Shown: piece by piece, positions 1 to 64,000 of the stretch
How positions within the stretch are numbered: position 1 is the first letter of the stretch
Layout: each line of letters opens with the position of its first letter
Source: Nocardia sp. BMG111209
GTDB taxonomy: Bacteria > Actinomycetota > Actinomycetes > Mycobacteriales > Mycobacteriaceae
DNA length: 64,000 nucleotides
Reading direction: 5' to 3'
NCBI RefSeq assembly: GCF_000381925.1
Contig: NZ_KB907307.1
Location: 3,410,001 to 3,474,000 of the forward strand
Notes under the pieces: generated by a model
Told to the model about the DNA's origin: nothing
Seen by the model: the letters and a program-made list of their open reading frames with translations, nothing else
Databases searched by the model: none
Translations under genes and position numbers: made by a program

Positions 1-37
1 CCAGACCGCACCGGCCCCGGCGGTCGACCGCTACTGA
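1..37 (+). CDS. 3' end of an upstream gene, possibly the glutamate-binding protein (partial)
   Basis: An open frame enters from the left edge and gives about eleven residues (QTAPAPAVDRY) before a TGA at 35-37. The next two genes are glutamate-type ABC permeases, and in the known gluABCD order the gene in this place is the periplasmic-type substrate-binding lipoprotein GluB. The identification rests only on position; the visible residues carry no family motif. Confidence 0.4.
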   Translation, partial: QTAPAPAVDRY

Positions 38-45
38 TTTCGGCC

Positions 46-74
46 CGGGAGGGGCAGCGGCGCTGCCCCTCCCG
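46..74 (+). promoter_or_regulatory. Intercistronic hairpin between upstream gene and gluC
   Basis: CGGGAGGGGCAGCG at 46-59 pairs perfectly with CGCTGCCCCTCCCG at 61-74. There is no T tract. It starts nine bases after the upstream stop codon. Such hairpins behind the binding-protein gene of ABC importers usually stabilise the upstream message or partly terminate transcription, so that the binding protein exceeds the permeases. That role is inference here. Confidence 0.55.
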
Positions 75-105
75 TTCCCATGACGATCGGAGGGGCACGG
101 CCGCC

Positions 106-789
106 GTGTTCGACTTGATCTCCAGATATGGCTCCCAGTTGCTGCACGCCTTCTGGACCACCATCGAGCTGAGCGTGTTGTCGGCGATCGGAGCCCTGAT
201 CCTCGGCACCGTCGTCGCCGCGATGCGGGTGTCACCGGTGCCGGTGGCGCGCTGGCTCGGCACGGCGTACGTGACGATCTTCCGCAATACGCCGCTGACC
301 CTGATCCTGGTCTTCTGCTCGCTGGGTCTCTACACCACCCTGCACATCAAGCTCGCCGGTGGTGGCGGCCAGAAGTTCCTGGACACCAACAACTTCCGGT
401 TCGCGGTGCTCGGATTGAGTATCTACACCGGCGCTTTCGTCTGCGAATCGCTGCGCGCGGGCATCAACACGGTGCCGCTCGGGCAGTCCGAGGCGGGCCG
501 GTCGCTGGGCCTGACCTTCGGTCAGAATCTGCGATATGTGGTGCTGCCGCAGGCCTTCCGGTCGGTCATCGCGCCGCTGGGCAGCGTGCTGATCGCCCTG
601 ACCAAGAATTCCACCATCGCCTCCGCGATCGGCGTGGCCGAGGCCGCCAACCTGATGGCGACGATGAACGAATCCGAGGCGCAGTTGCTGGTGATCGGCG
701 CGATCTTCGCCTTCGGATTCGTGGTGCTGACCCTCCCGCAGGGTCTGTTGTTCGGCTGGCTCGCGAAGCGATACGAGGTGAAGCGATGA
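106..789 (+). CDS. gluC: Glutamate-type amino-acid ABC transporter permease
   Basis: This is an inner-membrane permease of the polar amino-acid (His/Glu/Gln) ABC family, 227 residues, the usual length. Hydrophobic segments run from about residue 14, and the EAA loop that docks to the ATPase is near 129-149 (EAGRSLGLTFGQN...VVLPQ). The GTG start at 106 is preceded by GGAGGGG. Its stop overlaps the start of the second permease by four bases (ATGA), so the pair is translationally coupled and probably forms a heterodimer. Substrate is inferred from similarity to GluC of Corynebacterium and from recA-recX lying downstream, as in that genus. Confidence 0.88.
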   Translation: MFDLISRYGSQLLHAFWTTIELSVLSAIGALILGTVVAAMRVSPVPVARWLGTAYVTIFRNTPLTLILVFCSLGLYTTLHIKLAGGGGQKFLDTNNFRFAVLGLSIYTGAFVCESLRAGINTVPLGQSEAGRSLGLTFGQNLRYVVLPQAFRSVIAPLGSVLIALTKNSTIASAIGVAEAANLMATMNESEAQLLVIGAIFAFGFVVLTLPQGLLFGWLAKRYEVKR

Positions 790-1682
790 GTTCCGACGCC
801 TCCGTCCTGTTCGACGCGCCCGGACCCCGGATGCGACTGCGGCACAACATCTATTCGGTGATCGTGGCCGTGGTGCTGATCGCGATCGCCTGGGTGGTGG
901 TGCGCGCCTTCCAGCACAACGGCCAGCTGACCACGGCGAAGTGGAAGCCGTTCCTGGAGGGCGAGGTCTGGCAGACCTATCTGCTGCCGGGCCTGCGCGG
1001 CACCATCACCGCGGCGGTGCTGTCGATCGTGTTCGCGTTGATCATCGGCACGATCTTCGGCCTGGCCCGGTTGTCGGACCATCTCGCCGTGCGGATCGTG
1101 GCGGGAGTCGTCGTCGAGGTCGCCCGTGCCATCCCGGTGCTGATCCTGATGATCTTCCTGTACAACTACTTCGCGCAGAACAATCTGATCGTCCCCGATC
1201 AGCTGGCGCTGTCCGCGGTGGTGATCGCGCTCACGATCTACAACGGCTCGGTCATGGCCGAGATCGTCCGTTCGGGTATCCGGTCACTGCCCAAGGGGCA
1301 GACCGAGGCGGCGGTCGCGCTCGGCATGCGCAAGGGTCAGTTGATGCGATTGATCCTGCTGCCGCAGGCGATCACGGCGATGCTGCCGGCGATCGTGTCG
1401 CAGATGGTGGTGGCGCTCAAGGACACCGCGCTCGGCTACCAGATCACCTTCCAGGAGGTCGTCCGGCAAGGGCAGCAACTCGGTGCGGCACAACAGAACA
1501 CGGTGCCGTCGCTGATCGTGGTCGCGGTGGTGATGATCATCCTGAACTGGGCGTTGTCGAAGCTGGCGACGGTGCTGGAACGGCGGCTGCGCTCGCGGCG
1601 GCGCGGCTCGACGGTGATCCCGGCGGCCACGGCCGTCACCGGCGCCGCGCCCGGGATGGATCTCACGCGGTCCACGACGTAA
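786..1682 (+). CDS. gluD: Glutamate-type amino-acid ABC transporter permease
   Basis: This is the second membrane subunit of the importer, 298 residues. A hydrophilic N-terminus is followed by a first membrane span at about 22-42, then the BPD_transp_1 fold with its EAA loop near 174-195 (EAAVALGMRKGQ...LLPQA). The C-terminal 40 residues are Arg-rich and then Ala/Thr-rich and cytoplasmic. It overlaps the first permease by four bases and ends the operon, because a strong terminator follows. The ATPase (GluA) and binding protein (GluB) should lie to the left of the window. Confidence 0.87.
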   Translation: MSSDASVLFDAPGPRMRLRHNIYSVIVAVVLIAIAWVVVRAFQHNGQLTTAKWKPFLEGEVWQTYLLPGLRGTITAAVLSIVFALIIGTIFGLARLSDHLAVRIVAGVVVEVARAIPVLILMIFLYNYFAQNNLIVPDQLALSAVVIALTIYNGSVMAEIVRSGIRSLPKGQTEAAVALGMRKGQLMRLILLPQAITAMLPAIVSQMVVALKDTALGYQITFQEVVRQGQQLGAAQQNTVPSLIVVAVVMIILNWALSKLATVLERRLRSRRRGSTVIPAATAVTGAAPGMDLTRSTT

Positions 1683-1697
1683 CCGGATATCCGCTTG

Positions 1698-1738
1698 AAG
1701 ACCCCGCTTCGATCCGCGTGATCGGGGCGGGGTCTTTT
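1698..1738 (+). terminator. Rho-independent terminator after gluD
   Basis: AAGACCCCGC at 1698-1707 pairs with GCGGGGTCTT at 1727-1736. The loop contains a further CGATC/GATCG pairing, and a TTTT run follows the stem. The site lies 15 bases after the gluD stop. Confidence 0.85.
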
Positions 1739-1926
1739 GTGTTCGCTTGCGGCGGTGTGGATTCCGAGTCCGGGTGGGGGGCGGTCCCGGTCCGGCGGCA
1801 GGCAGTCCGGCCTGGCAGCAGGCGGTTCGGATGATGCGTCCGGAGCCGTCCGGACGCCGCGCGGTCGCGGCGGATTTGTAGAGGTCAGGGCCCGGTAGTG
1901 GCTCACCGACCGCCCGCAACTAACCG

Positions 1927-1941
1927 TTGAAATCGTTTCAA
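1927..1941. promoter_or_regulatory. Palindromic operator candidate upstream of the flavin-fold gene
   Basis: TTGAAATCGTTTCAA is a perfect inverted repeat (TTGAAA, 3-base centre, TTTCAA). It ends three bases before a good -35 element. Its position suggests a regulator site for the gene at 2043; no regulator gene adjoins it. The remaining gene-free stretch 1739-1926 shows nothing else. Confidence 0.45.
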
Positions 1942-1944
1942 AGG

Positions 1945-1973
1945 TTGACGGCGGGTCGGCTGCGGGCTACGTT
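1945..1973 (+). promoter_or_regulatory. Sigma-70-type promoter candidate
   Basis: TTGACG at 1945-1950 and TACGTT at 1968-1973 are 17 bp apart, the ideal spacing. The start codon at 2043 would leave a leader of about 60 nt. Confidence 0.5.
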
Positions 1974-2042
1974 CGGGATGCACACCTCCCCGGCCCGGCG
2001 TCGGGGAGCGTTCGCGGACAGCGGCCCGGAGGAGGTCCGGCA

Positions 2043-2927
2043 ATGGCATTCCACCCCGGCGAGCTCGCCGTACAGCGGCGCATGGGGCAGGCCCACATCG
2101 CGTCCCGGGTGGGGCACGGCATCCGGTCCGAGATCCCTTCTCCGGCAGCAACATTCCTCGCCGAGCAGCCCATGGTCGTACTCACCGCGGCCGACGATGC
2201 CGGGCGGGTATGGGTCGGCCAGATCATCGGCCTGCCGGGCTTCGCGCGGGCGGTGGACGCGCGGACGATCGTCCTCGGCGGTCGCCCGGCGCCGGGCGAT
2301 CCGCTCGCGGACCTGCTGCGAACCCGCCGCCGGGTCGGCCTGATCGCCCTACAACCTCAGACCCGGCGCCGGGTCCGGATCAACGGCATCGCCGAACCGG
2401 ATGAGGAGGGTATCCGGCTCACCACCGAGCAGGTGTACTCCAACTGCCCGCAGTACATCACCCGCCGCCGGATCCTCGCCTTCGAGCCCGCCCTGCCGAG
2501 CCCACCGACCCGCTCCGATGTCCTGGAACCCGCAGCGCGACAGATCATCTCGGCGGCCGACTCGTTCTTCGTCGGCAGTGTCGATCCGGACGGCAACGCC
2601 GACGCCTCCCACCGCGGCGGCAACCCCGGCTTCCTCCGGGTGCTCTCCCCCACCCGGCTGCGCTGGCCGGACTACCGGGGGAACTCGATGTTCATGACCC
2701 TCGGCAACATCGCCACCGACCCGCACTGCGGCCTGCTGATACCCGATTGGGCCGGCGGCGGCGCCCTCCATCTCACCGGCACCGCCGAGATCCTCTGGGA
2801 AGAAACCACTTTCGCGCCGGGTGCGCAGTGCACGGTCGACTTCACCGTCACCGGGGCGGTCGCCGTCGCACACGCGAGCCCGCTGCGCTGGGGCGACCCC
2901 GAACTCTCCCCGGTGAATCCGGGCTGA
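2043..2927 (+). CDS. Pyridoxamine 5'-phosphate oxidase-like FMN-binding protein
   Basis: The 294-residue product looks like the PNPOx-like split-barrel flavoprotein superfamily: an N-terminal strand-rich part (about 35-140) with a [10 protein letters not shown] segment, and a second barrel-like half (about 165-265) with [20 protein letters not shown] and [14 protein letters not shown], the pattern that lines the flavin site in these proteins. The ATG is preceded by GGAGG at about 10 bases. It has its own promoter and probably forms a transcription unit with the next gene, 76 bp away. The substrate is unknown; true pyridoxamine oxidase activity should not be assumed. Confidence 0.75.
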
Positions 2928-3003
2928 CCGGGCACGACCTCCCGCGATCGACCCGATTCGTGCTCTACCATCTCCCGGCCCGCTCCCCTTCGGAAAGGAC
3001 ATC

Positions 3004-3459
3004 ATGACCCGCCCGCCCCTGCCCCCGTTCGATCCGGACTCCGCACCCGTCAAGGTGCGCGCCGCCGAGAACGCCTGGAACACCCGGGATCCGGAGACCG
3101 TCGCGCAGGCGTACACCGAGGATTCGGTGTGGCGCAACCGGGACGAATTCGTCACCGGCCGCGCGGAGATCGTCGAATTCCTCCGCCGCAAATGGGAACG
3201 GGAGCTCGATTACGCGCTGCGCAAACAGCTCTGGGGCTTCCGCGAGAACCGGATGGCCGTGCGCTTCCAGTACGAATGGCACGACGCCGGTGGCCAGTGG
3301 TGGCGCAGCTACGGCAACGAACTGTGGGAGTTCAGCCCGGCGGGCCTGATGTCGCGCCGGGAGGCGAGCATCAACGACATCGCCATCACCCCCGCCGACC
3401 GGCGCATCTTCGGCCCGCGCTCGCCGGAGGACGAGAACTGGGAGTTGCCGCTGCACTGA
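3004..3459 (+). CDS. NTF2-like protein of the DUF1348 family
   Basis: The 151-residue product has the SnoaL/NTF2-like cone fold pattern, with the DUF1348 hallmarks [20 protein letters not shown] at the start and a Trp-rich strand [12 protein letters not shown]. Members of this family have no settled biochemical role. GGAAAGGA precedes the ATG. It follows the flavin-fold gene on the same strand by 76 bases, so they may be co-transcribed, and it converges on the exporter gene to its right. Confidence 0.8.
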
Positions 3460-3571
3460 TCCGCGGCACTCGCGCTTCGGCTGTGCCGCATCAATGCCGG
3501 CGGGGCACGCGTCGCCGGACAGCTTCGGCCGGTGGGTCCTGTTGCCGGGCAACAGGACCCACCGTTCAGCC

Positions 3572-4975
3572 CTATCCCACCAGCACCGCCGAGCCGGTGG
3601 ATTCCGGCGTCCGCGCGCGGCGATGGAACAGCGCGAAGACCAGCACCGCGGCGACGATACCGGCCCCGGCGGCCACACCCACCGCATTGTCCAATCCGGA
3701 GACGAACTGCGGCAACGGGATTCGATGACCCGATCCGGCGCTGCCACGGAACACCGTGCCCAGCACCGCGACACCCAGCGCCAGCCCGAGCTGACGCGTG
3801 GTGTTGACCGCGCCCGCGGCGATACCGCTCTGCTGCGGCGGCACCGCCGCCATACCGACCGAGACCAGCGACGGCGCCATGACCCCGACCCCGATGCCGA
3901 TCACCGTGAAGCCGGGAAGTATTGCGGTCCAAGCGGATCCGGAGCCGATCAGCGTGAGCAGACCGCTACCGACGCCGATCACCAGCAGACCGCCGCCGAT
4001 CGTCCATTTCGGCGCCAGTCCGTGCAGGAACCGGCTGTACAGGGCGGATACCAGGAAGGCCGTCACCGCCAGCGGCAGCATCGCGAGACCGGCCTGCAAC
4101 GGCGACAACCGCAATTGCTGTTGCAGCCACAGCGACAGCAGCGGGGTACTGGCGAAGGCGGCGAAGTTGAACGCCGCGGCGGCGATCAGCGTCGCGGTGA
4201 ACTCGCGGTTGCGCAGCAGCGTCAGCGGGAACATCGCAGCGGCGCTTCGCATTTCGATCACCACGAAGGCCACGGCTGCCAGCGCTCCGGCACCCAGCGT
4301 CAGCAGCGCTCGGGTATCGGTCCAGCCGTTCTCACCCCCGCGGATGATGCCGTAGGTGAGCGCGGTGGCGGCGATCGCGAACGCCAGCATGCCCGGCACA
4401 TCGACACCGGTCCCCGGACGCCGCGGCGAGGCCGCGAACACCACGGCCGACAGCCCGATCGCCACCGCCGCGATCGGCAGGTTCACGAAGAAGATCCAGC
4501 GCCAGGACAGCAGATCGGTCAGCGCGCCGCCGAGGACCACCCCGATCCCGGCGGCCGCACCGGCCACCGCACCCCAGGCGCCGAACGCGATACCGCGATC
4601 ACGCCCGGTGTAGGTCAGATGCAGCAGCGACAGGGTGGTCGCCAGCATCGCCGCGCCGCCGACGCCCTGCACCACCCGCGACGCCACGAGCACCGCCGAG
4701 GACTGCGCGATCCCGCAGGCCAGCGAGGCGACCGCGAACAGCGCCAGCCCGGCCAGATATACCGGTTTCGCACCCAGCCGGTCGGCCAGCGACCCGGACA
4801 CCAGCAGCAGCGCCGCCAGGGCGAGCGCGTACCCGTCGATCACCCACTGCAATCCGGACAGGCCGGTGCCGAGATCGGCGGCGATGGCCGGGAGGGCGAC
4901 GTTCACGATGGTGATGTCGATGAGCAGGATCAGGGTGCCGAGGCACGCCGCGAACAAGGGGAGCCATTTCCGCAC
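3572..4975 (-). CDS. MFS drug exporter, DHA2 (EmrB/QacA) family
   Basis: This is a proton-coupled efflux pump with 14 predicted membrane spans, 467 residues. Motif A (SGSLADRLGAKP) follows the second span, and motif C is present near VLGGALTDLLSWRWIFFVNLP. I chose the GTG at 4975 because GGAGG lies five bases upstream; an upstream ATG at 5035 in the same frame has no ribosome site and would add 20 hydrophilic residues not typical of the family. It is transcribed away from the AsnC-type regulator, which is the likely local controller. The substrate cannot be told from sequence. Confidence 0.85.
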   Translation of the reverse strand: MRKWLPLFAACLGTLILLIDITIVNVALPAIAADLGTGLSGLQWVIDGYALALAALLLVSGSLADRLGAKPVYLAGLALFAVASLACGIAQSSAVLVASRVVQGVGGAAMLATTLSLLHLTYTGRDRGIAFGAWGAVAGAAAGIGVVLGGALTDLLSWRWIFFVNLPIAAVAIGLSAVVFAASPRRPGTGVDVPGMLAFAIAATALTYGIIRGGENGWTDTRALLTLGAGALAAVAFVVIEMRSAAAMFPLTLLRNREFTATLIAAAAFNFAAFASTPLLSLWLQQQLRLSPLQAGLAMLPLAVTAFLVSALYSRFLHGLAPKWTIGGGLLVIGVGSGLLTLIGSGSAWTAILPGFTVIGIGVGVMAPSLVSVGMAAVPPQQSGIAAGAVNTTRQLGLALGVAVLGTVFRGSAGSGHRIPLPQFVSGLDNAVGVAAGAGIVAAVLVFALFHRRARTPESTGSAVLVG

Positions 4976-5018
4976 GGGAACCTCCGGAATCGGGAACCGG
5001 CCGAGGCCGGGCCGTCGA

Positions 5019-5079
5019 TGGATATCGACACCCAAGGCTCCGATATGCTGAAATATCCACCCAGCCGTTCGCCGATATG
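5019..5079. promoter_or_regulatory. Operator region between exporter and AsnC regulator
   Basis: Two copies of CCGATATG at 5040-5047 and 5072-5079 start 32 bp apart, close to three helical turns. TGGATAT at 5019-5025 and ATATCCA at 5053-5059 form an inverted repeat. Lrp/AsnC proteins bind phased, AT-centred sites between divergent genes, so these are candidate sites for the adjoining regulator. The second repeat reaches the annotated ATG at 5077, which hints that translation may start further downstream. Confidence 0.4.
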
Positions 5080-6135
5080 TGGGTGATTCCTCCCGTGGAC
5101 TCCGAATACGAAGACGAAACCTCCACCATGGATCTGCTCGACAAGCAGATCGTGCACTGCCTGGTCACCGACCCGCGGATCGCGTTCGCACGCCTCGGCG
5201 CACTGCTCGGCGTCTCCGAGCAGACCGCCGCGCGGCGCTACCAGGGTCTGCGCCGGCGCGGCATGATCCACATCTCCGGCCTGGTCAACACGGTGCCGCT
5301 CGGCAGCCCGAGCTGGATGCTGCGGTTGCAGTCCACGCCGGACAAGGCGCTGCGCCTGGCCGAGGCGCTGACCCGGCTGCCCGACGTCGCCTGGGTGCAG
5401 TTGCTGTCCACCGGATCCGAGGTCACCTGCGTCAGCCGGCCGCGCACCCTGGAGCAGCGGGATCAGTTGCTGCTCAACACACTTCCGCGGGCCAGTCAGG
5501 TGACGGGGATGATCGCGCACGAGATCATCCACCGTTTCCCGCTGGACGAGGAATGGCCGCGCTACAGCCGGCTGCTGTCCGCGCGACAGCGGCGCGAACT
5601 GGGTGCCAGTCAACGGCAGAAGGCCGACCGCACCGGCCCCGACATCACCGTGGACCTGTCGGCCGACGAGACCCTGCTGGCCGCGCTGGCCCGGGACGGG
5701 CGCGCCTCGTATGCCCGGCTCGCCGACGAAACCGGTTGGAGCCCTGCGCGAGTCGCTCGCCGCATGACCGAGCTGACCGCGGCCGGCGTGCTGTACCTGG
5801 ACGTCGACCTCGCCGTCGAGCGCATGGGCTACGCCGTGCGCGCGAATCTGTGGCTGCGAACCCGCCCGGCCGATCTGCACGCGGTCGGCACGGCGATGGC
5901 CGGCTATCCGGAGACGGCCTACGTGGCGGCCACCACCGGACCGACGAATGTGGTGGCCACCATCGTCTGCCGGGACACCGCGCATCTGTACCGGTATCTC
6001 ACCGAGCGGCTCGGCGCGCTGGACGGAATCGTGGGCGTGGAGGTCACTCCCGCGCTGCGCGTGCTCAAACAGGCGCAGTCCATGCTGCACACCGACCGCA
6101 TCGCACCCGCCGCGGCGCCGCCCGGTCGCAGGTAG
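5077..6135 (+). CDS. Lrp/AsnC family transcriptional regulator, double-domain form
   Basis: The product of 352 residues is twice the usual AsnC length and contains two HTH-plus-effector halves: the first HTH at about 17-60 (LDKQIVHCLVTDPRIAFARLGALLGVSEQTAARRY) and the second at about 190-235. Duplicated AsnC proteins of this kind are common in actinobacteria. The start is uncertain: ATG 5077 lacks a Shine-Dalgarno sequence and overlaps a candidate operator; ATG 5128 (MDLLDKQIV) would start just before the first HTH. It is divergent from the MFS exporter and probably regulates it. Confidence 0.85.
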   Translation: MWVIPPVDSEYEDETSTMDLLDKQIVHCLVTDPRIAFARLGALLGVSEQTAARRYQGLRRRGMIHISGLVNTVPLGSPSWMLRLQSTPDKALRLAEALTRLPDVAWVQLLSTGSEVTCVSRPRTLEQRDQLLLNTLPRASQVTGMIAHEIIHRFPLDEEWPRYSRLLSARQRRELGASQRQKADRTGPDITVDLSADETLLAALARDGRASYARLADETGWSPARVARRMTELTAAGVLYLDVDLAVERMGYAVRANLWLRTRPADLHAVGTAMAGYPETAYVAATTGPTNVVATIVCRDTAHLYRYLTERLGALDGIVGVEVTPALRVLKQAQSMLHTDRIAPAAAPPGRR

Positions 6136-6185
6136 CTCGCAGATTGCCCGGCGAATTCACGTGTCGGCGAGGCGCGTCGCTTGCC

Positions 6186-6201
6186 TCGAACAGATGTTCG
6201 T
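6186..6201. promoter_or_regulatory. LexA (SOS) box of recA
   Basis: TCGAACAGATGTTCGT matches the actinobacterial SOS box TCGAAC-N4-GTTCGA at 11 of 12 fixed positions. It lies about 90 bp upstream of the recA start and 19 bp upstream of the RecA-NDp promoter. Confidence 0.85.
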
Positions 6202-6220
6202 CTAAGCTTGCCGCCAGAAC

Positions 6221-6243
6221 TTGTCGGTGCCACCGGCTAGCGT
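6221..6243 (+). promoter_or_regulatory. RecA-NDp (PafBC-type) promoter of recA
   Basis: TTGTCGGTG at 6221-6229, eight bases, then TAGCGT at 6238-6243 fits the LexA-independent DNA-damage promoter tTGTCRGTG-N8-TANNNT that PafBC activates in mycobacteria. The predicted transcript start is about 6250, giving a leader of roughly 40 nt. Confidence 0.8.
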
Positions 6244-6291
6244 GGGCGGCAACCAGACTCCAGACCCACCCGTCGAAAAGGGGATCAGACG

Positions 6292-7335
6292 ATGCCACCA
6301 CAGGCCTACGACCGCGACAAGGCCCTCGAACTGGCGCTCGCCCAGGTCGAGAAGAGCTTCGGCAAGGGCGCGGTGATGCGCCTCGGCGAGGAGGCGCGCC
6401 AGCCCATCTCGGTGATCCCCACCGGCTCCATCGCATTGGATGTGGCGCTCGGCATCGGCGGCCTGCCGCGCGGCCGCATCGTCGAGATCTACGGTCCGGA
6501 ATCCTCGGGTAAGACCACCGTCGCCCTGCACGCGGTCGCCAATGCCCAGGCCAACGGCGGCGTCGCGGCCTTCATCGACGCCGAGCACGCGCTCGACCCC
6601 GACTATGCCGCCAAACTCGGCGTCGACACCGACGCCCTGCTGGTCTCCCAGCCCGACACCGGTGAGCAGGCCCTCGAGATCGCCGACATGCTGATCCGTT
6701 CCGGCGCGCTCGACATCATCGTCATCGACTCGGTGGCCGCCCTGGTCCCCCGCGCCGAGATCGAGGGCGAGATGGGCGACAGCCACGTCGGCCTCCAGGC
6801 CCGCCTCATGAGCCAGGCGCTCCGCAAGATCACCAGCGCCCTGAACAATTCGGGCACCACCGCCATCTTCATCAACCAGCTGCGCGAGAAGATCGGCGTC
6901 ATGTTCGGCTCGCCCGAGACCACCACCGGCGGTAAGGCACTGAAGTTCTACGCCTCGGTGCGCTTGGACGTGCGCCGCATCGAGACCCTCAAGGACGGCA
7001 CCGACGCGGTCGGCAACCGCACCCGGGTCAAGGTCGTCAAGAACAAGGTGAGCCCGCCGTTCAAGCAGGCCGAGTTCGACATCCTGTACGGGTTCGGCAT
7101 CTCCAAGGAGGGCTCGATCATCGATATGGGTGTCGAGCACGGATTCATCCGGAAGTCCGGCTCCTGGTACACCTACGAGGGCGACCAGCTCGGCCAGGGC
7201 AAGGAAAACGCACGAAAGTTCCTGCTGGAGAACACCGACGTGCGCGACGAGGTCGAGAAGAAGATCAAGGAGAAGCTCGGTATCGGTGCGGATGTCACCG
7301 CAGACGCGGGCGTGGAGGCGCCCGTCGACTTCTAG
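6292..7335 (+). CDS. recA: Recombinase RecA
   Basis: This is the DNA-strand-exchange ATPase and LexA coprotease, 347 residues, full length and without an intein (some mycobacterial RecA proteins have one). Walker A (GPESSGKT) is at 68-75, the Walker B region is [15 protein letters not shown], and loop 1/loop 2 regions ([37 protein letters not shown]) are intact. AAAAGGGG precedes the ATG. It is followed three bases later by recX. Control is dual: a LexA box and a PafBC-type promoter. Confidence 0.98.
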
Positions 7336-7338
7336 CCG

Positions 7339-9735
7339 ATGCCGGACCGAGAGGCGCCGGGGCCGACCCCCCTCCAGGGCCCCGACGCAACTCGTCTCGA
7401 CGCGGTCGAGCGGCTGCGCCGGCAGATCGAGCAATCGGAATCCGCCGGCGCCCGCTCGACCGGGGCCGAAGAGCAACCTCGCCCGAAGCGAATCCGCTCC
7501 ACCCACCGCGCGAGGCGCAAATCCCCCGGAGACCCGAATCCCGAACACCCCCAAGGCATCTGGCGCTCCGACGACGGCCCCCTCACACCCTCACCCACGG
7601 AAACCATTCCCCCACACGACGAATGGCAATCCGAAGCACCACACCAACCCGAACCATGGTCCGTAGAGGCATTTCGCCGGGCCGCGGCGGCCCGACAGTC
7701 CGAGCAGACCCCGCCCCCGGAGCCATTCTCACCCGAGCCGATTCGAACGAGCCCGACGACGCAGACGAACGAGTCCGCCGAGCCGGCCCGTAACCCCGGA
7801 ATCGGCTTACAAGCCCACATATCTCGGCCACCCGAGCACAATCGGCGACCCGAGCCCTATCGACGGTTCGATATCGACGGGCAGAACGAAACCGCGCGAC
7901 ACCCGGACACCGACCCGCAGCCGCAGACCACATATCCCTCGATCAATCACCACACGGACGCAGCAGGACAGCCGAAGATCGAGTTGCCCGCCGAATCCCA
8001 TCGATCGATGGCACCGCACACCGAGACCATTCCACCGCCTGAGCCTCCTCAACAGGCCGAGGTAACGCTGCCACCGAAGGCAGACCGGCAGAGTGAGTTG
8101 CCGCAGTCCCCAGGGACGGTTCAGCAGGCGGAACTGGCCCGACTGAACGAAGCGATTCGAAAGATCGAAGCGGCCCGGCCGAACCGATCGAGTGCAACGA
8201 CCCGGTCGAGCAAGTCCGATCAGCGCGATGAGACTGTCCGCTCGCGAAAGGTCGGCCGGCAGGACAACCCGACCCGGCCGCCATCTGAAGCCACCCGCCA
8301 GAGTAAGACAGTTGGATCACCCGAGGCCGACCAGCACGGCGAACCGACGCACCGGCGAAGCGAGGCCACCCAGTCGCAGGGGACCAGCCGGACGGACGAG
8401 ATACACGGGTATGCGGACGACGGTGGCTGGGGCGAGTCGGATCGAGCGACGGATGCTGCTGGGACGGGGCATACCGATCGGATCGAGTCGGACGAGCGGA
8501 TGGGACGGTCCGGTGGCGAGAAGCGCCGGGGCAAGGATGGACGCGGCGGGCGGCGGCGAGGTAACGCGGGTGGTCCCGGGGAGAGCAAGCCGGGTGGCGG
8601 TACCGACGCGCAGGCGAAGGAGGTCTGCCTGCGGCTGCTCACCGACCGGGCGCGGAGCCGGGCGGAACTCGCGAAGAAGTTGGCGGACAAGGGATTCACA
8701 CTCGAGGTTGCCGACCGCGTTCTGAATCGGCTCGCCGAGGTCGGCCTCATCAATGATGCCGCGTTCGCCGAACAGTGGGTCCATTCCCGGCACACCTATT
8801 CCGGTATCGGGAAGAAAGCTCTCGTGCAGGAACTGCGCCGCAAGGGAGTGGCCGATACGGACGCAGAGGCCGCGTTGACGGCCATCACCGCCGACGACGA
8901 ATACGACCGTGCGATCGACCTCGTCCGCGTCAAACTGCGTACCCAGCCGGATTCTCTGGACCGCGACAAGACCATCCGCCGACTCGTCTCGATGTTGATG
9001 CGGCGCGGCTACAACCAGTCCACCGCATACGCTGCCGTCACCATCGAATTGCCCGCTGTTGCACGGCATTTCGGCGAGACCGAGACCAGCGGTCGCACTG
9101 GCACTGGCACTGGCACTGGCACTGGCACTGGCACTGAGGCTATGGCCGATGCCGATGCCGATACCGGTCTCGATGCCGGTCCACCGGGACGCAAAAGCTC
9201 CGGCCGGGTGGAGAAGATCAGCGACGACGCTGCTGTCGAACTGGTGCAACGCAAATTGCGGACGCTCTCGCCGGATCTGCCGAACGATACTGTCGTGCGC
9301 CGGTTGGTCGGCATGCTGGCCCGGCGGGGCTACAACCAGTCCGCCGCGTATTCGCTCGTGAAAGCCGAACTGCAGCAAGCTCGTACCGAGCAGGACACCG
9401 AGGGCGTGCACACCGGCAGTGAGCACCCATCGGCGTCTCGACCGTCGCTGCGTCGGCCGGAAGCCCAGCGCGACAGAACAATCAGCCGATCCGCCTCTGC
9501 CGAAGAAGACGACGAGAATTCGGATGCCGCCGGTGACGAGGAGCGCGAACGTGCCGTCGAGCTGGTACGCAAGAAGATCCGGACGATGTCCGCCGACCTG
9601 CGACGGGACAAGGCCGTCGCACAATTGGTCGGCCTGCTCGCCCGGCGCGGCATCTCTTCCGGCACCGCGTATTCCGTGGTGTTCGACGAACTGAATCGCC
9701 GGGGCGAGAATCCCGGCGACCACTCCACCGATTGA
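7339..9735 (+). CDS. recX: RecX-type recombination regulator with long N-terminal extension and triplicated C-terminal module
   Basis: RecX binds RecA filaments and blocks strand exchange. Usual RecX has about 150-200 residues with three three-helix modules; this product has 798. Residues 1-425 are rich in Pro, Glu, Arg, Thr and Gln with no fold visible. Modules 1 and 2 are near 426-510. The third module appears three times: about 519-571, 629-678 and 733-785, each with a (R/K)LV(S/G)(M/L)L(M/A)RRG(Y/I) core. The first linker holds a (Thr-Gly)6 run coded by a hexanucleotide repeat. The ATG lies three bases after recA with no good ribosome site, so translation may be coupled, or start internally; an internal start would shorten the extension but not remove the extra modules. 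Confidence 0.85.
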   Translation: MPDREAPGPTPLQGPDATRLDAVERLRRQIEQSESAGARSTGAEEQPRPKRIRSTHRARRKSPGDPNPEHPQGIWRSDDGPLTPSPTETIPPHDEWQSEAPHQPEPWSVEAFRRAAAARQSEQTPPPEPFSPEPIRTSPTTQTNESAEPARNPGIGLQAHISRPPEHNRRPEPYRRFDIDGQNETARHPDTDPQPQTTYPSINHHTDAAGQPKIELPAESHRSMAPHTETIPPPEPPQQAEVTLPPKADRQSELPQSPGTVQQAELARLNEAIRKIEAARPNRSSATTRSSKSDQRDETVRSRKVGRQDNPTRPPSEATRQSKTVGSPEADQHGEPTHRRSEATQSQGTSRTDEIHGYADDGGWGESDRATDAAGTGHTDRIESDERMGRSGGEKRRGKDGRGGRRRGNAGGPGESKPGGGTDAQAKEVCLRLLTDRARSRAELAKKLADKGFTLEVADRVLNRLAEVGLINDAAFAEQWVHSRHTYSGIGKKALVQELRRKGVADTDAEAALTAITADDEYDRAIDLVRVKLRTQPDSLDRDKTIRRLVSMLMRRGYNQSTAYAAVTIELPAVARHFGETETSGRTGTGTGTGTGTGTEAMADADADTGLDAGPPGRKSSGRVEKISDDAAVELVQRKLRTLSPDLPNDTVVRRLVGMLARRGYNQSAAYSLVKAELQQARTEQDTEGVHTGSEHPSASRPSLRRPEAQRDRTISRSASAEEDDENSDAAGDEERERAVELVRKKIRTMSADLRRDKAVAQLVGLLARRGISSGTAYSVVFDELNRRGENPGDHSTD
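9097..9136 (+). repeat. Hexanucleotide tandem repeat inside recX
   Basis: Six perfect ACTGGC units run from 9097 to 9132, followed by a partial ACTG. They encode alternating Thr-Gly in the linker between RecX module copies. Because the unit is two codons, gain or loss of copies keeps the frame. Confidence 0.95.
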
Positions 9736-9752
9736 CCGAGCAGGAGCTTCCG

Positions 9753-10121
9753 ATGCTGGATCACCTGGCCATCCAATGTGCCGACGTCGCCGCGAGTGCG
9801 AAGTTCTACGACACCGTACTGGCTGCCCTGGGCGGCTCCCGGCGGATGGAATTCGGCCCGGTCATCGGGTACGGCGACAGCCCTCGGCCCGAGTTCTGGC
9901 TCGGGCCGAGCACTGGCGCGGATTTCCGCGAATCGCACATCGCCTTCGCCGCCCCCGACCGTGCGGCGGTGCGCGCCTTCCACGAGGCCGCCGTCGCCGC
10001 CGGTGCCGAGGTTCTGCACGAACCGCGCCTCTGGCCGGAGTACCACCCGACGTATTACGGCGCCTTCGTCCGCGATCCCGACGGCAACAATGTCGAAGCC
10101 GTCTGCCACACACCGGAATAG
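9753..10121 (+). CDS. VOC (glyoxalase/bleomycin-resistance fold) protein
   Basis: The 122-residue product has the paired beta-alpha-beta-beta-beta units of the vicinal oxygen chelate superfamily, with the opening LDHLAIQCADVAASAKFYDTVL and the end DPDGNNVEAVCH; the two His and the late Glu are the usual metal-site residues. ATG 9753 is chosen because AGGAG lies six bases upstream; a TTG at 9732 overlapping the recX stop is less likely. It starts 17 bases after recX and may be co-transcribed. Substrate unknown. Confidence 0.82.
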   Translation: MLDHLAIQCADVAASAKFYDTVLAALGGSRRMEFGPVIGYGDSPRPEFWLGPSTGADFRESHIAFAAPDRAAVRAFHEAAVAAGAEVLHEPRLWPEYHPTYYGAFVRDPDGNNVEAVCHTPE

Positions 10122-10253
10122 TCCGGGTACGCCACGGCCGAGGGAGCGCGCGCACCCGAACCACGACGAATCGGTAAGCGCCGCCGGATGATTGCGTGCG
10201 TCGCCGATTGATACGATCCGCTGGCGTTGCGCAGTCGAGCTCGGGAGGGATGT

Positions 10254-10571
10254 ATGGGCGCGCCACAACGAGTGTCGATAGCCGGAGTCGAGGTCCGGTG
10301 TTCCCACTGTGACAGCCGGGAGTTCCTGGAGCGTAAGGGGCTCATCACCACCCGCGGCCTCGCCTATCTCGATCTGGAGTGGCCGAACAGATCCGCACGG
10401 GTGCTGCAATGCTCGTCGTGCGGTCATCTGGAATGGTTCGCCCGGCTCGAGCCTGTCGACGAGGACGACACCGACGACACTCCGGAAGAAGATATCGAAT
10501 GTCTCTCCTGCGGTAGAGCGATCCCGGCCGGCGTGATGAGTTGCCGCCATTGCGGATGGAGTTACGAGTGA
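10254..10571 (+). CDS. Small double zinc-ribbon protein, function unknown
   Basis: The 105-residue product has an N-terminal pair of CxxC motifs (CSHCDSREF and CSSCGHLEW) that would form one zinc ribbon, an acidic linker (EDDTDDTPEED), and a C-terminal pair (CLSCGRAIP, CRHCGWSYE) that forms a second. GGGAGG lies five bases before the ATG at 10254; an upstream in-frame start at 10227 is not supported. Proteins of this design often bind nucleic acid or a partner protein, but no function can be assigned. Confidence 0.75.
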   Translation: MGAPQRVSIAGVEVRCSHCDSREFLERKGLITTRGLAYLDLEWPNRSARVLQCSSCGHLEWFARLEPVDEDDTDDTPEEDIECLSCGRAIPAGVMSCRHCGWSYE

Positions 10572-10615
10572 CATCCGTGGCCGAGCGCGTGTCCCGGCCA
10601 CAATATGCGTCATGA

Positions 10616-11251
10616 TCACGCCGGACGTGCCGGAACCGTCTGCGGGATCTCCCACGCCGTAGCCAGTCGTGACGGATGGACCTGGCTGCCGTTGCCGAAG
10701 AATTCGCAGAACTTCATGATCAGCGGATCCCACCGCTGCGGGTCGATGTGCTGAGTGCCGGGGACGATCAGCTGTTCGTCCACATGCGCACGCACCACCC
10801 GCACGGTGAATGCGGTGGCAAGATCGGCGCGGTCGAACCGTACGGCAGATACCAATTCGCATTCGAGCTGAATCGGGCACTCGGCAACCAGCGGAGCGGA
10901 AACCAGATCCGCAGCCAGTGCGGTGAACCCCGCCGCGCCGAACTTGTCCGGCTCGTACCGATATCCCTTGTCGATCTTGTGTTGTGACAGCTCCGGCGTA
11001 CCGGTCAGCAACGCCAGCCGATCGACCGCACCCACCAGCTCAGCGGAAGGCAGATTCAGCACACATTCGCCTTCGCGCAACAGATTCTGCGTAGTCCGCG
11101 AGGCCGTGTTCATGCCGAGCATGCACTGATTGCCGAGCCACCACGCCGAGGACATCGGTGCGAGATTCGCTGTGCCGTCCGGATTTCCGGTGCTGATCAA
11201 CACCACCGGTGTGCCGAAGTAGAGGACCTTCAGATCGATGTTCCGATGCAT
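10616..11251 (-). CDS. Flavin reductase-like (FMN-binding split barrel) protein
   Basis: The 211-residue product has the flavin reductase domain pattern: LYFGTPVVLISTGNPDGTANLAPMSSAWWLGNQCMLG at the start (flavin-contact segment) and RTTQNLLREGECVLNLPS in the middle. Such proteins reduce FMN with NAD(P)H or bind flavin for a partner oxygenase. I chose the ATG at 11251, which has a GGGG run just upstream; a start at 11314 would add an unlikely Arg/Pro-rich leader. It converges on the zinc-ribbon gene with no clear terminator between them. Confidence 0.8.
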   Translation of the reverse strand: MHRNIDLKVLYFGTPVVLISTGNPDGTANLAPMSSAWWLGNQCMLGMNTASRTTQNLLREGECVLNLPSAELVGAVDRLALLTGTPELSQHKIDKGYRYEPDKFGAAGFTALAADLVSAPLVAECPIQLECELVSAVRFDRADLATAFTVRVVRAHVDEQLIVPGTQHIDPQRWDPLIMKFCEFFGNGSQVHPSRLATAWEIPQTVPARPA

Positions 11252-11541
11252 ATCCCCACTGTGCTTAGCGGCCGGACCAGATGCTGGCGGAAAGCGGACC
11301 TGGCATCGACGCACCTGGCCCGACCAGCGCCGACGCGCCTACGCACCCGAGCTCGACCCCAGTCGGCCATGCGGCGCGGAGTCAGGCGGCCCTGCCGCGC
11401 GAGCCGATCGCCGACGGTCGAGGAGCCGGAGTTCGAACGCCGAGATCGACACCGTCCGGACTGAACGGCTCATGCTCGACGTCGCATCGTCCCAGCGGCG
11501 GATCGCCTGCCGGACCGTGGCGGTAGCGGTTCCCCGTGAAA
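11252..11541. other. Gene-free stretch
   Basis: These 290 bp separate two minus-strand genes. Open frames exist on the plus strand, but their products are Arg/Pro/Ala-rich without family resemblance. The promoter of the flavin reductase gene should be here; I see no convincing element. Confidence 0.5.
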
Positions 11542-12177
11542 TCAGATGCCCGCGATGGTGTCCGGAGCGCGCTCAGCCCGGCTCAGCGCGCGCAGCACGG
11601 CGACCTGCCCGTGGCGGACAACTGCCAGCCGCGACAACAGGTCGAGCACCGGCTCGAAGACCGCCGGCGGCAGCAGTGGGGTCGGGATCTCGGCGCTGAG
11701 CGCCAGATCATCCGAGTGCACCGCGATCTCCATGATCCGGGTCAGCAGGTAGTCGTCGAGCAGCATCGACATGCCGGTGGCGGTTCGGACGACCCGGCTC
11801 ATCGGTTCGGCGGCCAGTGCGACCTGCTGACCCGCCAGCGCCATGTCGACCTGGCTCACCAGCGCTGCGACGCCGCCCGAGGCGGCGGCCTCGCTGCCGT
11901 GCCGGATCCGCACATTGCTCTCCGCGTCCAGATCGGTGTGGAATGCGGCTGCGGCGGCGAAGTATTCGGGAACCGAGAGGGGTTTCTCGTCCGGAACCTC
12001 GGCTGCGAGCGCACGGGATACGTGGAGGACCTGGGAGCCCAGGTGACCGGTCAGCCCGTGCACACCGAATTCCGGCAGTACGCTCGGCCGCTCCCACGCC
12101 GCGGCGACCGCGGGATCACTCAGCAGCGTCACCGCCGACCCCGCCGCTTCCAGGTACGCCGCTCTGATCGTGATCAT
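11542..12177 (-). CDS. Mycothiol-dependent maleylpyruvate isomerase-like (DinB-fold) protein
   Basis: The 211-residue product looks like the actinobacterial maleylpyruvate isomerase N-terminal (MDMPI_N) family, a DinB four-helix bundle that binds a divalent metal by three His. GVHGLTGHLGSQVLHVSRAL gives the first His cluster and ITRIMEIAVHSDDLALS-like text near 155-170 the last (VHSDD). Many members are mycothiol S-transferases. GGAGGGG lies six bases before the ATG at 12177. Substrate unknown; stand-alone gene. Confidence 0.72.
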   Translation of the reverse strand: MITIRAAYLEAAGSAVTLLSDPAVAAAWERPSVLPEFGVHGLTGHLGSQVLHVSRALAAEVPDEKPLSVPEYFAAAAAFHTDLDAESNVRIRHGSEAAASGGVAALVSQVDMALAGQQVALAAEPMSRVVRTATGMSMLLDDYLLTRIMEIAVHSDDLALSAEIPTPLLPPAVFEPVLDLLSRLAVVRHGQVAVLRALSRAERAPDTIAGI

Positions 12178-12306
12178 CGCTTCCCCTCCGCCGGTGAAAT
12201 ACCAAGGCGGGCAAGCCGAGTCGCCGGGACTCGGCACCCGTGGACGTCACCGTCAGCCTAGCGGCGCGCGCGACACTGCCGCTACGCGAACCCGGTCCGG
12301 ACCGCG

Positions 12307-12702
12307 TCACTGTCCCAGTGCGTGCCCGGTCGTCACGTCGATGTGATCGGGAACCTCCTCGTGGCGGTCGCCGACGGTGGAGGTGCCGGTGGGTTCGAAT
12401 ATCAGGATCGACGCGCCGGCCGGGGCGGACGGTTTGTGCTCGGTGCCGCGCGGCACCGTGAACACCGTGCCGGTCGGCAGGTGCACGGTGCGCTCCCCCG
12501 CCGGTTCGCGCAGGCCGATGTCCAGGTGCCCGTCGAGGACCAGGAAGAACTCGTCGGTGTGTTCGTGGGCGTGCCAGACGAATTCGCCCTTGAGCTTGGC
12601 GATCCGCACGTCGTAGTCGTTCACGTGGGTGACGATGCGCGGGCTCCACAGGGCGTCGAAGGAGGCCAGTGCGGTGGTGAGGGTGATCGGTTCGGTGCTC
12701 AT
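12307..12702 (-). CDS. Cupin-domain protein
   Basis: The 131-residue product is a single small cupin. Motif 1 is WHAHEHTDEFFLVLDG (two His and a Glu, then the barrel His in motif 2, PRGTEHKP), so the metal site looks complete. It is divergent from the GlxA-type regulator 52 bases away, which may control it. Single-domain cupins act as isomerases, dioxygenases or sensors; the substrate is unknown. Confidence 0.82.
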   Translation of the reverse strand: MSTEPITLTTALASFDALWSPRIVTHVNDYDVRIAKLKGEFVWHAHEHTDEFFLVLDGHLDIGLREPAGERTVHLPTGTVFTVPRGTEHKPSAPAGASILIFEPTGTSTVGDRHEEVPDHIDVTTGHALGQ

Positions 12703-12754
12703 GGGAGCATCCTGGCCGGTTGTCCGTATCGGCGGTGAGTGCTAGGAATCGCAT

Positions 12755-13792
12755 ATGCCGCATGATTTCTCGCATGCCCGGCCGCCGCGGGTCGTGGTGA
12801 TCGTGGACGAGAATTCGAATCCGTTCGAACTGGGTTGTGCCACCGAGGTCTTCGGGCTCCGCCGGCCGGAACTCGGGCGTGAGCTGTACGAATTCCGGCT
12901 CTGCGCACCGGAGCCCGAGACGGCGATGCGCGACGGTTTCTTCACGCTCACCGGCGTCGCGGGCCTCGAGGCCGCCGAGGATGCCGATGTCCTCATCGTC
13001 CCCAACCGTCCGGATGTGCAGGTGCCGCGCCGGCCCGCCGTGCTGGCCGCGATTCGCCGCGCTCATGCCCGCGGCGCACGGCTGGTCGGATTCTGTAGTG
13101 GCGCTTTCACTCTCGCCGAAGCCGGGATACTGGACGGGCGGCGGGCGGCGACGCACTGGATGTGGGCGGATCGGTTCCGTGCCCGATTTCCCACGGTGCG
13201 GCTGGAGCCGGATGTCCTCTTCGTCGACGACGGCGACATCCTCACCGCCGCAGGTAGTTCCGCCGCCCTCGACCTCGGCCTGCACATCGTCCGCTGCGAC
13301 CACGGCGCGGAGGTCGCCAATGCCGTGAGCCGCCGCCTGGTCTTCGCCGCACATCGTGACGGCGGTCAGAAGCAGTTCGTCGAGCGGCCCGTCCCGCGCA
13401 TCCCGGATCGATCGCTGGCCCCGGTACTCGCCTGGGCACAGCAACGACTCGACATTCCGTTGACGGTCGCGGATCTCGCGGCCCGCGCCGCCGTCAGCCC
13501 GGCCACCCTGCACCGCCGCTTCCGCGCCGAACTCGGCACCACCCCGCTGGCATGGCTGCTCGGCGAACGGGTCACGTTGGCCTGCAGGCTGATCGAGCAG
13601 GGCGAGGAGCGGTTCGAGGTGATCGCGCGGCGCACCGGGCTGGGGACCGCCGCCCATCTGCGCACCGTGTTGCGCCGCCACACGGGTCTCGGGCCGTCCC
13701 AGTACCGGCACCGGTTCGGGCCGCCACCGGGAAATCCGCCGGGTGAGCCCGCGCCGGGCGGGAATTCCGCACCCGGTCGACCGGCCGCGTAG
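12755..13792 (+). CDS. GlxA-type AraC regulator (DJ-1/PfpI domain plus HTH)
   Basis: The 345-residue product has an N-terminal DJ-1/PfpI-like sensor (about 11-190) with the elbow Cys in GFCSGAFTLAEAG, and a C-terminal AraC HTH pair (about 225-325: LTVADLAARAAVSPATLHRRFRAELG..., then FEVIARRTGLGTAAHLRTVLRRHTGLGPSQYR). AGGA lies about eight bases before the ATG. It is divergent from the cupin gene, its likely target. The last 20 residues are Pro/Gly-rich, and the gene end abuts a decayed gene. Confidence 0.87.
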   Translation: MPHDFSHARPPRVVVIVDENSNPFELGCATEVFGLRRPELGRELYEFRLCAPEPETAMRDGFFTLTGVAGLEAAEDADVLIVPNRPDVQVPRRPAVLAAIRRAHARGARLVGFCSGAFTLAEAGILDGRRAATHWMWADRFRARFPTVRLEPDVLFVDDGDILTAAGSSAALDLGLHIVRCDHGAEVANAVSRRLVFAAHRDGGQKQFVERPVPRIPDRSLAPVLAWAQQRLDIPLTVADLAARAAVSPATLHRRFRAELGTTPLAWLLGERVTLACRLIEQGEERFEVIARRTGLGTAAHLRTVLRRHTGLGPSQYRHRFGPPPGNPPGEPAPGGNSAPGRPAA

Positions 13793-13973
13793 GCCTCCGC
13801 CAGGCCGAGGGCGATCCGCTGCGGGAGGTCCTGCAGGTCCGGATCGCCACGGTCGATCGCGGCGACGGCGATGATGTTCTCCTCGGGCAGCAGCCGGACG
13901 GCAGCGGCCCACAACATATTGCTGCCGGTGTGGGTGTACCGCGCGCGCCGCTCCCGCGCGGGACCGCCGCCGA
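13785..13973 (-). pseudogene. C-terminal remnant of a serine hydrolase (beta-lactamase family)
   Basis: On the minus strand one frame encodes a stretch typical of the end of class C beta-lactamase-like serine hydrolases: GGGPARERRARYTHTGSN, then about 40 residues including AVRLLPEENIIAVAAIDRGD and ending in an Ala-rich helix (GLAEAYAAG). There is no start codon, no SxxK or YxN region upstream (that DNA belongs to the DUF3046 gene), and no stop: the frame runs on into the antisense of the GlxA-type gene. It looks like a truncated relic left by a deletion. Confidence 0.5.
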
Positions 13974-14168
13974 TTACCAGCGGGAGCGAGGCACGTCGAA
14001 CTCGGCGCAGAGGGCGCGCCAGACATCGCGCGGGTCGGCACCCGCCTCGATGGCCTGAGCGCCGGTACGGCCGTTCATGGACAGGAGCGTGTGATCGGCG
14101 AGCAGGGCGTCGCCCCGGGCCACGCCGAACTCGGTGTGCAACAACTCGTTGAATTCGGTCAAGCGCAC
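13974..14168 (-). CDS. DUF3046 protein
   Basis: The 64-residue product matches the DUF3046 pattern along its length: RLTEFNELLHTEFG, ALLADHTLL, GRTGAQAIEAGADPRDVWRALCAEFDVPRSRW. Start is GTG at 14168. This small actinobacterial family sits next to recA-recX in many genomes (Rv2738c in M. tuberculosis), but has no known role. Here a cluster of 4 kb separates it from recX. Its 3' end overlaps the serine hydrolase remnant. Confidence 0.88.
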   Translation of the reverse strand: MRLTEFNELLHTEFGVARGDALLADHTLLSMNGRTGAQAIEAGADPRDVWRALCAEFDVPRSRW

Positions 14169-14324
14169 CGCGCCAGGTTACTCGCCGCGACCTCGAACCC
14201 CGAATCGGACCGATCGCCGGGCCGGCGGCGGCGAGCATCACCCGACTCCAACCGGTGAATCGACGACACCGGTTAGTATGGCGCGCATGGACCTGCCCAC
14301 CTCCGCCGCCGGCTGACCGCAGGC

Positions 14325-14843
14325 GTGCTCGATCCCCGCCCGCACCTCGGCGAACCACTCGCGCTGGACCTGCTGAACACTCGATGGATGACCGGCGACG
14401 GCCCACGGGACCTGTTGTCCGATGTGCCCGGACTCGCCTGCTGGCTGACCACCAACGAACTCCGCTGCCGTGCCGACGAGCCCACACTGCACGCGCTGCG
14501 TCGCACCCGTGAGGCGATCCTGACGGCCGTCCGCACCGGATCCACGGACGTCGCCGACCTGAACGACGTGCTCGCCCACGGCCGCATCCGCCGCACCCTC
14601 ACCCCCGCCGGACCCGCCGACATTCCCGAGATCCCCGCTACGGAGTGGCTACCCGGCTGGCTGGCCGCCGACAATCTGCTGCAACTGCTCGCCGACGCCC
14701 CGCACCGCATCAAGCAGTGCGATCATCCCCGCTGCATCCTGTTCTTCCACGACACCTCGAAGAACGGCACCCGCCGCTGGCACTCCATGGCCACCTGCGG
14801 CAACCGGGTCAAGGCCGCCCGGCACCAGGCCAAGAAGCCCTGA
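14325..14843 (+). CDS. CGNR zinc-finger (ABATE domain) protein
   Basis: The 172-residue product has the N-terminal ABATE domain (HLGEPLALDLLNTRWM near the start) and a C-terminal CGNR zinc finger with Cys at 132 and 137 (CDHPRC) and the CGNR motif from Cys158, including the FHDTSKNGTRRWHSMATCGNR signature. These are predicted stress-linked DNA-binding regulators of actinobacteria. The start is a GTG at 14325 with a weak ribosome site; a 12-codon frame (MARMDLPTSAAG) lies just upstream at 14278 and ends nine bases before the GTG. Confidence 0.82.
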   Translation: MLDPRPHLGEPLALDLLNTRWMTGDGPRDLLSDVPGLACWLTTNELRCRADEPTLHALRRTREAILTAVRTGSTDVADLNDVLAHGRIRRTLTPAGPADIPEIPATEWLPGWLAADNLLQLLADAPHRIKQCDHPRCILFFHDTSKNGTRRWHSMATCGNRVKAARHQAKKP

Positions 14844-14942
14844 TCCGCGCCGCCGGGACCGCGCGCATGCGGGCCCCGGCACGACACTCGACACCCGCGT
14901 TCGATCACCGGCTCGCAGCGGCCGACGCCCTATCCTGCCCGC

Positions 14943-15440
14943 ATGACCTCTGAGCCGGTCACCGTGCCTCCCCGGGGTGGACGCGCGCTCGGCCCCCTCG
15001 CGATCGCGGCCGCCGGGTCGGGCGTGGGAGCGATCACGCACCCGTTCGACCGGGCCGCAACCGTATTGGTCGCCGGGTTCACCCTCGCGGCGCTGGTTCG
15101 TGCGGTACGCGCACCCGATCGCCGGATGCGCCCGGACGGCCGGATATATCGCGGCCTCGCGCTCTGGACCACGCTGGCGGTCGCCCTGCTGGCCTGGGAG
15201 ATGTTCGCCTGGGCACATCAGCCACGCTGGTCGGTGCCGGACCCGGCCCATCCGACCATGTCGACGCTGCTCGGCCCCTATCTCGACCACGGCCCCCTCC
15301 GGTTCGCCGGCTGGTTCGCCTGGCTCGTCATCGGCTGGATGCTGACGCGCCCCCGCGATTTCCGTGCGGTGCAGCAGCATTCGGCCCGGATCAGCCGCCA
15401 CGACGCTCGCCGCGCCCCGAGGTGGCGCCGAGGTGAATGA
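14943..15440 (+). CDS. Hypothetical membrane protein
   Basis: The 165-residue product has about four hydrophobic segments (around 18-35, 37-55, 71-90 and 118-137) and an Arg-rich tail. I recognise no family. The frame overlaps the next small membrane-protein gene by eight bases, so the two are coupled and their products may work together in the membrane. Confidence 0.65.
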   Translation: MTSEPVTVPPRGGRALGPLAIAAAGSGVGAITHPFDRAATVLVAGFTLAALVRAVRAPDRRMRPDGRIYRGLALWTTLAVALLAWEMFAWAHQPRWSVPDPAHPTMSTLLGPYLDHGPLRFAGWFAWLVIGWMLTRPRDFRAVQQHSARISRHDARRAPRWRRGE

Positions 15441-15633
15441 TCGGCAGCTCGCCATCACGGGGTTCGCCACCGTGGCGATCGTGGCGCTCGCCGCGGCCGT
15501 CCTCTCCCGGCGGCACCGCGCGACGGTGGCCTCACTCGCCGAAGTGATCGGCTTCCTCACCGGTACCCGCGTCCTGCGCGTGACCGCCGTAGCGGTGTGG
15601 GCCGTGCTGGGGTGGCACTTCCTGGCCCGATGA
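15433..15633 (+). CDS. Small membrane protein of the DUF6186 type
   Basis: A GTG at 15433 gives a 66-residue protein with two hydrophobic segments (about 6-24 and 48-63) separated by RRHRATVASLAEVIGFLTGTRVLR and ending WHFLAR, which resembles the DUF6186 family of actinobacteria. GAGGTGG lies about nine bases before the GTG. The start overlaps the preceding gene by eight bases. An in-frame ATG at 15364 would lie deep within that gene and is rejected. Confidence 0.62.
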   Translation: MNDRQLAITGFATVAIVALAAAVLSRRHRATVASLAEVIGFLTGTRVLRVTAVAVWAVLGWHFLAR

Positions 15634-15730
15634 CCTTGCCCCGCAAACATATTCGGCACCGATCCACCCGGCGCGCTCCGCACGGCGCCACGGACGACGT
15701 CCCGATGCGGCGACGCCGGAACGCCGGAAC

Positions 15731-16894
15731 CTAACGCGCGCGGACCGTTTCGACCGCCCGGTGGCACAGCTCGACCGGATCGTCCACCTCCGCAGCGGTA
15801 GCCGCGGCGGCCACGGCCGCACGGCGGTAGGCCGGATCGCCGAGGATGCGCTGCACCGCATCTCGGACCGCGGCGCCGTCGAACGGCCGAACCAGAATCG
15901 AACCCCCTTGGCGGGCAGCACGATTCGCGAGCTCCCATTGATCGCCACCACCGGGAACCGTGACGATCGGCACCCCGGCGGACAGCGTCTTCGCCAGCAG
16001 CCCGTGCCCGCCGCCACCGACGACCACATCGGCGTGCCGCAGCAATTCGTCCTGCCGGCCCAAACCGGCTGTGGCCCAGGGCGGAATCGTGGCCGGCGGC
16101 GTGTCCAGCATCGACACCACCACCCGCACACCGGCGCCGTCCAGGGCGGTCAGGACCGTCTCGGCCATACTCGCCACACCGGTCGCGGCGGTCGACGGAG
16201 CGACCATGACCAGCGGTTCATCACCCGGTGGCAGTGGCAGAACGGCCTCGGTCGGCTCGAACAGCAGCGGGCCGATCAGCCGCGCCTCGGCGGGCCAGTC
16301 GGGGCGCGGCATCTCCAGCGCGGGCAGGGTGGCGATCAAGCGCGCGGCGGGGCCCGGATCTTCCTCGGGCAGACCGACACTCACGCGGGCGGCGGCACGC
16401 TGCCGATCGCCGAGCGCGATCGCACGAGCGGTCATCCTGCGCAGGAACGCATCCCGTGCCCGGCCGCGCCAGCCGACCCCGGGAGCGAGACCACTTCCGA
16501 TGGGCGGCAACCCTTTCGACGGCAGATACAACGGATGCGGCGAAAGTTCCACCCACGCCACACCCAGCCGTTCGGCCGCCATCCCGCCGCCGACGGTGAG
16601 CACATCCGACACCACCAGGTCCGGTCCCCACTCGCGCAGGTCCGGCAGGATCTCGGTGGAGATGTGCGCGGCGCGGTCGTGGATCCGCAGTCCGGCGTCG
16701 GCGTCGTCGTCCCCGGCGCGCGGCGCCAGGCCCTTCAGCCGCCGCACCTCGATCCCCGCACCCTCGGCCGCCTCGAACCACCGCGGTCCCGTGAACAGCA
16801 CCGGCTCGTCGCCCGCCGTCCGCAGTCGCAGACACAACGCGATCGCCGGGAACGCATGTCCCGGATCAGGTCCCGCCACCACTGCCACTCGCAT
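15731..16894 (-). CDS. MGT-type (GT1) glycosyltransferase
   Basis: The 387-residue product has the GT-B fold of UDP-glycosyltransferases: N-terminal GPDPGHAFPAIALCLRLRTAG acceptor half, and a donor half with VMVAPSTAATG and HADVVVGGGGHGLLAKTLSAGVPIVTVPGGGDQWELANR, the sugar-nucleotide motif. The ATG at 16894 starts exactly at MRVAVVAG; longer frames add Arg/Cys-rich text without support. A related transferase (Rv2739c) adjoins DUF3046 and recA in M. tuberculosis, so this belongs to the same conserved neighbourhood. The acceptor is unknown. Confidence 0.8.
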   Translation of the reverse strand: MRVAVVAGPDPGHAFPAIALCLRLRTAGDEPVLFTGPRWFEAAEGAGIEVRRLKGLAPRAGDDDADAGLRIHDRAAHISTEILPDLREWGPDLVVSDVLTVGGGMAAERLGVAWVELSPHPLYLPSKGLPPIGSGLAPGVGWRGRARDAFLRRMTARAIALGDRQRAAARVSVGLPEEDPGPAARLIATLPALEMPRPDWPAEARLIGPLLFEPTEAVLPLPPGDEPLVMVAPSTAATGVASMAETVLTALDGAGVRVVVSMLDTPPATIPPWATAGLGRQDELLRHADVVVGGGGHGLLAKTLSAGVPIVTVPGGGDQWELANRAARQGGSILVRPFDGAAVRDAVQRILGDPAYRRAAVAAAATAAEVDDPVELCHRAVETVRAR

Positions 16895-17087
16895 GCCCAC
16901 ACCCTGCCACATCGGCCGCCTCGGATCCGGGCAACATCGCTCGTCCCCGAGTCCGCGCACGGTGCTGTCGTCGCCGAGATCCCCGCACCGCGTCCGGCAG
17001 GGCAGCGCGACCCGCACGGCGAGTGGAACTCCGGCGCGACCACCCGAGCGGGTCACCGGCCGGTCCGGTCGCTAGGGTCCTACTCCT

Positions 17088-17630
17088 GTGGCCTTCAGCG
17101 CAACCGTGTACAACTTCTCCGTCCAGCTCGCCGACGTCGACCGGGGCGTCTACGAGGAGCTGGACCTCCGGGTCGCGCGGCATCCCTCGGAGAGCGCGGA
17201 GTTCATGGTCACGCGGCTGCTGGCGTACTGCCTGGAATACCGGGAGGGCATCGGATTCAGCGACGGCGGCGTGTCCTCGGCCGACGAGCCCGCGGTGCTG
17301 GTGCGGGATCTGACCGGTCGGCTCACCGGATGGATCGAGGTCGGCGCGCCCGATGCGGAACGGGTGCACCGGGGCAGCAAACTGGCCGACGAGATCGCGA
17401 TCTACACCCACCGCGATCCGGCCAAGGTGCTCGCCGCGCTGGCGGGGAAGCGGATCCACCGCGCCGCGGACATTCCGCTGTACAGCGTGGACCGGGCCTT
17501 CGTCGATGCCGCGGTCGCCGTGCTGGACCGGCGCAACACGGCCGCCCTGTCCGTCACCGAACGGCTGCTGTACCTGGATCTGAACGGCACCGGCCTCAGC
17601 ACCCCGGTCGAGGAACACCGGCTGAGCTGA
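17088..17630 (+). CDS. YaeQ family protein
   Basis: The 180-residue product covers the YaeQ family: ATVYNFSVQLADVDRGVYEELDLRVARHPSES at the start, GWIEVGAPDAERVHRGSKLADEIAIYTHRD in the middle. The fold resembles restriction-endonuclease-like (PD-D/ExK) enzymes, and E and K residues of that pattern are present (IEVG...K), but no activity is established. Start is GTG 17088. A strong terminator follows at 17801. Confidence 0.87.
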   Translation: MAFSATVYNFSVQLADVDRGVYEELDLRVARHPSESAEFMVTRLLAYCLEYREGIGFSDGGVSSADEPAVLVRDLTGRLTGWIEVGAPDAERVHRGSKLADEIAIYTHRDPAKVLAALAGKRIHRAADIPLYSVDRAFVDAAVAVLDRRNTAALSVTERLLYLDLNGTGLSTPVEEHRLS

Positions 17631-17800
17631 ACCACACGCGAATGATGGTGACCCGCATCACAAGGCGGGCCGCGGAATAGATCCCGCGCAAGTCCCGTTG
17701 ACCATGACTGCCGGCGCCCGAACACCCCCGGGCCGCACCCTTCGTCGCTACGAGCGACCACTCGCCGAGAGGCGGTTGTGGGGCGTCGGTCTTCTCTCCC

Positions 17801-17832
17801 CCGCCGCCGAGCACACGCTCGGCGGCGGTTTT
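17801..17832 (+). terminator. Rho-independent terminator between yaeQ and pheT
   Basis: CCGCCGCCGAGC (17801-17812) and GCTCGGCGGCGG (17817-17828) pair over 12 bp around an ACAC loop, followed by TTTT. It lies 170 bp after the yaeQ-type gene. The T tract is on the plus strand only, though the hairpin may also stop the convergent pheT transcript. The rest of 17631-17929 holds no gene that I can see. Confidence 0.8.
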
Positions 17833-17929
17833 CGTCCACCGGGCAAGCCCGGCGTCCACCGGCAGCCCGGCCGCCGCAGCCGTATCCTGCGGTGTGCCGG
17901 CCGCTCGGCAAGAGCAACCGGCGCACCCC

Positions 17930-20437
17930 TCAGCTGCGCAGCAACGCACCGACCGCGGTGGTGGCGGCCTCGACCGCCGCATCGCGCGCCGCGCTCGCCT
18001 CGTCCTCGGTGAGGGTGCGGTCCGTGGCCCGGAACCGCAGCGCGTAGGTGAGGGATTTGCGGCCCGCACCGGCCTGTTCGCCCTCGTACACGTCGAACAG
18101 CGTGATGTGCTCGAGCAGATCGCCGGCGCCGGAGCGCAGGGCCGTCTCGACCGCGGCCGCGGGCACGGCCTTCTCGACGCTCACCGACACGTCCTGCAGG
18201 ACCGCCGGGAATGCGGAGATCACCGGGGCCGGACGGGATTCACGCAGCGGCAACGCGTCCAGGTCCAGTTCCAGCGCGCAGGTGCGCGCCGGGAGACCCG
18301 ACCGTTCCAGGACGGCCGGATGCAGCTCACCGGCGTACCCGACCACCGTGCCCGACACGACCAGTTCGGCGCAGCGGCCCGGATGGAACGGCAGCCGCGC
18401 GGCGGCGCGGCGCTCGAGGTCCACCCCGGCCGCGGCGGCGACCGCGTCCGCGAGCGCGAAGGCGTCGGCCGCCTCGGCGACCCGGCCCTTACCCCACGGT
18501 CCGCGCGGATCACGGCGGCCGGTGAGGACCGCGGCCACGTGCACCGGCTGTTCCGGCAGCGAGTTCAGCAGGGTGGTGATCTGCGCGTCGGTCGGTCGCC
18601 GATCCACCGGCAGCGGCGGGACCGGCGCGGTACCGGCCGTGGCGAGGACCACCTGGCCGATCGCGTAGAGGGCGAGATCGCGCTCGCCGCGCGAGAGGTT
18701 GCGCACGGCGATCTCGAACAGGCCGGGCAGCAGGGTGCTCGACAGCTCGGCCTTCTCGGCATCGAGCGGGTTGAGCACGCGCAGGGTGTCGCGGCGCGGG
18801 TCGTCGGCGTCCAGACCCCAGGTGTCGAACACGCCCTCCTGCATGAACACCGGCGACGGCACCTCGACGGCACCGGCGAATGCCAGCGCCCGGCTGACCG
18901 CGCGGCGGCGGCGCTGACCGGCGGTGAGGCCGCGGCCCGCGGGCGCGGTCGGCAGCACCGACGGGATCTGTTCCAGGCCCTCCAGCCGCAGCACCTCCTC
19001 GACCAGATCGGCGGGCTGGGTCAGATCCGGCCGCCAGCTCGGCGGGGTGACCACCAGCTGGGCATGTCCGGAGGTCTCGTCGACGCCGACCTCGACCGTG
19101 CAGCCGATCTGGGTGAGGCGACGCGCGGAGGTACCGGTCGCGTAGGTCACGCCGGCGATGCGGTCGGCGAGATCGATATCGATGCGGATCGGCTGCGCGG
19201 CGGGAGTCGGCACCCGCACATCGGTGAGCACCGGCTCGACCGTCCCGCCCGCGATCCGGGCGAGCAGGTCGGCGGCGCGATCCAGGGCCGCGATGTTGAC
19301 CTCGGGATCCACGATCCGCTCGAACCGGCGCGAGGCCTCCGAGGAGAGCTTGTGCCGGCGCGTGGTGCGCGCCACCGCGACCGGATTCCAGGTCGCGGCC
19401 TCGAGCAGGATGTCGGTGGACGCCTCGCCCACCTCGGTGCTCGCGCCGCCCATGACACCGGCCAGCGAGACCACGCCGCTGTCGTCGGCGATCACCACGT
19501 CCTCGGCGTGCAGGGTGCGTTCCGCGTCGTCGAGGGTGCGCAGGGTCTCGCCGGTGTGGGCGCGGCGCACCACCAACGTGCCGCGCACCTTCGCGGCGTC
19601 GAAGGCGTGCAGCGGCTGGCCCAGTTCGAGCATGACGTAGTTGGTGACGTCGACGGCCGGGGAGATCGGCCGCACGCCGGACAGCAGCAGCCGCCGCTGC
19701 AACCACCACGGGCTGACCGCGGCCGGATCGATGCCGGTGACCCGCCGCGCCGCGAATCGGGTGCACAGCGAATCCGGTTCCAGCCGCACGGGCCACGCCT
19801 CGATCGCCGAATCGGGCAGCGTGCGCGTCGCGGGATCGACGAATTCGAGGTCGAAACCGCAGGCCAGCTCGCGCGCGAGGCCACGGGCGGAGAACGCGTA
19901 GCCGCGATCGGGCGTGATGGCGAGTTCCACGATCGTGTCGTCCAGGCCGAGCAGGATGTTGGCGTCGGCGCCGGGCAGCGCGGTGCCGGGCTCGAGCACC
20001 AGGATGCCGGAGTGGTCCTTGCCGATCCCGAGTTCGGCGACCGAGCAGATCATCCCGTTGGAAACGTGTCCGTAGGTCGTGCGCGAGCTGATCGCGAATC
20101 CGCCCGGCAGCACACCGCCCGGCAGCACCACCACGACCAGATCCTCGACCGCGAAATTCCGTGCGCCACAGACGATTTCCTGGAGGTGGTCGGGAATCCC
20201 GATGTCCACCCGGCAGAATCGGATCGGCTTCTTGAACTCGGTGAGCTCGGTGATCTCGGCGACCCGGCCGACCACCAGCGGATGCGGCAGGTCACCGGTG
20301 ATGCGCTGCAGGGACTCGATCTCCTCGACCTCGAGGCCCACCCGGACGAAACCGGCGTCCAGTTCGTCCGGGGTCACCGACCACTCGGGGGTGGCGCGCT
20401 GCAGGATCTCCGTCAGCCAGGACTGCGCTACTCGCAC
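17930..20437 (-). CDS. pheT: Phenylalanine--tRNA ligase beta subunit
   Basis: This is the 835-residue large subunit of the (alpha-beta)2 Phe-tRNA synthetase. In order it has the OB-fold tRNA-binding domain (about 40-150), the B3/B4 editing domain ([15 protein letters not shown] region near 330), the B5 domain and the C-terminal ferredoxin-like anticodon-binding domain ending near [14 protein letters not shown]. Start is GTG ([12 protein letters not shown]). It follows pheS by 37 bases in one operon. Confidence 0.97.
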
Positions 20438-20474
20438 GTGACGTTCCGCTTTCCTTCGAATCGGGCAGGTTGGT

Positions 20475-23196
<2,722 letters not shown>

Positions 23197-23213
23197 GACC
23201 GGAATCCTTTGTT

Positions 23214-23229
23214 GTTATCCACTGATAAC
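23214..23229. promoter_or_regulatory. TetR operator candidate
   Basis: GTTATCCACTGATAAC is an inverted repeat of GTTATC with a 4-base centre. The half-site with its flank (ACTGATAAC on the plus strand) recurs at 23255-23263, overlapping the promoter spacer. The first copy lies just downstream of the predicted transcript start. Confidence 0.55.
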
Positions 23230-23241
23230 TTGATGCGAGTC

Positions 23242-23270
23242 AGAGTATGCATTGACTGATAACATGTCAA
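23242..23270 (-). promoter_or_regulatory. Promoter of the DHA2 exporter gene
   Basis: On the minus strand TTGACA (23270-23265), 17 bases, then TACTCT (23247-23242). The -35 is a perfect consensus and the spacing ideal. The spacer contains one of the GTTATCAGT repeats, so a repressor there would block polymerase. Confidence 0.65.
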
Positions 23271-23382
23271 CAGGTGCTGGTTCGGCACCCGCCACGAGGA
23301 CGGGCCGATCGGCCGATCGCCGCCGATGGCAGGATCGAACCGGGGCACGAGAGCGCCCGGCACCGAGAAGGAGGACGACGAG

Positions 23383-23952
23383 ATGGCAGCGCCGCGCACC
23401 CGTCTGACCGCCGGCGAACGAAGCGAACAGGTGCTCACGGCAGCCGTTGCCGCCTTCGCCGAATCCGGTTATGCCGCAACGAAAACCGATGAGATCGCGC
23501 GCCTGGCGGGCGTCTCCCAGCCGTATGTGATCCGGCTGTTCGGCAGTAAGCAGCAACTGTTCGTCGAGAGCGTGCAACGCGCCTGCGACCGCATCGAGGA
23601 GATCTTCCGGGCCGCCGCCGACGAACTCGGCCCCGGCGCGAGCCCGGAGGAGCGCATGGAGTCGCTGGGCGCCGCCTTCGACGTGTTCCTGACCGAGCGC
23701 GAACTCCTGATGCTGATGCTGCACGGCTTCGCCGCGAGCGGTGACCCGATCATCGGCAACCGGACCCGGGAGCGCTTCGGCCGCATCTACCGTCTGGTGC
23801 GCGAACTCACCGGGGCCTCGGCCGAACAGGGCCGCGACTTCATGGCCAAGGGCATGCTGCTGACCGTACTGGCCGCGATGCAGGTGCTCGGGCCCGACGC
23901 GCTGGCCTGCGACTGGTCGGCGGAACTGCTCGAGGGTCTCGTCGACGAGTGA
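23383..23952 (+). CDS. TetR family transcriptional regulator
   Basis: The 189-residue product has an N-terminal TetR HTH (about 12-58: RSEQVLTAAVAAFAESGYAATKTDEIARLAGVSQPYVIRLFGSKQQLF) and an all-helical ligand domain. ATG 23383 follows AAGGAGG; a start at 23326 would place the ribosome site inside the gene. It is divergent from the DHA2 exporter and probably represses it and itself through the repeats at 23214-23263. Confidence 0.88.
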   Translation: MAAPRTRLTAGERSEQVLTAAVAAFAESGYAATKTDEIARLAGVSQPYVIRLFGSKQQLFVESVQRACDRIEEIFRAAADELGPGASPEERMESLGAAFDVFLTERELLMLMLHGFAASGDPIIGNRTRERFGRIYRLVRELTGASAEQGRDFMAKGMLLTVLAAMQVLGPDALACDWSAELLEGLVDE

Positions 23953-23958
23953 GCGCGG

Positions 23959-24762
23959 CTAGCCGCGGTGCTGTACGCGCGCACCCGCGTAGAGGCAGAT
24001 GGCCGCTGCCGCAGCGAGATTCAGGCTCTCGGCCCGGCCGTGGATGGGTATCCGCACCCGATGGTCGGCCCGCCGCGCGATCCCGGGATCGAGGCCGTGC
24101 GCCTCGTTGCCGAACAGCCACGCCACCGGCCCGGTGAGGATCTCGTCCGCGGCGTCGAGGTCGACCTCGCCGCGGGCGGTGGTGGCCAGCACCGTCACGC
24201 CGGCCGACCGCAAGGCCGCCAGCACCGCGTCGACATCACGCTCCCGGGCCACCGGGACGTGGAAAAGGCTTCCGGCACAAGCACGTACGCATTTGCCGTT
24301 GTGCGGATCGACCGAATCACCGGCCAGCACAACCGCATCCGCGCCGACGGCATCCGCCACCCGGATCAGCGTTCCGGCGTTACCCGGATCGGACATCTCG
24401 ACCGGGACCGCGAGCATCCGGGGCCGCGCCGCCAGCACCCGCGGCAGCGGAACGTCCACGGTGCGGCAGACGGCGACCAGGCCGGGCGGGGTGACGGTCT
24501 CCCCCAGCTGTTCGGCGGCGCGCTCGGCGACCAGCGTGGTGCGCACGCCGAGGGCCACGGCACTCGCCACCAGGGCGTGCTCACGTTCGGCGGCGCGGAG
24601 CGAGTAGAACAGCTCGACCACGCGCTCGGTGTCGAGGGCGGCCTCGACCGAGTTCGCACCCTCCGCGAGGAACAGCCCGGTCCTGCGGCGCTGCGGCGCG
24701 CGATGGAGTTTGACCGCGGCGACGACCCGCGGATTGCGCCAGTCGATGGCCTCAGCGCTCAT
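23959..24762 (-). CDS. TrmH/SpoU-family RNA 2'-O-methyltransferase (23S rRNA type)
   Basis: The 267-residue product has an N-terminal substrate-binding part (about 5-95) and the SPOUT knot with the three SpoU motifs: DPGNAGTLIRVADAVGADAV, AWLFGNEAHGL and IPIHGRAESLNLAAAAAICLY. It follows infC-rpmI-rplT, the place of tsnR in M. tuberculosis, so it probably methylates 23S rRNA; the target nucleotide cannot be read from sequence. The stop is six bases from the convergent TetR gene end. Confidence 0.88.
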   Translation of the reverse strand: MSAEAIDWRNPRVVAAVKLHRAPQRRRTGLFLAEGANSVEAALDTERVVELFYSLRAAEREHALVASAVALGVRTTLVAERAAEQLGETVTPPGLVAVCRTVDVPLPRVLAARPRMLAVPVEMSDPGNAGTLIRVADAVGADAVVLAGDSVDPHNGKCVRACAGSLFHVPVARERDVDAVLAALRSAGVTVLATTARGEVDLDAADEILTGPVAWLFGNEAHGLDPGIARRADHRVRIPIHGRAESLNLAAAAAICLYAGARVQHRG

Positions 24763-24787
24763 GGCCGCCGATCGCCGGACAGCACGG

Positions 24788-24831
24788 AACGACCCGCGGG
24801 TTGCGCTCGGCGAGCGCGGCCGCGGGTCGTT
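24788..24831 (-). terminator. Hairpin after rplT
   Basis: AACGACCCGCGG (24788-24799) and CCGCGGGTCGTT (24820-24831) pair over 12 bp; the loop carries a second GCGCTC/GAGCGC stem. It begins 25 bases after the rplT stop and precedes the methyltransferase gene. No T tract, so it may be a partial terminator or a processing site. Confidence 0.6.
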
Positions 24832-24855
24832 TCGAATGTGTCGGTGTCACCCGGC

Positions 24856-25236
24856 TCAGGCGGCCGGAGCGTTGACATCCTCCGGCAGGGCGGCCTTGGC
24901 GACCGCGACCAGACCGGCGAACGCCTCGGCGTCGGAGACGGCGAGCTCGGCGAGGATCTTGCGATCGACCTCGACACCCGCGGCCTTCAGGCCCTGGATG
25001 AACCGGTTGTAGGTGATGTCGTTCGCGCGGGCGGCCGCATTGATGCGGGTGATCCACAGCTGGCGGAAGTCACCCTTGCGGGCCCGGCGGTCCCGGAACG
25101 CGTAGGTCAGCGACTTGAGCTGCTGCTCCTTGGCCTTGCGGTACAGCCGGGAGCGCTGCCCGCGGTAGCCCTTGGAGGCCTCCAGAACGGTACGGCGCTT
25201 CTTCTGAGCGTTGACGGCCCTTTTGACGCGTGCCAC
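24856..25236 (-). CDS. rplT: 50S ribosomal protein L20
   Basis: The 126-residue product begins [29 protein letters not shown] text and contains [19 protein letters not shown], the invariant L20 core. It binds 23S rRNA early in assembly and in several bacteria represses its own operon by binding the infC leader. It is the third gene of infC-rpmI-rplT. Confidence 0.98.
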
Positions 25237-25316
25237 TTGTCAGTTCCTTGTTCGATCGAGGGGCGCACGCGGGCGCCCGGGGGTCGGTGGTAAGCGGTAG
25301 CTCGAGGAGAGCCGGC

Positions 25317-25511
25317 TCAGCTGGCGAGCAGCTTCTTCACGCGGCGGACGTCGGCCGCCGCAACGACCTCCGTGCCTTCCAGACGACGAGTCCGGCGGGA
25401 GGACTTGTGCTCGAACAGGTGGCGACGGTTCGCCTGCTCACGCAGCAGCTTGCCGCGACCGGTCACCTTGAATCGCTTCGAGGCGCCGCTGTGGCTCTTC
25501 ATCTTCGGCAT
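25317..25511 (-). CDS. rpmI: 50S ribosomal protein L35
   Basis: The 64-residue product has the L35 pattern [21 protein letters not shown] and [16 protein letters not shown] centre. It lies 65 bases after infC and 80 before rplT, in the standard operon. Confidence 0.98.
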
Positions 25512-25576
25512 GGATTCCTCAATCTGTCATTGCCGGCGGGCTCGCCGCACGCGAGTCCCGCCGTCAGCTGTTTCGG

Positions 25577-26275
<699 letters not shown>

Positions 26276-26278
<3 letters not shown>

Positions 26279-26288
26279 GGGGCCTCCT
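26276..26288 (-). promoter_or_regulatory. infC ribosome-binding site and ATC start
   Basis: AGGAGG (26288-26283), CCCC, ATC (26278-26276). The perfect Shine-Dalgarno sequence next to a poor start codon decides the start and fits IF3 autoregulation. Confidence 0.85.
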
Positions 26289-26350
26289 AGGTCAAGCGGT
26301 GTCGTCCAACGACCGCAAGCTATAACTGCAACCCCATATCCAACACGAAA

Positions 26351-26381
26351 GCCCCGCTGCGGTATTTCACCGCCACGGGGC
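26351..26381 (-). promoter_or_regulatory. Attenuator-like hairpin in the infC leader
   Basis: On the minus strand GCCCCG and GCGGT pair with ACCGC and CGGGGC around a GAAAT loop, with a two-base mismatch between the two stems; TTTCGTG follows. It lies about 70 nt before the infC start. The 396-bp gap 26279-26674 holds this leader and the divergent promoters, no gene. A role in feedback by L20 or IF3 is inference. Confidence 0.5.
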
Positions 26382-26674
26382 CCGATGTCGACCGGCCGAC
26401 GACGCGAACGAACGCGTCGACCCCGCGCGGGCATATTGCCCCACGCAGGAACCCATTCGTATCGAATGGGCGACCGGACCGTCCGGCCTGATCGGCGAAC
26501 GGTGGGAGTCGGGCTCCACTTGTGGCCCCGGACCTGGCACAGAAGTACTGCTGACGCGACACTGTGATCGGACCGGGGCGGTCGTCGCCGTACAGCTTAA
26601 CACCCCCGTGCGGCATCATCCCAATCGGGCAACCCCGCGACCAGGCATATCGGCGTCGGTGCCATGCTACCCGC

Positions 26675-27013
26675 ATGAGCAATCCGTCGGAGACCGTGCG
26701 CGAGCTGGCCGAGATCCCCGCCGTGGAGGTCATCAGCCGGGCCGCGGTGATGCTGATGAGCGCGGCCGCCGAGAAGCTCGGCCTCGCCGACGACGATCCG
26801 CAGGCCAGCGCGCATCTGGACCTGGACGAGGCGCGTCGCCTCATCACCGCCCTGGCCGGCCTGATCACCGCCTCGGTGGAGTACCTCGGCCCGCACGCCG
26901 GTCCGCTGCGCGAGGGGTTGCAGGCCCTGCAGCGCGCATTCCGGGAGACCTCCGCCCATCCGGATGAGCCGGGCAGGGGCCCCGGCGAGAAATACACCGG
27001 TCCGGTGTACTGA
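26675..27013 (+). CDS. DUF1844 protein
   Basis: The 112-residue product carries the DUF1844 core near 12-85 (EIPAVEVISRAAVMLMSAAAEKLGL, then an all-helical stretch with ARRLITALAGLITA). The family is small, helical and without known role, and in actinobacteria it sits divergent from infC, as here. The ATG at 26675 begins the conserved part; a frame start at 26564 would overlap the infC leader. Confidence 0.83.
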   Translation: MSNPSETVRELAEIPAVEVISRAAVMLMSAAAEKLGLADDDPQASAHLDLDEARRLITALAGLITASVEYLGPHAGPLREGLQALQRAFRETSAHPDEPGRGPGEKYTGPVY

Positions 27014-27202
27014 ATCCGCCTCCCCGGCACGGGTAACCGTGGGGTGGCGCGACCGCCCTGATCGGGCCACTCTTGGTGGCGACCGCCAATTCGAACCCGG
27101 GGAAGGCTGGCCCGGCGCACAGATTTGGGCGAATGCCAGGATTTGCCCGCCGATTCGAGGGGTAATAGAGGCTGGCGAAGGAGTACCCGATCCAGGAGCA
27201 CC

Positions 27203-27427
27203 ATGACTGCCCGACGCGAGCTCGAAGCGGCACTGCACGGCCCGATTCCCGCGCTCGATTTCCTATCCGAGGCCGAGACCGCGGACCTGCTGCGATTGTT
27301 CGAGGGCGCCCGCGCACGTGAGGTCGACGCGCTGTCCGAGGCGGTGGATCGGATGGTGCACGCGCTGCCCTGGCCGCTCGGCCCGACGACGAAGCGGATC
27401 ATGTTCGGCCACACGCTCGATCGATGA
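27203..27427 (+). CDS. Small hypothetical protein, first gene of a two-gene unit
   Basis: A 74-residue protein (MTARRELEAALHGPIPALDF...) that is mostly helical, with the acidic helix SEAETADLLRLFEGARAREVDALSEAVDRM and a C-terminal WPLGPTTKRIMFGHTLDR. CAGGAG lies four bases before the ATG. Its stop overlaps the next start by four bases (ATGA), so the two products are coupled. I recognise no family. Confidence 0.65.
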   Translation: MTARRELEAALHGPIPALDFLSEAETADLLRLFEGARAREVDALSEAVDRMVHALPWPLGPTTKRIMFGHTLDR

Positions 27428-28719
27428 GCAGCCTGGTCGTCCGCGCTCAGATCATCCTGCTGGCGCGCACTCTGCACGTGGCCCCGGAGCGGCTGGCGCA
27501 CCTGGAACGCCTCGGCCCGGACCGTCTACACGAGTTGCAGCAGCGGGTCAGCGCCGCGCTGTTCGAGCATCACAGCGAAACCTTCGCCCGGATCAGCAGA
27601 TTGGTGCCGCTCATCCCCCTGGGTATCTCGATTCCGTTGGTGCAGCGGCTGATTCCGCCGATGCTGACCGGCCGCGCGGCCGGGGCGGTGGGTATCGAGC
27701 ACCCGCGCAAGGCCGCCGAGACGATCACCATGCTGCACCCGCAGTACGCCGCCGACTGCGCACCCTACATGGATCCGCAGGCCGTCGGGCAACTCGCCGA
27801 CATCGCCCCGACCGAACCGGTGCTCGAGGTCGTCAACGAGATCCTGCGCCGCCGCGACTACGTCACCGCGGGCCCGTTCCTCGCCTATGCCACCCCGGCG
27901 CTGATCGAGGCGGTCGAGCGCGGCGTGCCCGACGACGCGGGCCTGATCTACTCCGCCGCGTTCGCATACTCGGGGACGGCGGTCAGCGCCATCGTGCGGC
28001 ATTTCCTGACCGGGCCCGGGCAGCGGATCCCGCGGATGGTGCACACGATGCTCAACGGCTCGCCGGATCTGCAGGCGGCGGCCGTCACGGTGTTCTCCCG
28101 CTGCGATCCCGACGTGGTGACGGCCGTCGGCGACATCCTGTTCGACCTCGCGCCCGCCGCCGGCATCGGCGCGGTGATCGCCGCGACGGTCCGCGGCGGC
28201 GCCGGCGCCGAACTGCTGACCTTCGCCGGCCGGCTCAGCCCGTCCGCGCTGCGCAAACTCGCGGGCAATCCGGTGCTGTACGACGGCGCCGTACTGCCGT
28301 CGCTGGTCGGCGCGCTCGCGACGAACAGCCGGGCGGACAGCTGGCGCGGGCTCGGCGAACTGGCCATGCGGATGGACGTCGACACCCGCCGCTACGTCGC
28401 CCGCTGGATCTCCGAACTGCCCGACGACGCGGTGCGGGAACTACCCACCCACGCCACCGAGACCGAGCTGTGGCCCTCGCTGCTGCGGCTGGTCGCGGTG
28501 GCCGACACCGATGTGCAGACCCGGTTCGGCGCGGTGTGGGCGACTCTTCCGCCGGAACGGCAGGCCGGGCTGCAACGCCATATCCACGAGTATCAGATGG
28601 ACAACCGCCTCGCCGCCATCACCGCCGCCGGCCAGCCGATGTCGGTGGAGGAGGTGTTCTTCCGGCGGCGGCGCATGGGCCGCCATCGCGGGCCGGAGGA
28701 CGACTGGAAACTGGGCTGA
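27424..28719 (+). CDS. Hypothetical helical-repeat protein, second gene of a two-gene unit
   Basis: The 431-residue product has no signal peptide. A hydrophobic, Pro-containing patch lies near 59-90 (RLVPLIPLGISIPLVQRLIPPM), and from about 95 to 400 the sequence looks like a chain of amphipathic helices, in the manner of HEAT-like repeats (MgtE-N-like text such as ADIAPTEPVLEVVNEILRRRD). The tail is RRRRMGRHRGPEDDWKLG. No family is recognised with confidence. The tight coupling to the 74-residue gene suggests a complex. Confidence 0.65.
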   Translation: MSSLVVRAQIILLARTLHVAPERLAHLERLGPDRLHELQQRVSAALFEHHSETFARISRLVPLIPLGISIPLVQRLIPPMLTGRAAGAVGIEHPRKAAETITMLHPQYAADCAPYMDPQAVGQLADIAPTEPVLEVVNEILRRRDYVTAGPFLAYATPALIEAVERGVPDDAGLIYSAAFAYSGTAVSAIVRHFLTGPGQRIPRMVHTMLNGSPDLQAAAVTVFSRCDPDVVTAVGDILFDLAPAAGIGAVIAATVRGGAGAELLTFAGRLSPSALRKLAGNPVLYDGAVLPSLVGALATNSRADSWRGLGELAMRMDVDTRRYVARWISELPDDAVRELPTHATETELWPSLLRLVAVADTDVQTRFGAVWATLPPERQAGLQRHIHEYQMDNRLAAITAAGQPMSVEEVFFRRRRMGRHRGPEDDWKLG

Positions 28720-28727
28720 ACCGCTGA

Positions 28728-29189
28728 TCACCGCGTACCGCGACGCTCGGCGCGGGGGCGGCGGGTGTCGACGTTGCCGGTCAGGGTTTCCAGCAGCGCG
28801 GGGAGTCCGGCGACGGTTCGCGCGGGCAGGCCGGCCACCGTTTCGTCGGCGAGGGCGCACCAGATCTTCTTCACCTCCTCCGCCAGGGCACGGCCGGCGT
28901 CGGTGAGTTCGACGATGCTGGCCCGTTTGTCGTCGGGGGCCGGGGTGCGGCGCAGATGTCCGGAGGCCTCGAGTTTGCGGGCCATCAGGGTGACGCTGGG
29001 CGGTTCGCAACCGAGCGCCTCGGCCAGCTGCGCCTGGATCACCGGGCCGTTGCGGGCGAGCTCCAGCAGCAGCACCTCCTGGCCCGGATGCAGGCCCAGC
29101 GGCGCCAGCAGGGTGGCGGCGCGGGCGCGGTGACGCAGGCTCAGCAGGCGAACGGCCTGGTTGACGGCGTCGGCTCGATCGAAGTCCAC
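28728..29189 (-). CDS. MarR family transcriptional regulator
   Basis: The 153-residue product has the winged-helix MarR domain (about 35-120: LHPGQEVLLLELARNGPVIQAQLAEALGCEPPSVTLMARKLEASGHLRRTPAPDDKRASIVELTDAGR). GTG 29189 is chosen because AGAGGAGG lies just upstream and because the alternative GTG at 29219 lies inside a 28-bp inverted repeat that is probably the operator; a leaderless start at 29219 remains possible. It is divergent from the DHA2 exporter, its likely target. Confidence 0.85.
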   Translation of the reverse strand: MDFDRADAVNQAVRLLSLRHRARAATLLAPLGLHPGQEVLLLELARNGPVIQAQLAEALGCEPPSVTLMARKLEASGHLRRTPAPDDKRASIVELTDAGRALAEEVKKIWCALADETVAGLPARTVAGLPALLETLTGNVDTRRPRAERRGTR

Positions 29190-29210
29190 GACCCTCCTCT
29201 TGACGAATTG

Positions 29211-29238
29211 GTTACGCACATAACATTATGCACGTAAC
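29211..29238. promoter_or_regulatory. MarR operator candidate
   Basis: GTTACGCACATAA (29211-29223) and TTATGCACGTAAC (29226-29238) form an inverted repeat that matches at 11 of 13 positions. It overlaps a -10-like CATAAT on the minus strand (29230-29225; GAGACA 17 bp upstream). It is centred between the two divergent genes. Confidence 0.6.
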
Positions 29239-29264
29239 TGTTCCTGCTGTCTCCGGGAGTGCTC

Positions 29265-30689
29265 GTGGTGACCGAATCGGTGTCGAATCCCTTGTCCCGC
29301 CGTGGTTTCGGCGCCGCGTGGGTGGTGCTGGCGCTGGCCTGCGCCGGGCAGTTCATGGTGATCCTGGACGCGTCGGTGGTGAATGTCGCGCTGCCGTCGA
29401 TCCAGCGGGAGCTCGGCTTCTCCCCCACCGGGCTGGCCTGGGTCGTCAACGGATATCTGCTCACGTTCGCGGGCCTGATGCTGTCGGGCGGACGCGCCGC
29501 CGACCTGTTCGGGCACCGCCGGATGTTCGTCGCGGGGCTGCTGCTGTTCGCCGCGGCGAGCCTGGCCGGCGGGCTCGCCACCGCCGCGCCGGTGCTGGTC
29601 GCGGCGCGGATGGTGCAGGGCGCCGGGGCGGCGCTGCTGGCTCCGGCCACCCTCGCGGTGATCAACACCGGATTCGCGGCGGGAGCCGAGCGGGCCCGGG
29701 CGTTCGGCGCCTGGTCCGCCGCCGGTGGCGCGGGCGGGATGGCCGGTGCGGTCGCCGGTGGCGCCATCACCGGCGCGCTGTCGTGGCGGTGGGTGTTCCT
29801 GATCAATGTGCCGATCGGGGCGGTGCTGATCGCGGTGGCGGTCGCGGCGTTGCCCGGCGCGGCGGGCGAACGGCGGGAACGACTGGATCCGATCGGCACG
29901 GTGACCGGTACGGCGGGGCTGGGGGCGCTGGTCTTCGGGGTGATGGGCAGCGGTGCATACGGGTGGACCGCAGGGCGCGTGCTGGTACCGATCGGGGCCG
30001 GTGCCGTGTTGTTGCTCGTATTCCTCACGGTGGAGCGGTATTTCGCCGCGCGGCCGATGATGCCGTTGCGGCTGTTCGGAATTCGCCAGGTGGCGGCGGG
30101 CAACGCTCTGCTGCTGTTGTTCGGCGCGATCCCGATCGCCATGTGGTACTTCACTTCTCTGCTGTTGCAGGAGGTGCTCGGCTACGGCGCGTTGCGATCC
30201 GGGCTGGGCCAGACGCCTGCTGCGATCGCCTTCGTACTGGTGGCGAGATGGTCGGCGCGATTGCTCTCGCGTTGCGGCGCAGCGATTCTGGTGGCCGGTG
30301 GCGGCGCCTGTTTCCTGGCCGGCTTCGGCTGGCTGGCCCATACCCACGCCGGCAGCGGCTATCTCACCGCCGTCCTCGGCCCGACCCTGCTCGTCGCGAC
30401 CGGACTCGGACTCGTATTCCCGACGCTCATGGCCGTCGCCACCGCGGACGCGCCGGAGGGCGACGCCGGGATCGCCGGCGGACTGGCCACTACGGCGAGT
30501 CAGGTCGGCGGTGCGGTGGCGCTGGCCGTCCTGGCGACGGTCGCGAGCGCGCGGACCGCGGCGACGAGCGGACGCGGCGCGACCGCCGCCCTCGCCGCGG
30601 GCTACGACGTCGTCTTCCTGGTGGCGGCCGGAATCGGCGTGGCGCTCGCCGTCGCCGGCGCGTTGTTGTTGCGACACCGGCGTCGTTGA
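29265..30689 (+). CDS. MFS drug exporter, DHA2 family
   Basis: The product of about 474 residues has 14 predicted spans, [17 protein letters not shown] in span 1, motif [14 protein letters not shown] and motif C-like [20 protein letters not shown] 29265 is five bases after GGGAG; GTG codons at 29259 and 29268 are alternatives. It is the third DHA2 exporter in the window, each with its own divergent regulator, here MarR. It may be read through into the lactate monooxygenase gene 62 bases on. Confidence 0.85.
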
Positions 30690-30751
30690 CCTCCCCCGCG
30701 GTGGGCGATTTGGCAGAATCCTGCACTTACCGCGCCGAGAAGGGACAGCCC

Positions 30752-31912
30752 GTGGCATTCGCCGACTTCCAGAACGAGATCTACTTCGCCGGTCTGGTCG
30801 GGATCCAGCCGACCCTGCCGATGCATTACGCCGGATGGGAGGAACGCGCGGCGCGGGCGCTGCCGCCGTCGGTGCTGTCCTATGTCGCGGGCGGCGCGGG
30901 CGACGAGCGGACCCAGAATGCCAACGTCACCGCCTTCGACCGCTGGGGGCTGGTGCCGCGGATGTTCGTCGGTGCGGCGGAACGGGACATGTCGATCGAA
31001 CTGTTCGGCCTGACCCTGCCCTCCCCGCTCTTCCTGGCCCCGGTCGGCGTGATCGGCTTGTGTACCCAGGACGGCCACGGCGACCTGGCGACCGCGCGCG
31101 CCGCCGCCCGCACCGGCGTCCCGATGGTCGCGTCCACCCTGACCGTCGACCCGCTGGAACAGGTGGCCGCCGAATTCGGCGACACCCCCGGCTTCTTCCA
31201 GCTGTACACGCCGAAGGATCGCGATCTGGCCGCGAGCCTGGTGCATCGCGCCGAACAGGCCGGTTACCAGGGCATCGTGGTCACCCTCGACACCTGGATC
31301 ACCGGCTGGCGGCCACGGGACCTGGGCGCCAGCAACTTCCCGCAACTGCGCGGCCACTGCCTGGCCAACTACACCAGCGACCCGGTCTTCCGCGCGAGCC
31401 TGGACAAGACCCCCGAGGAGGACCCGCGCGCCGCGATCCTGAGCTGGGTCCAGACCTTCGGCAACCCGCTCACCTGGAACGATCTACCGTGGCTGCGATC
31501 CCTCACCGACCTCCCACTGATCGTGAAGGGCATCTGCCACCCCGAGGACGCCCGCCGCGCCAAGGACGCCGGCGTCGACGCCATCTACTGCTCCAATCAC
31601 GGTGGGCGCCAAGCGAACGGCGGCCTCCCCGCCCTCGACGTCCTCCCCGAGGTCGTCGCCGCGGCCGACGGCCTCCCCGTCCTGTTCGACTCCGGCATCC
31701 GCAGCGGCGCCGACATCGTCAAGGCCCTCGCCCTCGGCGCCACCGCGGTCGGCATCGGCCGCCCCTACGTTTGGGGCGCTGCCCTGGCCGGCACCGACGG
31801 CATCGTCCACGTCCTGCGCGCCCTCCTCGCCGAGGCCGACCTGATCATGGCTGTCGACGGCTACCCCACCCTCGCCGACCTCACCCCGGACACCCTCCGT
31901 CTGGTGCGCTGA
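30752..31912 (+). CDS. Lactate 2-monooxygenase (FMN alpha-hydroxy-acid oxidase family)
   Basis: This FMN TIM-barrel enzyme, 386 residues, probably converts L-lactate and O2 to acetate and CO2. It follows the M. smegmatis enzyme closely: [26 protein letters not shown] at the start, [28 protein letters not shown]. The flavin-site Lys is at 259 (IVKGICHP), the catalytic His at 283 and Arg at 286 ([16 protein letters not shown]). GTG 30752 follows AAGGGA by six bases. Other hydroxy acids are possible substrates. Confidence 0.87.
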
Positions 31913-32108
31913 TCGAAATCCACACTGCGACAACGGATCCAGCCGCAGCCGTTCGACCCGACCCGAGCACACCATTCGACCGGACCCGAGTGGAACCATT
32001 CGACTCGACCACAGCACAGTGCCGCCTGGTACCGGCACCTTCGAGCGCTCGGCCTCGGCGAGACGTTGACGCGCTCGTCACAGCCGAATCTCGTAGACTC
32101 TCGCGTCC

Positions 32109-32936
32109 GTGACCGATGACCCCGGGATGCACCCGGATCGACCCACCCTCGGCGGGTTGTTCAACGAAGTCCCGGAGCTCTACGACCGGGTCCGGCCCGG
32201 ATATCCAGCCGAGTTGTTCGCGGACCTCGGCGCGTTCACCGGAATGGACGAACGCTCGTCGGTACTGGAAGTGGGCTGCGGCACCGGTCAGGCGACACGC
32301 TCGCTCGCGGCGCTCGGATGCTCGGTGACCGCCGTCGAGCCGGGCACTGATATGGCGGCCCTCGCTCGCCGTCGGCTCACTACCTGCGGCAATGTCGAAG
32401 TCGAGACGTCGGCGTTCGAGGACTGGGACGACCGCGGCCGGCGCTTCGATGTCCTGGTGGCCGCATCGTCCTGGCACTGGGTCGACCCGGTGATCGGCCG
32501 ACAACGAGCGCACGATGTTCTGCGTCCCCGCGGCTGGATGGCGCTGCTCGGGCACGTCGTCGTCCGCAGACCGGGAGAGCCGGAGGTATACGCCGAGACC
32601 GCCGATCTCCACGAGCGCTTCTGCCCCGGAAACCCCGGCTGGGGTCATCCGCCAGGGGAGGACGACGTCCGCACCACCGACGACAACTGGGGCCCGGCCG
32701 ACGAGCTCGGCGAGTTGTTCGGCCCGGCCATCGTGCGCTGGTACCCGACCGTTCAATGGTTCGACGGGGACGGCTTCGCCGACCTGCTGCGCTCGACGTC
32801 GCTGTACCGCCGACTCGACAGCGATATCCGTGAGCCGCTACTCGACGCCGTCGCCGAGCGCATCCGCACACATATGGACGACCGCGTCGCGCGCCGCTAC
32901 CTGACCTTTCTCCGGGTCGGACAGCGTGCCGACTGA
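32109..32936 (+). CDS. Class I SAM-dependent methyltransferase
   Basis: The 275-residue product has motif I as VLEVGCGTGQATRSLAALG, an acidic residue at the end of strand 2 (VTAVEPGTDM) and VAASSWHWVDP where many small-molecule methyltransferases have their motif II. It starts with GTG 32109 and has FNEVPELYDRVRPGYPAELFADL, typical of the Methyltransf_25/11 group. Substrate unknown; it stands alone. The gap 32937-33223 to uvrA holds no gene. Confidence 0.82.
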   Translation: MTDDPGMHPDRPTLGGLFNEVPELYDRVRPGYPAELFADLGAFTGMDERSSVLEVGCGTGQATRSLAALGCSVTAVEPGTDMAALARRRLTTCGNVEVETSAFEDWDDRGRRFDVLVAASSWHWVDPVIGRQRAHDVLRPRGWMALLGHVVVRRPGEPEVYAETADLHERFCPGNPGWGHPPGEDDVRTTDDNWGPADELGELFGPAIVRWYPTVQWFDGDGFADLLRSTSLYRRLDSDIREPLLDAVAERIRTHMDDRVARRYLTFLRVGQRAD

Positions 32937-33223
32937 GACCCGGAGATTCGGATCGGCCCCGCGGCAACGGCGATGATCGCGTCGACCGACCGAGAGGCAT
33001 TGTCGCGCCGGATGTCTCGCGTCTCCGGTCGCCGCCGTATCGACTCGGTATTCTGCCGAGCCGTACCCTCGGTACCGAGCGGTACCGTCCGGCACGCTAC
33101 CGAGCCACCGAATCCACCACCGACCGGCGTACCGATGAGGGCGGAACGTCGTACCGTCCGGATTCGACTGCACTGCAACCGAATCCGACGGGGCGGCGGC
33201 GCCGCGGCCGCCGCCGGTGAACC

Positions 33224-36217
33224 TCAGCGGAGGGCGGCGGCGCGGCGGCGGGCTGCTGCTGCCCGTTTGGGGTCCGCTTCGGCCGGTTTTTTGGCGGCCG
33301 CCTTTTTCGCGGTCTTCTTGGCGGCGGGTTTGGTCGGTGTGGTGGCGCGGCGGGTGGGTTCGGCCGGGGTGAGGGCTGTGGAGAGGAATTGGCCGGTGTA
33401 GCTGTCGGGGACGGCGGCGATCTCTTCCGGTGTGCCTTGGGCCACGACCGTGCCGCCACCTGAGCCGCCCTCGGGGCCCATGTCGATGACCCAGTCCGAG
33501 GTCTTGATCACGTCGAGGTTGTGTTCGATGACGATGACCGTGTTGCCCTTGTCGACCAGGCCGTTGATCACGGCGAGGAGTTTGCGGATGTCCTCGAAGT
33601 GCAGGCCGGTGGTGGGCTCGTCGAGGATGTAGACCGTGCGGCCGGTGGATCGTTTCTGGAGTTCGGCGGCGAGTTTGACGCGCTGGGCCTCGCCGCCGGA
33701 GAGGGTGGGGGCGCTCTGGCCGAGGCGGACGTAGCCGAGGCCCACGTCGACCAGGGTTTTCAGATAGCGGTGGATCGAGGTGACCGGCTCGAAGAATTCG
33801 GCGGCCTCCTCGATGGGCATGTCGAGCACCTCGGCGATGGTCTTGCCCTTGTAGTGGACCTCGAGGGTTTCCCGGTTGTAGCGCGCGCCGTGGCACACCT
33901 CGCACGGGACGTACACGTCGGGGAGGAAGTTCATCTCGATCTTCAGGGTGCCGTCGCCGGAGCAGGCCTCGCAGCGGCCGCCCTTCACGTTGAACGAGAA
34001 GCGGCCGGGCTGGTAGCCGCGGACCTTCGCCTCGGTGGTGGCGGCGAACAGGGTGCGGATCTTGTCGAAGACGCCGGTGTAGGTCGCCGGGTTGGACCGC
34101 GGCGTGCGGCCGATCGGGGACTGGTCGACCTGGACCAGCTTGTCGAGATGGTCGAGGCCGTTGATGCGGGTGTGGCGGCCGGGGACCTGGCGGGCACCGT
34201 TGAGTTTGTTCGCGAGGACGGTGGCCAGGATGTCGTTGACCAGAGTGGACTTGCCCGAGCCGGAGACGCCGGTGACCGCGGTCAGCACACCCAGGGGGAA
34301 GTTCACGTCGATCTCGCGCAGGTTGTGCTCGTTCGCGCCGATGACGGTGAGCTGGCGCTTCCGGTCGACGGGCCGGCGCACCATCGGGACCTCGATGCGT
34401 TCGCGGCCCGAAAGATACGCTCCGGTCAGCGAATTGGGGTCGGCCAGCAGACCCGGATACGGGCCGCTGTAGACCACCTGACCGCCGTGCTCGCCGGCCA
34501 GCGGGCCGATGTCGACCACCCAGTCGGAGGCGTGGATGGTGTCCTCGTCGTGCTCGACGACGATCAGCGTGTTGCCGAGATTCTTGAGGCGCGTGAGGGT
34601 TTCGATGAGGCGGCGGTTGTCGCGCTGGTGCAGGCCGATGGACGGCTCGTCGAGCACGTACAGCACGCCGACCAGACCAGAACCGATCTGGGTGGCCAGC
34701 CGGATACGTTGTGCCTCACCGCCGGACAGGGTGGCCGCGGCCCGCGACAGCGTCAGGTACTCGAGGCCCACGTCGAGCAGGAAGCCGAGCCGGGCCTGGA
34801 TCTCCTTGAGCACCTGACCGGCGATGGCCGCCTCGCGCTCACCCAGGTCCAGGGTGTTGAGGAAGCGGGAGCATTCGCGGATCGACAGATCGCACACGGC
34901 CGCAATGGATTTGCGGCCGGCCTCGCTGTTCAGCGTGACGGCCAGGATCTCCGGGCGCAGCCGGGCCCCGCTGCAGACCGGACACGGGACGTCCCGCATG
35001 TAGCCGTCGTAGTGCTCCTTCATCTGCTCGGACTCGGTGTTGTCGAGCCGCCGCTGCAGGAAGGGCATGACGCCCTCGAAATCGGCGTAGTACGAACGCT
35101 TCCGGCCGTACCGGTTGGTGTACGACACGTGCACCTGCTCGGAACTGCCCTCGAGCACCGCCTTGCGCACCTTGGCCGACAGCTGCCGCCAGGGGGTGTC
35201 CAGGGAGAAGCCCAGCGCGTCGGCCAGGCCCGACAGCAGGCGGAGGAAGTATTCGGCGGTCTGCCCGCGCGACCAGGGCGCGATGGCGCCCTCGGCCAGG
35301 CTCAGCTCCTGATCGGGCACCACCAGATCCGGGTCGACCTCCTTGCGGATACCGAGGCCGGTGCAGTCCGGGCAGGCGCCGTAGGGCGAGTTGAACGAGA
35401 ACGACCGCGGCTCCAGATCCTCGATGTCGAGCGGGTGGCCGTTGGGGCAGGCCAGCTTCTCGGAGAAGCGCCGCTCCCGGTCGTGCGCGTGCTCGTCGCG
35501 GTCGACGAAGTCGAGTACGACGATGCCGTCGGCGAGCCGCAGCGCGGTCTCGATGGAATCGGTGAGGCGCTGCTTGGAGGTCGGCTTCACGGTGAGGCGG
35601 TCGACCACCACCTCGATGTCGTGCTTCTCCTGCTTCTTCAGCTTCGGCGGATCGGTGAGCTGGTGCACCACGCCGTCGACCCGGACGCGGGAGTACCCCT
35701 GGCCGTTGAGCTGGTCGAACAGATCCACGAACTCGCCCTTGCGGGTGCGCACCACCGGCGCGAGCACCTGGAACTTGGTGCCCTCCGGCATCGCGAGGAC
35801 CTGATCGACGATCTGCTGCGGGGTCTGCTTGGCGATCAGCTCACCGCAGACCGGGCAGTGCGGGGTGCCCGCGCGGGCGTAGAGCAGGCGCAGATAGTCG
35901 TAGACCTCGGTGATGGTGCCCACCGTGGACCGCGGGTTGCGGTTGGTGGACTTCTGGTCGATCGACACCGCCGGCGACAGGCCCTCGATGAAGTCGACAT
36001 CGGGCTTGTCCATCTGGCCCAGGAACTGCCGCGCGTAGGCCGACAGCGATTCGACGTACCGGCGCTGGCCCTCCGCGAAGATGGTGTCGAAGGCGAGGCT
36101 CGACTTACCCGAACCGGACAACCCGGTGAACACGATGAGACTGTCGCGGGGTAGGTCGATATCGACCCCCTTGAGGTTGTGCTCCCGCGCTCCGCGCACC
36201 GTCAGGCGATCCGACAC
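33224..36217 (-). CDS. uvrA: Excinuclease ABC subunit A
   Basis: This is the damage-recognition ATPase of nucleotide excision repair, 997 residues. The first Walker A is at 32-39 (GLSGSGKS); a second is GVSGSGKST; both ABC signatures are TLSGGEAQR; zinc-binding CxxC pairs include the CEAC...CEVC finger. GTG 36217 follows GAGAAGGGA and aligns with the mycobacterial start ([14 protein letters not shown]). The last 45 residues are a Lys/Ala/Pro/Arg tail ([19 protein letters not shown]) beyond the family core, like histone H1 or HU tails. A PafBC-type promoter lies upstream. Confidence 0.98.
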
Positions 36218-36266
36218 AGGCCGTCCCTTCTCCCTCGTTTTCGGCAATCAGAACTACCCCGCCGCC

Positions 36267-36289
36267 ATGCTAGGCACACCCACCGACAA
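36267..36289 (-). promoter_or_regulatory. RecA-NDp (PafBC-type) promoter of uvrA
   Basis: On the minus strand TTGTCGGTG (36289-36281), GGTGTGCC, TAGCAT (36272-36267). It fits tTGTCRGTG-N8-TANNNT, and its first element is identical to that of recA. The transcript should begin near 36260. Confidence 0.78.
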
Positions 36290-36372
36290 AAACTCGCGGA
36301 GGACGATCCGAGCAGGTCACAGCAGGCGGAACGGCGGGGTGTCCGAAGCTCCGAGTACGGTGTGAACATCGT

Positions 36373-36386
36373 CGGCAACGTTGCCG
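36373..36386. promoter_or_regulatory. 14-bp perfect palindrome between uvrA and the cyclase gene
   Basis: CGGCAACGTTGCCG is fully self-complementary. It lies about 120 bp before the diguanylate cyclase start and about 155 bp before the uvrA start. A regulator site is possible; no partner is known. Confidence 0.35.
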
Positions 36387-36507
36387 CGCGAACCCCTCAC
36401 CTGTAATGATCGACGATCGTAGGCCGAGGGAAGGGCCGCCGGCAGCCGCGGTGGTCATCCCGCACGGCATTCCAGTGACGTGAGTCTCCGACGGACGGGA
36501 GGTGCAC

Positions 36508-37851
36508 GTGGTTCAGGACGAGGACGGCCGGACCCCCGGCGCGCCCGACGTCGAGCAGCTCGCGCTGCTCTATCGCGATCTCGTCGAGCACAGCCCGACA
36601 TCGCTCATCATGCACGACGGCCGGTACATCGTCTTCACGAATCCCGCCGCCGAGCGGCTGCTGGGCGCCACCGCGGCCGATGAGCTGATCGGCCGCGAGG
36701 TGGTGGACTTCGTCGCCCCCGCCGACATCCCCGGCATGCGGCGGCGGTTACGCGAGCTGCGGCAGACCGGTGACACGTCGGAACGGACCGCGCTGACCCT
36801 CGTGCGCGACAACGGCGACCGCGTCGAGGTGGAGGCCGTCTCGGTGCTCACCGTCTGGCAGGGCCGCCGGGCCTACCAGGTCGTCGTCTACGACATGAGC
36901 GCGCAGCGCCGCGCCGAGGCCGCGCTGCGCCGGGCGGAGATGTACTTCACCGCCGTGGTGGAACAGCTCGAAGAGGGTGTGGCCGTGATCGACCGCAACG
37001 GCCGCATCGAATCGGTCAATCCGGCGGCGAAACGCATGTTCGGCAACGAGGGCGTGGAACTCGCCGGTGTGTCCATCCTCACGGTGCCGATGCAGTTCCT
37101 GGACATGAACGGCCAGCCGCTGCCGCTGTCGCGCTATCCGGTGTTCCACACCATCGCCACCGGCGAGCCGATCACCGACTACATCTTCGGCGTGGACCGC
37201 ACCGACGGGCAGCGGCGCTGGATCTCGGCGTCGGCCCGCCGCCTGATCGCCGACGATCCGGACTCCCCCGCGGTGTGCTCGTTCAACGACATCACCGATC
37301 AGCGGGCCAGCCGCAAACAGCTGGAATTCCAGGCCACCCACGACCCGCTGACCGGCCTGGCCAACCGCTCGCTGGTACTGGCCCGGCTCGCCGCCGCCCT
37401 CGGCAGCACCGGCCGGAAACCGGTCGCCGCGGTGCTGTTCATCGACCTGGACGGCTTCAAGAAGATCAACGACACGCTCGGCCACGCGGTCGGCGACACG
37501 GTGTTGCAGATCGCGGCGCAGCGCCTGCAGCGCGGGCTGCGGGAAGAGGACACGCTCGGCCGCATCGGCGGCGACGAATTCCTGGTCCTGCTGTCCGGGC
37601 AGGTACAACCGGACGATCTGGACGCGCTGGTCGCCCGGCTGCGGCGCGCCATGACCGAGCCGATCATCGCCCGCGGGCACCGCATCCGCGTCGACGCCAC
37701 CATCGGCGTCACCGAACTGCACGCCAACGACACCCGGTCCCCCGAGGCCGTGCTGCACGATGCCGATCTGGCCATGTACCGCTCGAAGCCGGCGAGCCGC
37801 CGCGACGGCGACATCCGGCCGCGGCGTTCCAACACCACGCATGCCTCCTGA
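36508..37851 (+). CDS. Diguanylate cyclase with two PAS domains
   Basis: The 447-residue protein makes c-di-GMP from GTP. It has PAS 1 (about 20-130, SLIMHDGRYIVFTNPAAERLLG), PAS 2 (about 140-265, FTAVVEQLEEGVAVIDRNGRIESVNPAAKRMFG), and a GGDEF domain (about 280-435). The active site GGDEF is at 354-358 and an inhibitory RxxD site (REED) at 345-348, so it should be active and product-inhibited. It has no EAL domain and no membrane span. GTG 36508 lies five bases after GGGAGG. Confidence 0.92.
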   Translation: MVQDEDGRTPGAPDVEQLALLYRDLVEHSPTSLIMHDGRYIVFTNPAAERLLGATAADELIGREVVDFVAPADIPGMRRRLRELRQTGDTSERTALTLVRDNGDRVEVEAVSVLTVWQGRRAYQVVVYDMSAQRRAEAALRRAEMYFTAVVEQLEEGVAVIDRNGRIESVNPAAKRMFGNEGVELAGVSILTVPMQFLDMNGQPLPLSRYPVFHTIATGEPITDYIFGVDRTDGQRRWISASARRLIADDPDSPAVCSFNDITDQRASRKQLEFQATHDPLTGLANRSLVLARLAAALGSTGRKPVAAVLFIDLDGFKKINDTLGHAVGDTVLQIAAQRLQRGLREEDTLGRIGGDEFLVLLSGQVQPDDLDALVARLRRAMTEPIIARGHRIRVDATIGVTELHANDTRSPEAVLHDADLAMYRSKPASRRDGDIRPRRSNTTHAS

Positions 37852-38001
37852 TCCGGCCTCCCGGCGGCGACTGTGACCAACCCGCTCACCTGCGGTGACG
37901 GCGTTGCCCGGAATATCCCACTAAACTCGACAACTCTGTTCGCTGCCCGGACCGACCACACCGGTCCGGACGCACACTCTGTGGTGACAAGGAGTTCCGC
38001 T

Positions 38002-40317
38002 TTGCCCGACCGTCTCACCGAGGAGCATCCGGCGACCGACCGTGCGGCCGGGCCCGAGCAGGAGCAGACCCATCTGACCCGGCTCTACCAACGGCTGGAC
38101 GAGATGCGCGCCTACGCGCAGCGCCGGCTGCGCGAGGTACTGCTGGAGAGCGGGGGCACCCCGCAGGCCCGCAGCGAGCGCGAGTCCTTCACCCAGCTGT
38201 ACAGCGAGGATCTGGCGAAATACGATGCCGCCGAACACGGTCTGTGTTTCGGCCGCATCGATCTCACGCCGGGCGAGGACGACTCCGCCGCGGATCCGGA
38301 CGGCGGCCGCCGCTATATCGGCCGTCTCGGCATCCTGGACGAGGACGACGATTACGCCACCCTGTTGCTGGATTGGCGGGCGCCGCTGGCCCGGCCCTTC
38401 TACCTCGCCACCACCGCCGCGCCCGACGGCGTGATCCGGCGGCGGCACATCCGCACCCGCAACCGCACGGTCACCGCGGTCACCGACGAATTCCTGGATC
38501 TGGACGCCGCCCGCGCGGCCGGGGCCGCCGACGACGACGGCGGGGTCGGCAGCGAGAGCGCGCTGCTCACGGCGCTCAACGCGGCCCGCACCGGCCATAT
38601 GACCGACATCGTCGAGACCATCCAGCACGAGCAGGACGCGATCATCCGCTCCGAGCACAAGAGCGTGCTGGTGGTGCAGGGCGGTCCGGGCACCGGCAAG
38701 ACAGCCGTGGCGCTGCACCGCGCGGCCTACCTGCTCTACACGTACCGGCAGCAGCTGGACAAGGCGGGCGTGCTGATCATCGGCCCGAACCGCACCTTCC
38801 TCGACTACATCGGCCAGGTGCTGCCCTCGCTCGGCGAGACCGGCGTCCTGCTCTCGACGGTCGGCAACCTCTATCCGGGGGTACGGGCCACGCTGGAGGA
38901 CAGCCTGCGCGCCGGTGAGCTGAAGGGTGCGGCCACCATCGTGGAGGTGCTCAAGCAGGCCGTCCGCGACCGGCAGCAGGCGCCGCCGGAACCGATCCGG
39001 CTGTCCTTCGACGGGTATCAGCTGTTCCTCGACCGGAAGATCGTGACCAAGGCGCGCGGCCGGGCCCGCTCGTCGCGCCGTCCGCACAACCTGGCGCGGC
39101 CGATCTTCGCCGCCTCGGTGGTGGACGCGCTCACCGATCAGCTGGCCGATACGATGGGCAAGGACCTCACCGGCGGCAAGAATCTGCTGAGCCAGACCGA
39201 TCTGACCGAGATCCGCGACGAGATGCGCGCCGACCGCGACATCCAGGCGGCGATCGCGCGGCTGTGGCCGATCCTGACCCCGCAGGAGGTGCTGGCCGGG
39301 CTCTGGGCCGATCCGGATCGGCTGGCGCGGGCCGGGAACACGCTGTCGCCGGAGGACCGCAAGGAGTTGCACCGGGCGGATACCGGTGCGTTCAGCGCCG
39401 GCGACGCGCCGCTGCTGGACGAACTGGCCGAACTGCTCGGCATCGACGATTCCGAGGAGCGGGAGCGGTCCCGGCGCCGGTGGCGCGCCCAGCTGGCGGA
39501 GGCGCAGGACGCGCTCGACATCCTCACCGGCTCCGCGCCCCAGGATCTGGAGGACGATCTGGATCCGGAGATCCTGATGGCCTACGACCTCATCGACGCG
39601 AGTCAGCTGGCCGAGCGTCAGCACGTGCGTGACCGGCAGACCACCGCCGAGCGCGCCGCCGGCGACCGCACCTGGACCTACGGGCACGTGATCGTCGACG
39701 AGGCGCAGGAACTGTCCGAGATGGCGTGGCGAATGGTGATGCGGCGCATCCCGAACCGGTGGATGACGGTGGTCGGCGACGTCGCGCAGACCGGCGATCC
39801 GGCGGGTGCCTCGTCCTGGCAGCGGGTGCTGGAACCGTATGTGGCACAACGCTGGAAGCTCACCGAGCTGACCGTCAACTACCGCACGCCGGCCGAGATC
39901 ATGGCCGTCGCCGCGGATGTGCTGACCGCCATCGACGCGACGGCCGGACAGCCGCGCTCGGTGCGCGAAACCGGCCGTCCGCCCACCGCGATCCGGGTAT
40001 CGGCCGGCGACATCGCGGCGGAGGCGAAGCGGCTGGTGGCCGCCGAGGCGCCGCTGCCCGGCATCGCCGCGGTACTGGCGCCGCATTCGCTGATCGACGA
40101 ATTGTCTTCGCTCGCAGACGATTCCGTGCAGGTGCTGACCGTGCACGATGCCAAGGGCCTGGAGTTCGACGCGGTGATCCTGGTGGAGCCGCGCGAGATC
40201 CTCGGCGAATCACCGCGCGGGCTCAACGATCTCTACGTCGCGCTCACCCGTGCCACCCAGCGCCTGACCGTGGTGCACACCGGCGAACTGCCCGGGGTGC
40301 TGGGCCGGCTTGGCTGA
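38002..40317 (+). CDS. HelD-type RNA polymerase-associated ATPase (UvrD/Rep-like)
   Basis: The 771-residue product has the SF1 motor of HelD proteins: Walker A GGPGTGKT at 227-234, DEAQE at 566-570, GDVAQTGDPAGASSW, and a late VQVLTVHDAKGLEFD and YVALTRATQRL. HelD proteins free RNA polymerase from nucleic acid. TTG 38002 is the best start, with AAGGAG seven bases upstream and a coiled-coil N-terminus (about 10-60) that fits the polymerase channel. The HelR subgroup protects against rifamycins by a Pro-Glu-Asn loop; I find no PEN tripeptide and no rifamycin-associated element upstream. Confidence 0.85.
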   Translation: MPDRLTEEHPATDRAAGPEQEQTHLTRLYQRLDEMRAYAQRRLREVLLESGGTPQARSERESFTQLYSEDLAKYDAAEHGLCFGRIDLTPGEDDSAADPDGGRRYIGRLGILDEDDDYATLLLDWRAPLARPFYLATTAAPDGVIRRRHIRTRNRTVTAVTDEFLDLDAARAAGAADDDGGVGSESALLTALNAARTGHMTDIVETIQHEQDAIIRSEHKSVLVVQGGPGTGKTAVALHRAAYLLYTYRQQLDKAGVLIIGPNRTFLDYIGQVLPSLGETGVLLSTVGNLYPGVRATLEDSLRAGELKGAATIVEVLKQAVRDRQQAPPEPIRLSFDGYQLFLDRKIVTKARGRARSSRRPHNLARPIFAASVVDALTDQLADTMGKDLTGGKNLLSQTDLTEIRDEMRADRDIQAAIARLWPILTPQEVLAGLWADPDRLARAGNTLSPEDRKELHRADTGAFSAGDAPLLDELAELLGIDDSEERERSRRRWRAQLAEAQDALDILTGSAPQDLEDDLDPEILMAYDLIDASQLAERQHVRDRQTTAERAAGDRTWTYGHVIVDEAQELSEMAWRMVMRRIPNRWMTVVGDVAQTGDPAGASSWQRVLEPYVAQRWKLTELTVNYRTPAEIMAVAADVLTAIDATAGQPRSVRETGRPPTAIRVSAGDIAAEAKRLVAAEAPLPGIAAVLAPHSLIDELSSLADDSVQVLTVHDAKGLEFDAVILVEPREILGESPRGLNDLYVALTRATQRLTVVHTGELPGVLGRLG

Positions 40318-40343
40318 TTCGCCGGCGCGGCCCGGATATGCGA

Positions 40344-40373
40344 ACGGCCCCGATCCGATCGGATCGGGGCCGT
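40344..40373. terminator. Bidirectional terminator between helD and universal stress gene
   Basis: A perfect 30-bp palindrome: ACGGCCCCGATCCGA (40344-40358) and its complement to 40373. It lies between convergent genes, 26 bases after one stop and 10 before the other. Confidence 0.75.
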
Positions 40374-40383
40374 CGCGTCGAAC

Positions 40384-40836
40384 TCAGCGGACGGTGTGGA
40401 CGATCAGCACGTCGGTGCGCGACTTGCGGGCGACATCCGCGGGCACCGAACCCAGCAACCGGCCGGCGAGGGTGTTGAGGCCCCGGTTGCCGACGACCAG
40501 CAGATCGGCGTCGAGTTGCTTCACCAGATCGAGCAGCGACTCCACCGGCTCGCCGACGACGGCGCGATCGACCACGTCCTTGGCGCCGGCGGCCTGGGCC
40601 CGGTCCCGCGCGGTCCGCAGGATCTCGTTGGTGGGCGCGGAACCACGCACCTGGTACGCCTCGTCCTTGAGCACGTCGGCCGCGGCGGCGACGTCCCGGT
40701 CGTCGGTCGGATAGTAGGCGCAGACCACATACAGGGTGGCGCCCGCGTCCGCGGCCAGCGAGGCCGCCTTGTCGACGGCGACATACGACGAGTCCGACCC
40801 ATCGGTACCGACGACGATGGTCCGGTAGGCGGTCAT
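40384..40836 (-). CDS. Universal stress protein (UspA family)
   Basis: The 150-residue product has the Usp fold with an intact ATP site: TIVVGTDGSDSS at the start and VVGNRGLNTLAGRLLGSVPADVARKSRTDVLIVHT (the G-2x-G-9x-G-S/T motif). Its place between uvrA and uvrB is that of Rv1636 (a cAMP/ATP-binding Usp) in M. tuberculosis. TTTGGAGGACAC precedes the ATG. Confidence 0.93.
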   Translation of the reverse strand: MTAYRTIVVGTDGSDSSYVAVDKAASLAADAGATLYVVCAYYPTDDRDVAAAADVLKDEAYQVRGSAPTNEILRTARDRAQAAGAKDVVDRAVVGEPVESLLDLVKQLDADLLVVGNRGLNTLAGRLLGSVPADVARKSRTDVLIVHTVR

Positions 40837-41260
40837 GTGTCCTCCAAATGTACGGTTCTTCGGTGCCGGTGCGTTTCCCCCACCGGCGGCACTGCGCTAG
40901 ACCATAGCCGCCTGACACAGCGCGAAACTCGAAATTGCACGACATCACACTCGTATGCCGTAAAGCGCACGGTCGCATTCGTGCCACCGAATCACGGCGC
41001 GACCGCATCACCTGGGCCGATTCCGCGACCCGGGAGAGTTTCGTCGCATACCCGAACGGTCTTGCGCCCCTGGGATTTCCGTCACAGCGCGGCTATCGGC
41101 CGGTCGAATGTGAAACCACCGCGCACCATCACGGATCGGCCCTCGGCGCGCACCGTCGTGAACATTCACAATCGCGATGGCATGTTCCTTGTCGCATACC
41201 GGGAAGGCCCGCCGGAGCGGGCATTCCCGATATGGCAGAAAGCGATTCCCGGCGCGGGAA
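40837..41260. other. Gene-free stretch upstream of the universal stress gene
   Basis: These 424 bp separate the starts and ends of two minus-strand genes and should hold the promoter of the universal stress gene. Open frames here lack family resemblance and ribosome sites. GAACAT (41158-41163) and ATGTTC (41181-41186) form a spaced inverted repeat. Nothing else stands out. Confidence 0.5.
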
Positions 41261-41677
41261 TCAGTGCAGGGTGAACAGCGGGCCGGTGATCATCAGGCCG
41301 AGGTGCCGCTCGTGGGCGAAGAAGGCGAACAGCGCCAGGGCCGCACCCATCAGCGCGATGTTCTTGTTGAAGTTGATCATCTCGGCCTGCTTCAGCTGCG
41401 GGTCGGACTCCCGCCAGAACGTGTGCATCATGAAGGTGGTCGGGATCAGGAACACCAGCAGCAGCAGGCATCCCAGATCGGCCCAGATGCCGAGGACCAC
41501 CATGAGTCCTGCGACCAGCGCCAGTACGCCCGAGCCGATCACGGCGGCCCGCGCCGCGGGCACACCCTTGGCCGTCGCGTACGCGGCCATACCCTCCGAC
41601 TGGGCGAAATGCCCGAACGAGGACAGGACGAACAACAGGGCGAACAGGATTCGCCCGATCAGCACCACAACACTCAT
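41261..41677 (-). CDS. DoxX family membrane protein
   Basis: The 138-residue product has four predicted spans and the DoxX pattern IGRILFALLFVLSSFGHF at the start, with YATAKGVP after span 1 and TFMMHTFW near 83-90. DoxX proteins take part in redox and thiol-stress membrane complexes in mycobacteria; the exact role is not known. GGAGG lies eight bases before the ATG. No regulator overlaps it. Confidence 0.85.
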   Translation of the reverse strand: MSVVVLIGRILFALLFVLSSFGHFAQSEGMAAYATAKGVPAARAAVIGSGVLALVAGLMVVLGIWADLGCLLLLVFLIPTTFMMHTFWRESDPQLKQAEMINFNKNIALMGAALALFAFFAHERHLGLMITGPLFTLH

Positions 41678-41772
41678 CGCCAGGACCTCCGTTGTCGACG
41701 CCGGTTTCCGGAGGCGTCTCGGGCTTTCCGCGGATGTGTCCTAGTGAGGCTAGGACCGTCGCCGGCCGTTTG

Positions 41773-42756
41773 CTAGACGTCGTTATCGACCAGCCGCGCA
41801 TACGCGACCGGCGGCATCCCGACCTCCCGGGTGAACTCCCGGGCGAAGTGCGCCTGGTCGTAGTAGCCGAGTTCGAGCGCCAGTGCCGCGATGTCGTCGG
41901 TGTGACCGCCCGCGAGCAGATGCGCCCCGTCCTGCAGCCGGTAGCGCCGCAGCACCCATTTCGGCCCGGCACCGACGTACCGGCGGAACAGCCGCTGCAA
42001 GGTCCGCATCGGCACCGCGAAGCGCTCGGTGACCTGGTCGACGCGGGCGAGCTCCCGGTCGTGCTCCATCGCGTCGACGATGCGCAGCACCAGCCGGTAC
42101 GCCGGATCGTCCGGGGCCCGCTCGGCCGCGTCGGCGAAGAATGCCTCGACGATCTCCCGGCGCTCCGCCATCGTGGCCGCCGCGAGCACCTTCTCGGTCA
42201 GCCCGACCGCGTCGGGCAGGACCGTGGTGAGTTCCACGGCGGTGTCCCGGAACGCGCCGACATCCAGGCCGGTAAAGGCGCCGAAACCGCCGGGCCGGAA
42301 CTTCACCCCGAACGTCTCGCCGAGACCGGACAGGGGTCGCACGAACTTCGCCGTGCAGACGCCGTTGACGAATCCACCGCTGCGGCTGTGGGTGGCCTCG
42401 AAGGTGACGTTGACACACGGATACGGCAGCACCTCGGCCGCGTAGTCCGGCCGGCCGCGCAGATCCCACGCCACCGCCCAGTACCAGTCGAGGAATCGCG
42501 CGAGTTCCGGTCCGGGTGGCAACCGGTCCAGGCTGCGGTGCCGCTCCTGCTCGACGGGCCGCAGGACGGCCTTCGACGGATCCGGTGGCGGCACCGGGAC
42601 CACTTCCGGGACAACATCTTTCGCGCCGCCGCCTGCTCCCGGCCGGGGCGTCGCCGCCTCACGCCCGGCGGGTGCCACGACCGATTCCCCCGGCGCCGGT
42701 GCGCTGTCGCATTCTTCCAAGACCACGGCCCGATATCCGACGAGAGTGGTCGTCAT
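41773..42756 (-). CDS. AraC family regulator with DUF6597-type sensor domain
   Basis: The product has an N-terminal sensor (from about PPGPELARFLDWYWAVAWDL to about 200) and a C-terminal AraC DNA-binding domain (FAVPMRTLQRLFRRYVGAGPKWVLRRYRLQDGAHLL, then IAALALELGYYDQAHFAREFTREVGMPPVAYARL). The start is uncertain. ATG 42756 shares the CATG with the start of the divergent VOC gene and leaves no room for a promoter; the first 65 residues are Pro/Ala-rich. GTG 42594, with GGAAG eight bases upstream, gives a 273-residue protein of more usual size. Confidence 0.8.
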   Translation of the reverse strand: MTTTLVGYRAVVLEECDSAPAPGESVVAPAGREAATPRPGAGGGAKDVVPEVVPVPPPDPSKAVLRPVEQERHRSLDRLPPGPELARFLDWYWAVAWDLRGRPDYAAEVLPYPCVNVTFEATHSRSGGFVNGVCTAKFVRPLSGLGETFGVKFRPGGFGAFTGLDVGAFRDTAVELTTVLPDAVGLTEKVLAAATMAERREIVEAFFADAAERAPDDPAYRLVLRIVDAMEHDRELARVDQVTERFAVPMRTLQRLFRRYVGAGPKWVLRRYRLQDGAHLLAGGHTDDIAALALELGYYDQAHFAREFTREVGMPPVAYARLVDNDV

Positions 42757-43225
42757 GACCAACACCGTGAATCCGATTCCCGAGGGCTACCACAGCATCA
42801 CCTGTTTCCTCGCCGTCCCCGACGGCAACAAGGCCATCGAGTTCTATCGCGCGGTCTTCGGCGCGGAGGTGCTGAGCCGCAACGACACTCCCGACGGCCA
42901 GCCCGCCCACGCCGAACTGCTGATCGGCGATTCGACCATCCAGCTCGGCATGCCGCTGCCCGAACACGGTGTGCGCGCACCCGCCGACGACTGGGTCCAC
43001 ACCAGCATCGTGCACTACTGCCCCGACGCCGACGCCGTGATCAAACTGGCCCGCGAGCACGGCGCCCGCCGCGCCGAGGACCCCGAAACCTTCGTCACCG
43101 GCGACCGCTACGGCCTCGTGATGGACCCCTTCGGCCACCGCTGGGTGATCATGACCCGAGTCGAGGACGTCTCGCGCGAGGAAGCCGAGCGCCGGGTCAA
43201 CGAATGGATGGCGACCCAGAGCTGA
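42755..43225 (+). CDS. VOC family protein, PhnB/glyoxalase-like
   Basis: The 156-residue product is a PhnB-like VOC protein: GYHSITCFLAVPDGNKAIEFYRAVFGAEVLSR at the start, and GDRYGLVMDPFGHRWVIMTRVEDVSREEAERRVNEW at the end, the usual signature of this group. It may bind a metal; function unknown. It is divergent from the AraC-type gene, with both candidate ATGs on one CATG. Regulation by that AraC protein is likely. Confidence 0.85.
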   Translation: MTNTVNPIPEGYHSITCFLAVPDGNKAIEFYRAVFGAEVLSRNDTPDGQPAHAELLIGDSTIQLGMPLPEHGVRAPADDWVHTSIVHYCPDADAVIKLAREHGARRAEDPETFVTGDRYGLVMDPFGHRWVIMTRVEDVSREEAERRVNEWMATQS

Positions 43226-43263
43226 GCGGCGCCACGGCCGGGCGGAAGGGGTTGTCCCGCAGC

Positions 43264-45450
<2,187 letters not shown>

Positions 45451-45456
45451 GTCCCC

Positions 45457-45479
45457 AGGGTAGGACCAGGCACCGACAA
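45457..45479 (-). promoter_or_regulatory. RecA-NDp (PafBC-type) promoter of uvrB
   Basis: On the minus strand TTGTCGGTG (45479-45471), CCTGGTCC, TACCCT (45462-45457). It fits tTGTCRGTG-N8-TANNNT. A start seven bases below the -10 falls on the ATG at 45450. Confidence 0.78.
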
Positions 45480-45664
45480 GAAACATCGACCGCACGACAT
45501 CACAGACCGCTTCCGCGGCCGCACACCGTGCCGGGCGACACGCGGTCGCCCGCGGCGCGCCCGGCCCCGGAGCCGATTCCGAGCCGTTACCCGGCGAACT
45601 CCCAGCACCGGGAGTTACCGTCCATCACACGACCGAACAACCACGAGCTGACAGGACTCCACCG

Positions 45665-46219
45665 ATGTCCATCCAGCACATCTCCGCTCCGCAGACCAGC
45701 GGGCAGCCGGACACCACCGCACACCGGCCGCGGATCGAATACTTCGACCTCGCGGACCTCACCGGCACCGATTCGCGGGGTTTCGTCCACTCCGTGGAGA
45801 CCTGCCACGCCACCGCCCGCGGGCTGTACGTGGCGCGCAAGGCCGACCGCGCCCCCTATCGCTATACGGAGTCCTGGCTGCTGCCCGAGTTGTCGCTGCG
45901 CGCAACCGTCCACCACGTCGGCGCGGCCCACGACCGCGACCAGATCCAGCATCTCGACCTCGGCGAGTTCACCCGGATCGGGCCGAAGCGCTGGAAGGCC
46001 ATCCTGCACTATCTGGACATCACCGTGCACAACGGACATCCGCCGGTCCTGGGCGGTATCGACGAGCTGCTCGCCGCCCACACGGCCGGGTACGTCGATC
46101 GGCAGCAGACGCGGCAGATCTTCGAACGCGCGAACCACGTGGTCGCGGGCATCGCCGCGCACGAGCAGAACTTCGACCGCTGGCTGGCCGCCCAGGGTAT
46201 CCGGCTGACCTGGCTGTGA
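45665..46219 (+). CDS. DUF402 protein, divergent copy
   Basis: The 184-residue product is a DUF402 (FomD/NTP-diphosphatase-like) protein: RIEYFDLADLTGTDSRGFVH, YRYTESWLLPELSLRATVHHV. Compared with its neighbour at 46271 it has lost family acidic or aromatic positions: DQDFYLDIGEF becomes DQIQHLDLGEF, VDHYLDI becomes LHYLDI without the Asp, and LLDSDEL becomes LGGIDEL. Metal-dependent phosphatase activity is therefore doubtful. It starts at ATG 45665 and lies 51 bases before its paralogue in tandem. Confidence 0.8.
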   Translation: MSIQHISAPQTSGQPDTTAHRPRIEYFDLADLTGTDSRGFVHSVETCHATARGLYVARKADRAPYRYTESWLLPELSLRATVHHVGAAHDRDQIQHLDLGEFTRIGPKRWKAILHYLDITVHNGHPPVLGGIDELLAAHTAGYVDRQQTRQIFERANHVVAGIAAHEQNFDRWLAAQGIRLTWL

Positions 46220-46270
46220 CCGGTCGGCGAATCGGGTGCGCCGCGCGCGCCGGCGGTAGATTCTGAGAAC

Positions 46271-46804
46271 ATGACCCAGGCGCACACGGTGAAGCTGCAC
46301 CGTCCGAAGATCGAATTTTTCGATCTGGCCGACCTCACCAACACCGATCCGAAGGGGTTCGTGCGGCCCGTCGAGCGCTATCAGGTCGAACCGTGGGGCC
46401 TGTACATGGGCCGACCCGCCGATCATCCGGAGTTCCATTACATGGAGTCCTGGCTGCTGCCCGCGCAGTCGATCCGGGTCACGGTGTTCCACAACACTCC
46501 CGAGTTCCCGCGCGACCAGGACTTCTACCTGGACATCGGCGAATTCGGCCCGGCGACGCCGGAGCGATGGAAATCCGTCGACCACTACCTCGACATCAGC
46601 CTGCGCACCGGCCGCGGCGCCGACCTGCTGGACTCCGACGAGTTGCTGGCCGCGCACGCCGCCGGCTACCTGAGCCTCGACGAGTCCCGGCGGGCGATCG
46701 AGACGGCGGTGGCCGCCCTCGGCGGGATCGCCGCCCACGGTTACGACCTCGACGGCTGGCTACGGTCCGAGGGCGTCACGCTGACCTGGAAGGATCGCAA
46801 CTGA
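46271..46804 (+). CDS. DUF402 protein
   Basis: The 177-residue product has the full DUF402 pattern: KIEFFDLADLTNTDPKGFVRPVERYQVEPWGLYMGRPADHP, DQDFYLDIGEF, DHYLDISLRTG, LLDSDELLAAH. Family members with known activity are metal-dependent nucleoside phosphatases. The same gene (Rv1632c) lies between coaE and uvrB in M. tuberculosis, so this is the orthologue and the gene before it is the extra copy. Confidence 0.85.
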   Translation: MTQAHTVKLHRPKIEFFDLADLTNTDPKGFVRPVERYQVEPWGLYMGRPADHPEFHYMESWLLPAQSIRVTVFHNTPEFPRDQDFYLDIGEFGPATPERWKSVDHYLDISLRTGRGADLLDSDELLAAHAAGYLSLDESRRAIETAVAALGGIAAHGYDLDGWLRSEGVTLTWKDRN

Positions 46805-46851
46805 CGCCTGCCCGGCAATCCTGGCGGCCGCCCGGTACTCCTGCCGCCCGC

Positions 46852-48030
46852 TCAGTGCTCCTGCCGCGGCACCCGCGACCGGATCTCGTCGAACCACGGA
46901 CCCTTCACCGCCAGGTAGGCGGCCGTCGCCGCCGGGCCCGACAACCCCGCGGCCTTCGCCTCCGCATCGCGTTTCACGCCCAGATACTCCGCACGAGCGT
47001 CGGCGTCCGCCCGCAGCCAGTCCCGGAAATCGAGGGCGAAGCGCTGTCCCGGTGAACCGTCCACGCGCACATGCAGATTCACCGCACGGCCCGGATCGGC
47101 GTTGCCGTGCATCCGCTGGGCCCAGGCGGCCGGATCGGTGCCCGGCTTCGGATCGTCCGTGGTGAGCTCGTCCACGCGCGGGAAGCCGATCACGGTCAGC
47201 GGCTCGCGCAGCGCGTCGGCGGCATCGAGATCGGCGACGGTGATCTGGAGGTCGAGGACATCCTGCGCCGGCAGATCCGGCACCGCGGTGGAACCGATGT
47301 GGTCGATGCGCCGGGCCGTGGCGCCGGCGGCGGTCCACAGCCGCCCGATGATCCGCTGCGCCGCGGCCGCCCAGCCCGGGTCGTGCGCGATCAGCCGGAT
47401 CGGCCCGCGGGGGGCCCGGGTGCGGGTGCGCAGATGCTCCTCGAACGCCACCAGCCGCTCCCACAGCGCCGCCACCTGCGGTCCCAGCTCGTCCGGGCCA
47501 CCGTTGTTGTCCAGCAGCACATCCGCGGCGGCCCGGCGCTGCTCGTCGGTGGCCTGGGCCTTGATCCGGACCAGCGCGTCGGCGGGGGCGATGCCACGGA
47601 ACTCCTCCAGGCGCCGCACCCGCACGTCGGCGTCGGCCATCACCACGGCGACCAGGTTTAGTACGGCCCCCATCCCGTTCTCCACCAGCAGCGGGACGTC
47701 CTGCACCACGATCGCGTCCGCGGGAGCCGCGCCGAGCAGTTCGGCGGCGCGCTCACCGACCAGCGGATGGGTGATGCCGTTCAACGTCGCCCGGGTCTCG
47801 TCGCTGACGAAGGCCTTGGCCGCCAGCGCCGCCCGGTCCAACCGGCCGCCGGCGTCGAGGATGTCCGATCCGAACGCCTCGACCAGCGCGGTCAGCCCCT
47901 CGGTACCCGGTTCGACGACCTCGCGGGCGATCGCGTCGCTGTCGATGAGTACGGCGCCTCGTTCGACCAGCTGCCGAGACACCGTCGACTTGCCCGCGCC
48001 CATGCCTCCGGTGAGCCCCATTCGCAACAC
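46852..48030 (-). CDS. coaE: Dephospho-CoA kinase fused to a GrpB/UPF0157 domain
   Basis: The last enzyme of CoA synthesis phosphorylates the ribose 3'-OH of dephospho-CoA. Residues 1-200 are the kinase, with Walker A GGMGAGKST at 8-16 and DSDAIAREVV; residues from about 212 to the end are a GrpB (nucleotidyltransferase-fold) domain with RIDHIGSTAVPDLPAQDVLDLQI. The same fusion is known in mycobacteria. Start is GTG 48030. The role of the GrpB part in folding or regulation is known only partly. Confidence 0.95.
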   Translation of the reverse strand: MLRMGLTGGMGAGKSTVSRQLVERGAVLIDSDAIAREVVEPGTEGLTALVEAFGSDILDAGGRLDRAALAAKAFVSDETRATLNGITHPLVGERAAELLGAAPADAIVVQDVPLLVENGMGAVLNLVAVVMADADVRVRRLEEFRGIAPADALVRIKAQATDEQRRAAADVLLDNNGGPDELGPQVAALWERLVAFEEHLRTRTRAPRGPIRLIAHDPGWAAAAQRIIGRLWTAAGATARRIDHIGSTAVPDLPAQDVLDLQITVADLDAADALREPLTVIGFPRVDELTTDDPKPGTDPAAWAQRMHGNADPGRAVNLHVRVDGSPGQRFALDFRDWLRADADARAEYLGVKRDAEAKAAGLSGPAATAAYLAVKGPWFDEIRSRVPRQEH

Positions 48031-48173
48031 CGGATCAGTGTCGCATCCGCTGTCCGGATTCGCGCACGGCCCCGACCCTTCGCGCGCGGCGCGGCGGAGT
48101 ACCCATTCGCCCCGCGGCTTGCACCTCCGCCGCCCGGGAAATTCCGTTCCGTGACGCGTGCGATATCGATTCG

Positions 48174-48251
48174 CAACTTTTTCGACCGTACCGGACCTCC
48201 GGTCGGCAAACTTCCGACATGAAAGGTCAAGAGTTGATCAACTTTCGACCG
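48174..48251. promoter_or_regulatory. Repeat and palindrome cluster upstream of coaE
   Basis: CAACTTTTTCGACCG (48174-48188) recurs as CAACTTTCGACCG (48239-48251). AGTTGATCAACT at 48232-48243 is a perfect 12-bp palindrome that overlaps the second copy. Within the gap 48031-48338 this is the only AT-rich patch, probably a promoter region serving coaE and perhaps a small plus-strand gene. Confidence 0.4.
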
Positions 48252-48338
48252 AACCCACTTTTGTTCCGCTACTCTCGCCGCGGGCGATCCAGGCCACAGC
48301 GAGCACACCGGCCACCTCGAGCGAGCGAAGGAAAAGCA

Positions 48339-48551
48339 TTGGGCATCGACAACATCCAGACGGGTCGCCACCGACTGGGTACTTCCGGCACCGTGCATTG
48401 TCTGCACATTCCTGCCGTGGCAACCGCTCTCGCGGAATACCGACGCTCCTGGCTCACCACTCTGCTCAGTCCGGCCCGCCATCGATTCCCGCTGCTCCGC
48501 CGGCGCACCTTCGTCCCGATCCGGCGCTGGATGCCCGTCCCCGCCACCTGA
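48339..48551 (+). CDS. Possible small protein of 70 residues, TTG start
   Basis: AAGGA lies six bases before TTG 48339, and the frame then encodes 70 residues: GIDNIQTGRHRLGTSGTVHCLHIPAV near the start and a basic tail (RHRFPLLRRRTFVPIRRWMPVP). Third codon positions are GC-rich, as in neighbouring genes. There is no recognisable family, and the sense may instead be chance. Downstream, 48552-48643 holds only the convergent phospholipase end. Confidence 0.35.
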   Translation: MGIDNIQTGRHRLGTSGTVHCLHIPAVATALAEYRRSWLTTLLSPARHRFPLLRRRTFVPIRRWMPVPAT

Positions 48552-48643
48552 CAGCACGGAACGGTCACTGCCACAACACTTCTCGCATCCCGAAACCGGT
48601 ACACTCCGTCCCGGCGGCGATCCGGGACGGAGTGCGTTGCGGC

Positions 48644-50176
48644 TCAGACGATTCCGGTGGGGCGACGCCGCGTACCCGGATCCTGTACCGGCATCCGGTT
48701 CGGCGGCACCGGATACGGTGCGCCCTTACCCGCATAACCGGCCGCGAGATTCGGGCCGCACTGGGCGAACGCGTTCGCGGTACGAGAATTCGGATCGGTC
48801 ACCCGCGGCGGCGCGGCATCGGGTGCGGAACCGAAATCGAAGGCCGATGTCATATCTCCGGTGACACTGCGCCGCCACTTCGTCAGATTGGGCACATCGA
48901 CGCCGAAACGGCGCTCCAGCAATCGCAATTGCGAGGTGTGGTCGAACGTTTCCGAGGCGACCAGGCCGCCGCGGGAATACGGCGAGATGACCCAGCACGG
49001 CACCCGATAACCGAGGCCGATCGGGCCCGTCACACCTTTGGCCGCGGGCACCCGCGCCAGATCGACGCTGAGGAATTCCCCCGGCGTGCCGGCCGGTGCG
49101 GTCGGCGGGGTCACGTGGTCGAAGAAACCACCGTTCTCGTCGTACATGACGATCAGCGCGGTCTTCTCCCACACCGCCGGATTCGAGGTGAGGATGTCGA
49201 GCACCTGCATGATGCCGACCGCGCCCAGCGCCGCCGGCAGCGCCGGATGCTCGCAGTTCAGCAGCGACGGGATCACCCAGGACACGGCCGGCAGCTGGTT
49301 CGCGGCCACGTCGGCGGCGAAGTCGTGCGGGTAGACCGGATCCTTACCGCGCCGCGACAGTTCGGAGTTCGGATCGGCGGCCTGCTTGAAGCAGCCCATC
49401 ATGCCGTCCAGGATCACCGAGGAGATCGGGCCGACGTCGCGGTTGTTGTAGATCTTCCAGCTCACCCCGGCCTCGGAGAGATTCTCCGGGTAGGTGCGCC
49501 AGCTGTAGGCGTTCTGCGGGATCAGCGTCGGGGTCTCCACCAGCGGGCCGCCGGCGAGGCCGTCCGGGTCGATGCTCGCGGACATCCAGTACAGCCGGTT
49601 CGGGTCGGTCGGGCCGAGCACCGAGCAGTGGTAGTGGTCGCAGAGGGTGAACGCGTCGGCGAGTTCGTGGTGCACCGGGATGTCGGCGCGGGTGTAGTAC
49701 CCCATCGCCGCGGGTCCGTTGCCGGGACCGACGCTGGCGATCGACATCGGCATCCACTGATCGTTGCGGCCGTTGTTCCAGGACTGGTGCATACCGGGCC
49801 AGCTGTGGTCCGGGTCGTTGATGCATTCGCCGTCGAGGGAGGCGCCCTGGTTGGTGTCGAGCCGGAACGGCAGCAGATAGCCGTCGGGGGTCGGGCCCGT
49901 GCCGGGCTCGTAGCCGTACTGCTTCCAGGCCGCGGACGGATCGTCGAAGCCGCGCACCCCGGACATCGTGCCGAAGTAGTGGTCGAACGACCGGTTCTCC
50001 TGCATCAGCAGCACGAAGTGCTCGATGTCGCCGAGGCCGCCCATCCCGGCCGGATCGGCGGCGTGCGCGCGCTCGATGATCGGATTCGCCCAGGACGCCA
50101 GCGCCGCCACACCGCCGACCGCCATCGCCTTGGCCAAGAATTCACGCCGGTTGTTGATGCCGTCGAAGAGCCCCAT
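48644..50176 (-). CDS. Tat-exported phospholipase C (PF04185 phosphoesterase family)
   Basis: The 510-residue protein belongs to the PlcA-D family, which splits phosphatidylcholine and sphingomyelin. A twin-arginine signal ([14 protein letters not shown], Arg10-Arg11) ends at AHA near 39. The core shows [36 protein letters not shown] text, [17 protein letters not shown] and [14 protein letters not shown], the family's metal and active-site segments. ATG 50176 starts the signal peptide. Short C-terminus, so no extra binding domain. A secreted virulence or phosphate-scavenging role is plausible. Confidence 0.9.
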
Positions 50177-50336
50177 GCTGCCGCTCGAACCTTTCGTCCG
50201 CTGTGAAAGCCACATTTCACAGACAGCCGATGAGCGTAACCGACCCACGACCGACCGGTCTGGCCGACGGGTGAACACGAGACGAACCCGCGCCCGTTCC
50301 CCGCTCGCGCACACCGGTTCTGCTACCGGAACGGCC

Positions 50337-50366
50337 GGAGGCCCCGATCCGTGGATCGGGGCCTCC
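50337..50366 (-). terminator. Terminator after rpsA
   Basis: GGAGGCCCCGATCC (50337-50350) and GGATCGGGGCCTCC (50353-50366) pair perfectly around GT. It lies 14 bases after the rpsA stop. No T tract. The GGCCCCGATCC core also occurs in the terminator at 40344. Confidence 0.75.
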
Positions 50367-50380
50367 GTCGTTCGTGCGAA

Positions 50381-51841
50381 TTACGCGTTGCCGGAGAGCT
50401 TCTCCCGCAGTGCGGCGAGCTGCGCGTCGCTGGCCAGCGAACCGCCGGCCGACTCGGTCGGCGCGGCGGCCTGCGAACCGGTCTCGGAGGAGTAGTTCGA
50501 CGGCCCGCCCTTGGCGGCCTCGGCCGCGGCGTCGGCGGCCATCTTCTCCATCTGAGCGGTGTGCATCTTGTGGCGACGCTCCGCCTCGGCGTAGCGGCCT
50601 TCCCACTCTTCGCGCTGCTTGTCGAAGCCCTCGAGCCACTCGTTGGTGTCGGGGTCGAAGCCCTCGGGGAAGATGTAGTTCCCCTGGTCGTCGTAGCTGT
50701 CGGCCATGCCGTACTTCGACGGGTCGAACTCGGCGTGGTAGTCCTCGTTGGCCTGCTTCAGCGACAGCGAGATCCGGCGACGCTCCAGGTCGATGTCGAT
50801 GACCTTGACCATCGCGTCGTCGCCCACGGCCACGACCTGATCCGGCACCTCGACGTGGCGCTCGGCCAGCTCGGAGATGTGCACCAGGCCCTCGATGCCC
50901 TCCTCGACGCGGACGAACGCGCCGAACGGCACCAGCTTGGTGACCTTGCCCGGCACGATCTGGCCGATCGCGTGGGTGCGGGCGAACTGCCGCCACGGAT
51001 CTTCCTGAGTGGCCTTGAGCGACAGCGAGACCCGCTCGCGGTCCAGGTCGACGTCGAGCACCTCGACGGTGACCTCCATGCCGACCTCGACAACCTCGGA
51101 CGGGTGGTCGATGTGCTTCCAGGACAGCTCGGAGACGTGCACCAGGCCGTCCACCCCGCCCAGATCGACGAACGCGCCGAAGTTGACGATGGAGGAGACC
51201 ACACCCTTGCGGACCTGGCCCTTCTGCAGCTGGTGCAGGAACTCGCTGCGGACCTCGGACTGGGTCTGCTCGAGCCACGCGCGCCGCGACAGGACCACGT
51301 TGTTGCGGTTCTTGTCCAGCTCGATGATCTTGGCCTCGATCTCCTTGCCGACGTACGGCTGCAGATCGCGAACCCGGCGCATCTCGACCAGCGAGGCCGG
51401 GAGGAAGCCGCGGAGACCGATGTCGAGGATCAGACCACCCTTGACCACCTCGATGACGGTGCCCTTGACGGCCTCGTCCTTCTCCTTGAGCTCCTCGATG
51501 GTGCCCCATGCCCGCTCGTACTGCGCCCGCTTCTTCGACAGGATCAGCCGGCCTTCCTTGTCCTCCTTGGTGAGAACAAGAGCCTCGACCTCATCGCCCA
51601 CGGAAACGACCTCGGACGGGTCGACATCGTGTTTGATGGACAGCTCGCGGGACGGAATGACGCCTTCGGTCTTGTAACCGATGTCGAGCAGGACCTCGTC
51701 GCGATCGACCTTGACGATGGTGCCTTCGACGATGTCCCCGTCGTTGAAGTACTTGATCGTCTTGTCGATGGCGGCGAGGAAATCCTCGGCAGAGCCGATG
51801 TCGTTGACGGCTACCTGCGGCGAGGTGACGGTGGTGGGCAT
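50381..51841 (-). CDS. rpsA: 30S ribosomal protein S1
   Basis: The 486-residue product has four S1 RNA-binding domains (about 36-105, 122-190, 208-277, 295-363) and an acidic-to-Ala-rich C-terminal region. It binds mRNA at the 30S platform. ATG 51841 gives MPTTVTSPQVAVNDIGSAEDFLAAIDK, like the mycobacterial protein; an in-frame ATG at 51883 would add 14 residues. The only nearby purine-rich site (GGAG) is about 11 bases off. Confidence 0.97.
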   Translation of the reverse strand: MPTTVTSPQVAVNDIGSAEDFLAAIDKTIKYFNDGDIVEGTIVKVDRDEVLLDIGYKTEGVIPSRELSIKHDVDPSEVVSVGDEVEALVLTKEDKEGRLILSKKRAQYERAWGTIEELKEKDEAVKGTVIEVVKGGLILDIGLRGFLPASLVEMRRVRDLQPYVGKEIEAKIIELDKNRNNVVLSRRAWLEQTQSEVRSEFLHQLQKGQVRKGVVSSIVNFGAFVDLGGVDGLVHVSELSWKHIDHPSEVVEVGMEVTVEVLDVDLDRERVSLSLKATQEDPWRQFARTHAIGQIVPGKVTKLVPFGAFVRVEEGIEGLVHISELAERHVEVPDQVVAVGDDAMVKVIDIDLERRRISLSLKQANEDYHAEFDPSKYGMADSYDDQGNYIFPEGFDPDTNEWLEGFDKQREEWEGRYAEAERRHKMHTAQMEKMAADAAAEAAKGGPSNYSSETGSQAAAPTESAGGSLASDAQLAALREKLSGNA

Positions 51842-51928
51842 GTGTGAGGTTGCTCCGGACGGATTGTGGTCGGTAGTGGACATGTGGGCTTTCGGTTTTG
51901 CTGTGAAGTCACAGCGGTGGCACTAACG

Positions 51929-52020
51929 TTGACATGCACAGCACCTCGCTGCGACAGCACAACGCTGTACTCACTGCATGCGTACTCACAGCACGTGCGT
52001 TTCAGCACGTACGTGTGAAC
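51929..52020. repeat. Repeat-rich segment between rpsA and a methyltransferase
   Basis: Two GTACTCAC copies (51967-51974, 51982-51989) flank a GCATGC palindrome. GCACGTGC (51991-51998) and CACGTACGTG (52006-52015) are palindromes, and CAGCAC recurs several times. The DNA is less GC-rich than its surroundings. It is the divergent promoter region for rpsA and the gene at 52118. Confidence 0.5.
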
Positions 52021-52117
52021 ACGCTTGCACTGAGGACACTCGCGGAAAACAGCGTACGCGAGGTGCAATGTGCCAAGCAAACAAGGGGTCCCCCGGGCAA
52101 GTCGATACTCTCCCATC

Positions 52118-52990
52118 ATGCCCCATGATCACGCGGTCGCGCATGTCGAAGATCGACCGGCGACGCCCGATCCTCTGCTCGAAACCTCCCGGCCTGCGAA
52201 GATCCGGCTGGGTTCGGCCGCCAGCGAGCGCGCCAACCGGCGTTGGTGGGACGGTGACGCCTCCGAATACCACGCGACACACGGAGAGTTCCTCGGCGCC
52301 GACTCCCCCGGCGGCGAGTTCGTCTGGTGCCCGGAGGGGCTGCACGAGGGCGACTGGGGTCTGCTCGGCGATGTCGCCGGCAAACGGATCCTCGAGGTCG
52401 GCTGCGGCTCGGCGCCCTGTTCGCGCTGGCTGGCGGGGCGCGGCGGTCATCCGGTCGGGCTGGACGTCTCCCGGGGAATGCTGGACCGGGGTCTGGCGGC
52501 GATGGCGCGCGGCGGGCCGCGGGTGCCGTTGGTGCAGGCCGGGGCGGAGGCGCTGCCGTTCGGCGACGAGAGTTTCGATCTGGCCTGTTCGGCCTTCGGC
52601 GCGGTGCCGTTCGTGGCCGATTCGGCGCTGGTCATGCGCGAGGTGGCGCGGGTGCTGCGGCCGGGCGGACGCTGGGTGTTCGCCGTCAATCATCCGATGC
52701 GCTGGATCTTCCTCGACGATCCGGGGCCGAAAGGGCTGGCGGCGACCAATTCCTATTTCGACCGCAGCCCCTATGTGGAGGTGGACGCCGCCGGTGAACC
52801 CAGCTACGCCGAACACCATCGCACCCTCGGCGACCGGGTCCGGGAGATCGTCGCCGCGGGCCTGGTCCTGCTCGATCTGATCGAGCCGGAATGGCCGGAA
52901 TTGCTGGACCGCGAGTGGGGGCAGTGGAGTCCGTTGCGCGGCGAGATCTTCCCGGGCACCGCCATCTTCGTCACCGCCAAACCCGAGTGA
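52118..52990 (+). CDS. Class I SAM-dependent methyltransferase
   Basis: The 290-residue product has a conserved N-terminus RANRRWWDGDASEYHATHGEFLGA, motif I ILEVGCGSAPCSRWLAGRG, GLDVSRGML and VLRPGGRWVFAVNHPMRW. It belongs to an actinobacterial group without known substrate. ATG 52118 has no strong ribosome site; an ATG at 52070 is in frame. It converges on the RHH gene. Confidence 0.82.
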   Translation: MPHDHAVAHVEDRPATPDPLLETSRPAKIRLGSAASERANRRWWDGDASEYHATHGEFLGADSPGGEFVWCPEGLHEGDWGLLGDVAGKRILEVGCGSAPCSRWLAGRGGHPVGLDVSRGMLDRGLAAMARGGPRVPLVQAGAEALPFGDESFDLACSAFGAVPFVADSALVMREVARVLRPGGRWVFAVNHPMRWIFLDDPGPKGLAATNSYFDRSPYVEVDAAGEPSYAEHHRTLGDRVREIVAAGLVLLDLIEPEWPELLDREWGQWSPLRGEIFPGTAIFVTAKPE

Positions 52991-53035
52991 TCGGTCCCGG
53001 ATCTCCCGGGACCGAACTCCCGGATTTCCGGACGG

Positions 53036-53197
53036 TCAATTCTTCGGCATGCGGCCGACCTGTTGCAGGGCCAGCCGCAGCGCGTACTCGATCTGGGCGT
53101 TGACGCTGCGCAGGTCGTCGGCCGCCCATTTGGCGATGGCCTCGTGGACGGCCGGATCGAGCCGCAGCAGCACCTTCTTCGGCTCGCGCTTGGCCAT
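53036..53197 (-). CDS. Ribbon-helix-helix (Arc/HicB-antitoxin-like) protein
   Basis: This 53-residue protein (MAKREPKKVLLRLDPAVHEAIAKW, then AADDLRSVNAQIEYALRLALQQVG) has the RHH pattern: a basic strand KVLLRLD, helix VHEAIAKWAADD, turn LRSVN, helix AQIEYALRLALQQ. Such proteins bind DNA as dimers. Its ATG shares the A with the TGA of the SPFH gene, so the two are coupled. No toxin gene adjoins it. It may regulate its own operon through the GTGATATCAC palindrome upstream. Confidence 0.82.
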   Translation of the reverse strand: MAKREPKKVLLRLDPAVHEAIAKWAADDLRSVNAQIEYALRLALQQVGRMPKN

Positions 53198-54036
53198 CAG
53201 GAATACAGCGTCCCGGCGTTGACCACCGGGGTGGCCGAGCGATCACCACACAGCACCACCAGCAGATTCGACACCATCGCGGCCTTGCGCTCCTCGTCGA
53301 GTTCGACCATGCCCTCGGCGGTGAGCCGCTCCAGCGCCATGCCGACCATGCCGACCGCGCCCTCCACGATCCGGCTGCGCGCGGCCACCACCTGCGCGGC
53401 CTGCTGCCGGACCAGCATCGCCTGGGCGATCTCCGGCGCGTAGGCCAGATGGGTGATGCGCGCCTCGGTGACCTCTATGCCAGCCAGCAGGGTGCGCTCA
53501 CGCAGTTCGGCGGTCAGTTCCTCGGCGACCTCGGTGCCGTTGCGCAGGCTGGTGTGGTGCGGTTCGTCGGAGTCGTACGGATGCGTGGTGGCGAGGTGCC
53601 GGACCGCCGCCTCCGACTGGGTCTGCACGTACTCCTCGTAGTCGTCCACCGCGAAGGCGGCCTTGAAACTGTCCACGACGCGGTAGACGACCACGGCCGC
53701 GATCTCCACCGGATTGCCGTCGGAGTCGTTGACCTTCAGCTTCTGCGTCTCGAAGTTGCGCACCCGCAACGAGATTCGCCGCTTGTTGCTCAGCGGGACC
53801 ACCCAGTAGAAACCGGCCTCGCTCACCGAGCCGACGTAGCGGCCGAAGAACTGGATGACCTTGGCCTCGTTCGGGCCGAGCGTGGTCAGACCGGTGAGCA
53901 ACAGTATCGCCGCCACGATCACGATGATCCCCAGCGGCGGCACCAGAGCCGCCAGCGCGGCGCCGACGACGGCGACGACCAGCAGGCCCAGCAGCATGAA
54001 GAACCCGTTGAGCCGAAAGGCCGGGCGAAGCTCCAT
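53197..54036 (-). CDS. SPFH/Band 7 membrane protein
   Basis: The 279-residue product has two N-terminal membrane segments (about 9-29 and 32-50), then an SPFH domain (about 55-230: LGPNEAKVIQFFGRYVGSVSEAGFYWVVPLSNKRRISLRVRNFETQKLKVND) and a helical end. SPFH proteins form flotillin-like assemblies at the membrane. GGGAGG lies five bases before the ATG. It forms an overlapping unit with a ribbon-helix-helix gene, a pairing seen in actinobacteria. Confidence 0.9.
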   Translation of the reverse strand: MELRPAFRLNGFFMLLGLLVVAVVGAALAALVPPLGIIVIVAAILLLTGLTTLGPNEAKVIQFFGRYVGSVSEAGFYWVVPLSNKRRISLRVRNFETQKLKVNDSDGNPVEIAAVVVYRVVDSFKAAFAVDDYEEYVQTQSEAAVRHLATTHPYDSDEPHHTSLRNGTEVAEELTAELRERTLLAGIEVTEARITHLAYAPEIAQAMLVRQQAAQVVAARSRIVEGAVGMVGMALERLTAEGMVELDEERKAAMVSNLLVVLCGDRSATPVVNAGTLYS

Positions 54037-54056
54037 GACATCCTCCCAATATTGAA

Positions 54057-54066
54057 GTGATATCAC
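54057..54066. promoter_or_regulatory. Palindrome in the SPFH-RHH leader
   Basis: GTGATATCAC is perfectly self-complementary and lies about 20 bases before the SPFH start. On the minus strand a -10-like TACTAT (54077-54072) lies just upstream of it, so a bound protein would cover the transcript start. RHH dimers bind short palindromes of this kind. Confidence 0.5.
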
Positions 54067-54125
54067 GAAGATAGTACGCGGGACCGCCGCCGTCCAGTGC
54101 CGGGGCAGCAGCCGGCCGACGGCGG

Positions 54126-54338
54126 CCGGTCCCGACGGCAGCCGGTCCCGACGGCAGCCGGTCCCGACGGCAGCCGGTCCCGACGGCAGCCGGTCCCGAC
54201 GGCAGCCGGTCCCGACGGCAGCCGGTCCCGACGGCAGCCGGTCCCGACGGCAGCCGGTCCCGACGGCAGCCGGTCCCGACGGCAGCCGGTCCCGACGGCA
54301 GCCGGTCCCGACGGCAGCCGGTCCCGACGGCAGCCGGT
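54126..54338. repeat. Tandem array of a 16-bp unit, 13 perfect copies
   Basis: CCGGTCCCGACGGCAG occurs 13 times without change from 54126 to 54333, followed by a partial copy and preceded by a diverged copy at 54110-54125. It is a minisatellite: no spacers, so not CRISPR. The unit is not a multiple of three, so all frames stay open, which creates spurious ORFs. It lies between the SPFH promoter and the end of the BBE flavoprotein gene. Confidence 0.97.
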
Positions 54339-54371
54339 GTCGTGTGGCCGACACTCGATCGCGTGCCGGGC

Positions 54372-55907
54372 TCAGTCCGCCGGGCGGATGTTGCGGTTGT
54401 GCCGGAACAGGTTGGCCGGATCGCATTCGGCCTTGAGAGCGGCGAGGCGGGTGTAGGTCGCGGGGGCGTACCCGGCGCGGGTCTGCGCCTCTCCCGCCCA
54501 ATCACCCGCACCGTAGAGGAACGCGAGGCTGTGGCCGATCATCCACGGAGACAGGATGTTCCGGAATTCTTCGTGATGAGCGCGCAGGGCATCATGCGCC
54601 GCTGGGATGCCCGAATTGCTGCGCGCCTGCCCACCCGTGCCGGGTCGCGCCTGCCCGTCCGCGCTGGGCCGCGCCTCGCCACCCGCGCCGGACCGCGCCT
54701 GTCCATCCGAGCCGGGTCGCGGCTCTCCATCTGAGCCGGGTCGCGGCTTCCCGTCCGAGCCATTCTGCGGCTCCCCGCCGGTGATGATGCGGCCCAGGTA
54801 GGCCGCCTCGCGGTGGTCGATCGCGATCCCGGCCGGCCCGGGGCGGCTCAGCGCGCCACCGAGCCGCCGGAACCCGAGCACGGTCGGGATCTCCGAGTCC
54901 GCTCCCACAGCGTCCAGCAGCGCGTCGGTGGCGGTGGCGGTCAGGTCCGACACCAGGGCATTGGTCGCGGCGTAGGCGTGCGGGAAGTTCGGATCGCCGT
55001 GGATGGTGTGCGTTTCCGCGTACGGCATCGTGCGCAGCGTGTCGGCGAGGCGGGGGCCGACCGCACGCAGCGGCGCCACCAGCGCCTCGCCGTCGGCTCC
55101 GGAACCGGTCCACGCGACGGTGATCGTGGCAATGTACTTGCCGCGCAACGGTTCCGGGATCATCGGCAGATCGGGCATCGTCATCAGTGTGATGCTCGTA
55201 TCCATCTCGCCGGGCACGGCCGAACTCCACTGCCGCCACTGCTCGAGGACGGGTTCCACCAGCGCCGTGCCGAAAGTCAGCTGCCCGCCGAACACCCGGG
55301 TGATCGGGAACAGCTCCACCTCCAGCGAGGTGACCACGCCGAAGTTGCCACCGCTGCCCAGTACCGCCCCGAACAGTTCGTCGCCGGGCGTCAGGTGGCG
55401 CGACCGGCCGTCCGCGGTGACCAGATCGAGTGCGCGGACATGGTCGGCGGCGTAACCGAAACTGCGGGCCAGGATGCCGAGACCGCCGCCGAGGTGGTAG
55501 CCGATCACGCCGACCGACGGGGAGGAGCCGTTCAGCGGGGCCAGCCCGCGCTCGACCGCCGCCGCGATCAGCGCGCTCGCCGGGGCGCCGGCCGCCACCC
55601 GCGCCGTGCGCGCCACCGAATCGACGGCGACCTCGGCCATCCGCCGGGTGGAGATCAGCAGCCCACCGTCGGCGGGTACCGACAGACCGTGCCCGGTGGC
55701 CTGCACGGCGATCGGAAGTTCCTGTCGCGCAGCATATTCCACGCCGATCCGGACATCCTCGGCGTCGGCCGCGCCGAGTACGAGCGCCGGCCGGTGAACG
55801 TAGGCGGTCTGGAATCCGGCGACCTCCTCGTCGAATCCCGGCTCGCCGGGCCGGAACACCGGGCCGGTGGTGTGGAGGCGGTCGGTCGAATGCGGTGTCG
55901 TGGTCAT
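54372..55907 (-). CDS. FAD-binding oxidoreductase with BBE domain
   Basis: The 511-residue product is a berberine-bridge-enzyme-like flavoprotein: FAD domain (about 35-210) with RPALVLGAADAEDVRIGVEYA, VQATGHGL and GGLGILARSFGYAADH, and a C-terminal BBE segment (CDPANLFRHNRNIRP). The His in GHGL is a usual covalent flavin ligand; the second Cys is not seen. Residues 381-429 are a low-complexity insert coded by six degenerate 24-bp repeats. It is divergent from a LysR gene. ATG 55907 is chosen; GTG 55916 is an alternative. Confidence 0.85.
   Translation of the reverse strand: MTTTPHSTDRLHTTGPVFRPGEPGFDEEVAGFQTAYVHRPALVLGAADAEDVRIGVEYAARQELPIAVQATGHGLSVPADGGLLISTRRMAEVAVDSVARTARVAAGAPASALIAAAVERGLAPLNGSSPSVGVIGYHLGGGLGILARSFGYAADHVRALDLVTADGRSRHLTPGDELFGAVLGSGGNFGVVTSLEVELFPITRVFGGQLTFGTALVEPVLEQWRQWSSAVPGEMDTSITLMTMPDLPMIPEPLRGKYIATITVAWTGSGADGEALVAPLRAVGPRLADTLRTMPYAETHTIHGDPNFPHAYAATNALVSDLTATATDALLDAVGADSEIPTVLGFRRLGGALSRPGPAGIAIDHREAAYLGRIITGGEPQNGSDGKPRPGSDGEPRPGSDGQARSGAGGEARPSADGQARPGTGGQARSNSGIPAAHDALRAHHEEFRNILSPWMIGHSLAFLYGAGDWAGEAQTRAGYAPATYTRLAALKAECDPANLFRHNRNIRPAD
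54622..54765 (-). repeat. Six degenerate 24-bp repeats inside the BBE flavoprotein gene
   Basis: Units start at 54622, 54646, 54670, 54694, 54718 and 54742, with a partial unit after. On the coding strand each gives eight residues of the type GSDGxPRP or GxGGQARP, making a flexible Gly/Pro/Arg insert before the BBE end. The frame is kept. Confidence 0.85.
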
Positions 55908-55978
55908 GAACTCCACGATTCCGCCGGATGGGTGAGAAGTAAAACAGATAGTTCTTCTGGTTACTAGAATGATCGGTT
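55908..55978. promoter_or_regulatory. Divergent promoter region with LysR-site candidates
   Basis: The AT-rich stretch 55935-55969 has AGTAA (55938-55942) and TTACT (55961-55965) as an inverted repeat, AGAAG and CTTCT inside, and a TAGAAT that can serve as -10 for the LysR gene. LysR proteins bind such interrupted palindromes between divergent genes. Confidence 0.4.
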
Positions 55979-56914
55979 ATGGAACTGCGGCAGTTGCGCT
56001 ACTTCGTGACCGTGGTCGAGGAGGCCAACTTCACCCGGGCCGCGGCCCGGCTGCACCTGGCCCAGCCCGGCCTGTCGGCCCAGATCCGGCAGCTGGAACG
56101 GGAACTCGGCCAGCCACTGCTGGACCGCTCCGGCCGCACCGTCACACCCACCGCGGTCGGCGCCGCGGTACTGCCGCACGCGCGGGCCGCTCTGGCTGCG
56201 GCACAACAGGTCTCACATACCGTCGACGAGTTCACCGGCCTGTTGCGGGGCCAGGTCCGGATCGGGCTGATCTCCGGCGCCGCCGACTCCGAGGTCGACA
56301 TCGCGCGGGTGCTGGCCGACTTCCACCACGACCATCCCCAGATCGGTATCGCGTTGACCGAGAACACTTCCGAGGCCATGTACGCCGCGCTGCGCCGCGA
56401 CGATCTGGACATCGTGCTGATCAGCATCGCCGATGCCGAACTCGATCCGGCCGTGGCCACCGCGACCGTGCTGGAGACCACGATCGTCGCCGCCGTCGCC
56501 GCCGATTCCGCGGATTTCCCCGAGCGCATCGGCCTCGCCGAACTGTGTACCCACCCGCTGATCTGCCTGCCGCCCGGTACCGGCATCCGCCGGGTGCTCG
56601 ACACCGCCTGTGCCGCACGGGGTCTGACCCCCAACGTGGCCTACGAGGCGGTCGCCCCGCCGTTGCTGATCCGGCTGGCCGCCCATCGCCTCGGCGTCGC
56701 CATCGTGCCGGCCCTGGCCCCGGCCGACGCGGCCGCACTGGGGGTCCGCACCCTCACGATCGATCCGCCGCTGTACGGCCGGCTGCTGCTGGCCTGGAAC
56801 ACCGACCGTCCGTTGAACCCGGCCGCGAAGATCCTGCTCGACCGGCTCCATATCGCCCTCGACGGCCTGGGCGATCCGGCCGCGAAATCGCCGGGGCGCA
56901 ACGGATCCCGGTAA
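55979..56914 (+). CDS. LysR family transcriptional regulator
   Basis: The 311-residue product has the LysR HTH (MELRQLRYFVTVVEEANFTRAAARLHLAQPGLSAQIRQLERELGQPLLDRSGRTVTPT) and a two-lobed effector domain starting near RGQVRIGLISGAA. It is divergent from the BBE flavoprotein, its likely target. The end lies 15 bases from the convergent ABC ATPase gene. Confidence 0.93.
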   Translation: MELRQLRYFVTVVEEANFTRAAARLHLAQPGLSAQIRQLERELGQPLLDRSGRTVTPTAVGAAVLPHARAALAAAQQVSHTVDEFTGLLRGQVRIGLISGAADSEVDIARVLADFHHDHPQIGIALTENTSEAMYAALRRDDLDIVLISIADAELDPAVATATVLETTIVAAVAADSADFPERIGLAELCTHPLICLPPGTGIRRVLDTACAARGLTPNVAYEAVAPPLLIRLAAHRLGVAIVPALAPADAAALGVRTLTIDPPLYGRLLLAWNTDRPLNPAAKILLDRLHIALDGLGDPAAKSPGRNGSR

Positions 56915-56929
56915 GGACCACCGGCCGGA

Positions 56930-57739
56930 TCACAGGATGCGGGACAGGAAGACCTGTGTCCGTTCGTGTTTCGGATCGGCCAGCACCTCCCGCGGCGGTC
57001 CGGACTCCACCACCACGCCGCCGTCCATGAACACCAGTTGATCGGCAACCTCACGGGCGAAACCCATTTCGTGGGTCACCACCACCATGGTCATGCCGGT
57101 GGCCGCCAATTCCCGCATGACGGTGAGGACCTCGCCGACCAGTTCGGGATCGAGCGCGGAGGTCGGCTCGTCGAACAGCATCAGCTTCGGATCCATGGCC
57201 AGCGCGCGGGCGATCGCCACCCGCTGCTGCTGACCGCCGGACAACTGTGCCGGATAGCTGTCGGCCTTGTCCGCCAACCCGACTCGGGTGAGCAGATCCA
57301 TCGCACGATCGGACGCCTCGGCCCGCCGGATCTTCTTCACCTGCATCGGCGCCTCGATGACGTTCTCCAGCGCGGTGCGGTGCGGGAACAGGTTGAAATG
57401 CTGGAACACCATGCCGATATCGCGCCGCTGCCGGGACGCGTCGCGCGGGCTCATCTCGTACAGCCGCCCGCCCTTCTCCCGATAGCCGATCAGGTCGCCG
57501 TCGACGTACAGCCGTCCGGCTTCGATCTGCTCCAGATGATTGACGCAGCGCAGGAAGGTCGACTTCCCGGATCCGGACGGGCCGATCATGCACAGCACCT
57601 CGCCGCGCGCGACCTCCAGCGAGACACCCTTCAGCACCCGCAGCGTGCCGAAGCTCTTGCACACCCGGTCCGCGCGGACCATCGGAACCGTCTCCCCGCC
57701 CGTGGCCTGCGACGGCGAAGTGCTTGCCGCGGAACTCAT
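56930..57739 (-). CDS. Amino-acid ABC transporter ATP-binding protein
   Basis: The 269-residue ATPase belongs to the polar amino-acid importer family. Walker A is [13 protein letters not shown], the Q loop is FQHFNLFPH, the signature is [15 protein letters not shown], Walker B is [13 protein letters not shown] and the switch His is in [18 protein letters not shown] precedes the ATG. It is the third gene of an SBP-permease-ATPase operon, in a different order from gluABCD, and its system has one permease only, so that would be a homodimer. Confidence 0.92.
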
Positions 57740-57767
57740 CTCACCGCTCCTCTCGACCGCACCGGCC

Positions 57768-58694
57768 TCACTTGCCGATCTCGTGAACCTGCGTCATCGC
57801 CCGCAGCTGCCGGGCGGTGAGCTGCCGCGAGACGCCGCGCGAGTAGTACCGCTCCAGATAGTGCTGGCCGATCATCAGCACACTGGTGATCGCCAGATAC
57901 CAGGTGGCGGCGACCAGCAGCAACGGGATCGGCTGGAAATTGGCGCCGGAGATCGTGCGCGCCACGCCGTACAGCTCGGTGGTCAACGGGATCGCGGTGA
58001 CCAGCGACGTCGTCTTCAACATGCTGATCAGCTCGTTGCCGGTCGGCGGCACGATCACCCGCATCGCCTGCGGCAGCACGGTACGCCGGATGGTCTGACC
58101 CCACGACATACCCAGCGCGATCGACGCCTCGCGCTGCCCGTCACCGACGGAATTGATACCGGCCCTGACTATTTCGGCCATGTACGCGGCCTCGTTGAGG
58201 CCCAGGCCGATCATCGCGAAGACGAACGGCTGCGACCAGTTCTGCACGTTCACGTGCAGCAGCTGCGGGCCGAACGGCACACCGAGATCAATGGTCTGAT
58301 ACAGCGAGGTGAACAGGCCCCAGAACAACAACTGGACGTACACCGGGGTACCGCGGAAGATCCACAGGTACAACCAGGACACCGCCCGCAGCACCGGATT
58401 CGGCGACAGCCGCATCACCGCGAGCACCATACCGAGTGCGACGCCGATCGACATCGCCAGCACGGTCAGCTCGAAGGTGACCAGCGCACCGTGCGAGATA
58501 CGCGAATCGAACAGGTATTTGCGGTAGGTGTCCCAGCGGTAGGCCGGATTCGTCTTCGCGCCGTAGACGAACAGCGCCAGCAGGACGATCAGGACCCCGG
58601 CCGCCAGCCACCGGCCCGGCCGCCGCAGCGGTACCGCTGTGATCGGCTCGGGCTCCAGCTCGGCGGCCGGATCGGTGACCAGCGAATCCGGCAT
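57768..58694 (-). CDS. Amino-acid ABC transporter permease
   Basis: The 308-residue product has an N-terminal span (about 29-46) and the BPD_transp_1 core with spans from about 70. The EAA loop is [33 protein letters not shown]. It starts one base after the stop of the binding-protein gene and ends 28 bases before the ATPase gene. Confidence 0.9.
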
Positions 58695-58695
58695 C

Positions 58696-59607
58696 TCAGC
58701 CCTTGGCGCCGTTGATCACCGACTTGGTGAGCACGCCCGCCTGCACGCCCCAGTTCTCGGCGATCTTGCGGTAGTCACCGGAGTCGATGAGATGCTGCGC
58801 CGCCGCCTGCAGCGCTGCGGCCAGCGGCGAGCCCTTCGCCACCGGCCAGCCGTAGGGGGCGGAGTCGAAGATCGCGCCGGCCAGCTCCAGCTTGTCCGCG
58901 TTCTGCTTCACCGCGTACTCCGTCACCGGCGAATCCGCCGAGAAGGCGTCCACCTGACCGAGGACCAGGGCGGTCGCGGCGCCGGCCTGATCGTCGTAGG
59001 GCACCGCGGTGATCTCGGGCTTGCCGGCGTCCTTGCACGCCTTGCTCTTGGCCGGCAGCTCGTCGGTCTCCTGCACGGTGGCGTGCTCGACCGCGACCTT
59101 CTTACCGCAGGCGTTGGTCGGATCGACCGACTTGCCCTTCTGCTGGGCCCACTGACTGCCGGCGGAGAAGTAGTCCACGAAGTCGACCGTCTTCTCCCGT
59201 TCGGCGTTGTCGGTGAACGACGACATGCCGACATCGAGCGTGCCCGCGCCGAGCGCCGGGATGATCCGCTCGAATTCGGACTCCTGATAGTCGGCCTTCA
59301 CGCCGAGCACCGCGGCGACCGCGTCCAGCAGATCCACGTCGAAGCCGACGATCTTGCCGCTGGAATCCTTGAATTCGTTCGGCGCGTAGGGCAGGTTCAC
59401 GCCGACGGTGAACTTGCCCGCCTGTTTGATCTTGTCGGGGAGTTTCGCCGCGATGTCGTCGACCTTCGCCACCGAGACCTTGGCGGTCGTCGCGGGGCCG
59501 CTGCCGGTCTCCGAGTTCTTGGAACAACCGGCCAGCACCAGCACCCCGCCGGCCAGGACACATGCGGCCCGCAGGGCGTACCCGCGGACTCCGGATCGAA
59601 CGAACAC
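58696..59607 (-). CDS. Amino-acid ABC transporter substrate-binding lipoprotein
   Basis: The 303-residue product has a lipoprotein signal with lipobox LAGC (Cys28) and an SBP_bac_3 domain (about 60-285: FTVGVNLPYAPNEFKDSSGKIVGFDVDLLDAVAAVLG). The Arg and Asp that hold amino-acid substrates in this family are not certain from reading. GGAGG lies six bases before GTG 59607. First gene of the operon. The ligand is unknown; cationic or aromatic amino acids and opines are possible. Confidence 0.9.
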   Translation of the reverse strand: MFVRSGVRGYALRAACVLAGGVLVLAGCSKNSETGSGPATTAKVSVAKVDDIAAKLPDKIKQAGKFTVGVNLPYAPNEFKDSSGKIVGFDVDLLDAVAAVLGVKADYQESEFERIIPALGAGTLDVGMSSFTDNAEREKTVDFVDYFSAGSQWAQQKGKSVDPTNACGKKVAVEHATVQETDELPAKSKACKDAGKPEITAVPYDDQAGAATALVLGQVDAFSADSPVTEYAVKQNADKLELAGAIFDSAPYGWPVAKGSPLAAALQAAAQHLIDSGDYRKIAENWGVQAGVLTKSVINGAKG

Positions 59608-59781
59608 AGCAAGCCTCCGTGTCTGACATCGTCATCCGGGCGGTGGGTCCAGGAACGTACCGGCGCCCGTCGTTGGAATCTAGGCGATTCGGACCGCCCG
59701 TGTCGGGCGGTTACCCAAGGTTGATCCGCGTGGAACATAACCCGGGCCGGACCCACCGGGGACGCGCGCACCCGGCGCGGC

Positions 59782-60888
59782 TCACCATCGGTGGATCCGG
59801 GCCCGGACCTGTTCGGTGAATTCGCTGGTCGACGCCAGACCGCCCAGATCGGCCGTGGCGACGCCGGCCGCGAACACCGCGGCGACCGCGTGCTCGATCC
59901 GTTCCGCGGCGTGTCGCAGGGCCGGCACATCGTCGCGGGCGCCGAGCCACTGCAACAGCATCGCCGCCGACAGTTGCAGCGCGGCCGGATTGGCCCGGTT
60001 GTGCCCGGCCAGCGCCGGCGCGGCGCCGTGCACGGCCTGTGCCATCGCGGTCGTCTCCGAGCAGTTGATCGAGGCGGCCAGGCCCAGCGAACCGCTCAGC
60101 TCCCCGGCCAGATCGGACAGGATATCGCCGAACAGGTTCTCGGTGACCAGCACGTCGTAATCGCCGGGGGCGCGGACCAGATGGGCGGCGGTGGCGTCGA
60201 CGTGTTCGTCGTCGACCACGACCGCCGGATAGTGCGCGCGGGCCACCTCGCGGCAGACGTCGCGGAACAGGCCCGTGGTCATCGGCAGCACGTTGGCCTT
60301 GTGGACGATGGTCAGCCGCTTGCGGCGGCTCGCGGCCAGGCGGCAGGCGGTATGTGCGATGCGCTCGCTGGCCCGGCGGGTCACCACCGCCACCGACATC
60401 GCCACATCCTCGGTGGGCCGGAATTCGCCGGAGCCCGCGAACATGTTGCGGTCGGCGTAGAAACCCTCGCTGTTCTCCCGGACGATCACCAGATCCATCT
60501 CGGCGGCGGTCGAGCGCACCCCCGGGAAGGTGCGCGCGGGCCGGATATTGGCGTACAGCCCGAAATGCTTGCGGATGACACCGCCGGGCGGCGGGCCGAG
60601 CCGGTGTTCCGGCGGATAGGACGCGTTGTCGTGCGGGCCGAGGATCCAGGCGTCGAGTCCGGCGAGGGCGCGCAGGGTCGGCTCCGGCAGCGGGTCGCCG
60701 AATTCCGCGATCGCCGCCGTGCCCATCGGCAGCGGCACCCAGTCGACCGGCGGCACGCCGGCCGCCGTCAGCGCCTCGTCGACGACCTCCCGGGTCGCCC
60801 GCACCACCTCCGGCCCGATACCGTCGCCCTCGACGAGGCCCAGCCGTAATCCGCTGTCGCTTCCGGTCACCGGGTCATTCTCACCCAT
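59782..60888 (-). CDS. Isocitrate/isopropylmalate-family (beta-decarboxylating) dehydrogenase
   Basis: The 368-residue product is an NAD(P)-linked beta-hydroxyacid oxidative decarboxylase: LGLVEGDGIGPEVV at the start, VRENSEGFYADRNMF in the substrate loop, VHKANVLPMTTGLF with the catalytic Lys, and NLFGDILSDLAGELSGSLGLAASIN, the family signature. The RENSEGFY loop is closer to tartrate or homoisocitrate types than to LeuB (which has RELTGG). It lies 174 bases upstream of the ABC operon. Substrate uncertain. Confidence 0.85.
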   Translation of the reverse strand: MGENDPVTGSDSGLRLGLVEGDGIGPEVVRATREVVDEALTAAGVPPVDWVPLPMGTAAIAEFGDPLPEPTLRALAGLDAWILGPHDNASYPPEHRLGPPPGGVIRKHFGLYANIRPARTFPGVRSTAAEMDLVIVRENSEGFYADRNMFAGSGEFRPTEDVAMSVAVVTRRASERIAHTACRLAASRRKRLTIVHKANVLPMTTGLFRDVCREVARAHYPAVVVDDEHVDATAAHLVRAPGDYDVLVTENLFGDILSDLAGELSGSLGLAASINCSETTAMAQAVHGAAPALAGHNRANPAALQLSAAMLLQWLGARDDVPALRHAAERIEHAVAAVFAAGVATADLGGLASTSEFTEQVRARIHRW

Positions 60889-60938
60889 GGCCGAATCCCG
60901 GCGCGGGACCGTCGGACCGGATATGTTTGCGAACGATC

Positions 60939-61457
60939 ATGGTTCAATCCGTCGAATTGCTGTTGGACGACGCGGCCGATGCCGAGGTCCGCCGACAGTG
61001 GCAGCTGCTCGCCGAGGCCGGGGTGCACAGTCCGGCCGCGGATCATCGGCCGCACGTCACGCTCGGCGTGGCCCGGCAGATCTGGCCGCGGATCGAACAT
61101 GCCTTGGCCGCGTTGGACTTCCGGCCGATCTCGGCACGGCTGGGCGGCCTGCTGGTCTTCGGTGCGCGCAATCCGATCCTGGTCCGATCGGTGGTGCCGA
61201 CCGAGGCGCTGCTGGACCTGCATCATCGGGTGTTCTCGATACTCGGTCCGTGTCCGGGAGTACCGGCAAATGTGCGGCCGGACGCCTGGACTCCGCATGT
61301 CACACTGGCCAGACGGTTGAAACCTCAGCAGGTCGGCGAGGCCGTGCACGCCGTCGCCGCGGATCGCGATTTTCCGGCAACATTTGTGGGTATTCGGCGG
61401 TGGGACGGCGACCGACGCCGTGACTGGCCCATCGCCGGCCGGGACGAGGGACGATAG
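60939..61457 (+). CDS. 2'-5' RNA ligase-like (2H phosphoesterase) protein
   Basis: The 172-residue product has the two HxT motifs of the 2H superfamily, at His39 (PHVTL) and His120 (PHVTLARRL), so the active site looks complete. These enzymes open cyclic phosphates or act on 2'-5' RNA bonds. ATG 60939 begins MVQSVELLLDDAAD; an upstream TTG at 60927 is less likely. It is divergent from the dehydrogenase gene. Confidence 0.85.
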   Translation: MVQSVELLLDDAADAEVRRQWQLLAEAGVHSPAADHRPHVTLGVARQIWPRIEHALAALDFRPISARLGGLLVFGARNPILVRSVVPTEALLDLHHRVFSILGPCPGVPANVRPDAWTPHVTLARRLKPQQVGEAVHAVAADRDFPATFVGIRRWDGDRRRDWPIAGRDEGR

Positions 61458-61474
61458 CAGTCACGTACCGGTAC

Positions 61475-61500
61475 GGAAGATAACGGGGTCGTCCGGCGTT
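61475..61500 (+). promoter_or_regulatory. SigR/SigH-like promoter of the thioredoxin gene
   Basis: GGAAG (61475-61479), 18 bases, GTT (61498-61500) matches the disulfide-stress sigma factor pattern GGAA(T/C)-N18-GTT with one mismatch. It overlaps the 12-bp palindrome CGTACCGGTACG at 61464-61475. Thioredoxin genes are classical members of that regulon. Confidence 0.5.
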
Positions 61501-61533
61501 GCAACCGGCAGTCCCACGACATGAGAGGATCCC

Positions 61534-61932
61534 ATGGCTACGCAGACGCTGACCGAGCAGAATTTCGATGAGGTCGTCGCCGGCAACGATGTCGTACTCG
61601 TCGATTTCTGGGCCGAGTGGTGCGGCCCGTGCCGGGCCTTCGCGCCGACCTACGAGGCGTCGTCGGAGAAGCATACCGACGTCATCCACGGCAAGGTCGA
61701 CACCGAGGCCCAGCAGGGACTCGCCGCCGCGGCCAACATTCGCTCCATCCCGACCATCATGGCGTTCCGTCAGGGCGTGCTGGTCTTCGCGCAGCCGGGC
61801 TCGTTGCCGCCGGCCGCGCTCGAGGATCTCCTCACCCAGGTGAAGGCGCTCGACATGGACGAGGTGCGCAAGCAGCTCGCCGAGCAGACCGGCACCGAGG
61901 AGCCCGCCGGACGGGCCTCCGCCGCCGAGTAA
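61534..61932 (+). CDS. Thioredoxin
   Basis: The 132-residue cytosolic redox protein has the WCGPC active site at 29-33 (FWAEWCGPCRAF) and the cis-Pro in SIPTIMAF. The C-terminal 25 residues are an acidic tail (KQLAEQTGTEEPAGRASAAE) beyond the usual 105-residue fold. GAGAGGATCCC precedes the ATG. A strong terminator follows. Other thioredoxins are likely elsewhere in the genome, so no gene number is given. Confidence 0.94.
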   Translation: MATQTLTEQNFDEVVAGNDVVLVDFWAEWCGPCRAFAPTYEASSEKHTDVIHGKVDTEAQQGLAAAANIRSIPTIMAFRQGVLVFAQPGSLPPAALEDLLTQVKALDMDEVRKQLAEQTGTEEPAGRASAAE

Positions 61933-61951
61933 CCGCGGACGAATCACCTTA

Positions 61952-61988
61952 CGCCGCACCGGATCTTGATCCGGTGCGGCGCTGTTTT
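61952..61988 (+). terminator. Rho-independent terminator after thioredoxin
   Basis: CGCCGCACCGGATC (61952-61965) pairs perfectly with GATCCGGTGCGGCG (61968-61981) around TT, and CTGTTTT follows. Confidence 0.9.
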
Positions 61989-62004
61989 CGGCGGGTGCCG
62001 CGGC

Positions 62005-62439
62005 TCAGGACAGGCTGCTGAGCCCGGCGATCATCGCGCGGACGCTGGACTCGGCGCTGTCGTCGGCCACGGCCGCACCCCAGCTCCGATGCCCGTTGCA
62101 CTCGCACTGGACGAAGGTCGCGGTGCCGTCGCCGGTCTGGCGCTGGTGGAACTGGAGGATCTCGACCGGATAACCCTCCTCGTAGAGGGCCGAGGTCAGC
62201 GCGGCCACCGGGCTGCCCGCCGACACCACGGTCCGGAGGCGGCCCCCGAACTCGAGTGTCGCGGTGTACCCGGCGGGCAGCTCCTGCTGCCCGGTGGGGG
62301 CCCATTCACCGAGCCGGACGGGACCGGTGTGCCCGCAGTATCGGTCGTAGAATTCGGCGGGGGTCAGCCCCGCGCTCTCGGTCCGCAGGCCCTTGGGCGC
62401 GGCGGCGATGAAGGCATGTGCATCTATGGTGATCGTCAT
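62005..62439 (-). CDS. Free-standing LeuA allosteric (dimer) domain protein
   Basis: The 144-residue product resembles the C-terminal regulatory domain of 2-isopropylmalate synthase (LeuA_dimer, PF08502): HTGPVRLGEWAPTGQ, GGRLRTVVSAGSPVAALTSALYEEGYPVEILQFHQRQTGDGTATFVQCECNGHRSWGAAVADDSAESSVRAMIAGLSSL. The catalytic TIM barrel is absent and no frame upstream could encode it, so this is a stand-alone domain that may bind an amino acid or pair with an enzyme. Start ATG 62439; weak ribosome site. Confidence 0.72.
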   Translation of the reverse strand: MTITIDAHAFIAAAPKGLRTESAGLTPAEFYDRYCGHTGPVRLGEWAPTGQQELPAGYTATLEFGGRLRTVVSAGSPVAALTSALYEEGYPVEILQFHQRQTGDGTATFVQCECNGHRSWGAAVADDSAESSVRAMIAGLSSLS

Positions 62440-62652
62440 GGTTGACTAGGTCTTCCCAGGCTTTGTCGTATCTGATGACAGAGGGGACCAGCGCAAAGCA
62501 GAAGTTCGGTGTGAGTTCTGTTCGACCCGCAGCGGGGGGCCGGTCCGAATCAGACCCCGCTGCGGCGGAGAACTACGAGAAGTACAGCGGCAGCCTTCGC
62601 GGTGAGCGGAAGAAGCGCCGACCGGTCGCGGTCGGCGACATTCGGTAGGGCG
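62440..62652. other. Unassigned stretch with an 11-bp-stem hairpin
   Basis: CCGCAGCGGGG at 62527-62537 pairs with CCCCGCTGCGG at 62555-62565 around a 17-base loop. A plus-strand frame from 62475 (57 codons, starting MTEGTSAKQKFGVS) spans it, but has no ribosome site and no family. The stretch probably holds the promoter of the LeuA-domain gene and a structured RNA or operator. Confidence 0.4.
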
Positions 62653-62883
62653 CTACGGCTGGCAGCGGTGTTCGGCACGGCATCGACAATATGGACTCGA
62701 ACGCCCGATGGCAACCATTTGGACACGGAACCGATGAGTAACTTCGGCACACACCTTCATGAACGCCGAACCAACGCGTGACGACCGTTCCAGCAACCGC
62801 CGATCCAGCATGTCGCAGCAGGTAGCGCCGGTAACGATCGAAGCGGCAAATTCCCGGAAAACGGATTCGAATGTCCGATTCAT
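62653..62883 (-). CDS. Possible hypothetical protein, 76 residues
   Basis: A minus-strand frame encodes MNRTFESVFREFAASIVTG at the start, a helix-like DMLDRRLLERSSRVGSAFMK and a Cys-rich end (YCRCRAEHRC). The codon third positions are less GC-rich than in neighbouring genes, and the ribosome site (GAGAG) is weak. It is either a recently acquired small gene, a relic, or chance. No family is recognised. Confidence 0.3.
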   Translation of the reverse strand: MNRTFESVFREFAASIVTGATCCDMLDRRLLERSSRVGSAFMKVCAEVTHRFRVQMVAIGRSSPYCRCRAEHRCQP

Positions 62884-62984
62884 GCCACTCTCGCGATAGC
62901 CGCAGAGCCCGGCGGGCATTCGACGATCCGGGCCGACCGACCCGCCGGCGACGTCGCCGCGATGTTCGTGCCGAGGAGATTGAG

Positions 62985-63317
62985 ATGACCGATCTGACGA
63001 TTCAGAACGCGATCAACCACCTGCTCGGTTGCCACCGCCGGTGCGAGCATCAGATCACCGAATCGCTGAGCCGCGGCAGTGAGCACGCGACCGCGCGGCA
63101 CATCCAGACCCTGCGCGATTGTTCCGATCTGTGCCGCCTCGCCGGCGACCTGCTCGACCGCAATTCGGAATGGGACGGCCGGATCTGCGAACTGACCGCC
63201 CGGGTGTGCGCCGACACCGCCGAACGCTGCGAGCGGCTCGGCGAGACGGCCTGCGCCTCGGTCTGCCGGGCGGCCTCCGAGGCCTGCCACGCCTTCGTCG
63301 CGGCCGCCGCCGTCTGA
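62985..63317 (+). CDS. Cytosolic copper-storage protein (Csp, DUF326 four-helix bundle)
   Basis: The 110-residue product has ten Cys, at 16, 20, 46, 50, 68, 75, 82, 90, 94 and 101, spaced by three to seven residues along predicted helices, the pattern of Csp proteins, which hold many Cu(I) ions inside a four-helix bundle. There is no signal peptide, so it is a cytosolic (Csp3-like) form. AGGAG lies about nine bases before ATG 62985. It stands alone between a LeuA-domain gene and polA. Confidence 0.85.
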   Translation: MTDLTIQNAINHLLGCHRRCEHQITESLSRGSEHATARHIQTLRDCSDLCRLAGDLLDRNSEWDGRICELTARVCADTAERCERLGETACASVCRAASEACHAFVAAAAV

Positions 63318-63390
63318 CCCAGCGCCGCAACCACTTTCGGCCGGCCGCGCCGGGCAGACCGCGGCGGTCACCGGCACCACCCGCGCCGCG

Positions 63391-64000
63391 TCAGTGGGCC
63401 GCCGCGTCCCAGCTGCGGCCGACGCCGACGGAGACCTCGAGCGGTACCGAGAGTTCGATGGCGTTCGACATGTGGTCGCGCGCAAGGGCTTCCAGCGCCT
63501 CTCGTTCGCCGGCGGCGACCTCGAAGAGCAGTTCGTCGTGGATCTGCAGCAGCATCCGGGAGCGCAGGCCGGCGGCCTTCACCGCGGTCTGCACGTTGAT
63601 CATCGCGACCTTGATGATGTCGGCGGCCGTGCCCTGGATGGGGGCGTTGAGGGCCATGCGCTCGGCGGCCTCGCGGCGTTGCCGGTTGCTGGAGTCCAGA
63701 TCGGGCAGGTAGCGGCGGCGGCCGAACAGGGTCTCGGTGTAGCCGACCTTGCGGGCCTGGTCGACCGCGTCGTTGAGGTAGTCGCGGATCGCGCCGAAGC
63801 GGGTGAAGTAGACCTCCATCTGCGCCTTCGCCTCGTCGGCGCTGATCTTCAGCTGTTGCGACAGGCCGTAGGCGGACAGGCCGTAGGCCAGGCCGTACGA
63901 CATGGCCTTGATGCGGCGGCGCAGCTCCGGGGTGACCTCGGTGATCGGGATGTCGAACGCCTTGGACGCGACGAAACTGTGCAGATCCTCGCCGGAGTTG
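63391..64000 (-). CDS. polA: DNA polymerase I, C-terminal part (partial)
   Basis: The last 203 residues of a family A polymerase are in the window; the gene continues past the right edge. Motif B is visible as RRRIKAMSYGLAYGLSAYGLS (split here by ORF starts), followed by FGRRRYLPDLDSSNRQRREAAERMALNAPIQGTAADI, and motif C is LLQIHDELLFEV with the catalytic Asp. The methionine at 63903 is internal. The order polA-rpsA-coaE-uvrB matches mycobacteria. Confidence 0.97.
   Translation of the reverse strand, partial: NSGEDLHSFVASKAFDIPITEVTPELRRRIKAMSYGLAYGLSAYGLSQQLKISADEAKAQMEVYFTRFGAIRDYLNDAVDQARKVGYTETLFGRRRYLPDLDSSNRQRREAAERMALNAPIQGTAADIIKVAMINVQTAVKAAGLRSRMLLQIHDELLFEVAAGEREALEALARDHMSNAIELSVPLEVSVGVGRSWDAAAH

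Follow-up and report, generated by a model that had tools for sequence, protein, structure and literature searches.

RecX of Escherichia coli is composed of three tandem three-helix motifs and, unlike the protein described here, has no extra modules or linkers (crystal structure 3c1d, which we take to be E. coli RecX). The single-module RecX proteins of the same order, found in Rhodococcus, Prescottella and other Nocardia, resemble the protein described here in their HTH1-HTH2-HTH3 body and in having recX beside recA, but they have one HTH3 and no tethered modules. In mycobacteria, a recX gene adjoining recA is common, though not universal. According to work cited in PMC9252578 and PMC4231760, RecX occupies the RecA groove where monomers meet, and its effect on the filament is to slow or reverse it.

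An extra HTH3 has a precedent in the Lactobacillaceae (Firmicutes), whose RecX is 263-267 aa long and has two HTH3 stretches in 5 of the 5 proteins scanned. HTH2 is separated from the best HTH3 stretch by approximately 62 residues, and because these must hold the other HTH3, there would be no room for a long linker. The window protein, in contrast, has two linkers of approximately 50 residues, mostly with pLDDT<50 (the window is the whole stretch of 64,000 nucleotides that was analysed, from Nocardia sp. BMG111209). The Firmicutes-type layout, with the extra HTH3 close behind the first and no long linker, is not that of the window RecX, and our genus HMM missed both of the 2 Lactobacillaceae proteins tested with it. 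In PMC3527212, the C-terminus of Firmicutes RecX is likened to helices 2-3 of E. coli R3.

A preliminary description of this DNA held that standard RecX has one C-terminal module, which is correct for the actinobacterial genomes searched and incorrect for the Lactobacillaceae proteins scanned. It also knew of no description of the layout. No title on tethered extra HTH3 modules was among the literature matches listed (which included the best 15 of 101 and the best 12 of 242, with most subscription papers outside this scope); the second HTH3 of the Lactobacillaceae and the Firmicutes C-terminus that resembles part of R3 nevertheless qualify that statement. The function suggested by the sequence of the tethered layout is as yet a proposal.

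Organization of the window RecX

The recX ATG of the window is three bases past the recA stop on the same strand (Table 1). The encoded protein has single RecX_HTH1 and RecX_HTH2 stretches followed by three of RecX_HTH3, all above the Pfam cut-offs. It scores 311.5 bits against NCBIfam NF001064, 'recombination regulator RecX', for which the cut-off is 217, and has the RecX fold; where the standard layout ends in a single C-terminal HTH3, this protein has three.

Table 1. Features of the recA-recX region, in window positions.
Feature	Position	Strand	Basis
recA, 347 aa, upstream partner gene	6292..7335	+	Pfam RecA and RecA_C; sequence
recX, multi-module, 798 aa	7339..9735	+	ORF, translation, Pfam, NCBIfam NF001064
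N-terminal low-complexity extension, residues 1-423	7339..8607	+	Translation; alignment with relatives
HTH1, residues 426-465	8614..8733	+	PF21982
HTH2, residues 472-513	8752..8877	+	PF02631
R1, docked HTH3 module, residues 519-571; R534 (column R18), T568 (column 52)	8893..9051	+	PF21981, AlphaFold2
Linker 1, acidic (net charge -3), mostly disordered	9052..9222	+	pLDDT<50 over most
GCACTG repeats in linker 1, seven perfect copies	9095..9136		TRF
R2, tethered HTH3 module, residues 629-678; R641, K675	9223..9372	+	Pfam, AlphaFold2
Linker 2, acidic (net charge -5), mostly disordered	9373..9534	+	pLDDT<50 over most
R3, tethered HTH3 module, residues 733-785; R748, F782	9535..9693	+	Pfam, AlphaFold2
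Short C-terminal tail	9694..9732	+	Translation; pLDDT<50 for residues 791-798

R1, R2 and R3 share one reading frame. Segments 516-575, 626-682 and 730-790 align pairwise with 26-29 identities over 57-60 positions and scores of 109-119; for each pair, none of 1000 shuffles scored above 33. Together with the three Pfam stretches, this bears out the claim that the third RecX module is present in three copies. Structure prediction, chosen beforehand as a possible refutation, gave more than one folded HTH3. In the AlphaFold2 model, R2 and R3 are each a separate three-helix bundle, and the linkers between the bundles are disordered, mostly with pLDDT<50, in agreement with the low-complexity linkers and separately folding modules that had been described. 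Neither Foldseek nor VIA returned a clear relative when R2 or R3 was searched by itself, and three-helix bundles are so widespread that these searches say no more than that. Domain matches and the structural model thus confirm a predicted protein composed of a RecX body, HTH1-HTH2-R1, and two extra HTH3 modules on what appear to be flexible tethers.

Linkers of multi-module RecX are 11 to 104 residues long (median 50), and the two-module RecX of N. thailandica (L205) has one of approximately 180 residues. All 90 of 90 modules have a positive net charge, and 48 of 53 linkers have a negative one. The (GCACTG)x7 tract suggests that linker 1 of the window may have grown by slippage at these repeats. 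The tract is a likely slippage site that would alter linker length in frame.

The N-terminal extension of the window protein starts like several three-module relatives (RLDAVERLRRQ-like, by alignment and translation), and a pattern for this motif was matched by 29 of 96 Nocardia RecX. Across Nocardia, the position of the RecX core in the open frame ranges from 39 to 541; the median is 154 in one-module, 195 in two-module and 332 in three-module proteins. Long N-terminal RecX parts are present in other actinobacteria too.

Distribution of the extra modules

An HTH3 match was found in 96 of 98 Nocardia genomes (G015 and G055 are without one). RecX has one module in 59 of these, two in 21 and three in 16, and a second HMM gave the same counts; they cover 95 fetched regions and the window, and many named loci are the same genomes as the G-numbered set, so the two HMM counts are not independent. 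Multi-module RecX is thus recurrent in Nocardia, in 37 of 96 proteins. Three modules are found, for example, in N. nova, N. africana, N. veterana, N. vermiculata and N. aurantia; two in N. wallacei, N. mexicana and N. vaccinii; and one in N. brasiliensis, N. abscessus and N. otitidiscaviarum. The recX frame starts -400 to +100 bases from the end of the recA frame, on the same strand, in 94 of the 95 Nocardia loci with a recA match, window included. Two of these 95 loci have an insert in recA. That of L031:2793-4967 (G001) is in frame after approximately residue 207 and contains a LAGLIDADG domain and, below the cut-off, an intein splicing match, and that of L124 (G096) is similar to it by reading.

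Outside Nocardia, a Pfam HTH3 match (E 0.001) was found in 215 of 244 genomes of the order, exactly one each. A draw of 296 genomes from the phylum gave 179 with a match outside Nocardia, of which only G375 had two; some genomes are common to the two surveys, and weak copies may escape the Pfam model. G375 was rejected as a two-HTH3 genome because its matches are on two contigs, one being a 23-position piece at a contig end. Each of 18 named non-Nocardia loci has one HTH3, and with the genus HMM, these and 20 unnamed loci have at most one above 7 bits each. Long open reading frames of other actinobacteria (L219-L223, 590-794 aa) were ruled out as further multi-module RecX, since they have long N-terminal parts and one HTH3 apiece. 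By these searches, the extra HTH3 modules are a genus trait of Nocardia within its order.

Selection on the extra modules

Comparison of 11 close pairs gave dN/dS values of 0.12-0.57 for R2, 0.02-0.44 for R1 and 0-0.28 for the core; those for R3 (6 pairs) were 0.09-0.34 and those for the linkers 0.10 (11 codons) to 1.70, with overlapping ranges between regions and some dS values near saturation. In 17 of 17 comparisons, the linker has a lower identity than the module on each side of it. From this difference and from dN/dS, R2 and R3 are under purifying selection and very likely made and kept. Pooled GC by codon position is 0.73/0.48/0.82 for R2 and R3 vs 0.73/0.47/0.83 for the core. Among the 96 Nocardia loci, no module above 20 bits was found in another frame of the recX locus. 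A promoter scan found no promoter. An origin of the modules as a frame or low-complexity artefact is rejected by their being in frame and under purifying selection.

A residue pair that changes modules

Each of the 59 single-module proteins has arginine at column 18 of HTH3. Of the 37 multi-module proteins, 14 have it in R1 and all 37 in at least one module. Lysine occupies column 52 in 54 of 59 single-module proteins, in R1 of 11 of 37 multi-module proteins and in some module of 36. When K or R is accepted at column 52, 58 of 59 single-module proteins have the R18 + K/R52 pair, which was picked after inspection of all columns. Of the 37 multi-module proteins, 1 has the pair in R1 and 35 have it in a tethered module. 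Exactly one module is complete in 33 of the 37, two in 2 and none in 2. The last module carries the full pair in 32 of these proteins. R2 does so in the lineage to which the window belongs: in the window, columns 18/52 are R/T in R1, R/K in R2 and R/F in R3, leaving only R2 complete.

The pattern recurs in held-out proteins, which are new sequence related to the 96 (P0001, proteins with core identity of at least 99.9% to one of the 96 and those below 75% are omitted, and one non-Nocardia single-module protein, L183, is included). The pair is kept in 13 of 13 single-module proteins, and R1 is broken in 24 of 26 multi-module proteins. A complete tethered module is present in 22 of these 26, with one complete module in 15, two in 7 and none in 4; L205 has no module with both residues. 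Among more distant actinobacteria, some single-module RecX carry G, P or A at column 18.

By parsimony, column 18 of R1 has 0 changes among single-module rows and 14 among multi-module rows, and R1 columns E5, R8, R32, R39, G41, A47 and V51 have none in either group. The R1 change rate per unit tree length is 91.0 in multi-module rows vs 62.8 in single-module rows; R1 is thus faster overall, and simple relaxation may account for some of the pair loss. In the last module, E5 is retained by 14 of 37 and R8 by 13 of 37 multi-module proteins, which weakens the idea that E5 and R8 serve R1 docking.

Module number varies from 1 to 3 among near relatives in the Nocardia tree. A quick tree of recA and RecX core (96 rows) has a mixed clade of 35, with 28 multi-module and 7 single-module members, and a separate clade of 9, all two-module, each with a support of 100. 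A careful tree gives 5 single/multi changes (bootstrap 4-6), of which 3 are forced by starred branches. Forcing all multi-module rows together gave an AU p of 0.030, by which a single origin is weakly rejected, the bootstrap being not fully settled. The independent single/multi contrasts, 3 on starred branches and 5 on the best tree, are too few for significance. A module tree with 55 columns, built from 148 of 149 modules (R2 of L119, at 15.6 bits, was left out), did not settle the branching. Counting changes does not distinguish module gain from loss; because all seven single-module members of the mixed clade keep R18 and K52, we infer that repeated gain is favoured.

At RecA columns 343, 345, 88, 268 and 276, single-module genomes as a whole differ from multi-module ones (uncorrected p under 1e-6); 343 and 345, in the numbering of the window RecA, are residues of the C-terminal tail. 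No RecA column separates the 7 single-module from 26 multi-module members inside the mixed clade, so the overall differences likely reflect shared descent, and a RecA change matching module number was not upheld there.

A proposed body with a reaching arm

In our judgement, the chances are about even that the R18 + K/R52 contact has shifted from docked R1 to a tethered module, which would make RecX a body with a reaching arm. On this reading, based on the alignments and the structural model, HTH3 was copied; HTH1-HTH2-R1 would be the usual RecX body, with R2 and R3 trailing on disordered acidic linkers. A pair that can sit on a module with a free tether is unlikely to serve internal packing and is more likely an outward contact. 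R18 and K/R52 would form an intermolecular HTH3 contact; in the filament groove, its most likely partner would be a RecA protomer or DNA. After a second HTH3 arose, R1 would have become mainly structural and the contact would have passed to the mobile arm. Judging by the sequences, this passage from rigid body to mobile arm probably took place several times. While the body binds the filament as usual, the arm may reach a neighbouring site, slowing release or widening the footprint. For a disordered linker of 50 residues, the reach would be a few nanometres, or about three RecA protomers. The longer reach that the preliminary description foresaw is thus physically plausible; RecA binding by the extra modules is a proposal.

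Because RecX in the RecA groove slows or reverses the filament (work cited in PMC9252578 and PMC4231760), we suggest that R18 and K/R52 make contact with RecA or DNA. No residue-level RecX-on-RecA structure was found in a PDB sequence search (E up to 1), which gave four RecX sequences with titles naming RecX alone, and the titles from the literature search included no cryo-EM structure of RecX on RecA.

In the nearest alternative, the target of the tethered modules would be DNA (ssDNA or dsDNA) instead of RecA, and they would act as an arm that keeps RecX near the filament. It overlaps the reaching-arm reading, which allows RecA or DNA. Basic modules on acidic linkers are in keeping with it, as is the basic nature of the shifted residues, but HTH3 belongs to the RecX body, which EM places in the RecA groove (work cited in PMC9252578), and we hold this alternative to be unlikely.

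Were the three modules equivalent grips, as first supposed, each HTH3 would bind a separate RecA protomer, giving a wider span and stronger inhibition. Many fold and basic positions are shared by the modules: all 37 multi-module proteins keep L37, R39, G41 and A47 both in R1 and in the last module. R18 is in all three window modules, and the median linker is long enough for reaching other protomers. The absence of the pair from R1 in 36 of 37 proteins and the single complete module in most of them argue against equivalence, as does a copy number that varies among near relatives. As a description of these proteins, equivalent grips are improbable, and that part of the earlier claim is not supported.

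Neutral duplication with complementary decay makes no appeal to any gain: an extra HTH3 would be fixed by drift, the copies would lose different parts and the whole would function as a one-module RecX. It accounts for the complementary retention of residues and fits the general relaxation of R1, the simple repeats in the linker and the weak middle modules of some proteins: P0016 (28.6 bits), P0017 (15.2 bits) and L119 (15.6 bits), the last being apparently one contig with N. alni L145 (17.4 bits). We consider it quite doubtful, in view of a layout that occurs in more than one clade, a pair found in the tethered module of nearly all multi-module proteins and extra modules that are under purifying selection. 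An annotation artefact, in which the C-terminal half is untranslated or a shorter product is made, draws on GC-rich DNA with long chance ORFs, on the opposite strand of the window included, but is scarcely credible against purifying selection on in-frame modules in 37 of 96 proteins, their absence from other frames and their core-like codon-position GC.

Significance for RecX

On the reaching-arm reading, with somewhat less than even confidence, a partner-binding site formed by R18 and K/R52 would have moved onto a tethered module in several Nocardia lineages, separating structural and contact roles. This would reveal the binding site of all close RecX, and the arm could hold a second place on the RecA filament. 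The natural duplications would then be a separation-of-function experiment that points to positions R18 and K/R52. Moreover, the series of one-, two- and three-module proteins within one genus is material for asking if reach and avidity tune RecA control.
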